Below are positions 1 to 63,412 of a stretch of DNA of 63,412 bases, piece after piece. Origin of the DNA: Alphaproteobacteria bacterium (GTDB lineage Bacteria; Pseudomonadota; Alphaproteobacteria; Rhizobiales; JAKIUO01); the NCBI GenBank assembly GCA_024280895.1, contig JAJRPI010000003.1, positions 1-63,412 on the forward strand, read 5' to 3'. The notes beneath the pieces are model-generated. The model was not told where the DNA came from. It was given only the letters and a program-made list of their open reading frames with translations, and made no database searches. A program made the translations under genes and the position numbers. Positions within the stretch are counted from its first letter, which is position 1. Every line of letters starts with the position of its first letter.

Positions 1-82
1 AATTTGAACCATCGCTCATTTAATTATGAGTATACGCGCCCCATCCAAGACCGCACAACGCGTAAACAGCAGCAAGACAGAA

Positions 83-175
83 AAGAACTCCGATGTATCC
101 ATCGGCAAGGGCGACTGCCCGCCGCGCTTTGCGCGCCTGTCGGAGGCCCAGCGTTAGCTGGAATAGCCGTGAGAC
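83..175 (-). repeat. four-hairpin 3'-end repeat, copy 1 (after ffs)
   Basis: Read on the minus strand, the copy begins TCTCACGGCTATTC and runs about 93 bp. It can form four hairpins: CCAGC/GCTGG, CGCGC/GCGCG, GGGC-AGTC-GCCC and CCGATG-GATA-CATCGG, followed by GAGTTCTT. It starts about 8 nt beyond the predicted 3' end of the SRP RNA gene and lies on the same strand. The same element recurs at about 28.2-28.6, 43.5-43.7 and 63.2-63.4 kb with different but complementary stem sequences. Confidence 0.85.
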
Positions 176-183
176 ATATAAAT

Positions 184-283
184 GCAGGAGGCTGGACACT
201 GACCCGTAAGGATCTCGTTAGGGCTGCTTCCTTCCGGACCTGACCCGGTTGGCGAGGAATACGTCCAACGCCAACCTCCCTGC
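184..283 (-). ncRNA. ffs: small signal recognition particle RNA (4.5S type)
   Basis: On the minus strand this stretch contains the near-invariant SRP RNA apical core (GGTCAGGTCCGGAAGGAAG, then CAGCC). The ends pair over about 12 bp: GCAGGGAGGTTGG at the 5' end against CCAGCCTCCTGC at the 3' end. The length of about 100 nt fits the bacterial small SRP RNA without an Alu domain. It binds Ffh and acts in co-translational targeting of membrane proteins. The exact ends are inferred from the closing stem. Confidence 0.95.
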
Positions 284-287
284 CCGC

Positions 288-317
288 TATATAGTCTACC
301 AAGGGCCTCGATTGCAA
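288..317 (-). promoter_or_regulatory. sigma70-type promoter for ffs
   Basis: On the minus strand TTGCAA (312-317) is followed after 17-18 bp by CTATATA (288-294). That places the start point at about 281-283, exactly where the closing stem of the SRP RNA begins. The -35 box lies inside a small inverted repeat that may end the upstream chemoreceptor transcript. Confidence 0.65.
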
Positions 318-323
318 GGCCCT
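302..323 (-). terminator. possible hairpin terminator after the chemoreceptor gene
   Basis: AGGGCCT and AGGCCCT form a 7-bp stem with a loop of about 8 nt, 23 nt after the stop of the chemoreceptor gene. The following T-run is short, so intrinsic termination is only plausible. The loop contains the -35 box of ffs. Confidence 0.35.
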
Positions 324-345
324 CAGGTGTTATTTACGCGTTTCG

Positions 346-2043
346 CTAAGCAGCCTTAACGTTTTCGAGGAACCGGTCCACAGTAGCCCGCATCTGTTCG
401 ACTTCTGAAGCCACCGCGCCCGCACTTTCAAGCACACTGGACACTGAACTGGCCGTGCTTTCCATGGCCCCGTCCAGCTGCGAAATATTGTCAGCCAGGC
501 TTTGCGTGCGCTCGGCTGCCATAACAATGCTTCCCGAAATATTGGCGGTCGAGGCACCTTGCTGTTCAGCGGCTGCTGAAATCGCTGTGGTGTTCTGCGC
601 CAGGGTATTCATGTTTTCGGTGATCGCCCGAATGGCTTCAACCGATGAACCCGTATCGGCCTGGATCGATCCGACCTGCGCACTGATTTCTTCGGTGGCC
701 TTGGCGGTCTGGGTGGCCAGAGCCTTGACCTCGGAGGCAACGACCGCGAAACCCTTACCAGCTTCGCCAGCTCTTGCCGCCTCGATCGTTGCGTTCAGTG
801 CCAGCAAATTGGTCTGTTCGGCAATATCTCTGATCAGAGTCAACACTTCATCGATTTTCGCCGCATTTTCCGCCAGAGCCGTTATGCGCCCATTCGCGTC
901 ATTGGCCATATCACTGGTGCGGTCGACCATTTGGTCTGTGCTGTGGATTTGACGGGAAATTTCTTCGATTGAAGCTGACAATTGCTCGGCAGCCGCAGCC
1001 ACTGATTGCACATTTTGCGATGCCTCACCTGCTGCAATGCTGGCTTCACTCGAAGTTTGACGCGAGCCCTGTGCGGTATCAGTAAGTTGCCTTGCTGTTT
1101 CATCAACCTGAGCGGCATTGAGCGCCATTTTTTCAAAGCCAACGCCTGCTTCGCGGCGAAATTCGGCAATCATCTGCTCGATGGCAGTCTGGCGCACATG
1201 TCTGGCATCAGATTCATCAGATGTCTTGCGCTCAAGCCTATCTCGCTCACCAGCACTGTCCTTGAATATCGAAATAGCTTTGGTCATATCGCCGATTTCG
1301 TCATCATACTCATAGGCAGGAATATCTACATTCATATCATTTTGCGCAAATTTTCTTGTAACACTTGCAAGCCGGGCCAGAGGTCGCAGGCTATAGTTTT
1401 GCAATATCATCAAAGTGCTCGCTGACAAGGCCAGCGCGATGACAGCAGCAATCATCAATGCCCATGCAATTTCTGTTAGAACGGCATTGATACGACTTTT
1501 TTCAACGCCTGCATACAAGATGCCAACAACCTTGGATCCTTTAAAAATTGGCTGATAGACCGTATAATAGTCTTTACCAAGGATGGTTGCTTCACCCGAA
1601 TAGGTCTTGCCATCCATAATGACGGGATAGACCCGACCGGACTGGCCTAATTTTGTGCCCACAGCCCGTTCGCCGTTGGGCTTAACGATATTTGTGGTCT
1701 TTCTCCAGAAATCGCGTGTCTTCTCATCCCAGATGAACACCGTCGCGGTTTCACCAGTCATCCGACCGATCGAGTCAATCATCGCATGATCGTTAAAAAC
1801 CGGTATTTTCGATAGCTCGATATTAGTGACTTCGCCATCAGCAGCCCAATCAATTTTGACACCAGATATCTTACGTTCGAGAATAGTGGCCGCGACACGC
1901 TGATTGCTTAGCTGGCGCTCCGTTGCATTACTCTTGATCTGTCCATCAATGACGTAAAGGGAGGCCAGTCCCATCGTCAAAATTGTCATGATGACCACAA
2001 ATAAATTTGTGACAAGAAGAGACTTTTTTAGTGAGCAGTTCAT
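346..2043 (-). CDS. methyl-accepting chemotaxis protein with periplasmic Cache-type sensor
   Basis: This 565-aa transmembrane chemoreceptor should feed CheA/CheW. An N-terminal membrane segment (about residues 8-30) is followed by a periplasmic domain of about 155 residues resembling the single-Cache group ([30 protein letters not shown]). A second membrane segment lies at about 195-215, then a HAMP domain and a long helical signalling domain. The conserved hairpin tip [19 protein letters not shown] is at about residues 410-430. The protein ends in VKAA, so it lacks the C-terminal pentapeptide that tethers CheR/CheB in some receptors. It is a single gene with no che genes nearby. The ligand cannot be inferred. 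Confidence 0.93.
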
Positions 2044-2202
2044 TTGTTTCCCATTCCCAGTTTTAATTCTTGATTATGGGTCTGAACAAAAACAGATCAT
2101 GGTTAACATCTCATAAACCTCATGCCAGAATTGGCTCAAAACATGCGCAAAATCGGCCAATTCCATTGATTTCGAAATCGCCACCAAGGTGCAACAAGGC
2201 CC

Positions 2203-3213
2203 TTATTTCATCAAGGAACCAGTCGCTTCGATGACATTTGCGGCGGCGCCAGATTGGGGGGAATAAAGGAAATACATATATGCAAGATAGGCGGCCAGAA
2301 AGGCCCCGCCGGGAATGCGGCTGATCTCGCGACCTTTAAGAACAAATGGCAATAAAAGCATGCTGGCAGCCAACATAACCCACAGATCAATCTTCAGGAA
2401 TATGTCTGGCACCGGCACCGGGGCGACCATCGCCGTCACGCCCATGACGGCCAGCAAGTTGAACAGGTTTGATCCCAGCACATTGCCAATCGCCAATGCC
2501 GCCTGCCCGCGAATGGCAGCTGTCAATGTCGTTGCCAGTTCTGGCAAAGAGGTACCAAGCGCCACCAGGGTCAAGCCAATAACTTCATCAGAGACATGAA
2601 AGCGGCGAGCAATTTCTGTGGCCGCATCGACCGTAATACTGGCCGCTATGGGTAGGCCAATGAGCCCCCCCAACAACAATCCGTAAATCATCCAGTCGCT
2701 TTTGGGCGCACCCGCATCCCCATCGATCATTTCCATGGCTTCAGTACCGAGCACGGTCGCGGCGTCTTTATGCTGCTCGGCGCGGCGCGCCTGTTCCAAC
2801 AAAAAGCCAATCAGCAAAACAAACAAAAGCGCTCCGTGATAAAATGACAAAGGGCCAACAAAACAAAGCGCAATGAAAATAAGAGTGGCCGCAATCACAT
2901 AGAGCGTATTGCGAATGATAAAATCCTGCTGTGTATCAGTTGCCACAATCATTGCTGGCAAGCCAAGCACGAGCAATATATTGGCGATATTGGAGCCCAC
3001 CACATTGCCAATCGCCATGCCCGGCGCATCCGCCAGAACGGCGCGCAGGGAAACAACCAGCTCAGGAGCAGAGGTGCCAAAAGCGACGATCGTCAGGCCG
3101 ATGACCAAAGTGGGAATACCCAGTTTAACAGAAAGAGCCACAGCGCCGCGCACCAGCGCATCCCCACATATGAGCAGCAAGGCAATTCCGACACATAAAA
3201 GCAGATAGGTCAT
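2203..3213 (-). CDS. calcium/sodium antiporter (YrbG/CaxA-like, CaCA family)
   Basis: This 336-aa inner-membrane cation exchanger is built from two homologous halves of about five membrane segments each. Each half carries the family's alpha-repeat signature: GTSAPELVVSL near residue 47 and GTSLPELATTL near residue 220. Each is followed by a matching GNVVGSNIANI / GNVLGSNLFNL stretch. Such proteins exchange Ca2+ for Na+ (or K+/H+). A central hydrophilic linker separates the halves. The gene is monocistronic, with no partner nearby. Confidence 0.93.
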   Translation of the reverse strand: MTYLLLCVGIALLLICGDALVRGAVALSVKLGIPTLVIGLTIVAFGTSAPELVVSLRAVLADAPGMAIGNVVGSNIANILLVLGLPAMIVATDTQQDFIIRNTLYVIAATLIFIALCFVGPLSFYHGALLFVLLIGFLLEQARRAEQHKDAATVLGTEAMEMIDGDAGAPKSDWMIYGLLLGGLIGLPIAASITVDAATEIARRFHVSDEVIGLTLVALGTSLPELATTLTAAIRGQAALAIGNVLGSNLFNLLAVMGVTAMVAPVPVPDIFLKIDLWVMLAASMLLLPFVLKGREISRIPGGAFLAAYLAYMYFLYSPQSGAAANVIEATGSLMK

Positions 3214-3374
3214 ATATTCCAGCCAACCCCAATTTGTTGTTTATTATCAAATCCGCAACTCACTCTTTCAATCGTCCGCATTAAAAGAGATGGCGCACAA
3301 TGGTCTGATCATTGCGCTACAAGTCACCAAGATGAAATACCAGTTAAACTCAATAATACAGATGTCTGACTTTT

Positions 3375-3551
3375 TCAAATCGGAGTGCTTGTTTTGTCCC
3401 CAATCAGCAAAAGCCAATAGCGCTTACCAGCAGCATCCATATTCAACAAATGCAGATCGCCACCCTTGATGGGTTTCGAACAATCGACGCCATTAAGAAA
3501 TCTGGGAGTTATCGCATCAAACTTCAAGATGCGAGACAAAGCACCGCTGGT
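3375..3551 (-). pseudogene. protein-like open frame without a start codon, possible gene remnant
   Basis: Immediately downstream of the AIM24 gene on the same strand, 58 codons are open between two stops. They read like real protein, for example FDAITPRFLNGVDCSKP and GKRYWLLLIGDK. There is no ATG or GTG start near the beginning; TTG codons exist but have no clear ribosome-binding site. The family is not recognised. It may be the tail of a decayed gene or an unusually started small protein. Nothing else is visible in the roughly 340-bp gap between the exchanger and AIM24 genes. Confidence 0.3.
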
Positions 3552-3557
3552 TCAAAG

Positions 3558-4406
3558 TTAATCACCATCAAGCAAATCGCCAATACCGCCCAGAAGCGAT
3601 CCTTCGCCCTTGTGACTACCCCCAAGTCCGGTTGCGGCAACCATACGGCCAGCCAGCCGCGAGAACGGCAAAGATTGTAACCAGACCTTGCCTGGTCCCG
3701 TGAGCTTGGCAAAAAACACCCCTTCACCGCCAAAAATCATTGATTTGACTGACCCAGCGCGCTCCAGATCAAAATCAACCGAGGGCATCATGGCGGCCAG
3801 ACACCCGGTATCCACATGCAGGACTTCGCCCTCTTTGAGATCTCGCTCAACAACTGTGCCCCCGGCATGCACGAATACCCAGCCATCACCCTCGAGTTTT
3901 TGCATGATGAAACCTTCGCCGCCAAATAGACCGGTCATGACTTTTTTCTGAAAATGAATACCTATCTGCACGCCGCGCGCTGCGCATAAAAAGCTGTCCT
4001 TCTGGCAGATCAAACCACCGCCCAGCTTGTCGAGCTTGATGGGCAGGATATGGCCTGGATAGGGGGCCGCAAAGGCGACGCGGGCTTTGCCCACGCCTTG
4101 GTGGGTGAACATGGTCATGAACAGGCTTTCACCTGTCAAAATACGTTTGCCAGCCCCGGCGATCTTGCCAAGAAAACCTGATTCTTCGTGTTGTTTGGAG
4201 CCATCACCAAACACCGTATCCATGTGAATATCGGGGTTCTTGAACATCAAGGAACCAGCTTCCGCGATGGCGCTTTCGCCGGGGTCCAGCTCTACCTCGA
4301 CAAATTGCATCTCGGCGCCCTTTATCTCGAAATCAATATCGTCATCATCATTGGTGCGTTCGTGATGAGCCGTCGGTATATTTGGCACTGATCCCCAGAT
4401 ATCCAT
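3558..4406 (-). CDS. TIGR00266 / AIM24 family protein
   Basis: This 282-aa cytosolic protein has the AIM24 fold: FEIKGAEMQFVEVELDPGES, AEAGSLMFK, and a glycine-rich ending with FFAKLTGPGKVWLQSLPFSR and LLGGIGDLLDGD. The family is widespread, forms beta-rich trimers in solved bacterial members, and has no established enzymatic role. An acidic N-terminal stretch (NDDDDIDFE) precedes the domain. The gene stands alone. It is divergent from the dehydrogenase gene, with 113 bp between the starts. Confidence 0.85.
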   Translation of the reverse strand: MDIWGSVPNIPTAHHERTNDDDDIDFEIKGAEMQFVEVELDPGESAIAEAGSLMFKNPDIHMDTVFGDGSKQHEESGFLGKIAGAGKRILTGESLFMTMFTHQGVGKARVAFAAPYPGHILPIKLDKLGGGLICQKDSFLCAARGVQIGIHFQKKVMTGLFGGEGFIMQKLEGDGWVFVHAGGTVVERDLKEGEVLHVDTGCLAAMMPSVDFDLERAGSVKSMIFGGEGVFFAKLTGPGKVWLQSLPFSRLAGRMVAATGLGGSHKGEGSLLGGIGDLLDGD

Positions 4407-4519
4407 GAACTTCCCCTTTTTTTCCCCCGATTTTGAGGGAATCAGACTTGATAAAGTGCGCTATAAACTCAAAATGACAGATAGGCTGTTCAAATAACAA
4501 GATCAAGGATCATTCACTC

Positions 4520-5704
4520 ATGGGCTCCGATCGGCAAAATACCAGCACTTTAAAGTCACTTTGGGCGCGTAAACGAAAATGGTTGCTGGGATCAGGGGCC
4601 ATACTCGCTGGATTCCTGACCCTTTCTTATTGGACCATACCGGTCAATATCGCCCTACCAAGAGCTTTTGCAGCCTCTGGCATCAAACTGCAAAAACAGA
4701 TGGTCAAAAAAGCGCAACTGCCCAAGGGATATGAGATTTCGCTGTTTGCAAAGGGAATGAAAGCTCCAAGGCTCATTGCCCAAACCAGCACGGATGACTT
4801 AATCGTATCGTCGCGCGGCTCAAAGGTCTATCTCGTCTCCCCAAAGGGCAAAGTCAAGACCTTGATGCGCGGCCTCAATCAACCCCACGGCCTTTTGCTG
4901 GATCAAGTCTGGCTTTATATTGCCGAAGAGCACCGGGTCTTTCGCATTCGCTACAATCCAATCAAACGAGAGGTGGTCGGAGAAATCGAGACCGTGCTTG
5001 CGGGCTTGCCCGACAATGGCGGCCACTCTTCCCGCACCCTTAAAAAAGGCCCGGATGGATGGTTCTATCTCACCATCGGCTCCAGCTGCAATGTCTGCCG
5101 TGAGCGACATAAATGGCGCGCCGCCATGTTGCGATTTCGCCCAGACCGCACCGCCAAGCCGCAGATCTATGCAACAGGCCTGCGCAACACGGTTGGCTTT
5201 GACTGGCATCCCGTCACCAACAAATTATACGGTGTCGACAATGGCCGCGACTGGTTGGGAGATGATTTCCCCCCCGATGAACTTAACCAGATCGCAGAAA
5301 ACAAGTTTTATGGCTGGCCGTTCCGGCATGGTGACAATGTTGCCGACCCAGAGCTTGGAGGTTCCTTCAATGGCCCTGCACAAATACCGGCCTTCAATTT
5401 CGATGCTCATATCGCGCCATTATCGATCCGTTTTTTGCGCCATCAAAAATCGCCCGAGTTGCAAAATACCGCGCTGGTGGCCCAGCATGGCAGCTGGAAC
5501 CGCTCAACCAAAAATGGCTATCGTATTGTCTCGCTGCACTTCAACAAGGACGGCACCATCAGCCGCAAAATGTTCCTCACTGGCTTTTTGCAAGGCAAAA
5601 AAGTCATTGGCCGCCCGGTCGACATCTTCGAGCGAAAGGATGGAAGCCTGATCATCTCTGATGATTATAGCGGCGCGCTCTGGCTGATACGTTATAGGGG
5701 CTAG
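4520..5704 (+). CDS. PQQ-dependent sugar / sorbosone dehydrogenase-like beta-propeller protein
   Basis: This 394-aa protein has an N-terminal membrane anchor or uncleaved signal (about residues 20-45, LLGSGAILAGFLTLSYW), then a six-bladed propeller of the GSDH/sorbosone dehydrogenase family. Family signatures include LPKGYEISLFA, QPHGLLL, GHSSRTLKKGPDGWFYL, ATGLRNTVGFDWHP, VDNGRDWLGDD, NQIAENKFYGWP and AQHGSWNRS. Family members oxidise aldoses in the periplasm using pyrroloquinoline quinone. No pqq biosynthesis gene lies in the window, so the cofactor and substrate remain assumptions. A two-cysteine motif (CNVC, about residue 194) may bind metal or form a disulfide. Confidence 0.85.
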   Translation: MGSDRQNTSTLKSLWARKRKWLLGSGAILAGFLTLSYWTIPVNIALPRAFAASGIKLQKQMVKKAQLPKGYEISLFAKGMKAPRLIAQTSTDDLIVSSRGSKVYLVSPKGKVKTLMRGLNQPHGLLLDQVWLYIAEEHRVFRIRYNPIKREVVGEIETVLAGLPDNGGHSSRTLKKGPDGWFYLTIGSSCNVCRERHKWRAAMLRFRPDRTAKPQIYATGLRNTVGFDWHPVTNKLYGVDNGRDWLGDDFPPDELNQIAENKFYGWPFRHGDNVADPELGGSFNGPAQIPAFNFDAHIAPLSIRFLRHQKSPELQNTALVAQHGSWNRSTKNGYRIVSLHFNKDGTISRKMFLTGFLQGKKVIGRPVDIFERKDGSLIISDDYSGALWLIRYRG

Positions 5705-5891
5705 AGCGAGAGATCGAGTTGCCGCCCCCATGGCGCATTCAAGCAGTCGCGCTTGGTGATTGAAATACGCTTGGCCTTCGCGAAAATAAAGCTATCACTC
5801 GAAAATTTTTCTGATTCAATAAAAAATAATCTCATCAAACGAGGATAATCACCTGGATTACTCCAAATGATTATACTTAAAGCCAAGCCTC

Positions 5892-6383
5892 TTAAACTTG
5901 TTCCCGATCCCGTCGTTCTTGCGCCAGTTTATCAAGTCGCGCCCTTCGTGCCTGCTCACCAAAGGTAATTTCTTCTTCGACCTCATGACGAACGGCTTTG
6001 AAACCGCGCACCAGCAAAAAATGGGATACCGCATAGTAAACTGCTGCAAATGATACCAGCGCAATATTGGGCGCAATATTACCAAACACAATGCTCAGCA
6101 AGGCATAGATCAATCCTGCTTCAAGAACGATATTGCCAATAATCCAACGCCACCATAGTCGCGCCGCAAGGATCTTTGAAAGGGTGGTCTTAAATTTGTA
6201 GCTGCCATCATGGGGACCAAAACGGGCAACCAGATCAGCGCGCTTGTTGATGGCTGTTAATTCGCGCAGAGCAATGGCATGAACTGCGGGTGCAAAAAAG
6301 GCGCGCAAAACACCTAGTTTTCCCAGCAAAGAATGCAGCAGTATAATTGCCAGAACAAATGAGGCTGTTTCAAAGAGATACAT
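5892..6383 (-). CDS. hypothetical membrane protein with a charged C-terminal helix
   Basis: The family is not recognised. In 163 residues there is an N-terminal membrane segment (FVLAIILLHSLLG), a central pair of hydrophobic segments (IGNIVLEAGLIYALLSIVFG and APNIALVSFAAVYYAVSHFLL), and a highly charged tail ending RLDKLAQERRDREQV that probably forms an amphipathic or coiled helix in the cytoplasm. It is monocistronic. The 187-bp gap to the upstream plus-strand dehydrogenase gene shows no credible gene. Confidence 0.6.
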   Translation of the reverse strand: MYLFETASFVLAIILLHSLLGKLGVLRAFFAPAVHAIALRELTAINKRADLVARFGPHDGSYKFKTTLSKILAARLWWRWIIGNIVLEAGLIYALLSIVFGNIAPNIALVSFAAVYYAVSHFLLVRGFKAVRHEVEEEITFGEQARRARLDKLAQERRDREQV

Positions 6384-6526
6384 TTGCGATCAGGCCCTCG
6401 CAAGCTAAGCGAGTTTAGCCCACCCATTTCAAACATCAAGAGATGACATAAAGAAAACCACCATCTCATGCAGCAAGCTTCCATACCACGCAAAAATCCA
6501 AGGCGAGGCGCTACACCTTGATATTA

Positions 6527-7087
6527 TTATCTGCGCGCGGATTTCTTTGCCAGCGGTGTCAACACGATATTCATTGGCGGATATTTATAGTCATGGGTCT
6601 TGTCATCGGATGCCGCGTTAATCGCAGCAACGGCCAGAACACCAAGCAAACCAGCTTGCGCCCCCATATTCATTCTGGAGCTTTTGGTCTGGTTATAGAC
6701 GGAGTGATCCACCGTTCTGGTTTGATAGCCATTCTTGGCACATCGAATGGAGATGGTACTTGATTGCATCCGGTAATTAGGCAGTCTGACCTTTGCAGGA
6801 GTAATTACACTGGCGGTAAAATCACGCGCACTAACGGTACATTTGGCGCCAGAAAGTTCATCCCCCAGGCCAAATCCACTATTAGCGATATAGGTGCGAA
6901 CGGGAACAACCTGATCTCCGGCTAATTCCGGAACATTTTCTCCAGCTCTGCGGCGACTGGCATAGACGTCTGTTTTATTGGATCCGTTGCTGGCCTTGAT
7001 CGGCGTGATGCGATCAACTTCCAATGGTTTTTTAGAACAGCCAGCAAGCATAAAGCCAGCAACCACAATTAGAATAATTTTGCGCAC
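6527..7087 (-). CDS. hypothetical lipoprotein
   Basis: This 186-aa exported protein has a short basic start, a hydrophobic core and a clear lipobox (LAGC, Cys at about residue 17). It should be lipidated and processed by LspA. The mature part contains two cysteines that could pair (GAKCTVSARDF and SIRCAKNGY) and a short hydrophobic stretch near residue 148 (AGLLGVLAVAAINAA). The start is GTG. Directly upstream, at the ribosome-binding position, is an uninterrupted run of nine G (minus strand). The family is not recognised. Confidence 0.7.
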   Translation of the reverse strand: MRKIILIVVAGFMLAGCSKKPLEVDRITPIKASNGSNKTDVYASRRRAGENVPELAGDQVVPVRTYIANSGFGLGDELSGAKCTVSARDFTASVITPAKVRLPNYRMQSSTISIRCAKNGYQTRTVDHSVYNQTKSSRMNMGAQAGLLGVLAVAAINAASDDKTHDYKYPPMNIVLTPLAKKSARR

Positions 7088-7092
7088 GATAT

Positions 7093-7101
7093 CCCCCCCC
7101 C
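7093..7101 (-). promoter_or_regulatory. poly-G(9) tract at the ribosome-binding position of the lipoprotein gene
   Basis: Nine consecutive G residues on the minus strand end 5 nt before the GTG start of the lipoprotein gene. They are the only purine-rich sequence that could act as a Shine-Dalgarno. Slippage would change the binding-site length or spacing. Confidence 0.5.
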
Positions 7102-7231
7102 GGACTTAAAATATTTTTTTTGGAGTATAACTCCATTAGTTTGTGCGCAAACTAACAATTAGAACAGTGATACGTCAAACATTAAATTGCTCGAATAGAA
7201 CAAATCACTCACTCCCCACCTTGTTTCTCTG

Positions 7232-7797
7232 CTAATATTTCCAGAGTTTCCCTCCCCCTTCCCCCACGACAATAAAAGGCGCCCAGACAGATGGGTGCGC
7301 ATTTTGCGGGCTGTTGGTATTATCGATAAGCGCCAGCATGGAACGGCGGAGTGCGCGCGCACGCCCATCCATTGGATGAGCTTTCATTGCCTCAAACGCT
7401 TTGGTGATGAGTTTTGTGGCAGCAGTTGAATAAACCGGCCAATGGAAGACCAGCAAGGCGCGGGCTCCTGCGTAAAAAAAAGCGCGCGCCAGGCCCGACA
7501 AAGCCTGCGCCCCCGGCTTGCCACCAGAGGCCGTATTGCAAGCTGACATGATCACCCAATCGGCGCGTAAATTGAGTTGCGCAGCATCGCGGTTTGCACA
7601 TGCTGATCGCCAAATTCTTTTTTGCCCATCGGCAAAAGCTTTTGCGCCAGTGTCAGCGATTGTTGATATTTTCCGGCCTTGAATAACTTATTGGACTGTT
7701 TTTGCAACGCCTTGAACGCCGCACTATCAGCGCTCGCCTCGAGAGGTGCGGCCAAAACGCACAAAGCCAGAAACAACCCTGCCAGTCTATCGCCCAT
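7232..7797 (-). pseudogene. remnant of a secreted TPR-CHAT domain protein with an internal deletion
   Basis: The 5' part has a good start (AGGAGA 8 nt before ATG at 7797), a signal peptide (LAGLFLALCVLAAPLEASA) and one TPR-like unit (NKLFKAGKYQQSLTLAQKLL, then GDQHVQTA). It runs into a stop at 7552. The 3' part, in another frame, is the end of a CHAT peptidase domain: AAQLNLRADWVIMSACNTAS, GARALLVFHWPV and HPSVWAPFIVVGEGG. That frame reads back to about 7610, so the two parts meet directly. Full-length family members have many TPR units and the catalytic His region between these parts, and those are missing here. The SACNT Cys remains without its His partner, so the gene is almost certainly non-functional. 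Confidence 0.85.
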
Positions 7798-7874
7798 CAG
7801 TGCTCTCCTGAAAAACTTCGACCGCTTGAGTCTAACGCTCCAACGCAATCTTCGCAATCCAGAAGAGCCAAACT

Positions 7875-10800
7875 CTAGCTCTTGGCCTCTGCTTTTTCGC
7901 CGCTATAGCCAAATGGGCGACCATCATCTCGCATGATCACATAGACGGCCGGAATAACTAGCACGGTGAGCAAGGTCGAAGACACCAGGCCAAACAAAAG
8001 CGAGATCGCCAGTCCCTGAAAAATTGGGTCGAATAGGATCACCGCTGCGCCAATCATCGCGGCGACCGCAGTCAAAAGGATCGGCTTGAAACGAATGGCA
8101 CCCGCCTGCACCAGCACATCACGCATGGCGCAATTCTCGCAATCCGAGTTGCGGATGAAATCCACCAGCAGAATCGAATTGCGCACGATAATTCCGGCCA
8201 ATGCGATAAAGCCAATCATCGAGGTGGCGGTAAACGGCGCGCTGAACATCCAGTGACCGATCATGATACCGATCAATGTCAAAGGCACTGGCAGCAAGAT
8301 AACGATTGGCAGTTTGAACGAGCCAAATTGAATGACCACAAGGAAATAAATACCAATCAGCGCCACGATAAAGGCGGCGCCCATATCGCGGAAGGTCACA
8401 TAGGTGACTTCCCACTCTCCATCCCATAAAAGGGTGGATTTACTCTCGTCTGTTGGCTGCCCATAATAGCTGATGGTGGGTTTTGGCAGATCTTTCCAAT
8501 CATGAGCATCAATGGCTTTAGCAACTTCCAGCATGCCATAAACAGGGGCTTCATATTCGCCTGCCAGCTCTGCCAGCACCATTTCAGCATTGCGGCTATT
8601 ATGACGGAAGATAGGGAAAGATCCTTTTTCCCTACGCAGTTTTACGACATCGCCAAGCTCAACGACCGAGCGAGCCCCCGGCAAAGCATTGGCAGGCACT
8701 GGGGTCGACAGGGTGCGCGAAGAAAGAGACAGATCATTATTGGGCACTTTCACAAGGATCTCGACTGGGTGGCGTCCTTCTCCCTTATGAGAATAGCCCA
8801 CCGTCACGCCATGCAGATAAGACTGAATGGTGTTATAGACATCGCTCTCAGTGACATGGTGAAATTCAAGATTGTTCTGATCAATTTCGAGCCGCACACG
8901 CTCAGTTTGAATACCAAAGCTGTCATCAGCGTCGACAATGAACGGGATCTTGTCGAAAATACCGCGCAGCTCGCGTGCCACAGCCCGGAGGGTCTTGCCG
9001 TCCGGCCCGTAAATTTCCGCAAGCAGCGTTGCCATCACAGGAGGTCCCGGGGGGACTTCCACCACCTTGATCGAGGTGCCTTTGGAAACGGGTAGATCTT
9101 TCAGTAATTCACGCGCTTCAAGAGCGATTTGATGGCTGGTGCGGTCGCGGTGGTGCTTGGCGGTCAGATTGATCTGCAAATCACCCATATGAGGGGCCTT
9201 GCGCAAATAGTAATGACGTACCAGACCGTTGAAATTGAACGGTGCAGCGGTTCCTGCATAGGACTGAATGGACGATAGCTCAGGAATGTTTTTGAGCTTT
9301 TGCGCTGCCAGCGACAAGATGCGATCCGTCTCTTCAAGCGTTGATCCCTCCGGCAGATCAGCGATGATTTGAAACTCGGACTTGTTATCAAACGGCAATA
9401 GTTTGACGGTCACCGCATTGAAATAAAACAGCGTGACAGAGAGAAGGGTGGCAACCGCCACCAATATCATAAAGGTCAAGCTGGCTTTACGGCTCACCAG
9501 AAGGGGCTTGGCGACTTTGGCATACATGCGCCCTAATGGGCCGCCATCTGTTTCTTCGGCATGGGCATGAGCGTCGCCCTTGCTTGCAAATTTGATCATC
9601 AGCCATGGCGTCAGAATCATCGCCACGAAGAAGGAGAAAATCATCGCTGAAGACGCATTGGCCGGAATGGGGCTCATATAGGGGCCCATCAAGCCAGATA
9701 CAAACAACATGGGCATCAAAGCAGCGACCACGGTCAAAGTGGCAATGACGGTTGGATTGCCAACTTCTGCCACCGCTTCAATCGCCGCTTTTTTCCTCGA
9801 TCGCCCGTCAGACATAGCCCAATGGCGGGCAATATTCTCGATCACCACAATCGCGTCATCCACCAGAATACCAATGGAGAAGATCAGCGCGAACAAGGAC
9901 ACGCGGTTAATGGTGTAGCCCATGAGATAGGAGGCGAACATGGTCAAGAGAATGGTGGTTGGAATGACGACCATCACCACCCCGCCCTCGCGCCAGCCAA
10001 TCACAAAGCCAACCAGCAAGACAATGGAAAGGGTCGCAAGTCCCAGATGAAACAATAGTTCGTCGGCTTTTTCGTCGGCCGTTTCGCCATAGTTACGTGT
10101 CACCACTACTTCGACTTCAGGCGAAATCAAACGGCCGCGCATCAGTTCGACGCGGGCCAGAATATCTTCGCCGATTTTCACAGCATTGGCCCCGGCGCGT
10201 TTGGCGATGGCGATCGAAACGGCGGGCCTTTTGATCAATTCTTTATCGGGTGCCTTGCCATCGCTTGCATGCTTTTTATCGGCGCCTTTGTTGTCATGCC
10301 CGCCAAGACCATAATGCCAGACATATTTGTCAGCGGGGGCACTGCCGATCACAACCTTGGCGATATCGCGCACATAGACCGGGCGGCCATTGCGCGTTGA
10401 CATCAGCAACAGGCCGATATCAGGAATACCGGTCAGGGTCTGTCCGGCAACCACCGGCAGGTTCTTGTTATTATCCAGGATATTGCCAGCCAGAAACGAG
10501 CGATTAGCGGCTTTGATTTTGCCGATCAGCTGATCAAGGGTAATGCCATAAAGCGATAAGCGTTCTGGATCGGGCTCAACCCGGATCTGATCACGGCGCC
10601 CACCCACGACGTAGGAAAGCCCCACATCAGGTAGCTTGGCGATCTCCACCAGCAAATCCTCGGCAATATAATTGAGCTGATTGTCAGACCAACGCTCGAC
10701 GGCTGAGAGTTTGGGCGTCAGCGTCAATGTGACAATCGCCACATCATCAATGCCCCGCCCGATGATCAAAGGTTCGGGAATACCGTAGGGAATACGGCTG

Positions 10801-11174
10801 ATATTGGCGCGAATTTTATCATGGACCCGCAAAATCGCATCGTCCGCATTGGTGCCGACATAAAAGCGAGCCGTCACAGTGACGCGATCATCGACCGTAT
10901 TACTGTAAACATGTTCAACACCCGCAATGGCCTTGACGATGGTCTCCAGCGGCTCGGTCACCAACTTGACGCCATCAATGGCTTTGAGGCCATCCGTCAT
11001 CACGTGAATATCGACAAGCGGCACAGAGATCTGCGGCTCTTCTTCGCGCGGCAGCGATTGCAGGGCTATGAAACCAATAATGAGCGATGCAAAAAGCAAT
11101 AAAGGCGTCAGGGGGCTGTCGATAAAAATCCGCGTTAGATTCCCGGACAGGCCGAGTTTAACATCCTGTTTCAT
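7875..11174 (-). CDS. RND-family efflux transporter, inner-membrane pump
   Basis: This protein of about 1099 aa is the proton-driven pump subunit of a tripartite exporter. It has the duplicated RND layout: TM1, a large periplasmic domain, TM2-6, then the same again. TM4 carries the paired aspartates of the proton relay (GILVDDAIVVIEN), and TM10 has AGIIVRNSILLVDF. The first periplasmic domain contains a low-complexity His/Lys/Asp-rich insert (GGHDNKGADKKHASDGKAPD) just before IKRPAVSIAIAKRAGANA. This is unusual and may bind metal or be a flexible linker. The open frame extends upstream to 11300, but an ATG at 11174 after a GGGG stretch, starting MKQDVKLGLSG, fits the family. It follows the adaptor gene on the same strand. 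No outer-membrane channel gene is nearby. The substrate is unknown. Confidence 0.93.
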   Translation of the reverse strand: MKQDVKLGLSGNLTRIFIDSPLTPLLLFASLIIGFIALQSLPREEEPQISVPLVDIHVMTDGLKAIDGVKLVTEPLETIVKAIAGVEHVYSNTVDDRVTVTARFYVGTNADDAILRVHDKIRANISRIPYGIPEPLIIGRGIDDVAIVTLTLTPKLSAVERWSDNQLNYIAEDLLVEIAKLPDVGLSYVVGGRRDQIRVEPDPERLSLYGITLDQLIGKIKAANRSFLAGNILDNNKNLPVVAGQTLTGIPDIGLLLMSTRNGRPVYVRDIAKVVIGSAPADKYVWHYGLGGHDNKGADKKHASDGKAPDKELIKRPAVSIAIAKRAGANAVKIGEDILARVELMRGRLISPEVEVVVTRNYGETADEKADELLFHLGLATLSIVLLVGFVIGWREGGVVMVVIPTTILLTMFASYLMGYTINRVSLFALIFSIGILVDDAIVVIENIARHWAMSDGRSRKKAAIEAVAEVGNPTVIATLTVVAALMPMLFVSGLMGPYMSPIPANASSAMIFSFFVAMILTPWLMIKFASKGDAHAHAEETDGGPLGRMYAKVAKPLLVSRKASLTFMILVAVATLLSVTLFYFNAVTVKLLPFDNKSEFQIIADLPEGSTLEETDRILSLAAQKLKNIPELSSIQSYAGTAAPFNFNGLVRHYYLRKAPHMGDLQINLTAKHHRDRTSHQIALEARELLKDLPVSKGTSIKVVEVPPGPPVMATLLAEIYGPDGKTLRAVARELRGIFDKIPFIVDADDSFGIQTERVRLEIDQNNLEFHHVTESDVYNTIQSYLHGVTVGYSHKGEGRHPVEILVKVPNNDLSLSSRTLSTPVPANALPGARSVVELGDVVKLRREKGSFPIFRHNSRNAEMVLAELAGEYEAPVYGMLEVAKAIDAHDWKDLPKPTISYYGQPTDESKSTLLWDGEWEVTYVTFRDMGAAFIVALIGIYFLVVIQFGSFKLPIVILLPVPLTLIGIMIGHWMFSAPFTATSMIGFIALAGIIVRNSILLVDFIRNSDCENCAMRDVLVQAGAIRFKPILLTAVAAMIGAAVILFDPIFQGLAISLLFGLVSSTLLTVLVIPAVYVIMRDDGRPFGYSGEKAEAKS

Positions 11175-11300
11175 TTTTCCCCGTCCCTTTATCGTCGGCC
11201 CCGTCTCTTTGTCACAAGAAATGAACCCGCCTAACGTGCAAAAGCCACACCTGCACTCATCTTGTGCATTGGTATTAGCAATGTTTAAGAAGAATGCCAC

Positions 11301-11320
11301 CCCCGCTTAGGCGGGAATGG
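11301..11320 (-). other. intercistronic hairpin between adaptor and RND pump genes
   Basis: CCCGC-TTAG-GCGGG forms a 5-bp GC stem in the 226-bp gap between the adaptor stop and the pump start. There is no T-run. It could be a weak attenuator or processing site that sets relative expression. The same gap holds the palindrome ATTCATATGAAT (11368-11379) and the half-site ACATACGAA (11339-11347), which matches half of the palindrome upstream of the adaptor gene. Confidence 0.3.
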
Positions 11321-11400
11321 CATGTTTCAAGCAGTTATACATACGAAAGATATAGTCACCATACACAATTCATATGAATAACAATTTGTACTTCTATGAA

Positions 11401-12456
11401 TTAGGGTCTGACCAGACGGTCACCCGCCTTCAATCCAGCCAGCACTTCAATGCCGCCATTACCCTTGCCAAGTACAACCTTGCTGCCGAGCTGAACCACA
11501 ATCTCAATGGTTTTATTCTCGGCTTGCGCAAGCTTTACATAATCAAGTCCATAGCGTTTAAAACTGTAGCCGCCAGGAATGACAATAGCTTGTCTTTTAT
11601 CAGCTGCAATGCGCACGAGAGCGCGTTCCCCGACGAAATAATTGCCTAGACTGGCGATCTCCACATCAGCAATCACCCGGCCATTTTTCAATTCAGGATA
11701 GACCTGCGAAATCACACCACGGCCAATGGTCTTTTCCAGTGGATCAAGGCCCCTGGCACCGACCATGACAATATCGCTCTTTTTGATAAAACGAGCATGG
11801 CGTTCAGGTAATTCTAGGCGCAAGATGTAACGATTGGCGGCAATCACAGCAAGGCTTTCGCCGGCCAGCACAACACTCCCTCTGGTGGTCGAAACTTTCA
11901 GCACCCGGCCATCAGCTGGGGACAGTACGACGCCTTGCTTCATCTGCTCTTTCAAGACCGAACGCTCGGCAATCGCTGCTTTTTCATCATTGGCGGCAAT
12001 ATCAAATGTGGCGCGTAAGGCATCGAGCCTGGCAACCGCGATAACACCCTTGCGCTTGAGGTTTCGGCCCCGTTTCAGGTCTTTTTGAGCCTTATTAAGG
12101 CGCGCCTTGGCAGCCTTCAAGCGAGCATCCAATGAGGCCATTGTCAATTTGAGTTTCTTGTCGACGATATTGCCGATCACCTGGCCGCGCTTGACCTGTG
12201 ATCCCTCATCTACCTTGAGTGAGACAACTGTACCAGACAGTCTGGCCCGGGCAACAGCCGTATCAGAGCTGCGTACCGTCGCGAAAACAGCCTTGTCATC
12301 GATAATGGTCTGCACCAGAACAGGAACACTCGATATTATGCCCTGCGCCACCATCTCTTTTTGCTTGGCAACAAGTTGCCCCGCCGAGCCCATCACGAGA
12401 GAGGCCCCCATAAGCGTCAAGCTGGTCAGCATCGATATTTTTGCAATCTTTTTCAT
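11401..12456 (-). CDS. RND efflux periplasmic adaptor subunit (membrane fusion protein)
   Basis: This 351-aa protein links the RND pump to an outer-membrane channel. A signal or anchor segment (MLTSLTLMGASLVMGSAG) is followed by the split lipoyl domain (ARLSGTVVSLKVDEGSQVKR and GVVLSPADGRVLKVSTTRGS) flanking an alpha-hairpin of about 70 residues (KLKLTMASLDARLKAAKARL and onward). A beta-barrel domain and a membrane-proximal domain follow. It is the first gene of the two-gene operon with the pump. A perfect palindrome lies 136 bp upstream and may be a regulator site. Confidence 0.9.
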   Translation of the reverse strand: MKKIAKISMLTSLTLMGASLVMGSAGQLVAKQKEMVAQGIISSVPVLVQTIIDDKAVFATVRSSDTAVARARLSGTVVSLKVDEGSQVKRGQVIGNIVDKKLKLTMASLDARLKAAKARLNKAQKDLKRGRNLKRKGVIAVARLDALRATFDIAANDEKAAIAERSVLKEQMKQGVVLSPADGRVLKVSTTRGSVVLAGESLAVIAANRYILRLELPERHARFIKKSDIVMVGARGLDPLEKTIGRGVISQVYPELKNGRVIADVEIASLGNYFVGERALVRIAADKRQAIVIPGGYSFKRYGLDYVKLAQAENKTIEIVVQLGSKVVLGKGNGGIEVLAGLKAGDRLVRP

Positions 12457-12591
12457 ATCTTACTTTTCTCCTTTGCCGCACGCCTTGTTCTGATCATTCA
12501 CCCGATGAACAAGGAGCAGCATCGCTATCGCTTTCATTTGGTAATATCTTAATATAAGAAGCTTCAGGTCGATTGCCCTGCCTAGCCTATT

Positions 12592-12611
12592 ATATTCGTA
12601 CATACGAATAT
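12592..12611. promoter_or_regulatory. perfect palindrome, candidate operator for the efflux operon
   Basis: ATATTCGTA-CA-TACGAATAT has 9-bp perfect arms with a 2-bp centre. The size and symmetry are typical of TetR- or MarR-type operators. It lies between the divergent efflux operon (start 12456) and CDF transporter gene (start 12794). A matching half-site, ACATACGAA, is found at 11339-11347 before the pump gene. No local regulator gene adjoins it. Confidence 0.5.
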
Positions 12612-12793
12612 TTGAATTTAACTTAATTGTTAATAGTTCAAATGTCAAGATGTGCCCGCAAAAGCGATGAGTGTACGCGGATGAACATATAGACTAACAA
12701 TATTAGGTAATAGTTGTTTAAAAATCGGTAAGATGAGCAGCTTTTCACATGATGATTGATAGCCGAACATGACAATATACAGAAAGAGACCAT

Positions 12794-13771
12794 ATGGCCG
12801 CACACAGCTCTCGCAAGGTGATTTTAGCTGCCCTTGCCGGTAATTCATTGATTGCCGTAACGAAATTCATGGCAGCAGCCTATACGGGGTCTTCCGCGAT
12901 GCTATCGGAAGCCATTCATTCCGTCGTTGATACAGGCAATCAGGGCTTGTTGCTTTATGGTATCAAGCGCTCTAAACACCCCGCTGACGACAAGCACCCG
13001 TTTGGCTATGGCATGGAAATCTATTTCTGGAGCTTTATCGTCGCCATCATGGTGTTTGCAGTTGGCGCAGGCATTTCTTTTTATGAGGGGGTCCACAAAG
13101 TCTTGCATCCCCAGGTCATGACCAGTCCAACACTCAACTATGTCGTCCTTGGCTTTGCGATGATTTTTGAAGGTGCCGCTCTTTTTATCGCCTACAAGGA
13201 ATTTGGCAAAGTGCGGGGGAAGCTTGGTCTATTTGAAGCCGTTCAGCGCTCCAAGGATCCCACCTTGTTTACCGTCTTGTTCGAAGATACCGCTGCCATG
13301 CTGGGCTTGGCCGTGGCCTTTGCCGGCATATTCATCGCCCATACGTTCAATATTCCCTGGGTCGATGGGGCAACCTCCATCGTCATCGCGTTTATTCTGG
13401 CGGGCACCGCCACATTGCTGGCCTATGAAACCAAGGGCTTATTGATTGGCGAAGCTGCCAGCCCTGTGGTCATTCAAGGGATCCGCAAGATGATCGAAGA
13501 ACAGAGCGAAATTGCCAGCATCAATGAGATCCGCACCATGCACCTGGGGCCAGACGACATATTGCTGGCCCTCAGCGTCGATTTTGTCGATCAGCTACCA
13601 TCTGAGCGGGTTGAAGCCATCATTTATGAGCTGGAAACGCAGATCAAAGACCAATATCCCGAAATTCAACGCCTGTTCATCGAAGCGCAAGACAAGTTTC
13701 ACCACTTTGAAGCGGCCAAAGCCGACAAAGCGCGGCGTGAAGACAAGGATCAGCCAAAAGAAAAGGCGTAG
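12794..13771 (+). CDS. cation diffusion facilitator family transporter
   Basis: This 325-aa inner-membrane protein exchanges a divalent metal (Zn, Fe, Mn or Co in characterised relatives) for protons. It has about six membrane segments. The metal-site helices show HSVVDTGNQGLLL near residue 36 and LFEDTAAMLGLAVAFAGI near residue 160. A cytosolic C-terminal domain (IRTMHLGPDDILLALSVDF) and a charged tail (KADKARREDKDQPKEKA) follow. The long loop after TM1 contains ADDKHPFGYGMEIYFWSF, typical of the FieF/YdfM-like branch. It is transcribed alone and ends at a hairpin terminator. Confidence 0.9.
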   Translation: MAAHSSRKVILAALAGNSLIAVTKFMAAAYTGSSAMLSEAIHSVVDTGNQGLLLYGIKRSKHPADDKHPFGYGMEIYFWSFIVAIMVFAVGAGISFYEGVHKVLHPQVMTSPTLNYVVLGFAMIFEGAALFIAYKEFGKVRGKLGLFEAVQRSKDPTLFTVLFEDTAAMLGLAVAFAGIFIAHTFNIPWVDGATSIVIAFILAGTATLLAYETKGLLIGEAASPVVIQGIRKMIEEQSEIASINEIRTMHLGPDDILLALSVDFVDQLPSERVEAIIYELETQIKDQYPEIQRLFIEAQDKFHHFEAAKADKARREDKDQPKEKA

Positions 13772-13814
13772 CAGCGCTGTTTTGACAATTTGAGTTTAAA
13801 AAAGAGCACAGAAA

Positions 13815-13839
13815 AACCGGGTAGTAGGAATACCCGGTT
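13815..13839. terminator. bidirectional intrinsic terminator
   Basis: AACCGGGTA and TACCCGGTT form a perfect 9-bp stem with a 7-nt loop. On the minus strand it is followed by TTTTT, so it can end transcripts of the yidD operon. On the plus strand it follows the CDF transporter gene with a weaker CTTCATT tail. Confidence 0.75.
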
Positions 13840-13973
13840 CTTCATTATATGTGTGTGTATGTGCGTGCTGGTCGTTTATTTATATCGTAGGAGAACGATG
13901 TGGTTTCTGAATATTGAAGTGCAATCTACGTGCCAGTCCCATTATGACCCCGCCAATCATTTGAAAAAAAAAT

Positions 13974-14330
13974 CTAATGATCGCCTTTGTTACAGCCCCT
14001 GCCCTGCGCCCCTTCTTCATTGAAACGCTCCTTGATATGGGTGCCCGTCCAGCGGCCATAGCGCCACGGCGCGTATATTGGCTGATGCTCCTCTCGTAGA
14101 TCCGGCACCGGGTCGAGCCCGTGTGATCCCCAGGGATTGCACCGCAATAGGCGTGACAGGGCCAGCCAGCCACCTTTCCAGGCACCATTCAGATCAATGG
14201 CGTCCGAGGCATATTCTGAGCAGGTCGGCAAATGGCGGCAGGCACCTGGTAAAAACGGAGACACGCCATAGCGATAAACAAGGATCGGCGCGCGCAACAC
14301 TGCTTTGGCGATTTTAGCTAAGATCGTCAT
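13974..14330 (-). CDS. yidD: membrane protein insertion efficiency factor YidD
   Basis: This 118-aa membrane-associated protein assists YidC-dependent insertion. The UPF0161 core is complete: YRYGVSPFLPGACRHLPTCS with conserved Cys, then EYASDAI, and LLRCNPWGSHGLDPVP. The basic C-terminal extension (about 35 residues) is longer than in many homologues. It overlaps the upstream cupin gene by 4 bp, which suggests translational coupling in the iscU-like/cupin/yidD operon. Confidence 0.93.
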   Translation of the reverse strand: MTILAKIAKAVLRAPILVYRYGVSPFLPGACRHLPTCSEYASDAIDLNGAWKGGWLALSRLLRCNPWGSHGLDPVPDLREEHQPIYAPWRYGRWTGTHIKERFNEEGAQGRGCNKGDH

Positions 14331-14806
14331 TTGTATGGATCACCATTATTGTGTAAAAAACGATATTTGGCATTCTCTTTTTCGGCTTTCATATCCACAT
14401 CGGGATAATCCACCATGTCGCTTTGGCACTTCGTTCCCACCTCAAATATCTTCGCGATGGCCACACTTTTGTTGACCAGGTGATGGCCGTTTGGCTGCCC
14501 AGCGGGGAAACCGGCAATGTCGCCAGCCTTCAAAAGGCTTTCGCCTTCATCGGTAATCAGGGTCACTTCTCCCTCAACAATATAGACAAATTCGTCCTCG
14601 TTTTGATGCCAATGGCGCTGCGCCGACCAATCGCCAGGGTTCAAAACAAGTAGATTAACCCCAAATTGAGACAGCCCGACCGCATCGCCAAGCACGGTTT
14701 TTTCGCGGTTGGTGCAGGGACCATCCAATGGTGAGGGATAGTCTGTGCCGATCCGCGCTTGTAGATCTGCAATAGTTGCTTTGTAAGGATAGGGCTTGTC
14801 AGACAT
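14327..14806 (-). CDS. cupin domain protein
   Basis: This 159-aa single-domain cupin has both motifs: HWHQNEDEFVYIVEGEVTL (motif 1, with the metal-binding His and Glu) and FPAGQPNGHHLVN (motif 2). Relatives bind a metal and include isomerases, dioxygenases and sensors, so the reaction cannot be assigned. It overlaps the upstream IscU-like gene by 8 bp and the downstream yidD by 4 bp. Confidence 0.8.
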   Translation of the reverse strand: MSDKPYPYKATIADLQARIGTDYPSPLDGPCTNREKTVLGDAVGLSQFGVNLLVLNPGDWSAQRHWHQNEDEFVYIVEGEVTLITDEGESLLKAGDIAGFPAGQPNGHHLVNKSVAIAKIFEVGTKCQSDMVDYPDVDMKAEKENAKYRFLHNNGDPYK

Positions 14807-15242
14807 TGCTCACTTCTTTGTTTTCAAGGGCCATATTCATCGCATCAAGCACCGCATCAAAGGCAATCAGCACGGTACTGAAGCGAGACTTATAATTGCG
14901 TACCGGGATCAAAAGCTCGTAGGCCTGCCATTTACCCGTAGGGGCCGGCCCCTCTTCTTCGAGCATTATCCGCACAATCTCGCGTGTCTGGGCGATTTCT
15001 TGTTTTGAGCAGCCAATAATATTGTGACCAATCATTGACGCAGAGGCCTGACCGACAAGACAGGCCTTCACCTCTTGAGAAAACTGCCCGACAACGCCAT
15101 TTTCCATATTGAGCCAGACATTTATGCGAGAGCCGCACAATTTCGAATGAGCACTGCCGCTCCCCTGCGCCCCTTCAATTGCGCCAATATGAGGGATATG
15201 AGCGGCAAATGACATGATCTCATTTGTATAAAGTTCTTTCAT
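14799..15242 (-). CDS. IscU/NifU N-terminal-like iron-sulfur scaffold protein
   Basis: The protein has about 147 residues. The NifU-N fold is indicated by MKELYTNEIMSFAAHIPHIG, AHSKLCGSRINVWL (first Cys), EVKACLVGQASASMIG (second Cys) and GCSKQEI. The Cys spacing resembles IscU-type scaffolds. The frame is open from a TTG at 15284, but the ATG at 15242, with AGGG upstream and a family-like beginning, is the better start. In many Alphaproteobacteria this type of gene sits beside folE/hisI, as here. It is divergent from folE. Confidence 0.82.
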   Translation of the reverse strand: MKELYTNEIMSFAAHIPHIGAIEGAQGSGSAHSKLCGSRINVWLNMENGVVGQFSQEVKACLVGQASASMIGHNIIGCSKQEIAQTREIVRIMLEEEGPAPTGKWQAYELLIPVRNYKSRFSTVLIAFDAVLDAMNMALENKEVSNV

Positions 15243-15577
15243 TTGCGACCCTGTTATTGCTATATCTTCGACCTTGAGGAACAAGCCCCCTATAAAAGCA
15301 GCATTTTCGCACCTTTGAACTGGCGCGAACAGATATTAGATTATCTTCATACTTGCAGCATAATCCTGACCAATATATATGGTTATAGGGAACCAATGGC
15401 TGCCTTGATGCGTTAACACTATAGATCGTCTTGATCATGTTGCAATTATAGATGCACAAGATGAACTTGAAAAGACGCTGAAAACAGAGCCTTATTGAGA
15501 GAAACAATTGGCTCAATATATATGTCACCCCGACTTCTGAGAAGTCGCAACGAACGTGAAGGTGAGAAAAGTTGACG

Positions 15578-16216
15578 ATGGACGCTATTGCTAAAAAATT
15601 GCTGAAAGAAGATTCAGACATTAAAACATCTGATGGCAAAATCATCCGCCCTTCAAGGGACGAAGCCGAAGAAGCTGTGCGCACGCTCATTCGCTGGGCC
15701 GGAGACGATCCCACAAGAAACGGTTTGCTCGATACGCCAAAGCGAGTAGTCAATTCTTACAACGACTTTTTCAAGGGCTATGAGCAAGATCCCGTCAAGG
15801 CCCTGTCCCGGACTTTTGATGAAGATAGTGGCTATGATGATATCGTCATGCTGCGTGATATCGACATCAACTCCCATTGCGAACATCATATGATCCCCTT
15901 CCTTGGCAAGGCACATGTGGCGTATTACCCAACGGGCACGGTCGTTGGCATTTCCAAACTGGCCCGCGTTGTGGAGATTTATTCACGGCGCTTGCAAACC
16001 CAGGAAACCATGACCGCGCAAATCACTGGTGCTATTGATGAGGCCCTGAAACCCAAAGGCGTCGCCGTGGTGATTGAGGCTGTACATCAATGTATGTCTT
16101 TGCGCGGTGTACAAAAACCAAATGTCGCGACCATCACCACCAAGTTTACAGGTGTGTTTAAAACTGATCTGCACTTGCAGAACAGATTCTTGAATATGAT
16201 CAAGAACGAAGGTTAG
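15578..16216 (+). CDS. folE: GTP cyclohydrolase I (type I)
   Basis: This enzyme of about 212 aa converts GTP to dihydroneopterin triphosphate, the first step of tetrahydrofolate synthesis. The zinc-site and active-site motifs are intact: DINSHCEHHMIPFLGKAHV, VGISKLARVVEIYSRRLQTQ and EAVHQCMSLRGVQKP. An alternative TTG start lies two codons upstream (15572). GGTGAG precedes the start. The hisI start follows after 12 bp, so the two genes are probably one operon. Confidence 0.97.
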   Translation: MDAIAKKLLKEDSDIKTSDGKIIRPSRDEAEEAVRTLIRWAGDDPTRNGLLDTPKRVVNSYNDFFKGYEQDPVKALSRTFDEDSGYDDIVMLRDIDINSHCEHHMIPFLGKAHVAYYPTGTVVGISKLARVVEIYSRRLQTQETMTAQITGAIDEALKPKGVAVVIEAVHQCMSLRGVQKPNVATITTKFTGVFKTDLHLQNRFLNMIKNEG

Positions 16217-16228
16217 AAACGAGCGATC

Positions 16229-16708
16229 ATGAGCGCCTCAAAATTTGCCGATCGACCCGACAAGCATCAAGTTGAAACCGGCACAGTTTTTTCACCAAAG
16301 TTCGACAAGGACGGCTTGTTGCCGGCCATCGCCACCGATGCCAAATCCGGTGATGTCCTGATGCTTGCCTATATGAACGAACAGGCATTGGCGCTGACCA
16401 TTGAAACCGGCATTGCCCATTACTGGAGCCGCTCGCGTAATCAGCTTTGGAAAAAAGGCGAAACCAGCGGCAATCTGCAACGCATTATTGAGATACGCAC
16501 CGATTGCGATCAAGACGCCATCTGGATGAGTGTCGAGCAACAAGGTCTCGACTCAAAAGGAGGGGGCGCTGCTTGCCATGTCGGCTATAAAAGCTGCTTC
16601 TTTCGCGCCATCCCCACGGGTGGCACCGCGTTGCACGACCTTCAACTGGACTTCAAGGAAGATGCGCCGCTTTTTGATCCCACTAAGGTTTATGGCAAAA
16701 AAAAATAG
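16229..16708 (+). CDS. hisI: phosphoribosyl-AMP cyclohydrolase
   Basis: This 159-aa enzyme is the third enzyme of histidine synthesis and opens the purine ring of phosphoribosyl-AMP. Visible signatures are [39 protein letters not shown], the metal-binding [16 protein letters not shown] and [11 protein letters not shown]. It has no phosphoribosyl-ATP pyrophosphohydrolase (HisE) domain, as usual in Alphaproteobacteria. It lies 12 bp behind folE. Confidence 0.96.
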
Positions 16709-16894
16709 CTGCTTTATTGCGCCTTGAAACAGCTCGCTCCCCTGCATTAAACCCGCATCGATCCCCCTCAGCTACAACTGCGACCAAAAATGACTGTACA
16801 TTTCCCCAATATTACGTTTTAAGACGGAATTAAGTGAAAGATTACGACGGGTCTGCCAATCGATTTATCCGAACCATTCCTCACTAAGTAAAGC

Positions 16895-17015
16895 CTGTTT
16901 TCGAGGGCAATCTGTTCGATTTAATTTGATCGATATCAACTGTTTTCGAGCGATTTGCTGCTATATCACGAAAATATTGACCTGTTCGTCGACAGGGTCA
17001 GAGCCCTGAGGGGCT
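16895..17015 (+). promoter_or_regulatory. structured upstream region of the phosphate transporter gene
   Basis: This lies within the 350-bp gap between hisI and pit. Two perfect direct copies of CTGTTTTCGAG lie at 16895-16905 and 16940-16950, 45 bp apart, and may be protein sites. Closer to the gene are two small hairpins: GACC-TGT/ACAGGGTC (16979-16999) and AGCCC-TGAG-GGGCT (17002-17015). AAAGGA precedes the ATG. No known riboswitch is recognised, and nothing else is seen in the gap. Confidence 0.35.
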
Positions 17016-17058
17016 GAACAAACGCTCGCTGAAGCAATTCGGTGCAAAGGAACGCCGC

Positions 17059-18624
17059 ATGGACCTCAAAAATATTGATACGATTGAAAGCGCCACCAAG
17101 ATCAGCCGCAAAGAGCTGTTTCGCATGGGAACGGCCCTGTTATTTATCGTTGGGATCATGTTGTTCACCTATAATCGGATGGACAGTAATTCGGGATCCA
17201 TGTTGCTGGTCATCGCCGCGATGATCGGGGGCTATATGGCGCTTAATATCGGTGCCAATGATGTTGCCAATAATGTGGGGCCAGCCGTTGGTTCCAAGGC
17301 CATTACCTTAACTGGCGCAATCCTGATCGCCGCCATTTTTGAAGCTGGCGGGGCGCTGATCGCTGGTGGTGACGTTGTCGGAACCATCAAAAAGGGCATT
17401 ATCGACCCCTCGCTCATCAACGACACAGATACCTTTATCTGGCTGATGATGGCCGCTCTTTTGGCCGCCGCCATCTGGCTCAATATCGCCACCTATATGG
17501 GCGCTCCGGTTTCCACCACTCATGCCATTGTTGGCGGTGTGCTTGGCGCCGGGATCGCTGCTGGCGGCTGGGGCATTGCTGACTGGAGCAAAGTCGGTCT
17601 GATTGCAGCCAGCTGGGTCATTTCACCCGTATTGGGGGGGATTATTGCCGCGGGACTGTTATACCTGATCAAGAACTCGATCATTTATCGACGAGATATG
17701 GTCAAGGCGGCCAAGGCATGGGTTCCCTATCTCATCGCTATGATGGCTTGGGCTTTTGGCACTTACCTTGTCTTGAAGGGCCTCAAAAAAATATGGAAGT
17801 TTGACTTCTTGTCTGCCTCGATTATTGGGCTGGCAATTGCGGTCGCCGTCTTCTTATTCACCAAACCAAGAATTGGCCGCAGTGCCGAAAAGCTCGAAAA
17901 TACACGCGAAGGCATCAATAATCTTTTCACCATCCCCCTGATCTTTGCTGCTGCCATGCTAAGTTTTGCCCATGGTGCCAATGACGTTGCCAATGCCGTT
18001 GGGCCCCTGGCCGCCATTAATGATGCGATCACTCATGGCGGCATTGTCGCCAAGGCCAGTATTCCCTTATGGGTCATGCTGGTTGGAGCCATCGGTATCT
18101 CGATCGGTCTGGCGCTCTATGGTCCAAAGCTCATCAAAACTGTTGGGAGCGAGATCACCGAACTTGATAAAATTCGCGCCTTTTGTGTTGCCATGGCCGC
18201 CGCCGTCACCGTCATCATCGCCTCGCAACTGGGATTGCCGGTCAGCTCCACCCATATCGCCGTTGGCGGTATTTTCGGCGTTGGCTTCCTGCGTGAATAT
18301 CTTGAAGCCAATCATGCGCGCATGATCGATGATATTGTCGAACATCATCAAGATGACGAACCCGAAGTGGTAGAAGCCTTTTTGAATGAGTTCGAGGCCG
18401 CAAACATCACCGAAAAAGGCATCATGCTGAAACAGCTCAAACAGAAAAAAGGCCCACATCTGGCCAAGAAAGAGCGCAAACAGCTGAAAAAAGTATATCG
18501 TAAAGAACTGGTCAAACGATCAATCCTGCTGAAAATCGCCGCGGCCTGGATCATAACAGTGCCCGTCGCCGCCATGATGGCCGCCATGCTCTATTTCACC
18601 ATTAGAGGCATGTTGCTGGTTTAA
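17059..18624 (+). CDS. inorganic phosphate transporter, PiT family
   Basis: This 521-aa inner-membrane symporter carries phosphate or metal-phosphate with protons. Both copies of the family signature are present: GANDVANNVGPAVGSKA at about residue 66 and GANDVANAVGPLAAIND at about residue 308. The PVSTTHAIVGGV and PVSSTHIAVGGI stretches match them. About ten membrane segments are interrupted by a hydrophilic stretch near residues 415-475 (HHQDDEPEVVEAFLNEFEA, then a Lys-rich segment). The ATG has AAAGGA 7-8 nt upstream. No phoU-like gene adjoins it. Confidence 0.93.
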   Translation: MDLKNIDTIESATKISRKELFRMGTALLFIVGIMLFTYNRMDSNSGSMLLVIAAMIGGYMALNIGANDVANNVGPAVGSKAITLTGAILIAAIFEAGGALIAGGDVVGTIKKGIIDPSLINDTDTFIWLMMAALLAAAIWLNIATYMGAPVSTTHAIVGGVLGAGIAAGGWGIADWSKVGLIAASWVISPVLGGIIAAGLLYLIKNSIIYRRDMVKAAKAWVPYLIAMMAWAFGTYLVLKGLKKIWKFDFLSASIIGLAIAVAVFLFTKPRIGRSAEKLENTREGINNLFTIPLIFAAAMLSFAHGANDVANAVGPLAAINDAITHGGIVAKASIPLWVMLVGAIGISIGLALYGPKLIKTVGSEITELDKIRAFCVAMAAAVTVIIASQLGLPVSSTHIAVGGIFGVGFLREYLEANHARMIDDIVEHHQDDEPEVVEAFLNEFEAANITEKGIMLKQLKQKKGPHLAKKERKQLKKVYRKELVKRSILLKIAAAWIITVPVAAMMAAMLYFTIRGMLLV

Positions 18625-18656
18625 GTCTTCAAGCGTAAAGCTCGAGCCAATCAATG

Positions 18657-18720
18657 GAGGGCTTTTCCCTCGCGCTCCCAGTAAAGGGCGAGCCCTTTGC
18701 AAACCCGGTTTGGGTAAGGG
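18657..18720 (+). terminator. cluster of three small hairpins after pit
   Basis: GAGGG-CTTTT-CCCTC, AAAGGGC-GA-GCCCTTT and ACCC-GGTTT-GGGT follow each other within 65 bp, about 35 nt after the pit stop. The last is followed by a T-containing stretch (GGGGTTCTTTA). This could be a composite terminator. The stems are short, so confidence is low. Confidence 0.35.
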
Positions 18721-18789
18721 GTTCTTTACAGGCACCCGCTAGGTGATTAGATTTTCCGCAAACATCAATGGTACCAATCCGGCCGCTCC

Positions 18790-19221
18790 TCAACCGGTTT
18801 TGATATAGTCGCGCATGGCAGCGGCTTCCATTTCGGCTTGGGAAATCCGTTGCTTGACGACATCGCCAATCGACACCAATCCAACAAGCTTGCCATCCTC
18901 GATCACCGGCAAGTGACGAAAATGATGTTTGGTCATCTCAGCCATCAATTTTTCCAGCGTATCTTCCTTGGTGCAGGTAAAAACATTTTGTGTCATGCAG
19001 GTGCTCACTGGCTTGTCGAGCACAGCCCCGCCCTTCACTGCGATGGCCGAGACAATATCGCGCTCTGAAACGATGCCGCAAACCTTGTCACCAGCATCCA
19101 CAATCACGATCGAGCCAATCTTGTGCTCATTGAGAAGATGAGCGATATCGTTGAGAGTGGCCTCGGGGTGGCGGGTTATAACATCAAACCCCTTGTTTTT
19201 CAGTATCGTCGATACATTCAT
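18790..19221 (-). CDS. CBS domain pair protein
   Basis: This 143-aa protein consists of two tandem CBS motifs. CBS1 has VITRHPEATLNDIAHLLNEH, IGSIVIVDAGDKVCGIVSER and DIVSAIAVKG. CBS2 has VFTCTKEDTLEKLMAEMTK, FRHLPVIEDGKLVGLVSIGD and VVKQRI. Such pairs bind adenosine nucleotides and act as energy or ligand sensors. The frame is open to 19359, but the ATG at 19221 with AAGGAA upstream and MNVSTILKNKG matches the family. It is transcribed alone. Confidence 0.9.
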   Translation of the reverse strand: MNVSTILKNKGFDVITRHPEATLNDIAHLLNEHKIGSIVIVDAGDKVCGIVSERDIVSAIAVKGGAVLDKPVSTCMTQNVFTCTKEDTLEKLMAEMTKHHFRHLPVIEDGKLVGLVSIGDVVKQRISQAEMEAAAMRDYIKTG

Positions 19222-19406
19222 GTTTTGTTCCTTTTCTTTCTCGCAAATATTCGTAGCATTCTTGCAAGGCGTCTGTTTCAATGAAAGGCGATTTAAAACG
19301 GCGGCCCCACAATTGGCACAACATTCTGCAATATTACCGTAAGGTAATTTTGCGCCCAAACTAGAAATTGCACAAGTTTTTCTTGTGCCTATCGTAAAGT
19401 GCTCGA

Positions 19407-20879
19407 ATGATAGAATTAATTATTGCGTTTTTTTTGACGGCTGCTTCTGTTGTCGGCTTGGTAATGGCTTTTGGCTGGCGCAACCTGCATTTTCGCCTAC
19501 TTTCCCATGATATCAAGAAATGGCAGAGCGAGGGCTGGGTCAGCCCTAAAAATGCTGCTTTGATCCTTGATGACAAGCGCCCCAAGGGGCTGGCAGGGCG
19601 TCTGGTGTTTCTGGTCGGGCTACTGGGCGCACTCTTGCTGCTATTTTCCGCCATCAGCTTTGTTGCTGCCAACTGGGACGAAATGAGCCGCCTGGCGCGC
19701 CTCACCTGGCTGATCATTATCCTTTGGACCACCTTTCTGGTTGGCTGGCGCTTCACTGCCAATGAGCGCCCGCGCCTCGCCGAAATTGCCTACGCGCTTG
19801 GCGTTGGACTGTTCGGCGTCAATATCACCCTGATTGCGCAAATGTTTCATATTGACAGCCATCCACCAAACGGCGTGTTGATGTGGACCATCGGTGCCCT
19901 TGCAGCGGCTGCCTTGTTGCGCTCAAAAGCAGCTCTTGCCCTGACATTTTTTGGTGCTATCACCTGGTCCTTGATGGAAGTGGTGACCTATGATGCGCAT
20001 ATTCATTGGCCTTTCTTGCTGGTCTGGGGAGCCGCTTTTGCCCTGACCTTGTGGATACGGTGGTCCTTCGCCCACCATCTTGCTTTCGCATCCCTACTCA
20101 TCTGGAGCATTGTCGCGCTTGTTAATTCAGCAACTGACGGCCATTGGTCGCCCCACGGTACCTTGTTCCTGTTTATCATGATGTTCACGCTTATGCTGGC
20201 TATTGCCTTTGTATGGCAGCTCAAAAGCGTGCAAACGCAGCCCTACGGCTTTGCCAACTGGCTCGAGAGATATGCCATCATTGGCCTATTGCCTTCGCTA
20301 TTTACGCTACAAACCATTCCTCTCAAAGCCTCAAAAAGCCTGTATTATATGAGCACGAACCCTCAAGATGCTGCCGGTTCCATGCTACAGGGCAGTTTTG
20401 GCTGGCTGCCCCTGGCAAGCCTGTTACTGATCGGCGCGATCTTGCTGATGGTTGTGGCGTGGCGCGCAAAATTACTACGATCTCTCGACCTGGCGATCTT
20501 TATTGCCATCATCGCCGGTACTTTGCTCTTTGCCCTCATCAGCATACCCAATATATTTGGGGCGGACGGCTGGCTGATCACTAAAGCGACGTATAAATTC
20601 CTTGCGACATGGATATATGGCGCCGCGTTCCTTGCCATGCTGATCTGGCTGATCGCCTTTGGCCACGCGCGCGGATCAGACCTTTATGTCTGGGTAGCCC
20701 TTGCCTCTTTTGCGATCGAAGTTCTTTATATCTATTTCAGCATTTTCAACTCCCTGCTCGAAACCTCGCTATTCTTCCTTGTGGGAGGCATTTTGACAAT
20801 CGGGCTAGCCTTTTTCCTTTACCGCTTGCACCAGCGACTTGAGGGGACAAGCCCCCCTGTTAGCGAGGCCGTATCATGA
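19407..20879 (+). CDS. DUF2157 domain membrane protein
   Basis: This 490-aa protein has a short cytosolic N-terminal DUF2157 region (SHDIKKWQSEGWVSPKNAAL) followed by many hydrophobic segments, at least twelve by eye. The function of the family is unknown. It overlaps the next gene by 4 bp (ATGA). DUF2157 proteins are commonly found with GDYXXLXY-domain partners, as here, so the two probably form a membrane complex. Confidence 0.82.
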   Translation: MIELIIAFFLTAASVVGLVMAFGWRNLHFRLLSHDIKKWQSEGWVSPKNAALILDDKRPKGLAGRLVFLVGLLGALLLLFSAISFVAANWDEMSRLARLTWLIIILWTTFLVGWRFTANERPRLAEIAYALGVGLFGVNITLIAQMFHIDSHPPNGVLMWTIGALAAAALLRSKAALALTFFGAITWSLMEVVTYDAHIHWPFLLVWGAAFALTLWIRWSFAHHLAFASLLIWSIVALVNSATDGHWSPHGTLFLFIMMFTLMLAIAFVWQLKSVQTQPYGFANWLERYAIIGLLPSLFTLQTIPLKASKSLYYMSTNPQDAAGSMLQGSFGWLPLASLLLIGAILLMVVAWRAKLLRSLDLAIFIAIIAGTLLFALISIPNIFGADGWLITKATYKFLATWIYGAAFLAMLIWLIAFGHARGSDLYVWVALASFAIEVLYIYFSIFNSLLETSLFFLVGGILTIGLAFFLYRLHQRLEGTSPPVSEAVS

Positions 20880-21712
20880 TCAATTTAAAACAAGCCCTCA
20901 AAGACCGTCCCCTCTTTGGTCGTCCAATGGGGCTCACCTCCTTGATCACCGCCATTGCCACCTTGTGCATCCTCACCGGGATGCTCGGGGCAATGATCTG
21001 GGGCCGGATCTCCTTGTTGCAAAACGGCACGCAAATTGTTCTTAAAACCGCCCCCGTTGACCCCCGCGATTTATTGCGAGGCTATTTCGTGCGCCTGCGC
21101 TACGATATCAGCCGCATTTCTCCAAATGAGCTTGAAGAGCCTCCCTCGTTGGAAGAAATGAAAATTGGCTTCAACAAGCACGCCAATATTTTCGTAAAAT
21201 TACAACCAGATGAAAACGGTTTTTGGTCACCAATATCCCTTCATCGAGCAATCCCCAGCGGGGAACGCCGGCCTCAATCAGTGTTCATTCGCGGGCGGGT
21301 CCAATATGGCACCTGTCGTCACAAATCGCTCCAAAAACGCAAATGCACTTACACCATTCGCTATGGCATAGAAAAGTTTTTTGCTGATCGCAAACGCGCT
21401 AAAAAATTGGAAGATTTTGGGCGCCAGCAATCGCCGCAGATCGCCGAGCTGCGCAAACAGATCCGCGAACTGGAAAAAAGCTATCGCCGCCCATGGCAAA
21501 AACCCGATAAAGCGGAACGACTTGCCAATAAGGACCTGTCGGCCCAACTCGCCCCGATGCGGACCAGATTGTCAAAACTGAGGGAGCAAAACCGGTTGGA
21601 TATGGCCAAGCGGTTCGCGATTATCGCTCGTATTGACAAGCAAACCGGTGAAGCCGCGATCTCTGGATTGCAGCTGGATGGCAAACGCTTTTATGAAGAA
21701 CGGCTTTTTTAA
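20876..21712 (+). CDS. GDYXXLXY-domain protein
   Basis: This 278-aa protein has one N-terminal membrane segment (LITAIATLCILTGMLGAMIW) followed by the family's signature region, VDPRDLLRGYFVRLRYDIS. Family members usually have GDY where this protein has GYF, so the eponymous motif is degenerate. The rest is largely periplasmic. A basic coiled-coil-like insert lies at about residues 165-235 (KLEDFGRQQSPQIAELRKQI), and the end, AIIARIDKQTGEAAISGL, resembles the usual second half of the domain. It is coupled to the DUF2157 gene. Function is unknown. Confidence 0.78.
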   Translation: MINLKQALKDRPLFGRPMGLTSLITAIATLCILTGMLGAMIWGRISLLQNGTQIVLKTAPVDPRDLLRGYFVRLRYDISRISPNELEEPPSLEEMKIGFNKHANIFVKLQPDENGFWSPISLHRAIPSGERRPQSVFIRGRVQYGTCRHKSLQKRKCTYTIRYGIEKFFADRKRAKKLEDFGRQQSPQIAELRKQIRELEKSYRRPWQKPDKAERLANKDLSAQLAPMRTRLSKLREQNRLDMAKRFAIIARIDKQTGEAAISGLQLDGKRFYEERLF

Positions 21713-22525
21713 TCAAGCGCTGTGATCCGCTTGATCTATGTCCTCGCCAGGATCAATTTCATTGTCGTGCAGCCCCTTCCCATTGCCAGGAAAATCAAAG
21801 ACGCTAAACAAAAGCAAGCCCGCAACAAAACCCCCGATATGTGCCTCCCAGGCAATGGGGTTCTCATCTCCAACGGAGATGATACCAAGCCCAGAGACAA
21901 CATTGGTCATCAACCATATGGCCAAAATAGCCAGAACGCGCCCATCTTGCAGTGCTAGAAACAATGGCTTGAGAGGGATTGCCCGCAAATTGCCATGCAG
22001 CATCCCTGCCCCGTGTCGATCGCTTGGCACACTGAATATAAACCTGATAGCCGCCGCCATGTGACCTGAAATGGCTCCAGAAGCGCCGATCACAGGGACA
22101 ATTTCTCCCCAATGAGTGACCAGGTGCGCAAGTGCGGCGAATAATCCGCAAACAAATGAAAACAAGAGAAACCTCAAAGTACCCACCCGTTTGGCAACGG
22201 CGCTACCCATGGCCAGCATCCAGATACTGTTAATGCCAAGATGAGTGAGATCTCCATGCAGAAAATTATAGGTTACAAAGGACGTAAAGCCAGCAACACC
22301 GTTCGAGAACAGACCATCGACATAACGGGCTGGAATAAAGGCCATTTCGATCAAAAATGCCAAATCCTGCGCAGGACTCAATAAAGATCGCAGGCCGTGC
22401 ACCAATCCAAATAGTCCAATCAATACAAGAATACTTGTTGGAACGTTGAACATGGGCTGAGCGGGCTCATCGACCGGTTTACCAAATTCAGGCATCCCCT
22501 GAGATGTCTCACTATGATCTTCCAC
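21713..22525 (-). CDS. rhomboid family intramembrane serine protease
   Basis: This 270-aa protein has about six to seven membrane segments with the catalytic pair in place: GASGAISGHMAAAIRF (Ser in TM4) and AWEAHIGGFVAGLLL (His in TM6). FLHGDLTHLGINSIWMLAMG is the conserved TM2 region. The N-terminal region of about 30 residues and the short acidic tail (NEIDPGEDIDQADHSA) are cytosolic or periplasmic extensions. Substrates are unknown. It is convergent with the GDYXXLXY gene with no gap between stops. Confidence 0.92.
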   Translation of the reverse strand: MEDHSETSQGMPEFGKPVDEPAQPMFNVPTSILVLIGLFGLVHGLRSLLSPAQDLAFLIEMAFIPARYVDGLFSNGVAGFTSFVTYNFLHGDLTHLGINSIWMLAMGSAVAKRVGTLRFLLFSFVCGLFAALAHLVTHWGEIVPVIGASGAISGHMAAAIRFIFSVPSDRHGAGMLHGNLRAIPLKPLFLALQDGRVLAILAIWLMTNVVSGLGIISVGDENPIAWEAHIGGFVAGLLLFSVFDFPGNGKGLHDNEIDPGEDIDQADHSA

Positions 22526-22814
22526 GCGCCGCTCCTTCTCTTATCACCTTTGATTTGCTCATCCATTTGTCCCCGCATTAATCACGTTATTCATCCAAAC
22601 TTCCCATAAAACCGATTGTTTTTCGGTACTTGTCAAAACTGGCACGCATTTCGCGAATGAAGTTTCAAATACGCAAATCTAGTCTCAAATAGGAGAGAAC
22701 TGATCGGTTTTGAGCAATTGCCCTTGAAAGGCACTTACTGCCCGACCAGCCCACTTCTACACTGTAACACTGTCAAAAACAGGACATACGTTAAATGTCC
22801 ATTGGAAAAGCAGA

Positions 22815-23429
22815 ATGAAACAAACGGCAAGCCTTTGGCTTTTCACATATTGGAATGAACTTCGCAATGGACGCAAGGCGCCCAACCGTTTCGAGATTGA
22901 ACCCAAAAAAATAGGTCCCTTGCTCCCCGAAACATTCATCCTGGAAACAGATGAAACGCGCAGCTTTCGCTTTCGCCTTGCCGGAACAAAGATCTGCGAA
23001 ACCTATGGCTATGAGCTAAAAGGGTTGGATTTCATATCGTTTTGGAAAGATCGCAATGACGCCGAGGCGGTCGAAAGCCTGTTACATACGATAAAAGAAG
23101 ACGGCAGCGCTGGACTTCTTGAGTTTACAGCGACCAATAACGAAGGTGAAGACTGCCGTTTTGAAATCCTTTTGCTACCGCTCATCCATGCCGGCGAGCA
23201 GGTCAATCGGATCATGGGTTCCCTGTCCTCCATCGATGATCCCTACTGGCTTGGCAGCAGACGCCTGAAGTCTCAAAAACTGGACAATCTTGATCTGATC
23301 TGGCCTGATATAAAACCGGATTTCTCACGGCCTGATACTGATAATTTAACGATCACCCCATCAGGGATTGACCGCATTATCAGCTCCAATGGCCGATTGT
23401 TCCGGGTCATTGATGGCGGAAAAGACTAG
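22815..23429 (+). CDS. PAS-domain protein (PAS_5 / PF07310-like)
   Basis: This 204-aa cytosolic protein has a single PAS-like domain over residues 1-150: NELRNGRKAPNRFEIEPKKI, FRLAGTKICETYGYELKG and EILLLPLIHAG. It matches the alphaproteobacterial PAS_5 group of stand-alone sensors that are predicted to interact with other proteins. There is no output domain. The 289-bp region upstream shows no gene or clear motif. Confidence 0.72.
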   Translation: MKQTASLWLFTYWNELRNGRKAPNRFEIEPKKIGPLLPETFILETDETRSFRFRLAGTKICETYGYELKGLDFISFWKDRNDAEAVESLLHTIKEDGSAGLLEFTATNNEGEDCRFEILLLPLIHAGEQVNRIMGSLSSIDDPYWLGSRRLKSQKLDNLDLIWPDIKPDFSRPDTDNLTITPSGIDRIISSNGRLFRVIDGGKD

Positions 23430-23464
23430 AAACAAGATCCAGGGGGGTTATACCCCCATGCCTG

Positions 23465-23788
23465 CTATCTCGATGTCAAATGACCGATCGTAAAGGCGCG
23501 TCTTTTGTAATTGACGCCATATTTTTTCATACATTGCTCGGCAGCGCCCAAAATAGCGGCAGCGCGTCGTTCATTGCGCTGTTTGTCGCCGTCGGCATCC
23601 AAAAAGTTTATCGCCCGTTTGCGCGCCCTTGGATAATCGCAACTCTGTTTGGCTGCATATAGCTGTCCAAATGAAACGCTCTCGCCTTTTGTGGAACTCC
23701 ATCCCTTTGTCGCAGGATTGCAGCCTGCCAAAAACATTCCGGCTCCGAGCAGAATAATTGATCGTGTCGCTATACGAAATAAGTGCAT
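23465..23788 (-). CDS. small hypothetical lipoprotein
   Basis: This 107-aa protein has a signal sequence and lipobox (GAGMFLAGC, Cys at about residue 23). The mature part is short, basic and helical (KQSCDYPRARKRAINFLDAD) and contains two further cysteines. It faces the PAS gene convergently with a 35-bp gap. The AT-rich stretch upstream (23789-24057) contains nothing recognisable. Confidence 0.62.
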   Translation of the reverse strand: MHLFRIATRSIILLGAGMFLAGCNPATKGWSSTKGESVSFGQLYAAKQSCDYPRARKRAINFLDADGDKQRNERRAAAILGAAEQCMKKYGVNYKRRAFTIGHLTSR

Positions 23789-24057
23789 TTTACCGCTCCT
23801 TGTGGTTATTTTTTTTATTTAAAGCAACCAGCTGATGCCTTAAACTATATGTGTTAAAAAAAACTCAACAAAGTATTGGAAGCAAAACAACTCAAATGGC
23901 ATTCTATCATCGGTTGCGTTAATCAGCGCCTAATAACCGACAGGTGCTCTGATTAAGTTTAAGTAAAAACTAGCTCCATACCAAAGTTATTGAATATAAG
24001 TGAGAGCATCTCTCTAATGATTCGTAACGCTTTGCAAATTGAAAAAAGTTAACAAAT

Positions 24058-24537
24058 ATGATCAAGGTTCAAACCGCTGATTTTAATATCGCGAACGCAA
24101 TTGATGAGTTAAAACAAAATCATCAGGATCTGGGGGCTATTGTCAGCTTCACGGGAGTTGTGCGGGGCGGTAGTGGCGACCAGAAAATTACCTCGATGGA
24201 GCTTGAACACTATCCCGGCATGACCGAACGCGAATTGGCGGCAATTGAAACCAAAGCACGCGCAAGATGGCAATTGATCGATTGCCTGATCATCCACCGG
24301 CATGGCACCTTGGTGCCAGGGGACAATATTGTGCTGGTTGTGACCATTTCAAAACACCGCAATGATGCCTTTCAGGCCGCATCCTTCTTGATGGATTATT
24401 TAAAGACCAGCGCCCCATTTTGGAAAAAAGAACTCAATACCCAAGAGCAAGGCAATTGGGTCAAGGCAAAGCAAGAGGATCTAGAGGCAACGACATCCTG
24501 GCAAAATACTGATGAGCGCGAAAAGGACGAAGACTAA
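24058..24537 (+). CDS. moaE: molybdopterin synthase catalytic subunit
   Basis: This 159-aa protein forms molybdopterin from cyclic pyranopterin with MoaD. Key signatures are GAIVSFTGVVRGG, MELEHYPGM, IHRHGTLVPGD, VTISKHRNDAFQA and the catalytic Lys region APFWKKELN. The C-terminus has a charged extension of about 20 residues. No moaD or other molybdenum cofactor gene is in the window. Its stop abuts the stop of the convergent ilvE gene with no spacer. Confidence 0.94.
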   Translation: MIKVQTADFNIANAIDELKQNHQDLGAIVSFTGVVRGGSGDQKITSMELEHYPGMTERELAAIETKARARWQLIDCLIIHRHGTLVPGDNIVLVVTISKHRNDAFQAASFLMDYLKTSAPFWKKELNTQEQGNWVKAKQEDLEATTSWQNTDEREKDED

Positions 24538-25419
24538 TCAGACCTGCTCGCCGCGCACCAGACGCGCATAATCATCCATCAGCATCCGCGTGATATCGCC
24601 AGGCACAAAATTATAGTCGCCAATCTGTGAAACAGGCGTAACCTCGGCTGCAGACCCCGTCAAAAAGCATTGATCGAATTCCGCCATGTCTTGGGGCATG
24701 ATGACACGTTCTACGACTTCAAGCCCTCTATTTTTCGCCAGCTCAATCACAGTGCGCCGAGTAATCCCATCCAGAATACAATCGGGTATGGGGGTGTGCA
24801 AAACATCACCCTTGACGAAAAACACGTTGGCACCTGTTGCCTCGGCAACCTGGCCACGCCAATCAAGAAAAAAGGCATCTGCAAAACCAAGACGATCCGC
24901 CTTGTGCTTTTCGATGGTACAAATCATGTAGAGACCTGCCGCTTTGGCTTTGGTTGGGGCCGTTGCTGGATCAGGGCGCTTATAGTCCGCCATGCGCAGG
25001 GTGATACCCTTCATCTTTTGTTCGGGATTGAAGTAGGATCCCCACTCCCAAGCAGAAATAGAAAGATGAATTTTCGTAAGCGGCGCGGATATGCCCATAT
25101 CCTCGGCCCCGCGCCAGGCAATTGGCCTTACATAACCATCCACCAGACCTTGGGCCTTGACGGTATCACGACAAGCCTGATTGATTTCCTCAACCGACCA
25201 GGGCAGTTCAAAATCCAGATATTTAGCGCTTTCATGAAGCCTCATCGAGTGTTCGTTGAGCTTGAATATTTCGCCATTATAAACGCGCTCGCCCTCAAAC
25301 ACGCCAGAACCGTAATGCAAGGCATGTGTCAGGATATGCAATTTTGCATCCCGCCACGGTACCAGCTCCCCATCAATCCAGATTACTCCATCTCGGTCAT
25401 CATAAGGCTGGTCTGCCAT
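24538..25419 (-). CDS. ilvE: branched-chain amino acid aminotransferase
   Basis: This PLP enzyme of about 293 aa is a fold-type IV aminotransferase catalysing the last step of Leu, Ile and Val synthesis. Motifs visible are DAKLHILTHALHYGSGVFEG, RMADYKRPDPATAPTKAKAA, CTIEKHKADRLG (PLP-binding Lys region), DWRGQVAEATGANVFFV and FLTGSAAEVTPV. The frame is open to an ATG at 25461. The ATG at 25419 is preceded by AAGGA and gives the family's usual beginning (MADQPYDDRDGVIWIDGELV). It is divergent from the marR-RR-HK operon, a neighbourhood also seen for petPR in related bacteria. Confidence 0.93.
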   Translation of the reverse strand: MADQPYDDRDGVIWIDGELVPWRDAKLHILTHALHYGSGVFEGERVYNGEIFKLNEHSMRLHESAKYLDFELPWSVEEINQACRDTVKAQGLVDGYVRPIAWRGAEDMGISAPLTKIHLSISAWEWGSYFNPEQKMKGITLRMADYKRPDPATAPTKAKAAGLYMICTIEKHKADRLGFADAFFLDWRGQVAEATGANVFFVKGDVLHTPIPDCILDGITRRTVIELAKNRGLEVVERVIMPQDMAEFDQCFLTGSAAEVTPVSQIGDYNFVPGDITRMLMDDYARLVRGEQV

Positions 25420-25552
25420 CTCACCACATTCCTTGGCTGCTTGTTTATTATGCGAGGTCATAGACTAGTAAACGGTCTTGGGTACCATCAATCACTCTAA
25501 GAGATAAACTTTTGCTGGATTTGATTTATCAAACAGGATAAAATAAGTCAAC

Positions 25553-26107
25553 ATGACTGACATAAATAGCAAAGAAACCCCGACCCGCCCTGGCGACGAG
25601 CCAATAAAAAGCAGTGCAAGCGCCCTGCCCGACCCTTCGCTGATCGATTTGATCGAGCTGTTTTTTTTCGCCTATCGTGATTTCACACAAGACCCCGACG
25701 CGATATTGACAGAATTTGGTTTTGGCCGCGCCCACCACCGTGTGCTGCATTTTGTTAACCGCTATCCCGGACTGCGGGTTGCAGATTTGCTCGAAATCCT
25801 CAAAATTACAAAGCAAAGCTTGGCACGGGTTCTCAAACAACTCGTCGACAAGGGCATTATTGAACAACGCCCCGGCAAATCCGATCGCCGTGAGCGACGC
25901 TTGTTTACAACAGCTGAAGGACAAAAACTCGCCACCCGCCTCATGGAGCCGCAATTGTCGCGTATAACTCAGGCATTAAAATCTTCCGGTATTGAAAGCG
26001 ACCAGACCAGCCGCAAGTTTTTGTATAATATGATCAATTCGAGCGACCATGAAGCAGTCTTGGAATTATTTTCTCGTTCCCGTTCAAAACAGGAATTGAA
26101 AGGTTAG
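25553..26107 (+). CDS. MarR family transcriptional regulator (PetP-like)
   Basis: This 184-aa winged-helix regulator has the recognition region VADLLEILKITKQSLARVLK and the wing KSDRRERRLFTTAEG. It is immediately followed (2 bp) by an OmpR-type response regulator. This pairing recalls PetP-PetR, which controls cytochrome bc1 synthesis in Rhodobacter capsulatus. Homology to PetP is inferred from the context and domain type, not from an alignment. Confidence 0.85.
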   Translation: MTDINSKETPTRPGDEPIKSSASALPDPSLIDLIELFFFAYRDFTQDPDAILTEFGFGRAHHRVLHFVNRYPGLRVADLLEILKITKQSLARVLKQLVDKGIIEQRPGKSDRRERRLFTTAEGQKLATRLMEPQLSRITQALKSSGIESDQTSRKFLYNMINSSDHEAVLELFSRSRSKQELKG

Positions 26108-26109
26108 AA

Positions 26110-26823
26110 ATGACAACCAGCATGAGCGGTCAAAATGATCTGCCAGACAATGCTCCACATATTCTTGTTGTCGATGATGACGAGCGAATTCGTGATCTAC
26201 TAGCCAAATATCTTATGGGCAATGGCTATCGCGTCACCAAGGCCCGCGATGCCATTGCAGCGCGTGCGGCCCTTTCAGGACTGGAATTTGATCTGCTGAT
26301 CCTTGATGTGATGATGCCGGGCGAAACAGGATTTGAACTCGCTCAATCCATCAAAGACGAGATCAATGCCCCCATTTTTATGCTCACCGCGCTTGGCGAA
26401 CCCGAACAAAGGGTCAAGGGTCTGGAAATCGGTGTCGATGACTATATTTCCAAACCCTTCGAGCCCAAGGAATTGCTCATTCGCATTGGTAATATCTTGC
26501 GTAGAATTGAAAAAAGCAGCACCTCTAATGATGACATCAATATTGGCGAATTCCAGTTTAATATTGCGCGCGGCGATCTCAAATCGAATAGCGAAACGAT
26601 CAAACTGACCGAGCGCGAACGCGAGTTATTGCGTATATTTGCAAAACGGCGTGGCGAAACGGTTGCCCGTCACGAGCTATCTGGTGGAGATGGCGACAGC
26701 TCCGACCGGGCAGTTGATGTACAAATAAATCGATTGCGCCGTAAAATTGAAAAAGATCCCGGAAACCCCGTCTATCTTCAGACCATCCGCGGCAAAGGAT
26801 ATATACTTCACACCGATGAGTAA
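26110..26823 (+). CDS. OmpR-family response regulator (PetR-like)
   Basis: This 237-aa protein has a receiver domain with the acidic pocket (VVDDDERIRDLL), phospho-acceptor Asp (LLILDVMMPGETGFE) and conserved Lys (SKPFEPKELL). A winged-helix effector domain with VDVQINRLRRKIEKDPGNP and IRGKGYILHTDE follows. It is translated 2 bp after the marR stop and overlaps the histidine kinase start by 8 bp, so the three genes form one tightly coupled operon. Confidence 0.93.
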   Translation: MTTSMSGQNDLPDNAPHILVVDDDERIRDLLAKYLMGNGYRVTKARDAIAARAALSGLEFDLLILDVMMPGETGFELAQSIKDEINAPIFMLTALGEPEQRVKGLEIGVDDYISKPFEPKELLIRIGNILRRIEKSSTSNDDINIGEFQFNIARGDLKSNSETIKLTERERELLRIFAKRRGETVARHELSGGDGDSSDRAVDVQINRLRRKIEKDPGNPVYLQTIRGKGYILHTDE

Positions 26824-28192
26824 GCGTTCCTATATGGCCAGACAACTGCGTCGCACACAATCTTACTTGAAGAATGTGCTACCTGACTTGATGCCTAAAC
26901 GGCTGTTTCCGCGCACCTTGATTATCATTGCTGCGCCGCTGGTATTGCTACAATCAATCCTGGCGTTCGTATCCATGGAACGCCATTGGCAACTGGTGAC
27001 GGCCCGCCTCTCGGAGGTGGCAGCCAAAGACATTGCCGCGCTGATCAAGATTCATGAAGACAAACCGAGCCATATTAGCAATCATAAACTGACCATCGAG
27101 ACCGCCAAGACACTTGGATTCTCGCTCGATTTCCAACAAAGCGGCCCCTTCCCAGCAACCCCGCCACGCCCCATGTTCGATATTCTGGACAGTATCTTTC
27201 GCGATGCCATCAAAACCAGTATTGAGCAACCGCACTGGGTCAATACGCAAGCCCCTGACAAGATGGTAGAGATCCGCATAAAACTTGATCACAATACGGC
27301 CCGCCTGTTCGTCCAGCGCAAACAGGTTTACGCTTCCAACAGCCATATTTTCATAGTCTGGATGGTGGGATCTTCCATCATCTTATTGCTCATTGCTGTA
27401 CTATTTTTACGCAATCAGATCAGACCTATCTTGCAATTGTCTGAAGCGGCCGAGCGGTTTGGCAAGGGACTGCCTCCCTTGCAAGAAATTCATCCTCACG
27501 GCGCTCTGGAAATCCGTCAGGCGTCACAAGCATTTTTGTTAATGCGTAATCGCATCGAACGCCATGTGGAACAAAGAACGACTATGCTGGCAGGCGTCTC
27601 CCATGATTTACGCACCATTTTGACCCGCTTTAAACTGGAACTTGCCCTGACAGAGGACAGCCCGGAAATCACTGCCATGCGCAAGGATGTTGACGAGATG
27701 CAAGACATGGTCAATGCCTACATGGATTTTGCCAAGGGCGAAGGCAACGAACAAACCAAACCGACCGACATCGATAAATTACTCAAGGAGGTCGCCGATG
27801 AAATGATTCGCAGTCATAAATCCGTCGACTTACAAACCCATCTCAACGGCACTGACCTCGCCTTGAGGCCAGCCGCCTTCAAGCGAGCCGTCACGAACCT
27901 CGTCGCCAACGCCGCGCGCTACGCCACCTCAGTCAAACTATCAAGCACCTTTACCGCCAAACAAATGCTCATTCATATCGATGATAATGGCCCGGGAATT
28001 CCACTGGCAAAACGGGATGAAGTTTTCCAGCCTTTCGTGCGCCTTGACGATGCCCGTACCCAGTATGAAGGGGCCAATACCGGCCTTGGCTTGTCAATCG
28101 CGCGCGATATCGTCCATAGTCATGGCGGTGAAATCCGTCTCGATGACAGCCCCCTTGGCGGCCTCAAAGCCACCATCTCGATACCGCTCTAA
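26816..28192 (+). CDS. EnvZ-like sensor histidine kinase
   Basis: This protein of about 458 aa has two membrane segments (TLIIIAAPLVLLQSILAFVS and FIVWMVGSSIILLLIAVLFL) flanking a periplasmic region of about 140 residues. HAMP, dimerisation and ATPase domains follow: the H-box is AGVSHDLRTILTRFKLELAL, the N-box NLVANAARYA, and the G-boxes DDNGPGIPLAK and GANTGLGLSIARDIV. The ATG at 26816 overlaps the response regulator stop (ATGAGTAA). It phosphorylates the cognate regulator upstream. The stop is followed after 18 nt by three tandem four-hairpin repeats. Confidence 0.93.
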   Translation: MSKRSYMARQLRRTQSYLKNVLPDLMPKRLFPRTLIIIAAPLVLLQSILAFVSMERHWQLVTARLSEVAAKDIAALIKIHEDKPSHISNHKLTIETAKTLGFSLDFQQSGPFPATPPRPMFDILDSIFRDAIKTSIEQPHWVNTQAPDKMVEIRIKLDHNTARLFVQRKQVYASNSHIFIVWMVGSSIILLLIAVLFLRNQIRPILQLSEAAERFGKGLPPLQEIHPHGALEIRQASQAFLLMRNRIERHVEQRTTMLAGVSHDLRTILTRFKLELALTEDSPEITAMRKDVDEMQDMVNAYMDFAKGEGNEQTKPTDIDKLLKEVADEMIRSHKSVDLQTHLNGTDLALRPAAFKRAVTNLVANAARYATSVKLSSTFTAKQMLIHIDDNGPGIPLAKRDEVFQPFVRLDDARTQYEGANTGLGLSIARDIVHSHGGEIRLDDSPLGGLKATISIPL

Positions 28193-28210
28193 AATATCTC
28201 GCATTGTTAT

Positions 28211-28310
28211 ATCTCACGGCTATTCGCGCTTACGCGCGGCCTCCGCTGGGGCGGGCAAGCCCGGCGGCCAGTCGGCCTTGCCTCCCTACCAGTCGGTGTT
28301 CTCTCCCTTT
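28211..28310 (+). repeat. four-hairpin 3'-end repeat, copy 2 (tandem unit 1)
   Basis: This is the first of three direct units with a 100-bp period, starting 18 nt after the histidine kinase stop. Stems are CGCGC-TTAC-GCGCG, CGGGC-AA-GCCCG, GGCC-AGTC-GGCC and ACC-AGTC-GGT, with a GTTCTCTC tail. Confidence 0.9.
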
Positions 28311-28410
28311 ATCTCACGGCTGGTTCCGCCTTCGGCGGGCCTCCGATAGGCGCGCAATGCGCGGCGGCCAGTCGGCCTTGCCTCCCTACCGGTCGGTGTT
28401 CTCTCCCTTT
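28311..28410 (+). repeat. four-hairpin 3'-end repeat, copy 3 (tandem unit 2)
   Basis: Second direct unit. Stems are CCGCC-TTC-GGCGG, CGCGC-AAT-GCGCG, GGCC-AGTC-GGCC and ACC-GGTC-GGT. Hairpins 1 and 2 differ from unit 1 on both sides of each stem, so pairing is kept. Confidence 0.9.
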
Positions 28411-28509
28411 ATCTCACGGCTGGTTCCGCCTTCGGCGGGCCTCCGATAGGCGCGCAATGCGCGGCGGCCAGTCGGCCTTGCCTCTCCCTACCGGTCGGTG
28501 TTCTTTACC
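28411..28509 (+). repeat. four-hairpin 3'-end repeat, copy 4 (tandem unit 3)
   Basis: Third direct unit. It is nearly identical to unit 2 apart from a 2-bp insertion (CCTCTCCCTA) before the fourth hairpin, which suggests recent local duplication. It ends in GTTCTTT. Confidence 0.9.
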
Positions 28510-28530
28510 ACTTGACTGATGTTTTTTTTG

Positions 28531-28625
28531 CAAAGAAATTCCGATGTACTCATCGGCAAGCGTGACTACGCGCCGCGCATTGCGCGCGCCAGCGCAGGCC
28601 GCGCGCTAGCGCGAATAGCCGTGAG
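28531..28625 (-). repeat. four-hairpin 3'-end repeat, copy 5 (after csaA)
   Basis: This copy is inverted relative to the preceding three units and begins 2 nt after the stop of the minus-strand csaA gene. Stems on the minus strand are CGCGC-TAGC-GCGCG, CGCGC-AAT-GCGCG, GCGT-AGTC-ACGC and CCGATG-AGTA-CATCGG. The third stem differs from GGCC/GGCC on both sides. Confidence 0.9.
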
Positions 28626-28627
28626 CT

Positions 28628-28984
28628 CTAAAAAAGCCTTGCACCATTTTCCAGTTTTTGATCGGCTTTGAGTAACACCACTTCGCCCTCTTTATCGGGA
28701 AAGCCAAGGGTCAGGACCTCTGACATGAAAGGACCTATCTGTCGGGGAGGAAAATTGACGACCGCGGCGACCTGCCGGCCGATCAGCTTGTCTGGCGTAT
28801 AATGTTTGGCGATCTGGGCAGAGGTCTTTTTGATGCCAATCTCTTCGCCAAAATCAATCCATAATTTCAACGCCGGTTTCCGCGCCTCGGGAAAAGGCTT
28901 TGCATCAACTACCGTGCCCAAGCGGATATCAACACGCATAAAATCATCAAAAGTGATTTGCGGGTCCTCGTCTCGCTGGATCAT
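28628..28984 (-). CDS. csaA: CsaA-type tRNA-binding domain protein / secretion chaperone-like
   Basis: This protein of about 118 aa consists of one OB-fold tRNA-binding domain like Trbp111 and CsaA: FDDFMRVDIRLGTVVDAKPF, PALKLWIDFGEEIG, KKTSAQIAKHY, RQVAAVVNFPPRQIGPFMSE and VLTLGF. It forms dimers in characterised members, binds tRNA, and has chaperone-like activity in Bacillus. The ATG at 28984 has AAGGAG 8 nt upstream. The frame also allows a GTG three codons earlier. A four-hairpin repeat starts 2 nt after its stop. Confidence 0.9.
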   Translation of the reverse strand: MIQRDEDPQITFDDFMRVDIRLGTVVDAKPFPEARKPALKLWIDFGEEIGIKKTSAQIAKHYTPDKLIGRQVAAVVNFPPRQIGPFMSEVLTLGFPDKEGEVVLLKADQKLENGARLF

Positions 28985-28996
28985 CTTCCACACTCC

Positions 28997-29286
28997 TTAT
29001 GCCAAATCTGAAAAAACCGTCAATACCATCTCGACCGCCTCATCGCGCAAAGGAATGAGGGCCTGATATTGTTCCCCATGATACCAGTCCTCTGCCGCGC
29101 GCCTGTCTGGAAAACGCACGATGCCCACGGCATCAAAATCGGCCGCTCCCGCGAGAACCATTTCCAGCTTTCCCCGCAAGACAGGCTCACCACCATAAGC
29201 TTTAAAACTTTCTGCCGCCTTCACTAGATAGTCCTTGAATTTCTGCTCATTCCGTATCTTTACAGTTGAAACAAAAAAACCGACAT
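28997..29286 (-). pseudogene. DUF1330 family protein gene with an apparent homopolymer frameshift
   Basis: The main open frame (FKAYGGEPVLRGKLEMVLAG, AVGIVRFPDRRAAEDWY, QALIPLRDEAVEMVL) is a DUF1330 domain lacking its first strand. That strand lies upstream in the same frame (FFVSTVKIRNEQKFKDYLV) but has no start codon. A well-placed ATG (29284-29286, with GGGGAGGG upstream) is one base out of frame. A run of seven T (minus strand, 29273-29279) lies between. One extra T would give an intact protein of about 96 residues, the family's usual length. The cause may be a sequencing error, slippage or inactivation. It lies 12 bp upstream of csaA. Confidence 0.7.
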
Positions 29287-29550
29287 CACACGCCCTCCCC
29301 TGGTTTTGCCGCTCATTGACCGCTGATGTTTATCGTTCGTACAATCGCCCTGAAACAAGAGCAACAAGAATTCCAGCCAACAACGAAAAACCCGACACAG
29401 CCTCGCTCATAACACGCGCTGTATCGGGTCAATTTGTCTGCAATAACGTCATCCGTTCAGGGCTGCATAACGCCGCCGCAAACTTTATGCGACCTGTTAT
29501 AAGGCCGCTTAAATGTGCGCTACTGAATCTGTTGTAAAATCAACAGTGAA

Positions 29551-29679
29551 TTAGAAGGGGAGCCACAGATGGAGGACAGGGCTCAACAATGCGAGGGAAA
29601 ACATCCCGGCAGCAAATGTAAGAGCAATCAGGCTTTCAAGTCCAAGTCCGATAAGTGGTTCGTTGTTTGATTTATTCAT
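29551..29679 (-). CDS. small hypothetical membrane protein (42 aa)
   Basis: A good ribosome-binding site (GGAGG, about 9 nt) precedes the ATG at 29679. The product is a short polar start (MNKSNNEPLIGLGLES) followed by one hydrophobic segment (LIALTFAAGMFSLALLSPVL) and ends HLWLPF. It resembles a single-pass small protein. The frame extends upstream to 29793 but without a comparable start signal. No homologue is recognised. Confidence 0.45.
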   Translation of the reverse strand: MNKSNNEPLIGLGLESLIALTFAAGMFSLALLSPVLHLWLPF

Positions 29680-29956
29680 TGGAGTAACCTCCATTTTCAG
29701 GTTTGCCAGATGCACAAGAACATTATTCTTGAATCTAGCTTCAAGTGCATCACATAAGCTGCGTTCCGTTAGGAAGACAGCAATGCTCCCCATAGTGGGG
29801 ATGCGTTAGTCCCATCGCTTATTTCCCGATGAGCAATGGAACCAGACCCAAATGTATCACAATATTCAACTGTTTGCATGTGACAATCTGTTGCGTGGTG
29901 TTGCAACACTTTTGAAGGGATAAAATCATCATTAATTTCAAATATTTACAAGTTAT

Positions 29957-30486
29957 TCACAGCCAGCCAATCGCCTCTCTTGCGACGCCATGAACGACCT
30001 CTCCTGCCTTAATGTTGACACCATTGGTGAGGTTTTCATCCTCTTTTATCGCTTTTTCGAATCCCCTATCAGCCAATTTGACAGCAAATGGCAATGTTGC
30101 ATTATTAAGAGCCTTTGTTGAGGTTCCGGCCACAGCCCCTGGCATATTGGTCACGCAATAATGCACGACCTCATCGACTATATAAGTCCGGTCTGCATGG
30201 GTCGTTGGCCTGGATGTCACGATACATCCGCCTTGATCAATGGCAATATCAACGATGACGGAGCCGCGCTTCATACGCTTGACAAGCTACTTGGATACAA
30301 GTTTTGGCGCACTTGCCCCCGGCACCAGCACCGAGCCAAGCCCCATCATCAAAACCGATTTCAAACGCAGCAATTGTGCTCAACCACCACTTCAGGGCCT
30401 CTAGAGCTCAGCTCAAAAACGCTGATAGGGGTCAAGCCAACACGGTATTCATGATTTTTGATTTCTTTGGAAACGCCGATAAGCAT
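29957..30486 (-). pseudogene. ald: alanine dehydrogenase pseudogene (deleted and frameshifted)
   Basis: The N-terminus is clear: MLIGVSKEIKNHEYRVGLTP and EVVVEHN. A one-base insertion then shifts the frame to FEIGFDDGAWLGAGA. The sequence jumps directly to the C-terminal half (VLVPGASAPKLVSK, KRMKRGSVIVDIAIDQGG, HYCVTNMPGAVAGTST), so roughly 170-180 internal residues are missing. A TAG replaces a codon between SK and LVKRM, where homologues have Glu. The intact enzyme interconverts L-alanine and pyruvate with NAD. This copy cannot be functional. Confidence 0.92.
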
Positions 30487-30727
30487 AAAAAAACCCTTTC
30501 TAGTGCGGATACAGCGGGCCGAAGCTGTTTATTTCGCCCTGATCCCCTTTTGATCTCCTGTCAACCGTGATAGGGTCTGTGCGGTTGGTATGTAAAATAT
30601 ATAAGTGCAAGTACACGTCAGTATAATACTGAAAAGAAAGAAAAATCTTCGCTTATTCAATATCGATAACAGTAAAATGAGTAAAGCAGCACAGCGTCTG
30701 CACAGGTTCTAATGGGAGGAACGAAAT

Positions 30728-31126
30728 ATGAAAATGTTAATGATGGGCATAATGTCCGACATGATGCCCTATATGAAGTCATTTCTTTATGTAGCGAACG
30801 GACTGATCCTGATCGGTATATTGGTAATATTGTTTAACTGGAAAAGCCTTGTTTCGGGACGTGGCGGGTCTGATATGGACAATGCCGAAGAGCGCGGCCG
30901 GATCAATATTCTTGGCAAAGGTCTGCTTGGTTTTGCAGCCTTTTTCCTTGGCAGCGAAGTGATGGCCCCCATCTTGGGTATGGAAGCACCGGGCTTTGCC
31001 CTGTTTGCCAATCCAAGAGAATTTGACTTTGGTCTTTCTGTCCGCTTTTGGCAAGTTGGCTTGCTATTTCTGGTGGTTGGTCTGGTCTACTGGATGTTAT
31101 CAAGACGCTCTTCAACGACCGCCTGA
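30728..31126 (+). CDS. hypothetical membrane protein, three predicted membrane segments
   Basis: This 132-aa protein starts with a Met-rich stretch (MKMLMMGIMSDMMPYMK) that could bind metal or be part of a signal. Hydrophobic segments follow at about residues 18-38, 65-85 and 107-125. The loop between the first two is Gly/charged (GRGGSDMDNAEERGR). AGGAACGA precedes the ATG. A strong terminator follows. The family is not recognised. The AT-rich 240 bp upstream may hold its promoter. Confidence 0.6.
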   Translation: MKMLMMGIMSDMMPYMKSFLYVANGLILIGILVILFNWKSLVSGRGGSDMDNAEERGRINILGKGLLGFAAFFLGSEVMAPILGMEAPGFALFANPREFDFGLSVRFWQVGLLFLVVGLVYWMLSRRSSTTA

Positions 31127-31231
31127 CCAATCCAGCCAATTGTCTTCAGCAAGATGAAGAGGCGTTGAGAAGTTTTTGCAGCAATTGCCCTTCTCCAATG
31201 TCTTCGAGCTTAAAAAAATAATGCAAAATAA

Positions 31232-31266
31232 AAAACGCCCCCGGGATTTTATCCTGGGGGCGTTTT
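31232..31266. terminator. strong bidirectional intrinsic terminator
   Basis: AAAACGCCCCC and GGGGGCGTTTT form an 11-bp stem that continues through GGAT/ATCC, with A/T runs on both outer sides. It separates the convergent membrane protein gene (+) and small exported protein gene (-). Confidence 0.9.
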
Positions 31267-31302
31267 CAATTTAGAGCTTTCGCATCAAATGCGAAAATTC
31301 TT

Positions 31303-31659
31303 TTATTTCTTGCGCATGAAAGTACCAGAAGCTTTGGCACCATCGTCAGTTGCGCCAGTCATGACAACTTTGTCATCACCGTCGAACTTCATCATTGCAT
31401 TGTATGTTTTGCCGTCTGCAGGATGCTTGATGCGACCAACATGGGCGCCATCTTTCATTACCATTTTGGATTCAACCATTTCCATGCCAACATTGCTTGG
31501 ACCTGAATCTACTTTACAGCTGAGACCATGAGCGCCGCCTTCAGCACATGTGATCTGATAGCCGTTCCAAGTCCATGTACCAACCATTGAGGCGGCCATT
31601 GCGGAACTTGCAAAACCAAGTGCGATAACACCAACAGTAGCGGCGATAATTTTTTTCAT
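31303..31659 (-). CDS. small exported protein, DUF2147-like
   Basis: This 118-aa protein has a classical signal peptide (VIALGFASSAMAA, cleavage around residue 22). The mature part is a small beta-rich domain: MVGTWTWNGYQITCAEGG, IKHPADGKTYNAMMKFDGDD and ASGTFMRKK. This resembles DUF2147, which has GTW at its start and a G-R-I-x-D/H-P-x-D/A-G-K-T-Y core. Two cysteines could form a disulfide. The function is unknown. The 351 bp upstream (31660-32010) are AT-rich and show no gene. Confidence 0.7.
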   Translation of the reverse strand: MKKIIAATVGVIALGFASSAMAASMVGTWTWNGYQITCAEGGAHGLSCKVDSGPSNVGMEMVESKMVMKDGAHVGRIKHPADGKTYNAMMKFDGDDKVVMTGATDDGAKASGTFMRKK

Positions 31660-32010
31660 GTAGACATCTCCCTCTCTAAAAAAGATATATTGTTTTAATT
31701 TCGGTCACTTGAAAACGGACAATATGACAAGTGCGACTCGATAGCGAAATTCCACACACCCCGCGAGCCCTAAAGCCCAACGAATCAATGGAATTCAACT
31801 CCCAATCTAATGACTTTCATTTGTGTCTATTTTCAGGTCCCCGCGACGCCCTAACCCTCGAAGGATCAGGTTGACCTCTCATGTTCGGTCTGCCTGCTAC
31901 TATATGGTTAACGAACAGTAAATGCAAATAAATGCTATCAACAAAATAACATTTAAATTGTTTTTAAATTTTATTGTGTGTAATCAAGTTTTTAGATTAA
32001 ACCATAATAT

Positions 32011-32724
32011 TCAAATATATGTATATAGTCTTTGACGTATCTCGGGAAGATCTTGCTCTTTCATTTCAATATAATATTTATGCAAAAAATATCCCGTCAA
32101 TTTCAAACCAGATTTAATATCAGTGTGGCTAATTTCTGACTGGTTGCTGTTGATAAGAAAAGAAGGCAAAGGCAATAACCGATCATGATAAGGCTCCCCT
32201 GCCTGACGTGAAACAGCTCTTAGTGAGCGCGGCGATACATAAATCAACTCTTCGGCCGAGCCGGTTGCAGCGCAACTCGTCAAATCGAGACCAAAACCAA
32301 GCTCTCCCAGCAGCCCTAGTTCCCACATGACAAGCATCGGTTGCCAAAGCTCTTCCCCCGCCAAAGCAGCGATCAAAATTTCGGTCGCGTCAAACAGACC
32401 AGGATGAGGTTCACGCTCGGCGACCTGCCCGGCAAGCACGCAAACCGATTGCAGCGCGAGCAATTTTGCCGCGTCATCCATGACAAGAGCGCTGCGCAAT
32501 TTTTCAGGTTCAAGAATATACATGCCAAGATGCTCCGGCAATCGCGCTTTCCAATCCGCTCCCACAAGATTGCCCAATTGTAAAACCGGACGATGGCGTT
32601 TTGAGCGCCCTCCGCGCACCATGCCGCTATGGCGCCCATGATCGCGCGTCAACAAATCGACGATCACGCTCGTTTCGCCATGACGTCGCGTAGAAATGAT
32701 GATGCCGCTATCACTCCATTGCAT
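32011..32724 (-). CDS. recO: DNA repair protein RecO
   Basis: This 237-aa protein has the N-terminal OB-fold (MQWSDSGIIISTRRHGETSV, GGRSKRHRPVLQLGN) and a helical C-terminal domain with CAATGS and VSPRSLRAVSRQAGEP. It loads RecA on single-stranded DNA with RecR in the RecF pathway. It is the last gene of the lepB-rnc-era-recO series, with a 175-bp gap after era. The final residues (IRQRLYTYI) run into AT-rich sequence. Confidence 0.93.
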   Translation of the reverse strand: MQWSDSGIIISTRRHGETSVIVDLLTRDHGRHSGMVRGGRSKRHRPVLQLGNLVGADWKARLPEHLGMYILEPEKLRSALVMDDAAKLLALQSVCVLAGQVAEREPHPGLFDATEILIAALAGEELWQPMLVMWELGLLGELGFGLDLTSCAATGSAEELIYVSPRSLRAVSRQAGEPYHDRLLPLPSFLINSNQSEISHTDIKSGLKLTGYFLHKYYIEMKEQDLPEIRQRLYTYI

Positions 32725-32899
32725 GGCTGTATCCTTTGCCCAGCTGAAGAAAATGCCCCTTCGGGCAGAACGCTTGCGCAGCGGGCGGCAAAGGACCAGC
32801 CCCTTGCATCCCTATTTTAAATATGGGGTCTGGGGACTAGTCCCCAGTGCAAGCTGCAAAGCTGCCTGTCCGGCGAGGACATTCTTCTCCATAGCCCTT

Positions 32900-33811
32900 C
32901 TATTCCTTCGGGAAATCAAGACCGATGCCGCGATAGCGCTCTGGATCATCACCCCAGTTTTCACGTACCTTGACGAACAAGAACAGATGCACCGGCATGT
33001 CGAGGATTTCTGCCAGCTCGCGGCGGCTTTCCTGAGAGATTGCCTTGATCGAGCGCCCTCCCTTGCCCAAAACGATCATTTTTTGACTATCGCGTTCCAC
33101 AAAAATGGTCTGTTCGATACGCACCGAACCATTATCAAGATTTTTCCATTCTGTGGTTTCCACGGTCGAGGCATAAGGCAATTCCTGATGCAGCCGCAAA
33201 TAGATTTTTTCACGGGTAATCTCGGCGGCGGTCAACATCATGGGCGCATCGACAAGCTGATCTTCTGGAAAATGCCACGGCCCCACCGGCATTTTTTCAA
33301 CCAGCCAGTTTTTAAGATCCATGATCCCGTGACCACGCAGGGCAGAAATCATGAAAGTCTCATCGAACGATACCAGCTCGGAAATCTGTTTCGTGAGGGC
33401 CAACAGCGTATCTTTGCCGGTTTTATCAATCTTGTTGAGCACCAGTGCCTTGAGGCCATTGAGATCTTTCATACCCTTCAAGATGCGTTCGACATCAGCA
33501 CTTAGACCGCGCTCCACATCCACCATACATAAAATGACATCACCCTCGCGCGCGCCGGACCAAGCGGCGTCCACCATGGCCCGATCCAGACGACGGCGCG
33601 GTGTAAATATGCCGGGCGTATCCACGAGCACAACCTGCACATTGCCCTCCATCAAGATACCGCGCAAACGCGCTCTTGTGGTTTGCACCTTGTGAGTGAC
33701 GATCGACACCTTGGCGCCAACGAGATGATTGGTAAGGGTGGATTTGCCGGCATTGGGTGCGCCGATCAGTGTGGCAAAGCCGCAGCGGCGTTGCTCTGAT
33801 TTATTAGTCAT
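32900..33811 (-). CDS. era: GTPase Era
   Basis: This GTPase of about 303 aa is required for 16S rRNA maturation and 30S assembly. GTPase motifs are GAPNAGKST (G1), DTPG (G3) and NKIDK (G4). A KH RNA-binding domain (KMIVLGKGGRSIKAISQESR and LFLFVKVRENWGDDP) follows. The ATG at 33811 sits inside the end of rnc (ATGACTAA, 8-bp overlap), so translation of the two is probably coupled. A GTG-free in-frame extension to 33841 is less likely. Confidence 0.96.
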   Translation of the reverse strand: MTNKSEQRRCGFATLIGAPNAGKSTLTNHLVGAKVSIVTHKVQTTRARLRGILMEGNVQVVLVDTPGIFTPRRRLDRAMVDAAWSGAREGDVILCMVDVERGLSADVERILKGMKDLNGLKALVLNKIDKTGKDTLLALTKQISELVSFDETFMISALRGHGIMDLKNWLVEKMPVGPWHFPEDQLVDAPMMLTAAEITREKIYLRLHQELPYASTVETTEWKNLDNGSVRIEQTIFVERDSQKMIVLGKGGRSIKAISQESRRELAEILDMPVHLFLFVKVRENWGDDPERYRGIGLDFPKE

Positions 33812-34502
33812 AGACCTGGTTCTCTTTCCATACACCCTCACGGATCAATAATGCGGCCGCAGCTTCTCGTTCTGCCAGACGCTTTGAATTGCCTTGTCCG
33901 GTTTGCGGCGCAATCCGCTCGACAACGACCTGCATGACAAATACCGGCTCATGATCTGGGCCAGAGCGCGAGACTTCCACATAGCGCGGTAATTTTAAAT
34001 GATTTCCCTGTGCCCATTCCTGCAAAGCAGTTTTGGGATCAATGGGTATTTCATCGGCGTTTAATAGCAGCGGGCGCCAGAAACGCAATATTAATTCTTT
34101 GGCTGGAACAAAGCCCCCATCAATAAACACTGCGCCAAGCACCGCTTCACAAGCATCGCCCAGAATATTGATGTTGCGGGTACCCCCAGCAGTTTTCTCC
34201 GACTGGCTCAATATAAGGTGATTACCAAGATCCATATTATTGGAAACCAGAGCGCAGGTTTCTTTGCGGACCAAGCGATTAAAACGCCGCGCCAGCTCTC
34301 CTTCGGGCGCCAACGGGAATTCCGCATAGAGTAATTCTGCGATACTGAGACCGAGCACACGGTCACCAAGAAACTCCAGCCGTTCATTATCTTCGGACTG
34401 GCGCTTTTTTTCGCGAGCACTGGCATGGATAACAGCTTTTTCAAGCAAAGCTCGGTCTTCGAACGTATAGCCGATTTTTTCCTGGAGTAGTGTCAGTCCC
34501 AT
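33804..34502 (-). CDS. rnc: ribonuclease III
   Basis: This enzyme of about 232 aa cleaves double-stranded RNA in rRNA and mRNA processing. It has the RNase III signature NERLEFLGDRVLGLSIAELL and the second catalytic acidic region (GDACEAVLGAVFIDGG). A C-terminal dsRNA-binding domain follows (KTALQEWAQGNHLKLPRY, and SKRLAEREAAAALLI). The start at ATG 34502 is chosen; a TTG four codons upstream is possible and neither has a strong ribosome-binding site. It lies between lepB and era, the common alphaproteobacterial order. Confidence 0.95.
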   Translation of the reverse strand: MGLTLLQEKIGYTFEDRALLEKAVIHASAREKKRQSEDNERLEFLGDRVLGLSIAELLYAEFPLAPEGELARRFNRLVRKETCALVSNNMDLGNHLILSQSEKTAGGTRNINILGDACEAVLGAVFIDGGFVPAKELILRFWRPLLLNADEIPIDPKTALQEWAQGNHLKLPRYVEVSRSGPDHEPVFVMQVVVERIAPQTGQGNSKRLAEREAAAALLIREGVWKENQVYD

Positions 34503-34583
34503 AGGAGCGTCCAAAGCTTTTTGTAATCAAATAATCTTGTTTCCACACTCATATCAGATACTTAACTCAGATAACACCCTTCA

Positions 34584-35342
34584 TTACCTGACCGCAGAAA
34601 AAATGCGCGACCAGCGAATGTCGGAAGGCCAGTTCCAGATCTTCAACCAGCTACCCGCCTCATCGACAGAAAAGAACAAGCGATCAGCACGACCCACAAA
34701 ATTAACCAGCGGCACCGGCCCGACCATATTGCCAACGCGGCTATCGGTTGAATTGTCTCGATTATCACCCATCATGAAAAAATGCCCCGCAGGCACCTTG
34801 TAAACCGGCGTCGTGTCGAGCGGGCCAGTACGAAGTTCATCAAGCACAAAGTATTTCACCCCATTGGGAAGTGTTTCTTGATAGCGAGGGATGGGCCGCT
34901 TAATACCACGGCGGTCGCGGCCAAGGAAATCCTTGACCCTTTTCTTTGGGACAAAAACCCCATTAATATGCAAAACGCCATCAATCATCTGGATTTCGTC
35001 GCCGGGCAAGCCGATCACCCGCTTGATATAATCCTCTCCCGTATAAGGGTTTTTGAACACAGCCACATCGCCGCGCTTTGGATCACTGCTCCAGATCCGC
35101 CCCGAAAACAGCTCTGGACTAAAGGGCAAGGAATGACGGGAATAACCATAGCTGAATTTTGAAACGAACAGATAGTCGCCAACCAGCAAGGTTTCCTTCA
35201 TGGAACCCGAGGGGATATTGAAGGGCTGAAACAAGAATATGCGGATCAATAACGCAAGGATAAGAGCGTGGATGACAATACGCACCGTATCCCATAGCTC
35301 GCTCGTTTGTTTCTCGGTACCTGCGGTTTCATTCATCGCCAT
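34584..35342 (-). CDS. lepB: signal peptidase I (copy 1)
   Basis: This 252-aa inner-membrane protease removes signal peptides. A membrane anchor (VIHALILALLIRIFLFQPF) leads into the catalytic Ser motif NIPSGSMKETLLVGDYLFVS. The Lys motif is DYIKRVIGLPGDEI, followed by GDNRDNSTDSR. It is the downstream member of a tandem pair. The two copies share their core motifs but differ clearly elsewhere, so the duplication is not recent. Confidence 0.94.
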   Translation of the reverse strand: MAMNETAGTEKQTSELWDTVRIVIHALILALLIRIFLFQPFNIPSGSMKETLLVGDYLFVSKFSYGYSRHSLPFSPELFSGRIWSSDPKRGDVAVFKNPYTGEDYIKRVIGLPGDEIQMIDGVLHINGVFVPKKRVKDFLGRDRRGIKRPIPRYQETLPNGVKYFVLDELRTGPLDTTPVYKVPAGHFFMMGDNRDNSTDSRVGNMVGPVPLVNFVGRADRLFFSVDEAGSWLKIWNWPSDIRWSRIFSAVR

Positions 35343-35402
35343 ATAGTCTGCCTCCCAGAGCCAAGCCCATTTTATTGTTATTATTGCCTATGACCGATGC
35401 AG

Positions 35403-35434
35403 CTGATCACCTGATCACCTGATCACCTGATCCA
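35403..35434. repeat. octamer tandem repeat CTGATCAC overlapping the end of the second lepB gene
   Basis: Three perfect copies of CTGATCAC (35403-35426) are followed by a partial fourth (CTGATCCA). The last part of the repeat encodes the final codons and stop of the upstream lepB copy. Copy-number changes would alter the C-terminus. Confidence 0.85.
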
Positions 35435-36178
35435 AGTAAACAGACGTATCCAGCGCACAAGATCAAATCGATCAAAATAGCTGTTCGCGCGCGCCATGTC
35501 GCCATGGGAAAAATACAAGAATTGAGCTTTGCCTATCAGATTCTGTGCGGGCACGAAACCTATAGGGGAGCTAAATCGACTATCGCTTGAATTATCGCGA
35601 TTATCGCCCATCATGAAATAATGCCCGGACGGCACCGTATAGACGCGCGTATTATCTCCCGATCCGTTTTCGGTAATATCCAGGGTTTGATAGGTTTTGC
35701 CGCTAGGCATAGATTCAATATAGCGCTTGACGGAGCGCTTTTGGCCATAGAAATTAGTGATCTCAAAAGGCTCGCCAGCCTTTCGGTCCAACGGTTTTTC
35801 GTTCAGATACAAGCGCCCATCGCGCATTTGCACGCGGTCCCCCGGCAAGCCGATAACACGCTTGATATAGTCAACCTTGTTATAATGGAAAACCGCAACA
35901 TCGCCACGCTCGGGCGAGGACCCAAAAAGCCGCCCCTCAAATAATTTGACATCAAAGGGGAAAGAATAGCGACTATAGCCGTAGCTGAATTTGGAAATAA
36001 ACAGATAGTCCCCCACCAGCAGGGTCGGTTTCATGGAACCAGACGGGATATTGAAAGGCTGAAAGGCAAAGACCCTGATAAACAGAGCGATTGTGATTGC
36101 AAGCGCTACTACTTTGGCAACGTCAATAACACTACCCAAAAGAGACGTTTTATCGATCGTTTCCATTTCAGCATCCAT
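35423..36178 (-). CDS. lepB: signal peptidase I (copy 2)
   Basis: This second signal peptidase has about 251 aa. It has a membrane anchor (VVALAITIALFIRVFAFQPF), the catalytic Ser motif NIPSGSMKPTLLVGDYLFIS, the Lys motif DYIKRVIGLPGDRV and GDNRDNSSDSR. The ATG at 36178 (GAAGGA upstream) is preferred; an ATG at 36205 is in frame. It is 80 bp upstream of copy 1 on the same strand. Most bacteria have one lepB at this locus, and two catalytically complete neighbours suggest divided substrate preference or dosage. Confidence 0.93.
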   Translation of the reverse strand: MDAEMETIDKTSLLGSVIDVAKVVALAITIALFIRVFAFQPFNIPSGSMKPTLLVGDYLFISKFSYGYSRYSFPFDVKLFEGRLFGSSPERGDVAVFHYNKVDYIKRVIGLPGDRVQMRDGRLYLNEKPLDRKAGEPFEITNFYGQKRSVKRYIESMPSGKTYQTLDITENGSGDNTRVYTVPSGHYFMMGDNRDNSSDSRFSSPIGFVPAQNLIGKAQFLYFSHGDMARANSYFDRFDLVRWIRLFTWIR

Positions 36179-36297
36179 CAAATAACATTCCTTCTGCACG
36201 GCCATATTTCACATAAAACAAGAAGTGACCTCCCTGCCCTATATCCTTTATATATGGTGATGGCAAATAAATGGCAGTTCCCCATCAACCCTTCGTT

Positions 36298-36699
36298 TTA
36301 TACCTTTGGAACCGCCGATATTATAACGATGGCCTGAGCCAACGGAAAATCATCAGTGATGGTAAGGTCAATTCTGGGCTCATGACCCGCCGGCACCATC
36401 GCCTCTAGATGCTCAAGTGCCCGTCCTGATAAACTCATGGTTGGCTTGCCAGAACTCAAATTAACAACGCCCATATCACGCCAATAAACACCTTGCGCCA
36501 ATCCCGTACCAAGGGCCTTGGAGCAAGCCTCCTTGGCAGCAAATCGCTTGGCATATGAGGCGGCGCGCCCAGCCCGACGCTCTGATTTTTCTCGTTCAAT
36601 AGACGTAAAAATGCGCTCCAGAAAGCGCTCACCATATTTATCGATGACCTTTTCGATGCGCCGAATATCAATGAGATCATTGCCAAGGCCAAGGATCAT
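36298..36699 (-). CDS. acpS: holo-[acyl-carrier-protein] synthase
   Basis: This 133-aa enzyme transfers 4'-phosphopantetheine from CoA to ACP. The Mg-binding motifs [13 protein letters not shown] and [16 protein letters not shown] are intact. It sits 51 bp downstream of pdxJ on the same strand, as in many Alphaproteobacteria and in Escherichia coli. Confidence 0.95.
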
Positions 36700-36750
36700 A
36701 TATGCTCAAAGCTCCCTATTCATATGAAATTGACAAAACAGCCCCCGCAT

Positions 36751-37536
36751 TCAGGCGCTTTTTTGCCCTCCGCTCTCGGCCCGCGCCTTATCCATCAGCG
36801 CACGCATGCGGCGAATAGAGCTATCAAGCCCCCCGAAAATGGCCTCTCCAACCAGGAAATGCCCAATATTCAGCTCAACGATATCTGTCAGTTCGGCGAT
36901 CGGTCCGACCGAGCCATAAGTAAGTCCATGACCCGCATGCACTTCAAGCCCAAGACCGCTCGCATAAGCGGCCATCTTGGTGATCCGCTCAAGTTCAGTG
37001 CTGATTTTAGGGCGATCACCAGCAATCACCGCCTCGCAATAAGTGCCAGTATGGATTTCCACCACATCGGCGCCCATTGAGTGCGAGGCATCTGCCTGGG
37101 AAAAATCTGGATCAATAAACATGGACACCCGGATACCAGCGTCGACAAGCTGTTTGACATACGGGGTCAGATGATTGTGCCCAGCCACCACATCAAGCCC
37201 GCCTTCAGTCGTTAGCTCCTGGCGCTTTTCTGGTACCAGACAACAGGCATGGGGCTTGTGGCGCACAGCAATATCGAGCATTTCGACCGTCGCGGCCATT
37301 TCCAGATTGAGCGGAGACGGCAGCTGAGAGCGTAGTTTATCAATATCCTCATCACTGATATGGCGGCGATCTTCACGCAAATGAGCGGTAATCCCATCAG
37401 CTCCCGCTTCGATTGCCATAATGGCTGCTTTCAGGGGATCAGGGTGCCCGCCGCCGCGTGCATTTCTAATAGTGGCAACATGATCAATATTGACGCCCAG
37501 CCGCAGATGGGGGGGCTTTTCATTCGATAAACTCAT
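36751..37536 (-). CDS. pdxJ: pyridoxine 5'-phosphate synthase
   Basis: This TIM-barrel enzyme of about 261 aa condenses 1-deoxyxylulose 5-phosphate with 3-amino-2-oxopropyl phosphate to make vitamin B6. Signatures are LGVNIDHVATIRNARGGGHP, HLREDRRHI, VPEKRQELTTEGGLDV, EIHTGTYCEA and LNIGHFLVGEAIF. The ATG at 37536 with AGGAG 8 nt upstream is better than the one at 37545. Confidence 0.97.
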   Translation of the reverse strand: MSLSNEKPPHLRLGVNIDHVATIRNARGGGHPDPLKAAIMAIEAGADGITAHLREDRRHISDEDIDKLRSQLPSPLNLEMAATVEMLDIAVRHKPHACCLVPEKRQELTTEGGLDVVAGHNHLTPYVKQLVDAGIRVSMFIDPDFSQADASHSMGADVVEIHTGTYCEAVIAGDRPKISTELERITKMAAYASGLGLEVHAGHGLTYGSVGPIAELTDIVELNIGHFLVGEAIFGGLDSSIRRMRALMDKARAESGGQKSA

Positions 37537-37566
37537 AGCGAACACTCCTGCCGCTTCTTTTTGCGA

Positions 37567-38142
37567 TCAAGCCGGCTGACCAACCTCATGGCGAACCTGA
37601 TAAGCACCGACCAGTTTCTTGACAAGATAGTAGGAAACAAGCCCCGCGACCAGCCCCATAATTACCCCGCCAACGGCCATTGGCTTAAGCATGATGGGCC
37701 ATAACATTTCAACGGCTGGCCACAAGCTATCCCAGGAGGAATTTGTGATATTGGTGGTCATATCCTGGATCTGTCCGGCAAGCCCACCACCCTGAAGATC
37801 AGTTTCGAGCCCGAGCAAGCGATTGCCAAGCTGATAGGTGCCAATCCAGATAAAGGGGAAGGTCAAGGGATTGCCAAAAAATGTACCAAGAGCGGAGGCG
37901 ATAATGCTGCCACGCATGGTCCAGGCAAGCAAACCCGCCAAAATGAAATGAAACCCCAAAAATGGTGTGAAAGAAACCAATACCCCGGCAGCTGCACCTC
38001 GAGCAATAGCGCTGGGAGCCGTGCGCAAGCGCGACATGCGCGTCAGTACATAGAGGATTGAGCGCTTCCAGTTGCGGCGCGGCCAGATCGCGACGCGCAG
38101 TTTTTCAATGAGTGTGGGAGGAGTTCGCCGATCAAACAGCAT
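37567..38142 (-). CDS. DUF2062 domain membrane protein
   Basis: This 191-aa protein has an N-terminal basic region (WPRRNWKRSILYVLTRMSRL) and the DUF2062 core (ARGAAAGVLVSFTPFLGFHF, GTFFGNPLTFPFIW). Three hydrophobic segments are visible. The function is unknown. It lies 30 bp upstream of pdxJ and downstream of rsh, a common alphaproteobacterial neighbourhood. Confidence 0.85.
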   Translation of the reverse strand: MLFDRRTPPTLIEKLRVAIWPRRNWKRSILYVLTRMSRLRTAPSAIARGAAAGVLVSFTPFLGFHFILAGLLAWTMRGSIIASALGTFFGNPLTFPFIWIGTYQLGNRLLGLETDLQGGGLAGQIQDMTTNITNSSWDSLWPAVEMLWPIMLKPMAVGGVIMGLVAGLVSYYLVKKLVGAYQVRHEVGQPA

Positions 38143-38341
38143 CTGAAATACCTTTTTGCAAGTTTTGATACTGTGAAAACGAAAACAAACACGACCAATG
38201 TACTGCCTTATGCCACTTTAAGCGTCTGGACACCCGATACCACGTGCCAAATAGCCTCACCCCTCATTCATATAGGGGCGCAATCCTGAACCTCAAATTC
38301 GCAAGAATAGAAAAGCATAAACCTGGATCACGGGGAACACA

Positions 38342-40579
38342 CTAGCCTTGAATTCTGGAAACACGATTAACAATTTTCATGGCCTTGATACCAGCAACAA
38401 TACGGTTGAGATGCTTGACGTCCCAGACTTCCAGCCCGATCATCATTTCGGTGAAATCTGCCGCCCGCCTGACCATGCGCAATTTATCAATATTGGCATC
38501 CGCTTCACCAATCAGCTGAGCGATCCGCGCCAAACTCCCCGGCATATTATAGGTTGTCACCGAGATAAGGGCTGGAAAGCGCTCGCGGCTTTCTGATTGA
38601 ATATCCCAAGTCACATCGACCCAGCGCTCTGGTTGATCATCATATCTCTGCAAGGCCTTGGCATGGATCGGGTAAATAATAATCCCCTCTCCTTGTGTCA
38701 TGATGCCAACGATGCGCTCACCTGGTAGCGCCCCGCCTTTAGGAGCAAAGCGGATGGGCAAATCATCCGGCGTGCCACGAATAGGGATACCGCTACCCGG
38801 CCCAATGGCTTCTTGTTGCCCGGCCCACAGGAATTTCAGCCCCATGGTTTTGCCAAGCCAGCCCCCTTCTCCGTGGCCGGCAGCTTTCATAACACTCACA
38901 TCACTGCCATCACCTGCCACATAATCGGGATAGAGTGCCGAAATCACCAGATCCACCGCCAATTCACCTCGACCAACGGCCGCAAACACGTCAATCACCG
39001 AACCATGAGGCAAACGAAAGAGCTTTTCCTCCAGCAGAGTTTTTGTAAATTTACGCTCTGCAAGGGCAAAGCCTTGAATAATCATTTCATGCCCCAGGCG
39101 ACCATATTGCTCTTGCATGCTTGCGCGCGTCGAGCGCCGTATCGCCGCCTTGGCCTTGCCGGTCACCGCAATATTTTCCCAGGCGGCAGGCGGCATATGT
39201 CCCTTCGCGCAATTGATCTCGACTTCATCACCATTTTTGAGATTGGTGACAAGCGGCATGGGGCGACCATTGATTTTGCAACTGATACACGTATCGCCAA
39301 TATCAGTATGGACCGCATAGGCAAAGTCAATTGGCGTCGCATCATGCGGCAGGACGATCAGCCCGCCATTGGGAGTGAATGTAAAGACCTGATCCTGAAA
39401 CAGCTCCAAACGGGTATGCTCGAGAAACTCTACAGGATTATCGCCTTCGCGCAGATTATCAACCAGTTGCCTTAGCCATTGATAGGCACTGCTATCTTGT
39501 AACAAATCATGCTTGGGAGGATTTTTGCCGTTGCTTTCATCCTCAATGCTTTCTTTGTAAAGCGTATGGGCAGCAATGCCAAATTCCCCTACTTCGTGCA
39601 TTTTTTCCGTACGGATCTGCAATTCCACCCGCTGGCGCTCTGGACCAATGATGGTCGTATGAATGGACTGGTAATCATTTGATTTGGGGACCGAGATATA
39701 ATCCTTGAAGCGCCCGGGCACGATCTGCCAGGTGGTATGAATGACACCCAGCACCCGATAGCAATCCTCTACCGAATTAGTAATCACCCGAAACCCGTAA
39801 ATATCGCACAGTTGCTCCAGAGCAATCTGGCGGTTCTCCATTTTGCGCCAGATTGAAAAAGGCTTTTTTTCACGGCTCGTCACCAGGGCATCGATGCCAT
39901 ATTCCTCAAGCTTGAGATGTAGCTCTTTTTCAACCTCGATAATCAGCCCGGTGTAGCTGGTACGCAGTTTTTCAAGACGCGCCAATATGGTTTCATAAGC
40001 GTCCGGGTAGAGCCAGCGGAATGACAGATCTTCCAATTCATCGCGCAACCACTGAATACCCATGCGTCCTGCAAGTGGCGCATAAATTTCCATCGTCTCT
40101 CGAGAGATATGCTGGCGGCGGTCATCGCGCATATGTTCCATGGTGCGCATATTGTGCAGCCGGTCAGCCAACTTGACCAACAGCACGCGCACATCACTCG
40201 ATATGGCAATCAATAATTTGCGGAAGTTTTCGGCCTGCTCGGCCTTTTTGGTCACCAGATCAAGCTGATCCAGCTTGGTTACCCCATCAACCAGAGCACC
40301 GATTTCGTCGCCGAACAGCTTGTTGATTTCTTCACGAGTGGCTCTCGTGTCTTCAATGGTATCATGCAGCAAACCCGTGGCAATGGTCGCATCATCCAGC
40401 TTTAATTCTGTGAGAATTTCAGCAACGGCCTTGGGGTGAATGAAATATTTTTCACCTGATTTGCGTGTTTGATGGTCGTGCACATCTTGTGCGTAATCAT
40501 AGGCGCGGGCAATCAGCGCCTTGTTGGTCTCTGGATTATATTTGGATACGCGATCTACGAGCTCATCTCGGCCCATCAT
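38342..40579 (-). CDS. bifunctional (p)ppGpp synthase/hydrolase (Rsh)
   Basis: This 745-aa RelA/SpoT-type stringent response enzyme starts with an intact HD hydrolase domain (YFIHPKAVAEILTELKLD, GLLHDTIEDT, KLADRLHNMRTM). The synthetase domain follows (SREKKPFSIWRKM, DIYGFRVI, GRFKDYISVPKSNDYQSIHT), then a TGS domain (FTPNGGLIVLPHDATPIDFA), the helical/zinc-finger-like region and a C-terminal ACT domain (SVTTYNMPGSLARIAQLIGE). Both catalytic centres look complete. Single bifunctional Rsh enzymes are typical of Alphaproteobacteria. rpoZ lies 99 bp upstream, as in many proteobacteria. Confidence 0.96.
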   Translation of the reverse strand: MMGRDELVDRVSKYNPETNKALIARAYDYAQDVHDHQTRKSGEKYFIHPKAVAEILTELKLDDATIATGLLHDTIEDTRATREEINKLFGDEIGALVDGVTKLDQLDLVTKKAEQAENFRKLLIAISSDVRVLLVKLADRLHNMRTMEHMRDDRRQHISRETMEIYAPLAGRMGIQWLRDELEDLSFRWLYPDAYETILARLEKLRTSYTGLIIEVEKELHLKLEEYGIDALVTSREKKPFSIWRKMENRQIALEQLCDIYGFRVITNSVEDCYRVLGVIHTTWQIVPGRFKDYISVPKSNDYQSIHTTIIGPERQRVELQIRTEKMHEVGEFGIAAHTLYKESIEDESNGKNPPKHDLLQDSSAYQWLRQLVDNLREGDNPVEFLEHTRLELFQDQVFTFTPNGGLIVLPHDATPIDFAYAVHTDIGDTCISCKINGRPMPLVTNLKNGDEVEINCAKGHMPPAAWENIAVTGKAKAAIRRSTRASMQEQYGRLGHEMIIQGFALAERKFTKTLLEEKLFRLPHGSVIDVFAAVGRGELAVDLVISALYPDYVAGDGSDVSVMKAAGHGEGGWLGKTMGLKFLWAGQQEAIGPGSGIPIRGTPDDLPIRFAPKGGALPGERIVGIMTQGEGIIIYPIHAKALQRYDDQPERWVDVTWDIQSESRERFPALISVTTYNMPGSLARIAQLIGEADANIDKLRMVRRAADFTEMMIGLEVWDVKHLNRIVAGIKAMKIVNRVSRIQG

Positions 40580-40678
40580 ATTCCAAATAACTCCTTCATT
40601 TCAATTTGCACCCTCATAGAGCCAAAGGCCATGCCAGTGACGAACCCCGTCCATCACCGCCCTGGTAACAAGTCTTTT

Positions 40679-41098
40679 TTAGCGACGCTTGCGGCCATTA
40701 CTTTCGACAGGAACCAAACGCTCCATGCCACGTAGCAGCTCATCTTCCGTCATGATCTCGGGAGTTGGAGCATCACCGGCCGTATCATCCTGACCAAGTA
40801 TAACACGTTCTGGACGTTGATGCAGATTGCTCGTCAGCAATGGTGCCGCTTCTGCCTCTGGCTCATCAACTTCCACATGTTTTTGCAAGGAATGGATAAG
40901 ATCTTCTTTCATGTCCTCGGGAGAAATACGCTCCTCGGCGATTTCTCGGAGTGCAACAACAGGATTTTTATCATTGTCGCGTTCGAGCGTCAGTTCACCA
41001 CCAGCTGATATCATCCGCGAGCGATGTCCAGCCAGCAAAATAAGTTCAAACCGGTTGGAGACTTTATCAATGCAGTCTTCGACAGTAACCCGTGCCAT
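40679..41098 (-). CDS. rpoZ: RNA polymerase omega subunit
   Basis: This 139-aa protein begins [20 protein letters not shown] and has [16 protein letters not shown] and [20 protein letters not shown], the canonical omega core. The acidic/proline-containing C-terminal tail (about 60 residues) is common in alphaproteobacterial omega. It assists beta-prime folding and is needed for the ppGpp response in other bacteria. It is upstream of rsh on the same strand. Confidence 0.95.
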
Positions 41099-41334
41099 AG
41101 TGCGTTCCTCAAGTGGAGATGGTTCAAAATTTCTGGTTCATTGGGGATACAAACAGTCAGCGAAAATCAACGATAACATCATCTTATGCCAAACGATATC
41201 GCATGCTCCCCAAAACAGAGATCATATATTACTTCAAATTTACGCAAAATTTGCATCAGATGCAAGCGCCGAATGACCAAACAAGCAATTAATAGTTCGG
41301 TCGGGGTGGTCCTGCATGGCGCTTATCACCCCCT

Positions 41335-41910
41335 TCAAGATAGCTTGTGAAGGATACTTCCCTCCGGCTTATTTTTGATCAATGCCCACATAGAGAGGGC
41401 CGACAAACCGCTCACAGGATGATGCCAGAACGGCGCTATATCCACAATTGGCCGAATAACAAACGGGCGCAAATGCGCCTGTGGATGAGGCAAAACAAGC
41501 TCGCAACGCTCCACCCGCTGCATTTTGGGTACCTTTGTCACCTTGCTGTCACGGCTACATACGTGAAAATTCCTCGTAACCGTGGCTTTATAATCAATAA
41601 GATCGAGATCAAGTGGACGAGGCCCCCAACGCGCCCGCAATGGAGCTGGCTGCACCCCCCGTCCAGCTGTCATTTCGATCAGTTTTAAGTTTTTCAACAG
41701 ATTGGCCGGCTTCATGGTCGCCTGCACACGTACAACAGCGTTGACGTAATCAGACTGCCCCGCCTGTCCGACAGGTTTCGTACAATAGAAGGATGAAATT
41801 GACATGACATAAATCTGATATTTTGCCATCTCGTCAATCGCCCAGCGCAAGGTTTTTACGGGCGATCGGTTTTCAACGGGCATATTCCCACCCAGCGCGA
41901 TCAGAATCAT
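41335..41910 (-). CDS. folK: 2-amino-4-hydroxy-6-hydroxymethyldihydropteridine diphosphokinase
   Basis: This 191-aa protein matches HPPK: MILIALGGNMP, SSFYCTKPVGQAGQSDYVNA, RWGPRPLDLDLIDY and LVLPHPQAHLRPFVIRPIVD. It activates the pterin for dihydropteroate synthase in folate synthesis. An insertion after LIDYKATV (NFHVCSRDSKVTKVPKMQRV) is longer than usual. The gene is not with folB or folP here. A GGGGTG/CACCCC inverted repeat just downstream may be its terminator, but it lacks a T-run. Confidence 0.9.
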   Translation of the reverse strand: MILIALGGNMPVENRSPVKTLRWAIDEMAKYQIYVMSISSFYCTKPVGQAGQSDYVNAVVRVQATMKPANLLKNLKLIEMTAGRGVQPAPLRARWGPRPLDLDLIDYKATVTRNFHVCSRDSKVTKVPKMQRVERCELVLPHPQAHLRPFVIRPIVDIAPFWHHPVSGLSALSMWALIKNKPEGSILHKLS

Positions 41911-42125
41911 TTGTTTTTACCCCCGAAAAACGATGACGAAAACATTGGTAACCAGATATTCACTTCGATCTTTCATTAAAAGCTAAGAATCTTTCTAATC
42001 TAAGATTGAGTTTTGTACATTTAATTGCTATATATAATTACAGATCAAAGTCTAGTATTTACGTATACAGACTATGCGTTGATTCATTCATTCAATATAT
42101 AGTTACATATTAAAGAATAGATACA

Positions 42126-42716
42126 ATGAAACTAAACAAAAATGAAAGAACTGCTCTTTTTATTGATGGTGCCAATTTATACGCTACAACTAAAAACATT
42201 GGACTTGAAATAGATTACAAAAGACTTCTTAAGTTTTTTGAACGTAATACTCATTTCATAAGAGCATTATACTACACCGCCATTACTGATGATCAGGAAT
42301 ATTCCTCTATTCGGCCGTTAATCGACTGGTTGGATTATAATGGTTACACCATGATCACCAAGCCTACCAAGGAATTTACCGATAGCGCTGGTCGCCGCAA
42401 AATCAAAGGCAATATGGATACCGAATTAACGGTTGGAGCCTTGACCCTTGCAGAGCATCTGGATCATATCGTCATCTTCTCTGGAGATGGTGATTTTCGC
42501 GCTCTTGTCGAAGCTCTACAGTATCGCGGCAAGAGGGTTAGTGTTGTATCAACACTCAGTACCTCCCCTCCTATGATTGCTGATGATTTACGTCGCCAGG
42601 CTGACCAGTTCGTCGAAATCAAGGAACTTGCCGCGCTTATCGGGCACAAAGAACGTGCCACAACGGAGCCAGCAGATGCTGAGGATGATTTTGAAGATGA
42701 ACTTGAAGAAGTTTAA
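42126..42716 (+). CDS. NYN domain (LabA/DUF88) protein
   Basis: This 196-aa cytosolic protein has the PIN-like NYN nuclease fold. The conserved acidic residues are in place: ALFIDGANLYATTKN, GNMDTELTVGALTLAEH and VIFSGDGDFRALVEALQYRG. RGKRVSVVSTLSTSPPMIAD and DDLRRQADQFVEIKEL follow. The tail is strongly acidic (AEDDFEDELEEV). Such proteins are predicted RNases, but no substrate is known for this branch. Its first 60 codons are more AT-rich than the remainder. The AT-rich 215 bp upstream probably hold its promoter. Confidence 0.85.
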   Translation: MKLNKNERTALFIDGANLYATTKNIGLEIDYKRLLKFFERNTHFIRALYYTAITDDQEYSSIRPLIDWLDYNGYTMITKPTKEFTDSAGRRKIKGNMDTELTVGALTLAEHLDHIVIFSGDGDFRALVEALQYRGKRVSVVSTLSTSPPMIADDLRRQADQFVEIKELAALIGHKERATTEPADAEDDFEDELEEV

Positions 42717-42839
42717 ATAAAAATTATGCGTGAGATATTGATTTCTAAAGGCATTGCCCTCTATTCATAATCCAGAAGAATCTGGCATCATCCGATGCCA
42801 GATTTGTGTTGTTTTATTACATAGAAGAAATTACTGTCG

Positions 42840-43475
42840 ATGACGCCCCCTCCAGAAGCCCCAAAAGACTGCCAAATCTGCCCCAGACTTGTCGAGTTTC
42901 GGCGCAGCAATCAACAAAAACACCCCGATTTTTTCAATGGCGCCGTTGCCTCCTTTGGATCTCACTCAGCACGCTTGCTGATTGTTGGCCTGGCCCCAGG
43001 TCTCAAGGGTGCCAATTGGTCGGGGCGCCCCTTTACGGGCGATGCAGCCGGAGACCTGCTCTATGAAACGCTCCTGGAATTTGGCTTTGCAACTGGCCAC
43101 TACCAAGCCAGACCTGATGATGGCCTTGAGCTGATAGATACCATGATCACCAATGCGGTGCGCTGCGTGCCACCACAAAACAAACCCGTTGGTGGTGAAA
43201 TCAATGCCTGCCGTCCATTTCTGGACCAACGCATCAAGCAAACAAAGGCGCTTAAAGTTATTATGGCACTGGGCAAAATTGCTCATGACAGTGTCGTGCG
43301 AACGCAAAACAAGAGACTGGTTGAATATCCCTTCAAACATGGTGCGCGCCACCAACTTGATAACCAGCTGGTCCTCATCGATAGTTATCACTGCTCGCGC
43401 TACAATCTCAACACCCGCCGCCTCACCAAACCCATGTTCGAAGACGTGTTCAAGCTCATTCGCAAAGAGCTCTAA
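42840..43475 (+). CDS. uracil-DNA glycosylase, family 5 (UdgB-like)
   Basis: This 211-aa protein has the 4Fe-4S cluster cysteines at the N-terminus (DCQICPRLVEFR) and later (NAVRCVPPQNKP, NACRPFL). The active-site motifs LIVGLAPGLKGANWSGRPFT and IMALGKIAHDSV, and the C-terminal VLIDSYHCSRYNLNT, are visible. In this family the first active-site motif has GLAPG rather than the GEAPG of family 4, and that is seen here. It removes uracil and hypoxanthine from DNA. The stop is followed after 5 nt by a four-hairpin repeat. Confidence 0.92.
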   Translation: MTPPPEAPKDCQICPRLVEFRRSNQQKHPDFFNGAVASFGSHSARLLIVGLAPGLKGANWSGRPFTGDAAGDLLYETLLEFGFATGHYQARPDDGLELIDTMITNAVRCVPPQNKPVGGEINACRPFLDQRIKQTKALKVIMALGKIAHDSVVRTQNKRLVEYPFKHGARHQLDNQLVLIDSYHCSRYNLNTRRLTKPMFEDVFKLIRKEL

Positions 43476-43480
43476 ATTAT

Positions 43481-43613
43481 ATCTCACGGCTATTCGCGCT
43501 AACGCGCGGCCTGCATTTTTATTGCCCTACCGCTTCGCTGTTTGAGGGCTCTGGGGCGCGCAATGCGCGGCGGCCAGTCAGCCTTGCCGATGAGCACATC
43601 GGAGTTCTTAATA
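43481..43613 (+). repeat. four-hairpin 3'-end repeat, copy 6 (after uracil-DNA glycosylase), with an inserted arm
   Basis: This copy starts 5 nt after the glycosylase stop. Stems 1 (CGCGC-TAAC-GCGCG), 2 (CGCGC-AAT-GCGCG), 3 (GGCC-AGTC-AGCC) and 4 (CCGATG-AGCA-CATCGG) are present. An extra 35-40 bp, itself capable of a GCCCT/AGGGC hairpin, is inserted between hairpins 1 and 2. Confidence 0.85.
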
Positions 43614-43629
43614 ATAGAAAATCAGTACG

Positions 43630-43727
43630 ATGGACAAAAAATCCGACCATCGAGAGGCAAGCGTGACCACGCGCCGGGCATTGCCCGCCCTATCGGAGGC
43701 CCGCCGGAGGCGGAATAGCCGTGAGAT
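43630..43727 (-). repeat. four-hairpin 3'-end repeat, copy 7 (after glmM)
   Basis: On the minus strand it begins ATCTCACGGCTATTC, 3 nt after the glmM stop. Stems are CCGCC-TCC-GGCGG, CGGGC-AAT-GCCCG and GCGT-GGTC-ACGC. The fourth stem is degenerate and is replaced by CGATG/CATCG around a T-rich loop. It faces copy 6 tail to tail. Confidence 0.85.
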
Positions 43728-43730
43728 CAA

Positions 43731-45065
43731 TTAACGAAGCGCCTCGCATATATCACCGACAACGGCATTGACGAGCTGTTGATCATCGCCTTCCGCCATC
43801 ACGCGTATAACAGGCTCTGTGCCTGAGGGACGGATAACCAGTCGTCCCGACTTGCCCAATCTTTGCTCTCCATCGTTAATGGCCTCTATGACATGCTTTT
43901 TCTTTAAAGGCTCACCGCTTTTAAAACGAACATTTTTGAGCAACTGGGGCACTGGTTCAAATTTATTGCAAACTTCTGAAACCGTCTTGCCGCTTTTAGC
44001 AACCACCGACATCACTTGCAGGGCCGAAACCAGTCCATCACCCGTGGTGGTAAAATCAGACAAGACAATATGGCCCGACTGCTCACCGCCCACATTGAAG
44101 CCGTGCTTGCGCATATGTTCGACCACATAGCGATCGCCGACCAGTGTCCGCTCGAGGGTCAGATTTAGCCCATTCAGATAGCGTTCAAGTCCAAGGTTGG
44201 ACATCACCGTGGCAACGACCCCGCCAGCGGTCAGCCGTTCTTTTTCCAGCCAGCTTTCCGCGATCACCGCCATGATCTGGTCGCCATCAATCTCGCGGCC
44301 TTCTTCATCAACGATCAGCATCCGGTCAGCATCGCCATCGAGCGCAATCCCGATATCGGCGCGCATTTCCTTGACCTTCTGGCTCAATAAGGCCGTATGG
44401 GTAGAACCGCAATCCTTGTTGATATTGAAACCATCGGGTTCGACGCCAATTTTAATGACCTCGGCTCCCAGCTCCCATAAGGCTTCGGGAGCAACTTTAT
44501 ATGCGGCGCCATTGGCACAATCGACCACGACCCGCATGCCATCAAAACTTTGATTGCGCGGCAAGGTGCGTTTGGCAAATTCAATATATCGCTCTTGGGC
44601 CGAATCGATGCGCTTGGCCCTACCCAGCTTCGAGGATGCTGACAACAGGCCATTGATATCGCCATCCATCAGCTTTTCAATTTCCAGCTCGGTTTCATCC
44701 GACAGTTTGAAACCATCAGGACCAAAAAGCTTGATACCATTATCGGAATAAACATTGTGCGATGCGGAAATCATCACACCCAGATCAGCACGTAGGGAAC
44801 GGGTCAGCATGGCAACAGCTGGCGTTGGCATGGGACCGAGTTGAAAGACATCCATGCCAACGGAGGTAAAGCCGGCAACCATTGCTGATTCCAGCATATA
44901 TCCCGACAAACGCGTATCCTTGCCAATCACCACGCGATGGCGATGATTACCGGTCGTAAAAATCTTGCCAGCAGCCATACCCACGCGCATGGCCACATCA
45001 GACGTCATGGGAAATGAATTAGCTTGCGCCCGAATTCCATCGGTTCCAAAATATTTTCTCGACAT
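43731..45065 (-). CDS. glmM: phosphoglucosamine mutase
   Basis: This 444-aa enzyme converts glucosamine 6-phosphate to glucosamine 1-phosphate for UDP-GlcNAc synthesis. Visible signatures are [11 protein letters not shown], the phosphoserine loop [17 protein letters not shown], the Mg-binding [26 protein letters not shown] and the C-terminal [19 protein letters not shown]. It is a single gene ending at a four-hairpin repeat. Confidence 0.97.
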
Positions 45066-45259
45066 GTGTGAATTCCACCTGTTTCACATTAAAATTCAGA
45101 CCAGCAAAACACCCTGTTCCAAGTGCTATTTTACCGATTCTAACCTCATATGATCGCAACTGCTCTTCAATTTTGATCATTGAACATTACAAATCGCCCA
45201 TTCAGACAACAAACTGCGCTCATACCCCATGAGTTACATCAAAAGCAACAACACACAGG

Positions 45260-48200
45260 TTAACCGCTTTTCGCGCTGGGGATAGATTTGACGCTGACGG
45301 GGCGTTGACCAGGCAATGGATCAGCAGCTGGAGCCGCAACTGGCCGAACCGGAGCCCCTCCAGGGACAGAAGAAGGCGCAGAAGTAGATGGTGCCAATGG
45401 AGATACGGGTTTAGGCGATGATGGTGCTGGTGCTCGCGCCGGTCCAGGGTTTGGCGATCTCGCTGGCGGCGGCGCCATTTGACCACTGGGCGCTGTCGCG
45501 ATGGTCGCGTTTTCAATCGGTGCGGGCGGTGCCTTACCGGCTTTCTTTTTGGTCGGTTGCAGTACCAGCTTGCCTGATTTGACCAGGGCTTTTAGCAAAT
45601 TTTGAACCTCAATGGCACTCATGGCTTCGCCATAGTACAATCCTTGGCCATAATCACATTTGATTGAGCGTAAATAGGCGGCGTCTTCGTCGGTCTCAAT
45701 ACCCTCGGCAACCACATCCTTGTTGAGTTCGTGCACCAACGCGACAATCGACCTCAAAATAATGGCACCCGCCTCTTCATTGTTTCGGTGCTGGACAATT
45801 TCGCGATCGACCTTAATGGTGTCAAAAGGAAAGCGCAGCAAATAGCTCAAAGACGAATAGCCCGTGCCAAAATCATCCATTGAAAGACCGGCGCCCAGAG
45901 CCTTAAGCGTATGCAATATATCAATCGCCTGTTCAGGGTTTTCCATCACGATGGATTCCGTGATCTCCAGACGCAAAGCTCCTTGCGGCAGACTTTGACG
46001 CGACAGAATATGACGAATATCGACCACTAGCTCTTCACGGAATAATTGCCCACTAGAGACATTGACGCTGACAAATAGTGGTTTTTCGTTGACCGGCACG
46101 ATACGCTGCCAGCGCGCCGCTTCACGTGATGCCTGATCAAGAACAAACGCCCCAAGTTCAAGGATCGTTCCATTGCCCTCTGCAATAGGAATAAATTCAT
46201 CGGGGCTGATGGCTCCAAATTTTGGATGATCCCAGCGCAACAACGCCTCAAAGCCAACCAGTTCGCCGCGTGCCAATCGCATGATGGGCTGGTAGAATAT
46301 CTGCAATTCGCCGCGTCCGATTGCTTGGCGCAAGTCACTTTCCAGCGCCACCCGGTCATCGCGATCCGACAGCATATCAGTCCTGAATAATTCGATACGA
46401 TCTGTGCCAAGTCGCTTGGCCTGATACATGGCAATTTCCGCCTCGCGGAACAAGCTGTCGCCAGTGCACTTGGCATCCGAATAAAGGCTGCAGCCAATCG
46501 AGCTGGTAAGGATCACTTCTTCGCCAGCGATTTTTATGGGGCCGCGCAGGGCCTTGCGAATCCGGTCAGCCAACTGAGTGACCTGATTGGGTCCGCTTTC
46601 AGCAAGCAGCAATACGGCAAACTGATCCCCACCAATCCGCGCCAGCGCGTCTTGAGGCCGTAAATAACGAGCTATCCGACGAGCCACCGTCAGCAACATA
46701 GTGTCCCCAACTCCCATACCAAATCTTGCATTGATATTCTTGAAGCGATCAAGGTCAATAAACAAAACCGCTGGAGGAGCCGCGCGCTCTTGTTGCACAC
46801 GCATCACCGCAGTTGCCAAACGGTCAGCATAAATCTCTTGATTGGGAAGCCCCGTCAAACTGTCATTCACGGCATCATGAACCAGTCGTTCATGAGCCCG
46901 CTTTGTACTGGTAACATCATGGAGAAGGCCAACGCAGGTCAAGGTGCGCGCCTTGACCCAGTCATCCGTGTGCGCCTTCAAATCATACCAAAGATAAGTC
47001 CCATCGGAACGGCGCATGCGAAAATCAATACTGACCGGCCCGCCATTGCGCTCTTTGACACCAAGCAGCATCAAGGAAAAACGCTCGCGATCCGTAGGGT
47101 GTAAATAATCAAGCCAGTCGCGAAAGGATCCAGACAAGGTTCCCCAGGAAAGACCAAGCGCTTCTTCCACCTCTTTGCCAACCTCAATGGTGTCATGACG
47201 GGCATCCCAGTACCAGACGCAAGCCCCTGCCCCTTCGATGGCCTGACCATTAAAGTAAAACCGGTCAGCTGGCCCCTTGCCCGTGTGGTCCATAGCAGAA
47301 AAAGCAAATTGCGTGACCGTAAAGCCAAACAGAGCCAGCAATAATACCAGCCCGGCATTCATCGCCGTTACCACCATATCGCCAGACAGCAGACCATGAA
47401 TGGTCACGCCCATACCAAATAGCCAGACCAGAAATAACAGCCAGGTCGGCATCAGCGAGAGCGCCCGACTTTGGCCGCGCAATGCCAAATAGAGAATAAA
47501 CAGACCGCCAATCACGCCAATCGCACCAAAACTAAGCCGTGCCAGCGAACTCGCCAATGGCGCATCGACAAAGGCCAGCACAACCAGCCCCCCTTGCGCA
47601 AGGATCCAGCTGATGAAAAACAGCCTGATCCATCCATGCCAAAGACGCAAAGACAAGAAGATATACAAGAAGCCGACCAGCGAGGTAGCAAAAGCGGCCT
47701 CAGTGGCGGCGCGGTAGACAGCATTGCCATCGGTGGATAGATTAAACAGTTTTTGCAAGAAGCCAAATTCCGCGCACATATAGGCAAGCCCAACCCAGAT
47801 GACCAGCGCACCCGCCGGGAACATGGCCTTGTGATTGGCGGCAAACAGAGCCGATAAAAGGATCGCCATAATACCGGTAATGCCAAGCAAAATACCGTTG
47901 AACAAATGCCCGTTACGGCGCTTTTTCTCAAATGCTTTGACCTTCCAAAGCGACAAACGCGGATAGGTCTTGCCTGCTAGCTCGACGACAAAGGTCACGG
48001 TTGCCCCAACCTCAACACTTAATGAAAAAATGTCTGTATTGTCGGACGACACGCGCTCTGGGGCAAACCCAACGGACGGCGTCACCGCACCGATGCGGGC
48101 TTTATCCAGATCAGGATTGAAAAACTTGGAATCATTGAGGCTGTATCGTTGTGCCGTCAGCCATTGTTCGATGGTTTGGCTGGTACCATTATGTAGCGCA

Positions 48201-48532
48201 AAAACCACCCATCGCGGATTGCTGCCAGATTGGCGTGCGCTCACAGACATTCGCCCGGCGATGCCATCGCGTCCAGCTGCGGTTTCGACCTGCAACCGAT
48301 CCCCGCGTCCTTCATAAAACACACCGCGTGCTGATATGTCGATGACGTCCTTGTCACCCGTAATGGTAATCGGCTCCAGCGCCATTACCGAGCCGGGCAC
48401 AAACACGGACAAAAAAGCGGCCAGCCCAAACAACATCGCTTGCACAAAGACGCGCGATTTGAGCTTTGCGATCCCTTGCGAGAAAATACTCCCCCCCAAA
48501 GGATTGCCAATGTATGGACACCACGTCATCAA
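45260..48532 (-). CDS. 7TM-DISM membrane sensor with PAS, GGDEF-like and EAL domains
   Basis: This 1090-aa cyclic-di-GMP turnover protein has a signal segment at about residues 30-52 and a periplasmic DISM-type beta domain at about 55-200. Seven membrane segments (210-415) and a PAS domain (about 430-555) follow. Next is a GGDEF-like domain whose active loop reads GGDQF instead of GGDEF, so synthase activity is doubtful. An EAL domain with intact EALLRW, DDFGTGYSSL and VVAEGIET motifs suggests phosphodiesterase activity. The last 100 residues are proline/alanine-rich and probably disordered. It is a single gene. The stimulus is unknown. Confidence 0.92.
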   Translation of the reverse strand: MMTWCPYIGNPLGGSIFSQGIAKLKSRVFVQAMLFGLAAFLSVFVPGSVMALEPITITGDKDVIDISARGVFYEGRGDRLQVETAAGRDGIAGRMSVSARQSGSNPRWVVFALHNGTSQTIEQWLTAQRYSLNDSKFFNPDLDKARIGAVTPSVGFAPERVSSDNTDIFSLSVEVGATVTFVVELAGKTYPRLSLWKVKAFEKKRRNGHLFNGILLGITGIMAILLSALFAANHKAMFPAGALVIWVGLAYMCAEFGFLQKLFNLSTDGNAVYRAATEAAFATSLVGFLYIFLSLRLWHGWIRLFFISWILAQGGLVVLAFVDAPLASSLARLSFGAIGVIGGLFILYLALRGQSRALSLMPTWLLFLVWLFGMGVTIHGLLSGDMVVTAMNAGLVLLLALFGFTVTQFAFSAMDHTGKGPADRFYFNGQAIEGAGACVWYWDARHDTIEVGKEVEEALGLSWGTLSGSFRDWLDYLHPTDRERFSLMLLGVKERNGGPVSIDFRMRRSDGTYLWYDLKAHTDDWVKARTLTCVGLLHDVTSTKRAHERLVHDAVNDSLTGLPNQEIYADRLATAVMRVQQERAAPPAVLFIDLDRFKNINARFGMGVGDTMLLTVARRIARYLRPQDALARIGGDQFAVLLLAESGPNQVTQLADRIRKALRGPIKIAGEEVILTSSIGCSLYSDAKCTGDSLFREAEIAMYQAKRLGTDRIELFRTDMLSDRDDRVALESDLRQAIGRGELQIFYQPIMRLARGELVGFEALLRWDHPKFGAISPDEFIPIAEGNGTILELGAFVLDQASREAARWQRIVPVNEKPLFVSVNVSSGQLFREELVVDIRHILSRQSLPQGALRLEITESIVMENPEQAIDILHTLKALGAGLSMDDFGTGYSSLSYLLRFPFDTIKVDREIVQHRNNEEAGAIILRSIVALVHELNKDVVAEGIETDEDAAYLRSIKCDYGQGLYYGEAMSAIEVQNLLKALVKSGKLVLQPTKKKAGKAPPAPIENATIATAPSGQMAPPPARSPNPGPARAPAPSSPKPVSPLAPSTSAPSSVPGGAPVRPVAAPAADPLPGQRPVSVKSIPSAKSG

Positions 48533-48620
48533 ATTAACTACTTAACTTCCTGAAATTTCGAACGTTCATTGGAATCAGTAAAAAACCAGCGCGCTCATTA
48601 GCCATATTGTGTTCTTTCAA

Positions 48621-48896
48621 GTCTAATACCAAGCAACATAAATAGTGACCGGTGTCATAGGATCAAAGCGACCCATATGGCATGTGCACTGTGCGCAGCT
48701 CGATACTGGTATCTTGCAAGAACAGTGTGCTTGTCAGATGGGCCGCTTTGCCCCACCCTGCGGGCCGGAAGAGCAGGCCCGTCAGCATCGTTCCACATTG
48801 CTTATGGTACCAGTACCAAGGCACAATGCGCGCCTCCCTGACGAACCTGCTCTTCTCGGTGCCACCGGTCACTATTTATGTTGCTTGGTATAAGAC
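48621..48896. mobile_element. 276-bp inverted-repeat element (MITE-like) with two internal hairpins
   Basis: The ends are 34-bp inverted repeats with one mismatch (48621-48654 against 48863-48896; core ACCAAGCAACATAAATAG). TA flanks the ACCAAG core at both ends, as expected for a TA-targeting transposase. Inside, two long imperfect hairpins stand side by side. One pairs CAAAGCGACCCAT with ATGGGCCGCTTTG (48664-48750). The other pairs GAAGAGCAGGCCCGTCAG with a 16/18 match at 48838-48855. Each has a palindromic tip (GATAC-TG-GTATC and GGTAC-CA-GTACC). No transposase or credible ORF is present. The element fills most of the 404-bp gap between the GGDEF/EAL and GNAT genes. Confidence 0.8.
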
Positions 48897-48936
48897 GCAC
48901 TGAAATTTCGGCCAAACAGTGACAAGCGCAAGATTA

Positions 48937-49524
48937 TTAAGTGTAATAATCGTCTTCCAGCAGAGCAAATAGCAAATGATCCTGCCAGACACCGTTAATC
49001 CGCAGATATTTGCGCGCTATCCCCTCTTGTTTAAACCCGTTTTTTTGCAGTAAAGCGACCGAGGCATCATTTTGTGGAAGACAGGCGGCCTCCAGCCGAT
49101 GCAGGTGCAGTAATTTGAAGGCGAACGGCAACAAAGTCTGTACGGCTTCACTCATATGGCCTTGGCGCGCATAAGGCTGGCCGATCCAATAACCAAGTGA
49201 GGCGGAGCTAATCACCCCATATCTGATATTTGACAGGGTCAAACCGCCCAGTATCAGCTCGTTTTGGCGCGATTTGAGAAAAAAGGAATAGCCCGTGCCA
49301 TCGCGCGAGGATCGCTTGTAAAAATCAAGGCGTTTGCGAAAACTGCGCCGGGTCAGCTCGCTGGTACTCCAGCTAGGCTCAAAGGGGCGTAAAAATGGTT
49401 CACTGGCAAGGCGCAGGTCGACCCATTGGTCAAAATCACTCATTTTGGGGGCACGCAGGGTCAAAGTCTCCCCAAACAGGGCGGCTCCCGTATCATGTTT
49501 GTTCGAGCTTTTCAAAAAAGCCAT
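48937..49524 (-). CDS. GNAT family acetyltransferase (RimJ-like)
   Basis: This protein of about 195 aa has the GNAT/RimJ-RimL fold: LFGETLTLRAPKMSDFDQWV, ILGGLTLSNIRYGVISSASL, GYWIGQPYARQGHMSEAVQT (acetyl-CoA loop) and LEAACLPQNDASVALLQKNG. Relatives acetylate N-terminal residues of ribosomal proteins or other substrates, but the target here is not known. The ATG at 49524 is preferred to that at 49557. It lies 145 bp after thrC. Related genomes often have an M16 peptidase gene between these two, and none is seen here. Confidence 0.88.
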   Translation of the reverse strand: MAFLKSSNKHDTGAALFGETLTLRAPKMSDFDQWVDLRLASEPFLRPFEPSWSTSELTRRSFRKRLDFYKRSSRDGTGYSFFLKSRQNELILGGLTLSNIRYGVISSASLGYWIGQPYARQGHMSEAVQTLLPFAFKLLHLHRLEAACLPQNDASVALLQKNGFKQEGIARKYLRINGVWQDHLLFALLEDDYYT

Positions 49525-49668
49525 GAACGGCCCCTTACCTGCTTCATCGGCGATCACCCAGTTGATCCCGCAAAATTGATCCCCAAAGAGCCTGTAGAGC
49601 CACGCGAACCACTAAAACCAATAGAGCAAATCACATGCCAAATGGTTGATGACACATTAACAGCGTCT

Positions 49669-51087
49669 TTAGGAGTTCGCGACCACACGTGCATGTTTCT
49701 TGATGTGATCGGCAACAATATCGAAATCGTTCGGCAACACCTCATAGCGCTCTGGCAAGTTTTTCTGCGCGACGATGATGTCGGGCTGAAAGGGTTGTAC
49801 GCCCAAAGACTTCTCCACCGCATCTGGAAATTTAGCCGGATGTGCCGTTGACAGCGTGACCATGGGAATTGAGTCCGCGATCTCGCCTTTTTGGCGCGCA
49901 AGGGCGGCAACTCCCAGACCAACCGCCGTATGAGGATCTGCCATATAATCACTATCGCGCTGGATTTTTGCGATCACTTCACCGGTTTGCTGGTCATCAA
50001 GGCGATGGGCCGCGAACAAGGAGCGAAATTTATCGAACACGCTATCAGACAGTAGCCCGGTACCGGTGTCACTAAACTGCCTCATAAAGCCGTTGAGCCA
50101 AATGGCGTCCTCGCCTGACAGCTCAAACAATAAACGCTCGAAATTGCTCGACACCTGAATATCCATCGAGGGGCTGTCAGTGGCGATGGCCTGGCGCGAT
50201 TCATAACGACCGGTCTCCAGCGTACGTGCCAAAATATCATTGGCATTTGTGGCAATCACCAGCTTGTTGATGGGCAGGCCAAGCTTGCGCGCCACAAAGC
50301 CTGCGAAAATATCCCCAAGATTGCCGCTAGGCACGCAAAATGCCACCTCGCGCGATGGCGCACCAAGGGCCGTAGCGGCTGCAAAATAATAGGGGATCTG
50401 CCCCATGATGCGTGCCCAGTTGATCGAATTGACCCCGGCCAATTGCAGCTCATCGCGTAAAGCCCCGTTGTTGAACATTGATTTCAACAAAGCCTGACAA
50501 TCATCAAAATTACCTTCAAGGGCAATATTGTGGACATTATCTTCGCTGGGAGTGGTCATCTGGCGGCGCTGCACTTTCGTGACTTTATTGTGCGGATGCA
50601 GGATAAACACGTCGATATTATCACGACCACGAAACGCTTCGATCGCGGCCCCGCCAGTATCCCCAGAGGTTGCACCAACAATAGTGGCACGGCGACCACG
50701 TTTGGCCAACGCGCGATCCATCAATCGCGCCAGCAACTGCATGGCAAAATCTTTAAATGCCAGTGTTGGTCCGTGAAACAATTCGAGCAGAAAATCATTA
50801 CTACCCAGCTGAACCAGTGGTGCAATCGCCTTATGGGAGAAACCTGCATAGGCTTCTTCGACCATTTTTTTCAACTCGTCAGCAGGAATTTCATCGCCCA
50901 CAAATGGGGTGATAACCCGCAATGCCAGCTCCGTATAAGGCAGGCCTGCAAATTCGCTGATCTCTTCTTTGGTGAATTTTGGCCAGACCTGGGGCACATA
51001 AAGACCACCATCGGTTGCCAGCCCCGCCAGCAAAACATCCTCAAATCCTTGGATGGGAGCGTCGCCGCGTGTGCTTATATATTTCAA
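49669..51087 (-). CDS. thrC: threonine synthase
   Basis: This 472-aa PLP enzyme converts phosphohomoserine to threonine. The N-terminal MKYISTRGDAPIQGFEDVLL, the PLP Lys motif FHGPTLAFKDFAMQLLARLM, ATSGDTGGAAIEAF and CVPSGNLGDIFAGFVARKLG are typical of the long threonine synthase type of Proteobacteria. It overlaps surf1 by 4 bp and is the last gene of the cta cluster, an arrangement common in Alphaproteobacteria. Confidence 0.96.
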   Translation of the reverse strand: MKYISTRGDAPIQGFEDVLLAGLATDGGLYVPQVWPKFTKEEISEFAGLPYTELALRVITPFVGDEIPADELKKMVEEAYAGFSHKAIAPLVQLGSNDFLLELFHGPTLAFKDFAMQLLARLMDRALAKRGRRATIVGATSGDTGGAAIEAFRGRDNIDVFILHPHNKVTKVQRRQMTTPSEDNVHNIALEGNFDDCQALLKSMFNNGALRDELQLAGVNSINWARIMGQIPYYFAAATALGAPSREVAFCVPSGNLGDIFAGFVARKLGLPINKLVIATNANDILARTLETGRYESRQAIATDSPSMDIQVSSNFERLLFELSGEDAIWLNGFMRQFSDTGTGLLSDSVFDKFRSLFAAHRLDDQQTGEVIAKIQRDSDYMADPHTAVGLGVAALARQKGEIADSIPMVTLSTAHPAKFPDAVEKSLGVQPFQPDIIVAQKNLPERYEVLPNDFDIVADHIKKHARVVANS

Positions 51088-51854
51088 GTTTTTCCCTCGA
51101 TGCTCTGTCGCCGGTTGCTATATAGAAAAAAGCCATAAACCCCCAGTAGCGCAAGAGCAAGCCCATACCAGGTAATCACATAGCCAAGATGTCGATTGGG
51201 GGGATTTACGCGGGTTGTGCCAGCTCGTGGCCAAGGATCTTTTTGGTCCCCCGCCCGCTGGTCGGCAAAAAACGGTACCAATCGAGCGATCTGCTGCTTG
51301 CTTAGCCCGCTATTGCCTGCACTCATTTCTCTCAAAGAAAGCCAGAACCATTCATTCTTTTGCGGTTGATTATCGACTTCCAGAAGACTTTTATTTTCAC
51401 GTGTCAGACGGATCAGTCCAACAATATCAACCAGCGAGGTGCTGTTTTTTTCAACACGTTTGTCGCGGTTTTTCAACGCATAGGGAACGAAACCACGATT
51501 GACATAAATAAAGCGCTCAGGGTTCGTGCAATCAACGCAATCGCCACCATCCAGCTCCATCAATGTGTAGATATGCCAACCAGGGCGGCCTTTTTGGTCA
51601 AGTGCATACAGATGCTTTTCTGTGTCAGGAAGAAAGCGGCCCCGCAACGAGACCGGCCGATACTCCACGTCTTGGTTTGCGCGGAACTGATTGAGGGCGG
51701 TCTGCAAAGGAATGGGCGATTGATGGACGCGTTTTTGCAAGCGCTCGATCAGATCTGTTTTCCAGGCCAATCGCTGGACCTGCCAGGTGCCAAGGAAAAT
51801 CAGAGCGCCAAAAACCAGAAACGCCAGACTTCCAAGCAATAGAGAATTTCTCAT
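51084..51854 (-). CDS. SURF1 family cytochrome oxidase assembly protein
   Basis: This 256-aa protein has two membrane segments (LLLGSLAFLVFGALIFLGTW at the N-terminus and LGYVITWYGLALALLGVYGF at the C-terminus) around a periplasmic domain. Family motifs are YRPVSLRGRFLP, GWHIYTLMEL and VNRGFVPYA. It assists heme insertion into subunit I of the aa3 oxidase. It lies between DUF983 and thrC in the oxidase cluster. Confidence 0.92.
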   Translation of the reverse strand: MRNSLLLGSLAFLVFGALIFLGTWQVQRLAWKTDLIERLQKRVHQSPIPLQTALNQFRANQDVEYRPVSLRGRFLPDTEKHLYALDQKGRPGWHIYTLMELDGGDCVDCTNPERFIYVNRGFVPYALKNRDKRVEKNSTSLVDIVGLIRLTRENKSLLEVDNQPQKNEWFWLSLREMSAGNSGLSKQQIARLVPFFADQRAGDQKDPWPRAGTTRVNPPNRHLGYVITWYGLALALLGVYGFFLYSNRRQSIEGKT

Positions 51855-51862
51855 AGCCCAAA

Positions 51863-52279
51863 CTAACCTTTTGATCCGTCCTTATCGAACAAGGCCTCTT
51901 TGGCACTATTGCTATATTGTAGGGCAATGAACCAGCCCTTGAAGGGGCGCAACATGCCAAGCGGAATAAGAATGCCCAAGGGTAACCACAAAATCGCATG
52001 CACCCAATATGGTGGCATATAATATATCTCGACCATCATAGCCATGAATACGACGATAAACCCCGCGACGAGAATGACAAGAACGGCTGGGCCATCAGCA
52101 CTATCAGCATAGTCATTGTCAAGATCACAATGATTGCATTTTTTCGCAAGTGTGAGATAGCCATCAAACAGAGCACCGACACCACAGCGCGGGCAGCGGC
52201 CTTTAAATCCGGCAATTATCGAGCTGTCGGTTCGTTCCCCATCATAGGGCTGCTTGATCTCGGCCATTTTCTTCCTCAT
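51863..52279 (-). CDS. DUF983 zinc-ribbon membrane protein
   Basis: This protein of about 138 aa has an N-terminal zinc ribbon (GRCPRCGVGALFDGYL and KKCNHCDLDND). Two hydrophobic segments follow (AVLVILVAGFIVVFMAMMVE and AILWLPLGILIPLGMLRPF). DUF983 genes regularly accompany ctaE and surf1 in Alphaproteobacteria and are assumed to help oxidase biogenesis. The exact role is unknown. A second ATG four codons in (MAEIKQP) is possible. Confidence 0.88.
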   Translation of the reverse strand: MRKKMAEIKQPYDGERTDSSIIAGFKGRCPRCGVGALFDGYLTLAKKCNHCDLDNDYADSADGPAVLVILVAGFIVVFMAMMVEIYYMPPYWVHAILWLPLGILIPLGMLRPFKGWFIALQYSNSAKEALFDKDGSKG

Positions 52280-52335
52280 TTATTGCAATATGTGCATTTT
52301 TTCCAGTTTCACGGACTTGCAAACTGGTGAATCAA

Positions 52336-52366
52336 TATAAAAAGGGGCAGCCCTTGGCTGCCCCTT
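52336..52366 (-). terminator. intrinsic terminator after ctaE
   Basis: On the minus strand AAGGGGCAG-CCAAGGG-CTGCCCCTT forms a 9-bp stem followed by TTTTTATATT. It lies between ctaE and the DUF983 gene. It therefore divides the oxidase structural genes from the DUF983-surf1-thrC part, fully or partly. Confidence 0.85.
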
Positions 52367-52410
52367 GACCACGGAACAAATGTCAGCGTGGCCTCATGAT
52401 TTCCCGTCGC

Positions 52411-53307
52411 TTAATGGGTAACTGGTGTGCCAGCACCCCAGACATAAACGGCGACAAACAAGAACAACCAAACGACATCGACAAAATGCCAATACCAGGC
52501 CGCAGCTTCAAAGCCGAAATGCTGTTGAGGAGTAAAATGCCCCTTTATGGCGCGGACCAGGCAAACTGCCAGAAAGATCGTGCCAATAATCACATGTAAG
52601 CCATGAAAGCCGGTCGCCATAAAAAAGGTAGATCCATAAATATGGCCACCAAAAGTAAAGGGCGCATCCATATATTCAATCGCCTGAAAGACTGTGAAAG
52701 AAACCCCTAAAATGACGGTGAGGAGAAGTCCAATAATCAGTCCCTTGCGATCATCTTTAAGCAAGGCATGATGAGCATAAGTCACCGTAGCACCCGAAGT
52801 CAGAAGGATGATGGTATTGAGCAGCGGCAAATGCCAAGGGTCAAAAGTACCCTTGAAATAGCCACCATCTGTCTCTGTTACCATAGGAGGCCAATGGCCA
52901 CCTGTGATCGCTTCACGGGCTTCAAAACCCATGACGCCAGCGCCTGGGAACAAAGCCACATCAAAATAGGCCCAGAACCAGGCAACAAAGAACATCACTT
53001 CGGACATGATAAACATGATCATGCCATAACGCAGATGGATCTGCACAACAGGAGTAAGCGCCTTGTCGACACGCGCTTCCTTGATAACGTCACGCCACCA
53101 GACGAACATCGTTACCAGGATCATGGTAAAGCCTATGGCGAATGGCAACCAACCGGTCACACCAAATACGCCATCTCCATCATCCAGACTTTTCATCCAG
53201 ATAATCGCACCAACAGCAGTCGTAAAGGCTGATGCCGCTCCCAAAATGGGCCATGGACTGGGGTCGATCAGATGATAATCGTGATGTTTAAGCTCGCTAT
53301 TCGACAT
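52411..53307 (-). CDS. ctaE: cytochrome c oxidase subunit III
   Basis: This 298-aa protein has seven membrane segments. Visible signatures are HDYHLIDPSPWPILGA at the start, YGMIMFIMSEVMFFVAWFWA, GATVTYAHHALL, GSTFFMATGFHGLHVIIGTI and EAAAWYWHFVDVVWLFLFVA. It is part of the aa3-type oxidase with CtaC and CtaD. The strong hairpin after its stop marks the end of the main transcript. Confidence 0.97.
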   Translation of the reverse strand: MSNSELKHHDYHLIDPSPWPILGAASAFTTAVGAIIWMKSLDDGDGVFGVTGWLPFAIGFTMILVTMFVWWRDVIKEARVDKALTPVVQIHLRYGMIMFIMSEVMFFVAWFWAYFDVALFPGAGVMGFEAREAITGGHWPPMVTETDGGYFKGTFDPWHLPLLNTIILLTSGATVTYAHHALLKDDRKGLIIGLLLTVILGVSFTVFQAIEYMDAPFTFGGHIYGSTFFMATGFHGLHVIIGTIFLAVCLVRAIKGHFTPQQHFGFEAAAWYWHFVDVVWLFLFVAVYVWGAGTPVTH

Positions 53308-53384
53308 AGATTTAATTCCTCTCCCTTTAGGCCCGTTTTCAAATTCTGAAGTCGGGCTGTTCTTTTTTTGTGATCAGTGCCGCG

Positions 53385-54020
53385 TTACAACGACCCGTTC
53401 GCATTACTTTTTTTAATTTGTGTTGTTTTCTGATTCTTCACGACGAAAAATGTGTAAGAAAGCGTGATTTCTTTGACATCTTTCGAATCAGAATCCGTAA
53501 GGATGTCTGGATCAATAAAAAAACTAACCGGCATCTGTACCGTTTCCCCGGGTTCCAAGGTCTGCTCGGTAAAACAAAAACAGGCTATTTTATTGAAATA
53601 ACTACCAGCTATTGCCGGTGTTACATTAAAAGTCGCGGTCCCCGTAATGGGCTTGTCGCTGGTATTAGTGGCTTCATAAAAGGCCAGTTTTTCCTCGCCG
53701 ATTTTAAGCGTTATCGAGCGTTGGGCCGGCTTAAACTGCCAATCCAGATCTCTCGAAACATTCGCGTCGAAACGGACTGTGATCAATTCTTTGGAAGCTT
53801 TGAGCGGCGCCGCCTTGGCGCGCTGTGTCGTACCTGCATATCCCGTCACCTGGCAAAACATCTTGTACAAGGGAACAGCGGCATAGGATAGACCAAGCAT
53901 CGAGACAACAAGACCAGCCAATGTCAGGCCAACAAGACCATGGCGCGCGGGTTTTTGTTGCAAGCGGGCATCGCTTGCTTGTTGCGGACTATTCGCTGAA
54001 TGGGGATCAGGTGAAGACAT
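53385..54020 (-). CDS. ctaG: cytochrome c oxidase assembly protein CtaG/Cox11
   Basis: This protein of about 211 aa has one membrane segment (GLVGLTLAGLVVSMLGLSYA) and a periplasmic domain carrying the copper-binding motif KIACFCFTEQTLEPGE. It delivers copper to the CuB site of subunit I. The ATG at 54020 (MSSPDPHSAN) fits the family better than the open extension to 54122. The extension lies within the preceding small gene and is likely not translated in this frame. Confidence 0.94.
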   Translation of the reverse strand: MSSPDPHSANSPQQASDARLQQKPARHGLVGLTLAGLVVSMLGLSYAAVPLYKMFCQVTGYAGTTQRAKAAPLKASKELITVRFDANVSRDLDWQFKPAQRSITLKIGEEKLAFYEATNTSDKPITGTATFNVTPAIAGSYFNKIACFCFTEQTLEPGETVQMPVSFFIDPDILTDSDSKDVKEITLSYTFFVVKNQKTTQIKKSNANGSL

Positions 54021-54021
54021 T

Positions 54022-54252
54022 TTATTTATTACCCTGTCCCATGCTGGATTTTTTCGAGATGGCTGCTTTGTCTTTTGATGGCGAGGCCAGTTGTCCAGCT
54101 TGCTTTTTGTTCGCTGAATCAAGGCTCATCCGTTTGGCTACATTGCCTTGTAGTTTAACAATCGTCACAATATAAAACGACGCCACCATTATTAACAAAA
54201 CAAGTCCAATAACAACGGAATTCTTGCGCCGAGCGCGTCCCTCCTGGATGGA
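54022..54252 (-). CDS. small CoxF-like membrane protein of the oxidase cluster
   Basis: This protein of about 76 aa (MSIQEGRARRKNSVVIG; an ATG seven codons upstream at 54273 is also possible) has one membrane segment (SVVIGLVLLIMVASFYIVTI). A Lys/Ser-rich tail follows (SPSKDKAAISKKSSMGQ). Small single-pass proteins with this start occur between ctaB and ctaG in Alphaproteobacteria and are sometimes called CoxF. Their function is not established. Its stop nearly touches the ctaG start. Confidence 0.8.
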   Translation of the reverse strand, partial: SIQEGRARRKNSVVIGLVLLIMVASFYIVTIVKLQGNVAKRMSLDSANKKQAGQLASPSKDKAAISKKSSMGQGNK

Positions 54253-54291
54253 CATGGGGGTAAATGAAGTCATGACTATAATTCCCTAAAA

Positions 54292-55239
54292 CTAAATAGA
54301 AATTGGCATCAATATCCCGAAAGCATGCTCGATCAAAAGCGTGCAAAACAGGGCAAAAAGATAGAAGATCGAATAGGCAAACAGTTTTTTGGCAGACCGG
54401 TCGGCCATCGCACCTTCACGGTTGCTAAAGACCTTGTAAGCCAGCCATAAAAACATGCCGCCCATGACGCTAGCAACGACCCCATATATGATACCACCAA
54501 GACCAAGTGGCAAAGGCAGCAGCGTCACTGGTATCAGCAACAAGCTGTAAAGCATGATCTGCCGGCGGGTTTCATCTGGACCGGCAACAACTGGCAACAT
54601 AGGCACATTGGCGCGCTTGTAATCATCTGAGCGATAAAGGGCAAGTGCCCAGAAATGAGGCGGCGTCCACATAAAGATAATGAGAAACAGAACAATACTA
54701 TCGACGCTCACAGTCCCCGTCACCGCGGCCCAGCCAATCATCGGAGGAAAAGCCCCCGCGGCACCACCAATCACAATATTATGCGGCGTGCGCCGTTTCA
54801 GACCCATTGTATAGACGAACAAATAATAGGCGATGGTCATGGCGAGCAGACCAGCCGCGACCCAATTGACCATAACCCCCAGACAAAGCACGGAACCGGC
54901 TGAAAAAATACCGCCAAACACCAAGGCTTCGCCTTCGGTCACGCGGCCCGCCGGGATAGGACGTTTGATGGTGCGTTGCATCAATCGATCAATATCGGCG
55001 TCGTACCACATATTAAGAGCGCCAGAAGCACCCGCTCCAATGGCGATCAGCATCAAGGCAAAAAAACCGATAACCGGATGAATATTACCAGGCGCCGCCA
55101 TCATGCCGACCAGCGCCGTAAACACCACCAATGACATCACTCTTGGTTTCATCAAGGCAAAATAGTCGCGTACATCCCCACCAGTGGTGAGAGAGGGCTT
55201 ATGTGTTTCATCGCCAAGGGTTACGCCTAGATCAGCCAT
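54292..55239 (-). CDS. ctaB: protoheme IX farnesyltransferase (heme O synthase)
   Basis: This 315-aa UbiA-type prenyltransferase has about nine membrane segments. The diphosphate-binding motif is [19 protein letters not shown] with IPAGRV, and the second conserved loop is [14 protein letters not shown]. It farnesylates heme B to heme O, the precursor of the heme A used by CtaD. It lies 90 bp downstream of ctaD. Confidence 0.96.
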
Positions 55240-55329
55240 CTCATTCTTTCTACTAAATTCATTTCAAGAGCCATTACCAAATCCAGATTATGCCCTGGAT
55301 CGCAGCAATGGCTCTTGTTGTGGAGGTTG

Positions 55330-56955
<1,626 letters not shown>

Positions 56956-57012
56956 CTAAATTATTATTCCCCCAACGGCTGCGCCGCGATATGCGCATAT
57001 TGGGTATGTGAT

Positions 57013-57930
57013 TTATCTATTTGTGCTGGCATTTACGGATGCAGCAAGCTGGGTGTCACCAGATTTTTTGCCAACCGGTTCGCTGGAAGCATATTCCTTT
57101 TTGGCCTTAGCCAGCCAGGTGCCATAGTCGGCTTCACTCATAACCTTTACGCCAATCGGCATATAGGCGTGGTCTTTGCCGCACAATTCTGAACATTGAC
57201 CATAATAGGTGCCAATCGTATCGGCATTGAACCAGGCACGAACAACACGACCAGGAACAGCGTCAACTTTCACGCCAAAGGCCGGGATCGTCCAGTTATG
57301 GATAACGTCTGAAGCGGTAATCAGCAATTCAACATTTTTATTAACCGGCACCACAACAAAATTATCGACCGCAAGAACACGCGGCTGACCATCTGGTCCA
57401 CCAATTGGATTATTGTCATCGTCCCGCAGCATCAGCTGGTCAAAAGACATGCCACCCTGGTCTGGATATTCGTAAGACCAGTACCACTGGTTTCCCGTCG
57501 CCTTGATCACCAGATCAGCCTTTGGAAAGGTATATTGTGCGAACAAAAGACGAAATGAGGGGATACAAATGACCAGAAGGATCAAAATTGGCACGATGGT
57601 CCAGATCACCTCAATGGCCGTATTGTGAGTGGTTTTGGAAGGCACTGGATTGGCTTTTTCGTTGAACTTCAATATGATATAAGCCAATAGACCCATCACA
57701 AATAATGTGACCAATGTGATAACGATCATCAAAAAGTCATGGAATGACTCAATCTGGCGAGCAATGACAGTTACTGGCTCTTGAAAACCGATCTGCCACG
57801 GAGAAGGCTGGCCATTTCCTGCATGTGCAACACCGATCAACATCAGCGAGAAAACAGCGCTCGCCAAAATCGAACCTATCCCTTTGAAAACAGCAGAATT
57901 CTGCTGCCCCCCTTTCAAACGGTTTCTCAT
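57013..57930 (-). CDS. ctaC: cytochrome c oxidase subunit II
   Basis: This 305-aa protein has a signal peptide (VFSLMLIGVAHAG), two membrane segments and a periplasmic CuA domain. The CuA ligands are in DVIHNWTIPAFGVK and YYGQCSELCGKDHAYMPIG. WYWSYEYPDQGG is the electron-entry aromatic region. It is the first gene of the cta cluster. The upstream region to ialB (469 bp) contains a G-rich stretch on the minus strand (58045-58065) but no recognised site or gene. Confidence 0.97.
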   Translation of the reverse strand: MRNRLKGGQQNSAVFKGIGSILASAVFSLMLIGVAHAGNGQPSPWQIGFQEPVTVIARQIESFHDFLMIVITLVTLFVMGLLAYIILKFNEKANPVPSKTTHNTAIEVIWTIVPILILLVICIPSFRLLFAQYTFPKADLVIKATGNQWYWSYEYPDQGGMSFDQLMLRDDDNNPIGGPDGQPRVLAVDNFVVVPVNKNVELLITASDVIHNWTIPAFGVKVDAVPGRVVRAWFNADTIGTYYGQCSELCGKDHAYMPIGVKVMSEADYGTWLAKAKKEYASSEPVGKKSGDTQLAASVNASTNR

Positions 57931-58399
57931 GCTCTTCTAAACTCCCTCTTTCTATTGTTCTTTTGCAAAAGCTGTTATCGAATTTACAATCGACACCCAG
58001 GACAAATGGAAGACCATTTGCGGGGTAACCAACAGCTTTGTGATCCCCCCTCAAAGCCCCCAGTGTGAGCGGCCTCGCGAAACAGATCTTATCCCAATTT
58101 GCGTCTGTAAAGCTATAATTTTGGTATAAGTATTCTTACTTATTTGCAACCTTCATAACATCGCGAACCACTCAAATCAACGCCATTGAATGCCGTTTCG
58201 AATAGTTTATTACCACTTACAAGGATCAATATCATTCTACCAATCCCTAATTCCGCCTCGTTTACCCGCGACAATTCTTGCGACAATTTCACTGCCATTT
58301 TGATGAGATATGTTGACACCCGGTAAACAATCGAGTGAAACCGTGGCTGGAAAACCCAATGTGCCAGATCGACCAATCAATCTAAAGGACCTCTCACCG

Positions 58400-58936
58400 A
58401 TGCCCACGAAGCACCCTTCTTTTTTGCGTAAGACCACCGGCCTGATAGCGCTCATAATCCTGGTCACAGCTGGTGTTCAAATGGACACTGCCAATGCACA
58501 GCTCGCCGGCGGCAAGGTAAAGGCAACCATTGGCGCCTGGCAAATCAGCTGCGGACGGCCACCTGGATCAAAAGTCGAGAAATGTGCCGCTGTGCAAAGC
58601 GTTACAGCCGAAGACCGGCCCAATGTCGGGTTGACGGTAATCTTTCAAAAGTCCTTGTCCAACAACAAACAAATGCTACTCGTCGTCGCCCCGCTCGGGG
58701 TATTGCTACCCACCGGGCTTGGCCTTATTATTGATGGCAAGGATGTGGGCCGAGTGCCCTTTTTACGCTGCGGAAAAATTGGTTGTTTTGCGGAGGCTGT
58801 GGTCCCCAAAGAGCTGGGCAAAAAATTCCAAAATGGCAAAACAGCACTCTTTACAATCTTCCAGACCCCTGAAGAGGGCATCGCCATTCCCATTGCGCTG
58901 AACGGCTTTACAAAGGCCCTGAAAAACATCAAATAG
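58400..58936 (+). CDS. invasion-associated locus B (IalB) family protein
   Basis: This exported protein of about 178 aa has a signal peptide (LIALIILVTAGVQMDTANA) and the IalB domain: IGAWQISCGRPPGSKVEKCA, QMLLVVAPLGVLLPTGLGL, RVPFLRCGKIGCFAEA and TIFQTPEEGIAIPIALNGF. The conserved cysteines are present. The family is widespread in Hyphomicrobiales, and the name comes from Bartonella, so no virulence role is implied. The ATG at 58400 has AAAGGA upstream; the frame is open from 58310. Confidence 0.9.
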   Translation: MPTKHPSFLRKTTGLIALIILVTAGVQMDTANAQLAGGKVKATIGAWQISCGRPPGSKVEKCAAVQSVTAEDRPNVGLTVIFQKSLSNNKQMLLVVAPLGVLLPTGLGLIIDGKDVGRVPFLRCGKIGCFAEAVVPKELGKKFQNGKTALFTIFQTPEEGIAIPIALNGFTKALKNIK

Positions 58937-59004
58937 AGCACTTCCCCACTCCTCAATTGATGTTCAAGGCACGTGGCGTAGTGACACTGTGTCGCAGCAA
59001 CACA

Positions 59005-59036
59005 AAAAGGCCCGGTGCAATTATGCACGGGCCTTT
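59005..59036 (+). terminator. intrinsic terminator after ialB
   Basis: AAAGGCCC(G)GTGCA and TGCACGGGCCTTT form a 13-bp stem with one bulge and a 4-nt loop. It is followed by GAATTTTTATT and preceded by an A-run. Confidence 0.8.
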
Positions 59037-59087
59037 GAATTTTTATTATCCTGCTCCGGTTCTATGGAGCGTTAAGTCAATCGCGAT

Positions 59088-59663
59088 TTAGATATGCCGC
59101 AAAATTGTGTGCTCTTCCACTATTTCCAAATTCCAATACCCATCCCTGCGCACCCAGTGAGGCTCATGCAATGAGCGCAAAGGAGCTAGCGTTTCTTTCC
59201 GTCTTTCAATTTGACTTGGCATTGCTGGGGGTGCGGATCTTTGCGGTTGCACGGGCGGATTATTGGACTTGGCAATTGATTCAGCTAATCGCCACTCCCA
59301 GCGATTGTCGATTTTTGACCAACGCCCGATCTCATCTGCGAGCGCTGCCCTCAACTCTTTCTTTTGGGCTTTCCTTCGTGTGGAAGGAGAAATCGATGCC
59401 GTTGTCCTTGGCGCAAAGCCACCGCGCTTTGCCTGATTTAGCTTGCTGATTTTACTGATTTTCAGGAAATGCCAGCGACCATTTTTCTTGGTCCAGTGCC
59501 CCGTCAACTGATTGCCATACATATTGAAAGTGATCTGGCGATCGGCGGTCATCGCATTGGCTGGCAAATAGGGGCCAAGCAGTCCAAGCAAACCGAACCA
59601 ACCGGCCAAAGAGAGTATGACAAACGTCAATCTTCTCTCCCTGTAGAAAAACGCTCTACTCAT
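59088..59663 (-). CDS. hypothetical exported protein
   Basis: This 191-aa protein has an N-terminal hydrophobic segment (FVILSLAGWFGLLGLLGPYL) after basic residues, probably a signal or anchor. The rest is basic and Trp-rich with three similar short units: TGHWTKKNGRWHFLKI, GRWSKIDNRWEWRLAE and PHWVRRDGYWNLEIVE. Each has the pattern W-x-[KR]-x(2)-[GNR]-x-[WY]-x(2), suggesting a small internally repeated domain. The central part is Ser/Thr/Arg-rich. The family is not recognised. Confidence 0.6.
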   Translation of the reverse strand: MSRAFFYRERRLTFVILSLAGWFGLLGLLGPYLPANAMTADRQITFNMYGNQLTGHWTKKNGRWHFLKISKISKLNQAKRGGFAPRTTASISPSTRRKAQKKELRAALADEIGRWSKIDNRWEWRLAESIAKSNNPPVQPQRSAPPAMPSQIERRKETLAPLRSLHEPHWVRRDGYWNLEIVEEHTILRHI

Positions 59664-59841
59664 AACAACACCCTCTGCAATCCAACAACGAAATTATATA
59701 CTTGTGTTGTTTATACCCATTAATCAAAAACATAGGCTTAATATCCGACTTAACAGCCGGTAAATACATGATTTTTTCAGGGATTTTCTGTGGAAATAAC
59801 GATATACTCAAGTAACACTCTATTATCTTTTAAATTCAGAG

Positions 59842-59878
59842 CGTTGCAACAAGGGGCTGGGGCGCCAAGTCAGCGCCC
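59842..59878 (-). terminator. possible terminator stem after parC
   Basis: GGGGCGC and GCGCCCC form a 7-bp GC stem immediately after the parC stop on the minus strand. No T-run follows directly. A GTTGC-rich stretch and later AT-rich sequence follow, so termination is uncertain. Confidence 0.35.
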
Positions 59879-62134
59879 CTAGGAGAACCGGTTGCTCTTG
59901 GGGAAACCTTTGGGGGCTGGTTTACCAGCTTGCGCGCGCGTGCCTTGCCATTCTTGTAGCTCACTAAGCGTAAAGGTACGCCCAGCCGCATCAAGCCAGG
60001 TCAGGCCTACTGTGCTGTCATAGGTCTTGATATCGCTAAGACCACCACCATCACGCTTGCCATAGCGCTGGAGGCGCACGCCGCGTCCACGGGTCATTTC
60101 ATTAAGCTCGTCGAGCTTGAACAACAGTAATTTGCGATTATCACCCATCACGGCCACACTGTCACCAGAGACAAAAGCGCAAACATGTGCCTCTTCATCT
60201 GCTTTGACATTGAGGACCTGTTTGCCCTTGCGAGTGTTGGCAACAATGTTTTTCTCTTCAACGATAAAGCCATTGCCGACATTTGAAGCGACCAGTAATT
60301 TGCGCTTTGGATCATGCACGTGCATATCGATAAAGTCATGACCTTCATCAAGGTCGATCATCAGGCGCACTGGCTCGCCATGCCCTCGCCCACCGGGCAA
60401 TTGCGAGGCGTCCAGCGTGAAAAATTTACCCGCTGTCGTAAACAAGATGATTTTGTCGGTTGTATAGGCGGGCAACAGGCATTTCAGCTTGTCACCATCT
60501 TTGAACTGCAACCCGTCAGAGCTTTCCAAATGACCGCGCAAGGCTCTGATCCAGCCCATTTTCGACAACACAATGGTCACGGGCTCCTTCTCAATCATCG
60601 CGGCTTCAAGATCCACATCGATGTCAGGGAGATCAGCAAATTTCGAGCGGCGACGTCCAAGCTCGCTATCCTTGCCAAACTCCTTGCGGGTTTCGCGGAT
60701 CTCATTACTGATTTTCTGCCATTGAGCCGTATCACTTGCCAACAATGCCAGCAGCTCATCACGCTCTTTGGAAAGCGCCTCATTCTCCTTGTTGATCTCG
60801 ATTTCCTGCAGCTTGTTCAAAGCACGCAGGCGCATGTTAAGGATCGCCTCAACTTGTATCTCGGACAATTCGAATGTTTTTATCAGCTGTTCCTTGGGCT
60901 TGTCCTCAAAACGGATGATGCGGATCACCTCATCAATATTGAGATAGGCAATCAACAAACCGGCCAGCACTTCAAGGCGATGTTCGATTTTCGACAATCG
61001 GAAATTGGTGCGGCGCACCAGCACCACCTTGCGATGATCCAGCCATTCTTGCAAAACCTGCTTGATGCCCAGCACATTTGGTACCTGACCGCGCGACAGC
61101 ACATTCATATTAAGGCTGATACGGTTCTCCAGATCGGTGAGCCGGAACAGGCTTTCCATCAACACAACAGGGTCCGTATTGCGTGACTTGGGCTCCAGCA
61201 CAAGACGGATATCTTCAGCTGATTCGTCGAGAATATCTCCCAGCAATGGCAGTTTCTTGGCGATCATCAGATCAGCCATTTTCTCGATCAGTCGGCTTTT
61301 TTGCACCTGATAGGGAATTTCAGTGACGACAATCTGCCAGCCACCGCGTGGTAATTTCTCTACTTCCCAGACGGAGCGCACCCGAAACGCGCCGCGACCG
61401 GTTTTATAAGTTTCGATAATACTCTCACGGCTATCGACAAGGATGCCACCCGTTGGCAGGTCAGGGCCTGGAATAAAATCGACAATTTTTTCGATGCCCG
61501 CATTGGGAAACTTGATGAGATGCAACGCGGCATCGCACAGCTCCCCAACATTATGGGGCGGAATATTGGTGGCCATGCCCACCGCAATCCCGGAGGAGCC
61601 ATTGGCCAGCAGATTGGGGAAATTGGACGGCAGAACGGTCGGTTCGCTCCCCTCCCCATCATAGGTCTCGCGAAAATCGACGCAGTCTTCTTCGATGCCC
61701 TCTAGCAATTTGCCAGCAACCGCCGTCATGCGCGCTTCAGTATAACGCATGGCGGCAGCATTATCGCCATCGACATTACCGAAATTACCCTGCCCATCGA
61801 CCAGCGGGAAGCGTACAGCGAAATCTTGCGCCAGACGCACCATGGCATCATAGATCGATTGATCGCCATGAGGGTGATAGCTACCCATGGTCTCACCAAC
61901 GATCTTGGCGCATTTTTTAAATCGACCTTCAGGATTGAGGCGCAGCTCGTGCATTGCGTAAAGCAAGCGCCGATGCACTGGCTTCAAACCATCACGCACA
62001 TCAGGCAAAGCCCGGTTCATGATCGTCGACAGGGCATATGCCAGATAGCGCTCTTCAAGCGCTTCTTTGAGATTTATGACTGGCGAAGAGCCGTCAGGGG
62101 GAAGAATCGGTTTATCACTCATACTTTCATGCAC
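59879..62134 (-). CDS. parC: DNA topoisomerase IV subunit A
   Basis: This 751-aa type IIA topoisomerase subunit decatenates chromosomes with ParE. The breakage-reunion domain is clear: [60 protein letters not shown] (catalytic Tyr in AMRYTEARM) and [11 protein letters not shown]. The C-terminal domain is the short ParC type, without the GyrA box. Length and the early start (ATG at 62122 also possible) favour ParC over GyrA. No parE is in the window. Confidence 0.95.
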
Positions 62135-62292
62135 TAAAGCAAGTCTGCCATTGTCTCAAGCCCCTACATTGGTCTTTGGGAGAAGTTTTAACAGTTTCTC
62201 CCTGAGACAATAGCAACACCGATTGTTCTATCCGTGCGCCCCAAATTACTATATTGAAGCTAAAAAATAGCCATTTTCTATCAGGAGGCCAA

Positions 62293-63234
62293 ATGTCCGA
62301 TCAAGAACGCCGTTTCAAATTGCTTGTTTGTATCGATGGCTCACCATCTTCTTTTCAAGGGTTGCGTTACGCCATAAAATTTAGCGTCGACAACCCTGAT
62401 ACGGATATCTCCCTCCTTTATGTGCGCCCTGCTGATAGCGGTGGCAGCTCCGAGGGGCTTAATATGGGCCTCGCAAGAGAGAATATGCTCGATTAGGATC
62501 TGGAATTACCCGGCTTGAAAAGCCTCAAAAAAGCCCGCAATATCCTGCTTGAAAATGGTATTCTGGGCGAAGAATGGGAAGCCGAAAATATCCACAAAAG
62601 ATCGCGTGGTTCCCGGCTCGGCGACCATGTCGTCAGCTATTTATGCAAAAAAACAGGCCAGCATATCGCGCTGATTGTCCGTATCTCTTCAAGTGTACTG
62701 GCGGGCATCCTGGATGAAGCCCATGAAGAGAGCTATGACATTGTTATTGTCTCAGCCTCTGATGACGAGATGACCGGCCTTGGCGCCATCGACAATTATA
62801 CCGCTATCAGCGTCGCCACCGAGCATAATGGCACCGTCATCTTGTCGCGCGGCCTCGAAGAAGGTCATGGCCATCTGGTTTGCATTACCAGCGACCCCGC
62901 CTCCATCAAAATGGCGCTGCAAGATGCCGAGATTGCCACCCGCTGCGGTTGTCCCATCGAACTCTATGCTGTCGCGGAAACAAGCGATGAGAAAAAACAG
63001 ACGCAAGAGACCCTCGATCATGCCAAACAGGCCCTTGAAGAAGCTGGATATGCGGTGAGCGGGTCTCATATGGATATGGGTGACCCGGTTGGCCGGATCA
63101 TTGAAAATGGCCGCGATCACTCGTTGATCGTGATGGCGGCGTGCGAAAAGTCCATGCTCAAGCGCATGTTCCTTGGCAGCGTCTCCCACGCAGTCCTCAA
63201 AAAAGCCAAAACCTCAGTGATGATTATAAGGTAG
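62293..63234 (+). pseudogene. tandem-domain universal stress protein gene interrupted by an amber codon
   Basis: A strong ribosome-binding site (AGGAGG) precedes ATG 62293. The first UspA domain begins RFKLLVCIDGSPSSFQGLRY. After GLARENMLD a TAG (62494-62496) stops the frame. The same frame then continues for 245 codons (DLELPGLKSLKKARNILLEN) into the rest of domain 1 and a second UspA-like domain ending HSLIVMAACEKSMLKR and AKTSVMIIR. The codon at the TAG would naturally be Trp (TGG). The total would be 313 residues. TAG is an ordinary stop elsewhere in the window, so this is more likely a nonsense mutation or sequence error than recoding. A four-hairpin repeat starts 8 nt after the stop. 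Confidence 0.85.
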
Positions 63235-63242
63235 CTCTATTT

Positions 63243-63336
63243 CTCTCCGGCTATCCGCGCTTCGCGCGGCTTTCGAGGAGCGGGCTAGTGCCCGGCGGCC
63301 AGTCGGCCTTGCCGTAGAGTACTACGGTATTGATTT
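63243..63336 (+). repeat. four-hairpin 3'-end repeat, copy 8 (after usp)
   Basis: This copy starts 8 nt after the usp stop on the same strand. Stems are CGCGC-TTC-GCGCG, CGGGC-TAGT-GCCCG, GGCC-AGTC-GGCC and CCGTAG-AGTA-CTACGG. The fourth stem differs from CCGATG/CATCGG on both sides. Confidence 0.88.
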
Positions 63337-63412
63337 CTCTCTCACGGCTATTCGCGCTTCGCGCGGCCTTCGAGGAGCGGGCTAGTGCCCGGCGGCCAGT
63401 CGGCCTTGCCGT
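63337..63412 (+). repeat. four-hairpin 3'-end repeat, copy 9 (tandem, cut by window end)
   Basis: A second direct unit with a period of about 95 bp begins CTCTCACGGCTATTCGCGC. Hairpins 1-3 are complete. The fourth is cut by the end of the window. Confidence 0.88.

Follow-up and report, generated by a model that had tools for sequence, protein, structure and literature searches.

A strongly folded, gene-less mobile element with two inverted hairpin arms in an alphaproteobacterial contig, and its relatives across the phylum

The element at the window locus

The window, i.e. the whole stretch of 63,412 nucleotides that was analyzed (contig JAJRPI010000003.1, assembly GCA_024280895.1), harbours a short sequence with inverted ends between an ORF with GGDEF/EAL domains (45260-48532, minus strand) and an ORF with a GNAT domain (48937-49557, minus strand). 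The sole ORF of at least 80 aa over this sequence, an 82-aa frame with a GTG start (48645-48893, plus strand), gives no evidence of a gene, and simple ORF calling around copies of the element is unreliable, as open frames extend to the element edge. A simple scan of 48540-48960, covering this one copy and one promoter type, revealed no sigma-70-like promoter and no terminator. The bacterial small SRP RNA (RF00169) at 183-280 (minus strand, 58.8 bits) is the only Rfam family found in the window at gathering score.

In the following, G000 denotes the genome of the window and G001 to G004 its congeners; L numbers denote individual loci. The inverted arms 48621-48657 and 48860-48896 are 95 % complementary, so the near-perfect terminal inverted repeats described in an earlier note on this DNA are real. 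Comparison of the filled site, GTC TAA/TACC...GGTA/TAA GAC (slashes marking the edges of the element), with the empty site GTCTAAGAC in congener G001 (locus L135) showed that the mobile unit measures 264 bp (48627-48890), with TACCA...TGGTA ends and a 3-bp duplication, TAA standing at either side. This target is palindromic and its outer GTC and GAC lie outside the mobile unit; the outer bases of the 34-bp repeat given in the earlier note thus belong to the target. The element is present at the identical place in congener G003, as well as in a public MAG contig (L010). All four congeners were searched with the locus, and the orthologous place was found without the element in three of them (G001, G002 and G004). 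The element has inserted cleanly at this target in the lineage of G000 and G003, duplicating TAA. The parts of the locus are as follows.

48624-48626, no strand: left target-site duplication TAA (from the empty site in G001)
48627-48890, plus strand: mobile element of 264 bp with TACCA...TGGTA ends, arm A first (from the inverted arms, the copies, the filled and empty site and the duplications)
48627-48657, plus strand: left terminal inverted repeat (arm 48621-48657 minus the target bases)
48660-48754, plus strand: arm A, a long imperfect hairpin with tip GATACTGGTATC (from the fold; mismatches of its homologues are G.T-biased on the plus strand)
48756-48764, plus strand: small hairpin CCC TGC GGG between the long arms (from the fold; its loop is longer in copy L002)
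48765-48859, minus strand: arm B, a long imperfect hairpin with tip GGTACCAGTACC (from the fold; mismatches of its homologues are G.T-biased on the minus strand)
48860-48890, minus strand: right terminal inverted repeat (from the inverted arms and the filled and empty site)
48891-48893, no strand: right target-site duplication TAA (from the filled and empty site)

Fold and distribution of the family

The whole element folds into a terminal stem, two adjacent long hairpins and a small one, with a minimum free energy of -147.3 kcal/mol on one strand and -156.4 kcal/mol on the other (z -12.8 for each; none of 200 shuffles was as stable). In the window copy the strand opposite to the A-first strand folds more stably. 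The cross-shaped fold recognized earlier, two long hairpins adjacent to each other on a terminal stem, is borne out, and the third, small hairpin at 48756-48764 is added to it. Compensatory changes were found in 49 of 99 pairs among 16 congener copies, while among 30 diverse copies 70 of 85 pairs had changed on both sides with 91.9 % of the cells paired. None of 500 shuffles paired as highly, although shuffling ignores relatedness, and pairing fell to 36-39 % when partners were slid by 1-3 columns, a comparison in which the structure is favoured because it was derived from the same alignment. Pairing is conserved in the family, and the stem of the terminal inverted repeats covaries as strongly as the arms. 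Over the element no Rfam family was found at gathering score. A looser search of five loci gave nothing over the element better than E 0.24, besides a cobalamin riboswitch match at the edge of the copy in L111; this copy (1501-1768) begins in the last 23 bases of the match (1361-1523).

Other copies, for which the earlier note proposed a search, occur at 5 distinct places in G000 according to blastn and at 6 according to a covariance model (R1) built from the 16 congener copies. R1 matched all 5 genomes searched from the genus; at the level of the order it matched 20 of 101. A second model (R2), built from the 30 diverse copies, gave matches in 47 of the 385 genomes searched from the class and in 35 of 299 from the phylum, 25 of the 35 lying outside the class. 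These searches ran within the phylum, and the model-search counts are lower bounds because strict filters were applied in the large searches. Among the full-length matches listed most measure 260-272 bp; shorter and longer forms occur. Named copies matched by R2 span the Alpha- and Gammaproteobacteria and are carried by plasmids from Azotobacter chroococcum, Pseudomonas aeruginosa, Halomonas sp. and Agrobacterium sp. With the terminal repeat of the Agrobacterium copy as query one short copy was found in Rhizobium sp. SSA_523 (L209); loci L208 and L210 gave no model match. Queries with the whole element found no match in phage collections and none or partial or weak matches in plasmid collections, and pattern searches of viral sequences gave no match. 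No published description of the family was recognized in the open-access literature searched.

Several copies deviate from the common form. In G004 a 167-bp derivative (L030, 1470-1636) retains only arm A between the terminal repeats and forms a single hairpin (-142.7 kcal/mol). Another copy (L189 / L149; G004:C231, near 13834-14101) lies between the PF01609 and PF13340 matches of an IS5-like region and is apparently nested inside that IS5-like IS. In two G041 copies (L125, 2750-3091; L126, 3060-3408) other palindromic sequence interrupts arm A, by eye, at a common position, and the element may therefore itself be a target. The tip of arm A carries several tandem repeats around GATGCGGCGGCATCC in a 309-bp copy (L090, 1501-1809). 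In Burkholderia stagnalis (L200, ~1355-1640) a longer palindromic element shows blastn similarity over 66 bases (one arm) without an R2 match, and is possibly a further branch of the family. Partial model matches were checked for longer relatives or an autonomous form (17 stretches, of which 9 were compared with the model and 4 were read) and none was autonomous; they are copies cut at contig ends or broken by other inserts.

Ends, target duplications and candidate transposase

Flanks were counted for 67 of 73 copies, six being left out because their ends were of other kinds or altered or a flank was too short. Of 30 copies with type-1 ends (TACC), 18 are flanked by a perfect duplication of 3 bp, and 51 of the 60 sides show the outer T or A that a TNA triplet would have. 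Among 37 copies with type-2 ends (GAGC, GACC and like), 29 are bordered by TA at left and right, with Y mostly preceding and R following, as judged by eye. A perfect duplication is lacking in 12/30 type-1 and 8/37 type-2 copies. Target duplications in the family measure 2-4 bp, the flanks of copy L106, with CCCGCATTTCTC ends, being a perfect CTAG pair. A tree was made of the cores of 67 copies with the terminal 26-28 bases removed, 5 copies with other ends not being counted. Parsimony puts 7 changes of end type on this tree, and well-supported branches alone require at least 3. L097, which ends in TACC, is for instance the partner of L099 (AGTG), and the genus clade includes L036 with its GGACG ends. 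Since type 2 is a mixed class and bootstrap support is not quite settled, this is to be read as turnover of ends behind a stable core and not as exact counts of exchanges.

Insertion sequences with similar insertion sites were found in genomes that hold the element. An IS5-like (PF13340) IS with five copies in G047 is inserted as YTA/GG.../TAR, and one in G380 (L176) has TAA either side of GAG ends. A near match of ends was found for the gammaproteobacterial end type CTA/GGGTCTGTTGACG. The Azotobacter copy with these ends (L197), which begins CTAGGGTCTGTTGACGTTT, agrees at 17 of 18 bases at both ends with an 856-bp IS of Aeromonas caviae, the transposase of which is NF033580 IS5 (E 1.2e-79) with DDE_Tnp_1 and DUF4096. 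It also agrees at 17/18 and 16/18 end bases with an 838-bp IS of Paracoccus liaowanqingii, annotated as IS5. The ISs in L205, L206, L177, L176 and L152 gave no match to the core model R2; the ISs and the element therefore share ends, not arms.

For the window's own ends (TACCAAGCAACATAAATA) no autonomous IS was found in 30 loci obtained from 37 DDE_Tnp_1 matches in G000 and three congeners, nor did blastn in G000 at E 0.001 find a full-length transposon, which the earlier note had proposed to look for. IS-like loci and the partial-match stretches were rescanned for TACC and GAGC/GACC ends; the best TACC pairs had only 13 of 22 bases alike. A search of plasmids with the terminal repeat gave no autonomous partner for TACC ends, and none of 24 DUF4096 loci (15 genomes searched, 10 with a match; 10 loci re-aligned locally) had convincing ones. 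DDE_Tnp_1 locus L152 of congener G003 contains a pair of TAGACCC ends with 18/22 bases alike, 969 bp apart, which resembles type-2 ends.

The TA or TNA duplication rule is that of the IS427 and IS1031 groups within the IS5 family. One IS427-group element, ISPsp10, is described as duplicating TA in PMC4133298. With no partner found for the TACC ends, mobilisation of the window copy by IS5 is deduced from the target rule and the sister end type; as judged from these sequence features, the element is a MITE, and the transposase that moves it is probably of the IS5 family and not of the IS630 family. Membership of IS630/Tc1-mariner with a TA target, as expected in the earlier note, agrees with the TA on both sides of most type-2 relatives. 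It is nevertheless highly improbable: the window copy duplicates three bases (TAA), TA is duplicated by ISPsp10 of the IS5 family as well, and the autonomous ISs found with matching ends, which are of another end type than the window's, all belong to the IS5 family (DDE_Tnp_1/DUF4096 loci and plasmids having been searched).

Strand bias of the arms and its explanation

The family has a two-fold near-symmetry, with a terminal repeat followed by a hairpin arm at either side and the two arms being inverted homologues, so that each 'end' consists of a terminal repeat plus an arm. In 30 of 39 copies the arms score higher when compared inverted than when compared directly; z of the inverted similarity is at least 3 in 15 copies and below 3 in 24. 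Full-length model matches occurred on both strands at 32 of 48 loci for R1, these loci including several copies from the same genome, and at 33 of 35 for R2. This fits a resemblance of arm A on one strand to arm B on the other, although such matches are also owed in part to the terminal stem and to the palindromic nature of the sequence. By eye, two unpaired internal loops are common to both arms, around GGCAAGG..GCAACGC and GCAG..CAAG, between variable stems.

A G.T mismatch on one strand is A.C on the other, and without strand-specific selection both are equally likely. Over the whole element the ratio of G.T to A.C is 96:73 in 35 copies, a weak and nearly symmetric bias. As the arms were recognized as inverted homologues, mismatches were tested arm by arm, the arms being defined by position. 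Read on the A-first strand of 57 copies, hand-chosen from the fetched loci and omitting near-duplicates, truncated and most enlarged copies, G.T:A.C is 76:22 in arm A, 11:62 in arm B and 43:32 in the terminal repeats. With one copy per taxonomic family (39 copies) it is 40:17 in arm A (sign test p 0.0066), 9:41 in arm B (p 1.2e-4) and 27:17 in the terminal repeats (p 0.54, not significant), p values that are rough because the copies are related. The arm bias is spread over 42 vs 17 column pairs. The mismatch ratio of the arms together does not differ significantly from that of the terminal repeats (Fisher p 0.11); the strong signal lies in the opposite direction of the bias in the two arms. 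The better-paired strand of each arm runs inward, 5' to 3', from the nearer terminus, and from these mismatch counts each arm looks as if it were selected as a single strand with that polarity.

As a short element with terminal inverted repeats, without a transposase gene, with a target duplication and an exact empty site and with copies dispersed over the genome, the element is a MITE, as the earlier note had supposed from its form; one end type is also common to autonomous ISs. Bacterial MITEs such as Correia/NEMIS, RUP, ERIC and Chunjie are likewise small and gene-less, with terminal inverted repeats, a target duplication, a stable fold and multiple copies (PMC2229807; PMC10969869). The MITEs tabulated in these two papers, however, are confined to one or few genera or one bacterial family, whereas the core of the element recurs phylum-wide, behind different end types and with two inverted homologous arms of opposite strand bias, unlike those tabulated. 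IS5-family ISs follow the same insertion rule (YTA..TAR or TNA) as the element and agree with one end type of the family at 16-17 of 18 end bases, but the element is without a transposase gene and the five IS loci named above are without an R2 match. The Tn3-derived TIME elements of Pseudomonas are 262-bp MITEs with foldable transcripts; they are described with 5-6 bp duplications and Tn3-type ends (PMC4133298), whereas the element has 2-4 bp duplications and, for one end type, IS5-type ends. The CIR of Caulobacter (Chen and Shapiro, as cited in PMC2229807), another intergenic repeat of Alphaproteobacteria, also combines two stem-loop arms with a linker. It is described there as ~110 bp long, without terminal pairing and with a conserved GANTC; the element is ~265 bp long with long terminal repeats, and GANTC is absent in 25 of 39 copies. 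Identity with CIR was rejected on GANTC, on length (264 bp in the window copy) and on the terminal stem.

The explanation preferred here, and considered likely, is that of a widespread non-autonomous MITE which uses an IS5-family transposase in trans and the arms of which work as folded single strands. An IS5-family DDE transposase would cut and paste the element; for the CTA/GGGTCTGTTGACG end type there is an autonomous member of the IS5 family whose end is almost identical. The action of the arms as folded single strands is the least certain part. We lean towards single-stranded DNA at each end of the element, rather than RNA from transcripts entering either side; such DNA, extruded during replication or transposition, might aid mobilisation or survival of the element. 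Points that count against the preferred explanation are the missing partner for the TACC ends in the loci searched, the copies of both end types without a perfect duplication, the weak bias over the whole element, the lack of a significant difference between arms and terminal repeats, the copies with inverted arm similarity below z 3 and the more stable fold of the window copy's opposite strand. The covariation of the terminal stem, equal to that of the arms, also stands against it, as a repeat bound by transposase need not covary and snap-back correction of palindromes could produce it. Such hairpin-templated correction is central to the view of an ordinary IS5-type MITE with functionless palindromes, the core of which persists by descent. 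This view accommodates the strong covariation of the variable terminal stem and the nearly complete folding of the 167-bp derivative L030, and many bacterial MITEs fold stably according to PMC2229807 and PMC10969869. Correction without selection, however, gives no reason for the opposite G.T bias of the arms, and the near-constant length across the phylum is left without a reason as well; we regard it as unlikely.

It was also suggested in the earlier note that the folding exceeds what a miniature element of this kind needs and may mean a structured RNA cargo. The arms would then fold in RNA that acts on the neighbouring mRNA or binds a host protein, the terminal repeats being mere carriers, and, given the inverse symmetry of the element, the first arm met by a transcript from either side would be one that folds correctly. 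The preservation of the core behind different end types, the excess of G.T over A.C in each arm on the inward-reading strand and the internal loops that look conserved, by eye, between variable stems speak for such a cargo. Against it, only one of the two arms in any transcript is in the favoured orientation, no Rfam family was found over the element at gathering score, and the scan of 48540-48960 (one copy, one promoter type) gave no sigma-70-like promoter or terminator. The suggestion is supported in part, by the core kept behind different ends and the opposite bias of the arms, but an RNA nature does not follow, single-stranded DNA fitting equally well; an RNA cargo is judged rather doubtful. 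A conserved, immobile host RNA or DNA regulatory site would agree with the strong structure and the position between ORFs, but it is ruled out by the orthologous empty sites in three congeners, and copies lie at unrelated loci. The earlier note had named a single copy kept at one place across distant relatives as the finding that would count against a mobile element; instead, the element is multicopy and is missing from the same place in three of four congeners.

MITEs are usually viewed as decayed insertion sequences with arbitrary insides. A covarying core of near-constant size behind different terminal repeats, together with strand-specific pairing, suggests that selection keeps the inside of this element, and a cross-like fold with arms apparently selected as single strands exceeds the needs of a passive jumping element. 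Under the preferred explanation, i.e. an IS5-mobilised MITE with arms working as single strands, the family offers a concrete case in which to test whether structured single strands aid a non-autonomous transposon, and the covariance model can be used to annotate such elements. It may tentatively be speculated, at less than even odds, that the core itself is a selfish, structured piece of nucleic acid that consists of one hairpin in two inverted copies, each under selection as a single strand, and that it has spread phylum-wide by borrowing the ends and transposases of several IS5-type elements. If true, it would be a satellite parasite of insertion sequences, with its identity residing in its structure and not in its terminal repeats.
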